A stretch of 9,988 bases of DNA. Origin: a bacterium. GTDB taxonomy: Bacteria > 4484-113 > JALSIF01. The stretch is taken from contig JALSIF010000290.1 in the NCBI GenBank assembly GCA_026981635.1, positions 1-9,988 on the forward strand, read 5' to 3'. Made by a program: the position numbers and the translations under genes. Under the pieces are notes generated by a model. The model ran no database searches and had not been told where the DNA came from. It saw nothing but the letters and a program-made list of their open reading frames with translations. This document shows positions 1-9,988 of the stretch, piece after piece (the stretch's first letter is position 1; each line of letters starts with the position of its first letter).

Positions 1-2
1 AG

Positions 3-86
3 GAAGGAACCGAAGAAAGCTCCTCTCCCTCCGAGCTTGCCCTCAAGCCCAACGCCGAGGGAGAAGGGGGACAGGCGGAGGGCTGA
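3..86 (+). CDS. possible C-terminal tail of an upstream gene (partial)
   Basis: This frame is open from the window edge to a TGA at 84-86 and encodes 27 residues rich in Glu, Gly and Ser (it ends in GEGGQAEG). Third codon positions are mostly G or C, as in the confident genes here, which is the only sign that it is coding. A competing frame starting at base 1 runs to a TAG at 91-93 and encodes a basic, proline-rich tail, so the choice is not certain. In many bacteria the gene before rnhB is rplS (ribosomal protein L19), and some L19 proteins carry low-complexity tails, but nothing visible here identifies L19. Confidence 0.35.
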   Translation, partial: EGTEESSSPSELALKPNAEGEGGQAEG

Positions 87-108
87 GACATAGGTTAGGC
101 CTGCCCAA

Positions 109-124
109 CCTGCCCCTTGGCAGG
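109..124 (+). other. small hairpin overlapping the rnhB promoter region
   Basis: CCTGCC at 109-114 pairs with GGCAGG at 119-124 around a CCTT loop. It lies just upstream of the TATAAT box at 129-134 and is followed by GGTTTATAAT. It could be a weak terminator for the upstream gene or an operator-like palindrome. The stem is only 6 bp and the T-run is short, so it may also be chance in GC-rich DNA. Confidence 0.3.
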
Positions 125-128
125 GGTT

Positions 129-134
129 TATAAT
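129..134 (+). promoter_or_regulatory. TATAAT -10 box of rnhB, probably giving a leaderless mRNA
   Basis: A perfect TATAAT sits 7 bases before the ATG at 142. Transcription normally starts about 7 bases after the -10 box, so the first transcribed base would be at or next to the start codon. No purine-rich ribosome site lies between the box and the ATG (the bases are CGCCCCG), which agrees with leaderless translation. No convincing -35 box is seen at 16-18 bp spacing; TTGGCA at 117-122 is far too close. Confidence 0.55.
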
Positions 135-141
135 CGCCCCG

Positions 142-765
142 ATGCCCGGCTGGGAGCTTGAGCAGGAGCTGAGGGAAATAGGCTTCAGGCTCATCGCCGG
201 GGTTGACGAGGTGGGTAGGGGAGCGCTGGCTGGTCCAATAGTGGCTGCCGCCGTCATGCTTCCCTTCGGTACCACCATTGAGGGGCTTGACGACAGCAAG
301 CGCCTTGCTCCCCCCCTGCGCCTCAGACTGAGCGAGCAGATCATGGGGCAGGCCCTCTCGGTCGCCTACGGCCAGGTCAGCGCAGAGGAGATTGACCGGA
401 TGGGGGTGCTCAGGGCAACCTTCCTCGCCATGGAGCGGGCCCTTGCCCAGCTTGACCCTCCCCCCGAGTGCGTGCTGGTGGACGGCCCCCATCCTCCCCC
501 CCTGCCCATCCCCGCCTTCCCCATCGTCAAGGGGGATCAGCTCTCCACCCTGATTGCTGCCGCCTCCATCTGTGCCAAGGTGGAGCGCGACCGGCTGATG
601 GAGGAGCTGGACCGCCAATACCCCGACTACGGCTTTGGCCACCACAAGGGCTACTGCACCGAAGAACACCTCCAGAGCCTGAGCCGCCTCGGCCCCTGCC
701 CTGTCCACCGCCGCCGCTTCAACCCCGTCTCCCAGCTCGGCATCTTCCCCCCAGGGCAGGACTAG
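142..765 (+). CDS. rnhB: ribonuclease HII
   Basis: RNase HII cuts the RNA strand of RNA/DNA hybrids and removes single ribonucleotides built into DNA, acting in the cytoplasm with two metal ions. The 207-residue length is normal for the family. The four expected acidic catalytic residues are present: Asp22 and Glu23 in VDEVGRG, Asp114 in LVDG, and Asp132 in KGDQ. Other family signatures are DDSKRL near residue 50, IAAASICAKVERDR near 138-151, YPDYGFGHHKGY near 160-171, and the C-terminal HRRRFNPV. The segment after Asp114 is unusually proline-rich (PHPPPLPIP). The ATG at 142 is the natural start because the conserved core begins at about residue 17. No ribosome site precedes it, and a TATAAT box at 129-134 suggests a leaderless message. 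It is the first gene of a tight cluster with the two exported proteins that follow. Identification is very secure. Confidence 0.97.
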   Translation: MPGWELEQELREIGFRLIAGVDEVGRGALAGPIVAAAVMLPFGTTIEGLDDSKRLAPPLRLRLSEQIMGQALSVAYGQVSAEEIDRMGVLRATFLAMERALAQLDPPPECVLVDGPHPPPLPIPAFPIVKGDQLSTLIAAASICAKVERDRLMEELDRQYPDYGFGHHKGYCTEEHLQSLSRLGPCPVHRRRFNPVSQLGIFPPGQD

Positions 766-795
766 GGGTTGGCTACAGGGCCAACAGGGGCTAGG

Positions 796-1413
796 ATGAG
801 GTTGATGGTTCGGGCGAGGCTAAGTCTGCTCCCCTTGCTGGCGTTCCTGCTTTTTGTCTCCGCCTGTGGAGGCTCGGGTGGGGGCCTAGCCGGTCTCCCC
901 TCGGTGGGCAGGGTAAGGGTCATGATGGAGGGGGAAGGGGGTGCCCCCATCACCCAGTTCGGCGCCAGCATCTCTCTCTCCCAGAGTGCCACCGGAGCGG
1001 AAAATGGAGCCGATGCCACCGTCCTCCAGGGGAACATGCTCCGCTTGGCTGGCGAGCCATTTACCCCAACCAGCCTCCTGCTCGGCTTTGACCAGCCGAC
1101 GGGCATGGACCCGGTCTTCCTCTCCCTTCCTCCCGGCCGGCGGGTGGTGGGATGGATGCGGCTCTTTGCCCAGGACGAGGCAGGGGAGGAGCTTGCCGAT
1201 CTGGTCTTCTTCGGTCCGGGGGTGGAGCTGCTGGTTCCGCTCACCCCAGACACCTCCCCCGGCCAGATGCTGGAAGTGGGGGAGGTGCGCTCCGGCCGGG
1301 TTCACCTGGCCGGCATCGTGGCAGTGGTTGAGGATGGACAGCCCTTCCCCCTCGCCCGCTTCGTGGTGGGCAATCCGGGCACCTTCGTAGTACTGGCACC
1401 GTCTGCTCCCTAG
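796..1413 (+). CDS. small lipoprotein of unknown function
   Basis: The product is 205 residues. It starts with a basic N-terminus (MRLMVRAR), a hydrophobic segment and a lipobox FVSAC with Cys24 as the predicted lipidation site, followed by a Gly/Ser-rich linker (CGGSGGG). The mature part has many alternating hydrophobic residues and looks like an all-beta fold, but I recognise no family. ATG 796 is chosen because AGGGG lies at 786-790 with a 5-base spacer and because it gives a clean signal peptide; a TTG at 769 in the same frame would add nine residues and has no comparable site. The gene begins 30 bases after rnhB and ends 62 bases before the YjbH-like gene, so the three are probably co-transcribed. 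In E. coli, yjbF (gfcB) encodes a small lipoprotein in the same operon as yjbH (gfcD), so a comparable partnership is possible. I see no YjbF signature, however. Confidence 0.85.
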   Translation: MRLMVRARLSLLPLLAFLLFVSACGGSGGGLAGLPSVGRVRVMMEGEGGAPITQFGASISLSQSATGAENGADATVLQGNMLRLAGEPFTPTSLLLGFDQPTGMDPVFLSLPPGRRVVGWMRLFAQDEAGEELADLVFFGPGVELLVPLTPDTSPGQMLEVGEVRSGRVHLAGIVAVVEDGQPFPLARFVVGNPGTFVVLAPSAP

Positions 1414-1475
1414 CTCTCCCTGGAGCCGCCTGCTAAGCTCTAAGCTCAACTCATTCCGGGAGCGGAGGAAGGAAA

Positions 1476-3467
1476 GTGAGCCTGTCTCGTCGCCTTTGGC
1501 TGGATGCAAGCCTGGTCACCCTTTTTGTCCTGCTGATGATTCTCACCCTGCCCGCCACAAGCCTTAGGGCGTGGGGTGAGAGGGAGGGCGAGGACTACTG
1601 GCTTCCCTTCATAAGCTCCGAGGGCTACCGGGGCCACCTGGTAATCCCCAGTGCCCTGCCCACCCCCGATGGCTACTTCTTCCTCGGCCTGGGATCCAAC
1701 ACCAACCAGACCCGCTTTCAGGGCCTTAGACAAAACACCTATCTCCTAAGCCTGGGCTACCTGCCCGGCCTGGAGTTGAGTTTACGTTACACCGTATTTC
1801 CTGATACGGTTGACCCGAGTCTCGCTCCTACTTTCGGTGACATCAAGGACCGCTCACTTGCTTTCAAGTTCTCTTCTTACTACCTTCTTAAAAACAGTCA
1901 GGGTCAACCCTTGCCCATTCAACTTGCCCTCGGTGCCACCGACATCGTAGGCCGCTCCCGTCAGCAGGAAGCTCTATATGGCGTAATGGGAGCCGATTGG
2001 GGGCGCCTGCGCATTGACCTAGGAGCAGGAACTGAGCGCTTCTCCGGCCTATTCGGAGGTGCCACCTACCGCCTCAGCCGCCACCTCGCCCTCTCGGCCG
2101 ACTTTGACACCGAAGACCTGAGTCTGGGAGCCCATATCCGTCCCTCCCGCTGGCTCCAGCTCACCGCCGGCTACACCCTGGGCGAGGGCTCTGTCCTGGG
2201 GGCCTACTTCTCCGGCCCCCTCAGCCGACGGGAGAAGCTCTACCCGCTTGGGTCTCCTCCCTCTAGGGAGGGGGTGGAGATCACTTACGACTCCTTGGGG
2301 GAGAGTTGGGCAGAAAAGATCCGCGACCGCCTCCTCTCCTACGGCTTGGAGGATGTGCGCCTCACCGGCGGTGACGACTGGCTGGCGGTGGAGTTTACCG
2401 ACCGCCGCTTCCGCGACCCGCTGGTAGGTTACGGGGTGGTGCTGGTGGAGCTTGCCCGCCATGCTCCCCTCGGATACGAGAGCTTTTCTGTCACTCACCT
2501 GGTTGACCGCACTCCCCTCGCCACCCTTACCGTCCCCCGCTCTGCACTGGTTGAGTTCGTAGCAGGGAGAAAATCCCTGGCCGACTTCGCCCTCACCGTC
2601 CAGGCCGACTGGGACGGGCCCCCTTCGCACGGTGATCGTTTGGCCGGCCGATCCGGCTCAAGTCTGAGGAAGCTTGACCTGGAGCTGCTCCCCTCAGTGG
2701 ATATAAACCTTGGTCTGGAGCGGAATCCCTTTGAGAAGAGCCTGCGCCTCAGGCTGGTTGAGCAGCTTCCCCTAATGCCCCACCTCTCCCTCCAGGGTCG
2801 CCAGGGAGTGGTGCTCTCTACTGACTTTCCCGGCGAGGAAGAGGGCGACCGCCTCTACGAGCGCCTCTTTGCCCGCCTCAACTTCCGCACCCCCGGCAAC
2901 TCCCCACTTCTGCTCCAGCTTGAAGGGGGCAGGCTTTCACCCCTGGAGGAAGGGATAAGGGGTGAGCTGCGCTGGGAGACTGGGGCAGCTGGACTTCCCT
3001 TCTATTTCTCTGTGGAAGGCGCTAGGGTCAGGTGGCGCGAAGCCCGCCAGTGGGAGAACCTTCTGCTTGGTGGGGCAGGTCTCAGGGTGCCCCGCTACGA
3101 CCTGGACCTTTCCCTCCTGGGGGGCCAGTTCCTGGACGGCGACCAGGGCCTGCTAGTGAGCATGGAGAGAAGCTTCGGCCTAAACTCCATCCGCCTTTTC
3201 GCTTTCAACACCAATCAGAGCGACACCGAAGGAGGATTGGAGGTACTCCTTTCCGACCCCTTTTACAAGCGTCCTCGGCCAGAGGCCATCAGAATCATGC
3301 CTGTTGCCCTTTACCCTTATCGGGTGATAACCACCACCGATCCGGTGGGCCGGACCCTGCGCACCGGAGGAGGAATTTCCCGGCTGCTCCTGCGGGCAAC
3401 CCCTGACTACATCCTGACCCATCTTGAAGTCATCCGTGAGGTTGCTCGCTGGATGCTTTCCAACTGA
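1476..3467 (+). CDS. YjbH/GfcD-like outer-membrane beta-barrel protein
   Basis: The YjbH family (DUF940) are outer-membrane proteins linked to exopolysaccharide or capsule secretion and predicted to hold two beta-barrel portions. This protein has 663 residues, close to the roughly 700 of E. coli YjbH. Residues 1-32 form a signal peptide. The first barrel-like part (about 50-255) opens with GHLVIPSALPTPDGYFFLGL, then LGYLPGLELSLRYT and DRSLAFKF, matching the YjbH pattern 'nTPsa..pdG..r.g', 'pfpwlE.s.RYt', 'DrSfg.K'. A middle alpha/beta section (about 262-380) starts at WAEKIRDRLLSYGLEDVRL and resembles the family's soluble linker. Residues 395-663 hold a second set of alternating strands. The C-terminus (RWMLSN) lacks the usual aromatic end of barrels. 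The GTG start at 1476 is supported by GGAGG at 1464-1468 with a 7-base spacer. No glycosyltransferase or polysaccharide export gene is visible nearby, so the substrate is unknown. The family assignment rests on motif recall, not a profile search. Confidence 0.75.
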   Translation: MSLSRRLWLDASLVTLFVLLMILTLPATSLRAWGEREGEDYWLPFISSEGYRGHLVIPSALPTPDGYFFLGLGSNTNQTRFQGLRQNTYLLSLGYLPGLELSLRYTVFPDTVDPSLAPTFGDIKDRSLAFKFSSYYLLKNSQGQPLPIQLALGATDIVGRSRQQEALYGVMGADWGRLRIDLGAGTERFSGLFGGATYRLSRHLALSADFDTEDLSLGAHIRPSRWLQLTAGYTLGEGSVLGAYFSGPLSRREKLYPLGSPPSREGVEITYDSLGESWAEKIRDRLLSYGLEDVRLTGGDDWLAVEFTDRRFRDPLVGYGVVLVELARHAPLGYESFSVTHLVDRTPLATLTVPRSALVEFVAGRKSLADFALTVQADWDGPPSHGDRLAGRSGSSLRKLDLELLPSVDINLGLERNPFEKSLRLRLVEQLPLMPHLSLQGRQGVVLSTDFPGEEEGDRLYERLFARLNFRTPGNSPLLLQLEGGRLSPLEEGIRGELRWETGAAGLPFYFSVEGARVRWREARQWENLLLGGAGLRVPRYDLDLSLLGGQFLDGDQGLLVSMERSFGLNSIRLFAFNTNQSDTEGGLEVLLSDPFYKRPRPEAIRIMPVALYPYRVITTTDPVGRTLRTGGGISRLLLRATPDYILTHLEVIREVARWMLSN

Positions 3468-3487
3468 CTAGGGGAATAGTCCCAATA

Positions 3488-3533
3488 CCGAGGTCAAATT
3501 TGTTGGCAATTGGGTATCAATGCAGGACCTCGG
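3488..3533 (+). repeat. 8-bp inverted repeat after the YjbH-like gene
   Basis: CCGAGGTC at 3488-3495 and its exact complement GACCTCGG at 3526-3533 flank a 30-base, AT-richer loop. Two smaller pairings overlap the region: CCCAAT 3481-3486 with ATTGGG 3509-3514, and GACTA 3466-3470 with TAGTC 3477-3481. None is followed by a T-run, so this is not a standard intrinsic terminator. It may fold at the 3' end of the upstream mRNA or bind a protein. No promoter-quality -10/-35 pair was seen within it. The rest of the spacer up to 3607 shows nothing recognisable. Confidence 0.35.
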
Positions 3534-3607
3534 CCGGGGAGGGAGGGTTAGCATTGGGGCAGCGATGGAGCGTGGAACGGTGGTAATCCCTGACTGCCCC
3601 CCTTCAC

Positions 3608-3635
3608 TTGCATGGTCAACCACGCTTGCTATAAT
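3608..3635 (+). promoter_or_regulatory. sigma-70-type promoter with extended -10 for the Ig-like lipoprotein gene
   Basis: TTGCAT at 3608-3613 (-35) is followed by a 16-bp spacer and a perfect TATAAT at 3630-3635, preceded by TGC at 3627-3629, which makes an extended -10. The expected start of transcription is near 3642, giving a leader of about 50 bases with a purine-rich ribosome site. This is the best promoter in the window. Its position inside an open reading frame that could start at 3520 shows that the true gene start lies downstream. Confidence 0.75.
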
Positions 3636-3693
3636 TAGTCCTCACCAAATCCAGTCTCGGGAAATACGGGAAAAGGAGGAACGAGGTACAGTG

Positions 3694-5277
3694 GTGAGAG
3701 AGCACAAGTACATACTTGTCGCGTTGCTGTCCCTGGGGGCTTTCCTGTGGGCAGCCTGTAACGGTGGTGAGGTCCGTGGACCAGGCCCTGGCCCCGGTGG
3801 AGGAGACACCAACCCTCCAAGCTTCACAGCACTGCCATCCTGCACCGACCCGGAGGGAGACTTTGTCTTCACCTGCACAGCCACCGGTTCGGATGACAGC
3901 GGAGGTAATGTCACCTACACCTGGTCGGTTACCGCCGGCTCGCTTTCTCTGGGAAGCACCACTTCCCAGGTTGCACCTGATCAAACACTGACCGACACAA
4001 AGGCCAGCGGTACTGCCAGTACGGTTGACTGGGACCTCTCTGGTGAGGCAGACGGGACCTACACCATCTCCGTCACCCTAACTGACCAGGCGGGTAACAC
4101 CTCCGCCGCCGCAACCGCTGAAGTGACCAAGGCTGTTGTTACTAACCAGCCGCCTTCTTTGAGCGACATCACGGTGACCGACAACGGCGACGGCACCTTT
4201 GACCTGTCAGTGACCGCCACCGACCCGGACGGCGACCAGGTTACTTACGACTGGTCAGCCGATGCCGGCACACTTGCCGTGAAGACCACTTCCCAGGTGG
4301 CTGTTTCTGATGGTCCAAAGAATTCGGGTGAGGCAAGCACCGTGGTGCTCACCTGCCCGGCGGAAGGAGGGGACGTGAACGTCTCGGTAACCGCCACCGA
4401 CAGCGAGGGCAACACCAGTGACCCGGCCACCACCACGGTGAGCTGCGCTCCGGCTGCCCAGAACCGCGACCTGCCCGCCAACACCTTCAGCTTCTGGCTG
4501 CTGGACAAGAACGGCAACCCGCTGCCCACCTCCACCGGCGGCAACGACCCCGAGTACGACGTCCAGTCGGGTGAGTGCTACTGGCTGGTGGCCGCCACCG
4601 GTGAGTTCGGCACCGACATCCCGGCCAACGTGGACGCAGCCACCCTGGCCACCTACACCGGCAACAACGCCTTCGCCGACGCGGTGATTGACTTCGTCTG
4701 GGGTCCGCAGGGGGCCATCTCGCTGGTGGGTGCACCCGGCTCGGTCAACCCGGGTATGCCTGACGTACCCATCAACGCCGACTGCAATGGCCTCGACGGG
4801 AGCCAGGGTCGCTTCTCGGCCGACACCGACGACGGCATCTACGACCTTGGTTCGGCTGAGGCACTGGGCGGTTCTGCTCCACTGTTTGACGTGGCCAACG
4901 GCCTGCCGCCGCTGGACAAGGCGAGCGTGACCCGGGGCACCATTGGCGCCGACTGGTCGGTTGACTGGACCACCACCGAGGAGCTGACCAACGTGACCGA
5001 GTGGGCCTTTGGTGGTCGTCTGTCCGGCACCAGCTTTGCCACCGAGGAGGTAGTGCCCAGCGAGGATGTAGCCATCATCTCCGTGGCCATCAAGATTGAA
5101 GCCGCCTCCGGTACCACCATCAACCTGTCTTTCCTTGACTCCATCTACAGTGGTGGTGCCCGGCCCACGCTGGGTGACGGTACCCAGAACAAGGACAACT
5201 TCCTCACCTTCTACATGAACCTGGCCCAGGAGAAGATCATCCCCAACCTCCAGGACGTGACGCTCAACGTTCAGTAA
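3694..5277 (+). CDS. surface lipoprotein with two Ig-like domains and an unrecognised C-terminal module
   Basis: The product is 527 residues. Residues 1-22 are a lipoprotein signal peptide ending in the lipobox LWAAC, with Cys22 lipidated, followed by NGGE and a Gly/Pro-rich linker. Domain 1 (about 45-147) and domain 2 (about 152-251) have the look of bacterial Ig-like or cadherin-like sandwiches, each with a DP[ED]GD motif, a 'tYxWs' strand and 'lTDqaGNtS' or 'ATDseGNTS' near the end. Cys50/Cys61 and Cys221/Cys251 could form disulfides. The rest (257-527) starts NRDLPANTFSFWLLD, includes CYWLVAATGEF, and matches no family I know. GTG 3694 is chosen because GAGG at 3683-3686 is 7 bases away; the adjacent GTG 3691, with GGAGG at 3675-3679, is equally plausible and adds one Val. 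The in-frame ATG at 3520 is rejected because the promoter lies between it and the signal peptide. The gene is a paralog of the one at 8930. Adhesion or matrix scaffolding is inference. Confidence 0.88.
   Translation: MREHKYILVALLSLGAFLWAACNGGEVRGPGPGPGGGDTNPPSFTALPSCTDPEGDFVFTCTATGSDDSGGNVTYTWSVTAGSLSLGSTTSQVAPDQTLTDTKASGTASTVDWDLSGEADGTYTISVTLTDQAGNTSAAATAEVTKAVVTNQPPSLSDITVTDNGDGTFDLSVTATDPDGDQVTYDWSADAGTLAVKTTSQVAVSDGPKNSGEASTVVLTCPAEGGDVNVSVTATDSEGNTSDPATTTVSCAPAAQNRDLPANTFSFWLLDKNGNPLPTSTGGNDPEYDVQSGECYWLVAATGEFGTDIPANVDAATLATYTGNNAFADAVIDFVWGPQGAISLVGAPGSVNPGMPDVPINADCNGLDGSQGRFSADTDDGIYDLGSAEALGGSAPLFDVANGLPPLDKASVTRGTIGADWSVDWTTTEELTNVTEWAFGGRLSGTSFATEEVVPSEDVAIISVAIKIEAASGTTINLSFLDSIYSGGARPTLGDGTQNKDNFLTFYMNLAQEKIIPNLQDVTLNVQ
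4462..4710 (+). repeat. duplicated DNA segment, copy 1 (partner 9740-9988)
   Basis: This 249-base stretch aligns without gaps to 9740-9988 in the paralogous gene. By hand count 218 of 249 bases match (about 88%). The last 93 bases (4618-4710 against 9896-9988) differ at only two positions, including identity at nearly all synonymous sites. The upstream Ig-like domains of the two genes are far more diverged. The window ends inside the match, so the duplicated segment may be longer. Confidence 0.9.
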
Positions 5278-5280
5278 CTA

Positions 5281-5303
5281 TCCCTCTAACTCGTTTAGGG
5301 GGA
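5281..5303 (+). other. 9-bp hairpin just after the Ig-like lipoprotein gene
   Basis: TCCCTCTAA at 5281-5289 pairs with TTAGGGGGA at 5295-5303 around the loop CTCGT, with one T-G wobble. It begins three bases after the TAA stop at 5275-5277. No T-run follows (the next bases are AGCGGG), so it resembles an mRNA 3' stabiliser or a Rho-related end more than an intrinsic terminator. Confidence 0.4.
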
Positions 5304-5321
5304 AGCGGGAAGGAACTGGTA

Positions 5322-5365
5322 CCCGTTGGCGGGGTTACCGAAGGAGAGGTAGCCCCGCCAACGGG
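5322..5365 (+). promoter_or_regulatory. 18-bp stem-loop in the spacer before the cohesin/dockerin-like gene
   Basis: Bases 5322-5339 pair with 5348-5365 over 18 positions with a single G-U, around the 8-base loop GAAGGAGA. Beyond a one-base bulge (A5321), GGT 5318-5320 and ACC 5366-5368 add three more pairs. No T-run follows, so it is not a standard intrinsic terminator. No promoter is visible in the 123-base spacer, so the downstream gene is probably read through from 3642. The hairpin could then act as an attenuator, a processing site or a block to exonucleases that sets different mRNA levels for the two genes. The loop carries a ribosome-site-like AAGGAGA, but it lies over 50 bases from the start at 5401. 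Confidence 0.6.
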
Positions 5366-5400
5366 ACCGGGAAAGAAGGAAGTGTGAGAGGTGAGAGACA

Positions 5401-8400
5401 ATGAGCATTCGTAAATACCCACAACTAGTGGTAGCAGGACTGGCTCTACTCATCGCCCTGGCCCTGGTGAGCTGTAACGGTGGTGAGCAGAGGCTGGCTC
5501 AGTCCAGTGGGGTCAGTGAGACCGCCGCTGGCCCGGTTACTCCGGTGAGAGCAGGCGATGGTGAGGTAGCAATTGTTGCCTACGACCCGGAGGGTCGTCC
5601 CAGCCAGGAGCTCACCCAGCTCGTCCAGGCCGAGATGGAGGGGAAGGTCCTGAAGATCGGCCTAAAGGGTGGTGAGGGCAAGTTCATCTACCTTACGGTG
5701 GACTACAACCCTGCTAAGCTCTCTCCCACCCAGATTGAGCTGGCTGACCGTTTCGCTGAAGACGGCAACCTGCTCAAGTTCGGCAAGCGCTTCCGGGAGG
5801 GGAAGGTGGCCATTGCGGTGGCCATGATTCGTCCTTCCGAACGTGAGCCGATGGAGCTCTCGGGTGAAGTGGCGACGATCCAGTTTGGTCCCGGTCCTGA
5901 TGTAATGAAGGAGACTGCCGGTGGGATTAACCAGCCCGGTGAGCCCATGGTGGTTATAAACCCTGCTGATCCGACCAATCCTCAGGACGCGGTTGACCTG
6001 GATGCTGGCTTGGTAAGCGCCGAACTAAGGGTCAGGGGTGACACCAACGCCAACGGCTCACTAGGCTTTGAGGACATGACCCGCCTGGTCAACGTCTTCG
6101 GTCTAAGCGTTGGCGACCCGGCCCCCGGAGGTGGTACCGTCCGCATGGCTGACGACTTTGACGGCAGCGGTGACATCGGCTTCAATGATGCCACCCTCTT
6201 CGTCCAAGGCTTTGGCCTTACTGTAAGCCAAGTAAACGAGTACCAGTCACCCAACCCCGAAATAGGCATGGACGACATTGACCCGTCCAACCCCAACAAC
6301 ACCTACGCCTTGGGAGACATCAGTACCGGCCAATTGGACAGTGGCTGGGCGGGAATTGCCATACCCATACCGTCGGGTCTGACTGGGGATGTTTATGCCG
6401 CTTATCTGGCAGCTGACCCTGGCACCAACTTCCTTGACGACAACATCTCCAGTACGGTACAGCTATCTGGTGGCGCTCTCACAGTGAGCAAGTACTTTGT
6501 AACCGGCTTCACCGTCAACGTGATCGATAACATCACCGGTCAGTTGCTCACCACCATTGACTCCAACACCGGTGTCGCTGACTCCAACGTCCTTACGGCC
6601 AACATGGACATTGATTTTGTCCTCTTTGAGCTAACAGTACAGGAGCCGGACGAGAACACCCCCGACCCCAACGACTTCATCACCACTACCGTCAACATCA
6701 ACGACTGCCCCGGCTTCTCCGCCGCCTGCCTGCCCATGAGCTGGCCGGACGATTTCAAGGCTGTGGTTGACAACTTGGTTGAGGACGATCCAACCACTGA
6801 TCCACCTGGGACCCTGATCTATGAGCCGTCCGGTTCTGCCATCGCAGACATCAATGGAACCACTCCTCTTACCCGCTATGTGGGCGAGGAGGCGCTGGGT
6901 GTTGGTGCTAACACCAGCATCGTAAGTCTGCTCATCGGTCCCCACACCGGTAGCGGTGGCCAGACCATCTCGCCGCCGGCTGAGCTCAGTCTGACTGTCA
7001 CCCTACCCGGGGTGGGCGAGCCCGACCCAGTCACCGGCGTTCGTGGAGACCTGAGCGTAACTGGAAACTTCACTATCCAGCCTGATCCGAACGCCCCGGT
7101 TATTACCGCCATGACCATTGACGGACTGGACAAGAGCGACCCCGGCAACGCAGGTGCCACCACCGAGCAGGTGGACGACCTTTTGGACGTGATCATCCAG
7201 GTGGACATGGACAACTTCGATGCCGCCGCTGACCCGACCCGTAACGAGGCCGACTGCCTCAACTCGGGGGATCCTGAGTGTGGTGGCCTGGAGTCCTTTG
7301 ATGTGTGGGCATACCGCATTGATAATCCCGGTTCCGTAAGCAGTATCTCGCCTGGTGCAGAGCGGATTGACTTTGACCTGCGTGATCCGACCGATTTGAG
7401 GGTGTTTGATCCGAACATTCCGCGTGAAGATGAGGACGGCAATCCGACCCCCAATGGCTTTTATGAGCTGCCCGACACCGACGGCATCTTCCGGGTACGT
7501 TTCCCCATCCAACAGGGTGGCCAGGCCCCCAAGGTGGGCTCGTGGGTGTTGGTGGTAGCTAACAAGGTGGTGCGTAACGACCCCCTCAGGGGTACCATCT
7601 ACGCTCATCCCTCTAGTGGGCTAGTTCAGGGGCCGGACAATGACAATCTGAGTCACGATGGTCGCTTTGTGGCCCAGATATCCACCAATGTGCCCTTCAC
7701 CACCTACCCGATTGGCCCACAGTTTGGTACTTCCCCCCAGGCTGATCCGCCCCAGTTCCAGCAAGGGGAGGGGGGGCTGCTCTTCATCTACCCGCTCGAT
7801 CCGGCGGTTCGGCTCAACCCGCAGACCGACGCGGCAGGCCAGCCCGTAGACGATTTCAACTTCAACCAGCTTTTCCGCCATGACGCAAACGGTGATCCCA
7901 TCGGTGTCAGTTGGGCGGCAAGCGGTAATGCACCCATCGTGGTGGTCCAGGGACCTGGAGGCGGAGGGTTCCAGATTGAACCGGGTGTGCAGCTCAGCCT
8001 CAACAACGGTAAGTGGCGTGAGCGCTATGTCCTGGTTATCTCGGGCAGCCTTGACGTCGGAATCTGGAACTACCGCATTGGTATCCCAGTAACTGATCCT
8101 GTAAGTGGCCAGACCACCGTACCAGACGACCTGGTAGTGGTAAGCGGTCAGTTCCAGATCACCCAGTTCCCGCCCGACAACACCAGTGACCCATCCGCCG
8201 CCCAGATAACCGAGTTCGGCTTTGATGTATGGAGTCAAACCCAGCCCCACGTACCAGGTGAGCCTCGTGACCTTGCCTTTGACAACCCCAACTGGAACGA
8301 CAAGACCGGTAAGCCCCAGGGAACTAACCTGTTTGACGACCGCTACCTGATCATCCGCGGACGCAACTTCGTGCCCGCCCTGGATGAGCCTGGAGTGACT

Positions 8401-8685
8401 GACATAGATTCGGTAGGCAATGCGGCCACCGAGTTCTGGATCCAGCGCACCGACCAGCCCGCAGCTGAGTGGCAACTCAACTTCGTCCACATCATCCGCT
8501 CGGAGGATTCCTCCTCCTTTGATGCCACCGGTGTCATGACCCGCGAAGCTTACGCCCTCTCGGTGATTCCTTCAGACATCAACCTCCTGGGAGCTGACCG
8601 GAACTTCTTTGTCGGCGTCAAGGTCATTGGAGCAACGCCCAACTACCTATCTGCGCCTACCTTGACTCTCCAGCCCGGAACCTAA
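5401..8685 (+). CDS. large lipoprotein with cohesin-like region and dockerin-type calcium loops
   Basis: The product is 1094 residues. The signal peptide ends in lipobox LVSC with Cys25 lipidated, followed by NGGE as in the upstream lipoprotein. Residues about 80-165 look cohesin-like: strand FIYLTVDYNPAKLS, a variable middle, then EVATIQFG. Residues 212-275 hold two 12-residue calcium loops in dockerin style: Asp214-x-Asn216-x-Asn218-Gly ending at Asp225, and Asp252-x-Asp254-x-Ser256-Gly ending at Asp263. Each is followed by a short helix ending in FGL (MTRLVNVFGL, ATLFVQGFGL). The remaining 800 residues are rich in Asp, Asn, Pro, Gly and Thr, with beta-sandwich character, and are unrecognised; Cys436/443 and Cys619/627 are closely spaced pairs. 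The ATG start has GAGGTGA at 5388-5394 with a 6-base spacer. The gene is probably co-transcribed with the 527-residue lipoprotein gene and ends in a strong terminator. No catalytic domain is seen, so it is likely structural. The cohesin call is tentative; the dockerin-type loops are clear. Confidence 0.88.
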   Translation: MSIRKYPQLVVAGLALLIALALVSCNGGEQRLAQSSGVSETAAGPVTPVRAGDGEVAIVAYDPEGRPSQELTQLVQAEMEGKVLKIGLKGGEGKFIYLTVDYNPAKLSPTQIELADRFAEDGNLLKFGKRFREGKVAIAVAMIRPSEREPMELSGEVATIQFGPGPDVMKETAGGINQPGEPMVVINPADPTNPQDAVDLDAGLVSAELRVRGDTNANGSLGFEDMTRLVNVFGLSVGDPAPGGGTVRMADDFDGSGDIGFNDATLFVQGFGLTVSQVNEYQSPNPEIGMDDIDPSNPNNTYALGDISTGQLDSGWAGIAIPIPSGLTGDVYAAYLAADPGTNFLDDNISSTVQLSGGALTVSKYFVTGFTVNVIDNITGQLLTTIDSNTGVADSNVLTANMDIDFVLFELTVQEPDENTPDPNDFITTTVNINDCPGFSAACLPMSWPDDFKAVVDNLVEDDPTTDPPGTLIYEPSGSAIADINGTTPLTRYVGEEALGVGANTSIVSLLIGPHTGSGGQTISPPAELSLTVTLPGVGEPDPVTGVRGDLSVTGNFTIQPDPNAPVITAMTIDGLDKSDPGNAGATTEQVDDLLDVIIQVDMDNFDAAADPTRNEADCLNSGDPECGGLESFDVWAYRIDNPGSVSSISPGAERIDFDLRDPTDLRVFDPNIPREDEDGNPTPNGFYELPDTDGIFRVRFPIQQGGQAPKVGSWVLVVANKVVRNDPLRGTIYAHPSSGLVQGPDNDNLSHDGRFVAQISTNVPFTTYPIGPQFGTSPQADPPQFQQGEGGLLFIYPLDPAVRLNPQTDAAGQPVDDFNFNQLFRHDANGDPIGVSWAASGNAPIVVVQGPGGGGFQIEPGVQLSLNNGKWRERYVLVISGSLDVGIWNYRIGIPVTDPVSGQTTVPDDLVVVSGQFQITQFPPDNTSDPSAAQITEFGFDVWSQTQPHVPGEPRDLAFDNPNWNDKTGKPQGTNLFDDRYLIIRGRNFVPALDEPGVTDIDSVGNAATEFWIQRTDQPAAEWQLNFVHIIRSEDSSSFDATGVMTREAYALSVIPSDINLLGADRNFFVGVKVIGATPNYLSAPTLTLQPGT

Positions 8686-8724
8686 CCGACTCTAGAGCCC
8701 ATCTCTCACCACTGTCCTGAGACC

Positions 8725-8762
8725 GGGGGGCCTGTCCCAAAGGGGCAGGCCCCCTTCCTTTT
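8725..8762 (+). terminator. strong Rho-independent terminator
   Basis: GGGGGCCTGTCCC at 8726-8738 pairs with GGGGCAGGCCCCC at 8742-8754 over 13 positions with one G-U, around an AAA loop. G8725 and T8755 can add a further wobble pair. The T-rich tail TTCCTTTT follows at 8755-8762. It lies 40 bases after the stop of the cohesin/dockerin-like gene and closes the transcription unit that begins near 3642. Confidence 0.92.
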
Positions 8763-8871
8763 GGGAACTAGGGAAGACCTGAGACTGATTCCCCAGTGAA
8801 CGGGATCCCACTCGCTGCGTCATTGAGTAATAAGGATGGGGGTAGCGAGCCTCAGTTCGCAAATGGGATAA

Positions 8872-8901
8872 TTGGCTCATCAGCTACCCCCCTCTGATAA
8901 T
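8872..8901 (+). promoter_or_regulatory. probable promoter for the second Ig-like lipoprotein gene
   Basis: TTGGCT at 8872-8877 and GATAAT at 8896-8901 are separated by 18 bp, which predicts a start near 8908 and a leader of about 22 bases carrying the ribosome site. A second candidate is an extended -10 (TGG then GATAAT, 8864-8872) that overlaps this -35 but lacks a matching -35 of its own. The location after a strong terminator requires a promoter somewhere in 8763-8929. The stretch 8763-8863 shows nothing else recognisable. Confidence 0.5.
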
Positions 8902-8929
8902 GAAAACCGGTTATCGGGAGGGATTGGCA

Positions 8930-9988
8930 GTGAGCGGAAATCAACGCATCCTAGTTATTGTGCTTCCGTTTGCGGTTCTGTTTTTGCTCCTCTCCTGCGG
9001 TGGGAGCCGGGGAAGGCCACCCGGCGGAGTAGGGGCCGACCGCACAGCGCCCCACTTCACTCAAGTTCCCCGCTGCAGCGATCCTGAGGGGGATTTCCAG
9101 TTCGTCTGCAGCGCCACCGGTGAGGATGAGACCAGCCGCATGCTTACCTACTACTGGACGGTGACCAACGGACTGCTCGCCCTCCGCACCGACCCGCCCC
9201 CTGAAAACTGGTCAACCGAGGTGGCGGTGAGTCGTCCCAACGGCTCCCGCAGCCAGGTCCTGTGGGATCTGATACGCGAGCCCGATGGTACCTACGCCAT
9301 CATGGTGGTGATTGAGGACGAGGCAGGCAACCGCTCCCTTCCCCGCACCTTCATCGTCACCAAGACCACCCCAGAGCAGGGACAGCCTGAACCCCCTCCC
9401 TCGCCCGAGCCGGCCAACCAGCCCCCCGAGATCAAGAGCCTCTCCCTCTCCGACAACGGCGACCGCACCTTTGATCTCACCGCAGTGGCGGTCGACCCCG
9501 ACGGCGACCAGGTCACCTACAGCTGGTCAAGCAGCTCGGGTGAGCTTGCCCTCAAAAGCACCTCCCAGGTCACCCTGCAGGACGGCCCCAAACCCTCCGG
9601 TGAGCCCAGCGTGGTGCTCCTCTCCTGCACCGATGGAGGCCAGGTGGAGGCCACCGTCACCGCCACCGACGCGGCGGGAAACGCCAGTGATCCCTCCACC
9701 ATCACCCTAAACTGCCCGCCCCCTCCGCCGCCGGTGGAGAACCGCGACATTCCTCCCAACACCTTCAGCTTCTGGCTGCTGGACAAGAGCGGCAACCCCC
9801 TTCCCACCGCCACCGGGGGAGACGAGCCGGTCTATGAGGTGGAGCCTGGTGAGTGCTACTGGCTGGTGGCCGCCACCGGGGAATTCCTGCCCACCATCCC
9901 GGCCAACGTGGACGCAGCCACCCTGGCCACCTACACCGGAAGCAACGCCTTCGCCGACGCGGTGATTGACTTCGTCTGGGGTCCGCAG
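8930..9988 (+). CDS. second Ig-like surface lipoprotein, paralog of the 3694-5277 gene (cut by window edge)
   Basis: The first 353 codons are present and the frame is open to the window end. The signal peptide ends in lipobox LLSC with Cys23 lipidated. It then follows the 527-residue lipoprotein domain for domain: RCSDPEGDFQFVCSATG in Ig-like domain 1, a Pro/Glu-rich linker (PEPPPSPEP) absent from the first copy, Ig-like domain 2 with DNGDRTFDL and DPDGDQVTYSWS, then the shared module starting NRDIPPNTFSFWLLD at residue 271. From that Asn to the window edge the copies align without gaps; by analogy about 190 residues are missing. The GTG at 8930 has GGGAGGG at 8916-8922 with a 7-base spacer. 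An in-frame ATG at 8900 overlaps the -10 box and is less likely. The gene follows the strong terminator, so it is transcribed separately. The protein is probably a surface-anchored structural or binding lipoprotein; ligand unknown. Confidence 0.88.
   Translation, partial: MSGNQRILVIVLPFAVLFLLLSCGGSRGRPPGGVGADRTAPHFTQVPRCSDPEGDFQFVCSATGEDETSRMLTYYWTVTNGLLALRTDPPPENWSTEVAVSRPNGSRSQVLWDLIREPDGTYAIMVVIEDEAGNRSLPRTFIVTKTTPEQGQPEPPPSPEPANQPPEIKSLSLSDNGDRTFDLTAVAVDPDGDQVTYSWSSSSGELALKSTSQVTLQDGPKPSGEPSVVLLSCTDGGQVEATVTATDAAGNASDPSTITLNCPPPPPPVENRDIPPNTFSFWLLDKSGNPLPTATGGDEPVYEVEPGECYWLVAATGEFLPTIPANVDAATLATYTGSNAFADAVIDFVWGPQ
9740..9988 (+). repeat. duplicated DNA segment, copy 2 (partner 4462-4710)
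   Basis: This is the second copy of the segment encoding the start of the unrecognised C-terminal module. It contains identical runs of about 45 and 46 bases with the first copy, the latter reaching the window edge. The genes lie in direct orientation about 5.3 kb apart, so recombination between the copies could delete or amplify the cohesin/dockerin-like gene between them. Confidence 0.9.

What the first reader, a model, noticed from the sequence alone, without database searches (positions are those of the whole stretch)
5638..6231. Cohesin-like and dockerin-like modules in one surface lipoprotein
Residues about 80-165 look cohesin-like, and residues 212-275 contain two calcium loops with the spacing of a dockerin duplicate (D-x-N-x-N-G...D and D-x-D-x-S-G...D, each followed by a helix ending FGL). 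Cohesins bind dockerins in cellulosomes. Here both would be in the same lipid-anchored chain without any visible enzyme, which would permit head-to-tail self-assembly or capture of other dockerin proteins at the cell surface. The pairing and the assembly idea are inference.
Basis: partly seen in the sequence, partly recalled or inferred. Interest (0 to 1): 0.6.

Follow-up and report, generated by a model that had tools for sequence, protein, structure and literature searches.

The report
Lipoprotein with cohesin and nested dockerin
The window encodes a lipid-anchored protein that really does carry a cohesin-fold module and a calcium-binding dockerin module, but the dockerin is inserted inside a fibronectin type III domain, and this unusual module has multiplied to between 14 and 120 copies per genome throughout one uncultured bacterial phylum, which hints at a large non-cellulose surface assembly system.

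Summary
ORF 5401-8685 (1094 aa, lipobox Cys26) has a cohesin fold at residues 68-173 and a dockerin with two intact calcium loops at 214-225 and 252-263. In a structure comparison ranks 1-33 are cohesin-containing entries, best Z 8.3. The dockerin fits a solved dockerin at 1.7 A over 60 of 60 residues.

With the dockerin cut out, the flanks of relatives match FN3. A relative's module folds at pLDDT 95-98, and its two halves together match FN3 domains at Z 9.0.

The module occurs in all ten class genomes searched (14-120 copies each, 593 in total). The class belongs to GTDB phylum 4484-113 (Ca. Niteriota). None of 375 other genomes had it full-length. Cohesins (6-37 per genome) usually sit directly before it. 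The same genomes carry cohesin-only lipoproteins, and at least five carry subtilases with ordinary C-terminal dockerins.

Most likely function (inferred, about 50%): a calcium-dependent surface docking network, not a cellulosome. Cis packing or a purely structural role remains open.

The parts
5401..8685 (+). Gene for the 1094-aa lipoprotein P0001
   Evidence: Open reading frame; paralogues and class relatives share its N-terminal third
5401..5478 (+). Signal peptide with lipobox LVSC, lipid-anchor Cys26 (residues 1-26)
   Evidence: Sequence; the cysteine column is at least 90% conserved in 50 aligned relatives
5602..5919 (+). Cohesin-fold domain, residues 68-173 (further N-terminal strands predicted from about residue 49)
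   Evidence: AF2 model and cohesins at ranks 1-33; homologue L049 over the Pfam Cohesin cut-off
5893..6012 (+). Low-confidence linker region between cohesin and FN3 core, residues 165-204
   Evidence: Model pLDDT 53-65
5941..6036 (+). First part of the FN3 domain (up to strand B), residues 181-212
   Evidence: Leptin-receptor FN3 aligns across model 137-318; relatives have '..LSW' here
6019..6231 (+). Dockerin nested in the FN3 B-C loop, residues 207-277
   Evidence: 2y3n_B at 1.7 A over 60 of 60 residues, 30% identity; E 2e-4 by sequence
6040..6075 (+). Calcium loop 1, DTNANGSLGFED, residues 214-225
   Evidence: Sequence; ligand positions conserved
6154..6189 (+). Calcium loop 2, DFDGSGDIGFND, residues 252-263
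   Evidence: Sequence; ligand positions conserved
6229..6486 (+). Second part of the FN3 domain (strand C onward), residues 277-362
   Evidence: As for the first part; diverged, pLDDT about 57-87
6487..8682 (+). Distal part, residues 363-1094, function unknown
   Evidence: No relatives among own paralogues or class loci by BLAST, no Pfam match

Best explanation
The gene encodes a lipoprotein of a diderm bacterium of the uncultured phylum 4484-113 (Ca. Niteriota). Next to the membrane anchor it carries a cohesin module, then an FN3 domain with a calcium-binding dockerin nested in its B-C loop, then a long unknown distal part. Shown by sequence and predicted fold: the modules, their order, the nesting and the expansion in the phylum. 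Inferred: the cohesin binds dockerins of other surface or secreted proteins (FN3-nested dockerins of sister lipoproteins, or C-terminal dockerins of subtilases), and its own dockerin is bound by cohesins of neighbours. That would make a calcium-dependent docking network at the cell surface rather than a cellulosome.
For: Cohesin fold and dockerin fold with intact calcium loops in one chain. The same genomes hold both potential partner sets: 593 FN3-dockerins and 205 cohesins in ten genomes, cohesin-only lipoproteins and subtilases with C-terminal dockerins. Most proteins carry a lipid anchor 40-80 aa before the module. Omp85 in all ten genomes indicates an outer membrane. Non-cellulosomal cohesin-dockerin systems have been proposed elsewhere, and archaeal pairs are reported to bind (PMC9012536, PMC8542988).
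Against: No binding was tested. Nested dockerins occur with or without a cohesin in the same chain, which fits a structural role too. No ORF among the listed hits has two cohesins, so large assemblies are not obvious. The nested and terminal dockerins differ in the residues around loop positions 9-10, so they may not share partners. Surface exposure is assumed. The linker is predicted with low confidence, and no complex was modelled.
Confidence: 0.5

Rival explanations
1. Structural element only: the dockerin is a calcium-stabilised insertion that stiffens a membrane-proximal FN3 stalk, and cohesin and FN3-dockerin are rigid spacers that hold varied distal domains away from the membrane. No cohesin-dockerin recognition takes place.
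For: The dockerin is fused at both ends into FN3 and the unit folds as one well-defined body (pLDDT 95-98, pTM 0.79). Most FN3-dockerins lack a cohesin in the same chain (593 against 205). The distal parts vary and are mostly PKD, FN3 and other beta domains.
Against: Cohesin-only lipoproteins and proteins with terminal dockerins exist beside them, which a pure spacer role does not explain. Calcium loops are kept in both repeats.
Confidence: 0.27
2. Cis clasp: the cohesin folds back on the nested dockerin of its own chain and makes one compact calcium-locked head, perhaps a switch that opens when calcium falls.
For: Cohesin usually sits directly N-terminal of FN3-dockerin, with a gap of about 30-45 bases between the two profile matches in the cases compared. 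A linker region of low confidence of up to about 40 residues would allow folding back.
Against: Cohesin-less copies outnumber cohesin-bearing ones, and cohesin-only proteins exist. pTM 0.55 gives no support for a fixed mutual position.
Confidence: 0.17
3. The cohesin-fold domain is a sugar- or protein-binding beta-sandwich with another ligand, and the dockerin is bound by something else.
For: Jelly-roll folds are shared by cohesins and carbohydrate-binding modules (general knowledge). The window's domain is only about 9-18% identical to solved cohesins.
Against: The top structural ranks are cohesins, and class members pass the Pfam Cohesin cut-off in 9 of 10 genomes.
Confidence: 0.06

Closest known systems
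Non-cellulosomal cohesin/dockerin proteins (reviewed by Peer et al. 2009, cited in PMC9012536; ANME archaea, PMC9012536; Cloacimonadota, PMC8542988)
   Same: Cohesin and dockerin modules outside cellulose degradation, scattered over surface and secreted proteins, with subtilases among the dockerin carriers
   Different: Here the abundant dockerin is nested in FN3, sits next to a lipid anchor, and is repeated up to 120 times in a genome; ANME and Cloacimonadota have proteins with several cohesins, none was seen here among listed hits
Dockerin of cellulosomal GH48 from Bacteroides (Pseudobacteroides) cellulosolvens, 2y3n_B
   Same: Two calcium loops and helices; 1.7 A over 60 of 60 residues, 30% identity
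   Different: A terminal module of an enzyme, not inserted in another domain
Clostridium perfringens GH84C cohesin-FN3 double module, 2w1n
   Same: Cohesin followed by an FN3 domain in one chain; top Foldseek match
   Different: Comes from a glycoside hydrolase; here the FN3 carries an inserted dockerin and the protein is a lipoprotein with no recognised enzyme
Cohesin CaCohA2 of Clostridium acetobutylicum (6kgc, 6kg8)
   Same: Best structural match of the window's cohesin domain, Z 8.3 over 100 residues; the only PDB hit of the family profile, at a non-significant E 0.23
   Different: A scaffoldin cohesin; about 11% identity

Membership tests
Cohesin (PF00963) | Cohesin jelly-roll fold | tested here: met
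   Predicted fold; ranks 1-33 are cohesin-containing entries, best Z 8.3; a predicted, not a solved, structure
Cohesin (PF00963) | Sequence profile match over the curated cut-off | tested here: inconclusive
   The window protein itself has no hit; the homologue L049 of the same architecture scores 26.5 against 24.1 bits and is linked to P0001 at E 4e-9
Cohesin (PF00963) | Binds dockerin | not testable with these tools
   Needs a binding assay
Dockerin type I (PF00404) | Two duplicated calcium loops, each followed by a helix | tested here: met
   Sequence, residues 214-225 and 252-263; model helices; 2y3n_B 1.7 A over 60 of 60 residues
Dockerin type I (PF00404) | Sequence profile match over the curated cut-off | tested here: inconclusive
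   The window protein has no hit; paralogues on C301 (two) and C124 pass in the genome search; sequence match to dockerin 2y3n_B at E 2e-4
Dockerin type I (PF00404) | Binds cohesin | not testable with these tools
   Needs a binding assay
Dockerin type I (PF00404) | Free-standing (usually terminal) module, as in cellulosomes | tested here: not met
   It is nested inside an FN3 domain. This is the feature that makes it a variant; I describe it as dockerin-fold and dockerin-like in sequence, not as a proven docking module
Fibronectin type III | FN3 fold formed by the two halves that flank the insertion | tested here: met
   Relative's module: Z 9.0, rmsd 2.7 over 100 residues; excised profile best E 4e-5 with nearly all 22 hits FN3 proteins; window's own model Z 5.9, weaker
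Cellulosome | Scaffoldin with several cohesins | tested here: inconclusive
   No ORF with two cohesins among the hits listed; the list is cut off, and the assemblies are incomplete
Cellulosome | Dockerins mainly on glycoside hydrolases | tested here: not met
   50 FN3-dockerin proteins: mostly PKD and FN3, one GH5, one GH114; of ten class proteins with a C-terminal dockerin four are subtilases and none a glycoside hydrolase
Non-cellulosomal cohesin/dockerin proteins | Cohesin or dockerin modules in an organism without an evident cellulosome | tested here: met

The most novel reading that the evidence does not exclude
A whole candidate phylum organises its cell surface through a large lipid-anchored, calcium-dependent cohesin-dockerin network in which a new dockerin type, nested in FN3, is recognised by the phylum's own cohesins, separately from the classical C-terminal dockerins of its secreted proteases.
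Probability: 0.35. Interest if true: 0.78.

Novelty: new variant of a known kind. Interest (0 to 1): 0.6.

Why it matters
Dockerins are known as free or terminal plug modules. One nested in an FN3 domain, repeated up to 120 times in a genome without an evident cellulosome, would be a new architecture and gives direct targets for asking what non-cellulosomal cohesins and dockerins do. It also yields a concrete hypothesis for the surface biology of an uncultured phylum, and a dockerin held at both ends could be useful in protein engineering.

Tried and rejected
Pfam, NCBIfam and PADLOC on the window protein gave nothing. A first genome-contig scan with P0001 alone found no relatives.

Single excised sequences hit Pfam fn3 only weakly (0.062).

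I considered reading docking residues from conservation at loop positions 10, 11, 17 and 18. Because the search pattern V[GS][IV][ASQ]DITP[LIV]A selected those positions, their conservation in the fetched loci is partly circular and is not claimed.

I rejected 'cellulosome': no glycosidase set and no multi-cohesin protein among the listed hits. I first took the phylum for UBP7 from one record title; PMC11382960 gives UBP7 genomes of 0.83-1.39 Mb, which does not fit, while 4484-113 (1.54-4.11 Mb) does.

Literature searches for a dockerin inserted in FN3 found nothing, but only open-licence papers are held; Peer 2009 itself was not readable.

Full report
What is there. The window is contig C290 of a 1.75 Mb, 85% complete assembly. 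ORF 5401-8685 encodes a 1094-aa protein with a lipobox (LVSC-NG, Cys26). Pfam, NCBIfam and PADLOC find nothing in it. A piece of 85 residues (201-285) hits the dockerin of a cellulosomal GH48, 2y3n_B, at E 2e-4, and the profile of its family does so at 2.9e-13.

Family in the own genome. P0001 has seven other matches in the genome, on C124, C301 (two), C20, C235, C83 and C294: lipoproteins with the same double calcium loop. Those on C124, C20 and C235 also have the domain before it. Further members are on C99, C138 and C310.

Relatives elsewhere. Of the 60 sampled genomes, nearest first, only same-class genomes matched P0001 (7 of 60), several over both modules (for example residues 80-270, E 4e-9). 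A scan of named genomes gave 78 loci, nearly all from a few MAGs, including 'Planctomycetales bacterium 4484_113', plus four loci of Kazan (candidate phyla radiation) genomes. Contigs of genome G009 have the same lengths as those of 4484_113 (28,436 and 19,686 bases), so the class belongs to GTDB phylum 4484-113, listed as Candidatus Niteriota in PMC11382960. The phylum name rests on this match and is an inference.

Cohesin. AlphaFold2 on residues 45-365 with 44 aligned sequences gives mean pLDDT 82, about 93 in the first domain, pTM 0.55. VIA-align ranks 1-33 are cohesin-containing entries, best Z 8.3 over 100 residues (6kgc), together spanning model 24-129 = residues 68-173. Such a Z alone is near the tool's warning level; what convinces is the unbroken run of one family and independent sequence evidence. 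L049, with the same architecture, scores 26.5 bits against Pfam Cohesin (cut-off 24.1) over this domain. Nine of ten class genomes have cohesins over the cut-off; the window's own genome is the one that does not. The family profile's only PDB hit is cohesin CaCohA2, at a non-significant E of 0.23.

Dockerin. The same model fits 2y3n_B at 1.7 A over 60 of 60 residues, 30% identity, Z 5.8. Calcium-ligand positions 1, 3, 5 and 12 are acidic, Asn or Ser in nearly all of 59 family members, in both loops.

Nesting in FN3. In relatives the loops stand between '...LSW' and 'GYxIYR', which in FN3 domains end strand B and make strand C (FN3 strand assignment from general knowledge and the alignment). 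Three tests support this. (a) With the dockerin removed from 21 relatives, the profile of what is left hits FN3 domains in the PDB: of 22 hits nearly all are FN3 proteins (fibronectin, titin, receptor phosphatase, contactin), best 4e-5; single domains score weakly. (b) A relative's FN3-dockerin unit folds at pLDDT 95-98 with pTM 0.79, and its best structural matches are FN3 domains that span both halves, Z 9.0, rmsd 2.7 over 100 residues. (c) In the window's own model an FN3 of the leptin receptor aligns across the insertion (model 137-318, Z 5.9, rmsd 3.6). The window's FN3 is diverged and the less certain.

Distribution and number. A profile of FN3-dockerin finds 14 copies in the own genome and 27-120 in the nine others of the class, 593 in all. 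The cohesin profile finds 6-37 per genome, 205 in all. In 385 sampled genomes, full-length matches occur only in the ten class genomes; eleven of the other 375 match only the dockerin core, within positions 9-99 of 167 (at most nine candidates per genome were scored in that run). Fifty-four of 81 class ORFs pass a strict lipobox rule, with the module usually some 40-80 residues behind the cysteine, and the cysteine column is at least 90% conserved in 50 aligned proteins. Distal parts vary: PKD in about 22 of 50, then FN3, Ig, propellers, and single enzymes such as GH5, GH114 and a clostripain-like peptidase.

Possible partners. Class genomes hold lipoproteins with a cohesin and little else (L121 with Pfam Cohesin E 1e-4 but just under the cut-off, L122, L123, L124; the own genome's C214 protein with a cohesin amid low-complexity sequence). 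They also hold subtilases with ordinary C-terminal dockerins: two in tandem in the own genome and one each in four other class genomes among those examined. In the ten terminal dockerins printed loop positions 9-10 are mostly acidic (V/I-D-E or similar), where the nested ones have G/D then I. This suggests, but does not show, two recognition types. Omp85 in all ten genomes points to an outer membrane.

How it most likely works. I favour a docking network at the cell surface: lipid anchors hold cohesins and dockerins near the membrane, and calcium-dependent cohesin-dockerin binding links sister lipoproteins or recruits secreted proteases. Shown: anatomy, nesting, expansion, presence of potential partners. 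Inferred: binding, who binds whom, surface exposure, calcium dependence. Precedents exist for non-cellulosomal cohesin-dockerin systems (PMC9012536; PMC8542988). A purely structural calcium insert and a cis clasp are serious rivals and cannot be excluded here.

Novelty. Cohesins, dockerins and FN3 domains are known. A dockerin nested in FN3, spread through a phylum in lipoproteins, was not found in the papers I could search (open-licence papers only). I file it as a new variant of non-cellulosomal cohesin-dockerin proteins.

Noticed in passing
window 3520-5277 and 8900-9988: Two paralogous lipoproteins (51% identity over 366 aa) with PKD/Ig repeats flank the gene. The first shares a C-terminal region of about 250 aa with the FN3-dockerin lipoprotein on C99 (31% identity, E 9e-19) and with a fragment on C124; no Pfam name for that region.
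   Followed up: partly
window 1476-3467: YjbH-like protein (Pfam PF06082, E 3e-22), next to RNase HII (142-765) and a small unknown lipoprotein (769-1413).
   Followed up: no
L073, L104, L106, L112: Kazan (candidate phyla radiation) genomes, one of them labelled complete, carry the same module; L105 from a class MAG and L106 from a Kazan MAG have ORFs of equal length and equal score, so gene transfer or mis-binning is possible.
   Followed up: no
L029:1818-4067 and L127:2-1888: Similar lipoproteins in the own genome and in G003, with long low-complexity E/P-rich stretches around a single cohesin; candidate surface receptors.
   Followed up: partly
L020:2410-5608: Two subtilases in tandem with overlapping ends, each with a C-terminal dockerin; subtilases with dockerins recur in four other class genomes.
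   Followed up: partly
window 6487-8682: The distal 732 residues of the protein have no detectable relatives even among its own paralogues or class loci.
   Followed up: partly
L031:1805-3199: A lipoprotein with the reverse order: FN3-dockerin first and a cohesin-like domain behind it (sub-threshold Pfam Cohesin).
   Followed up: no
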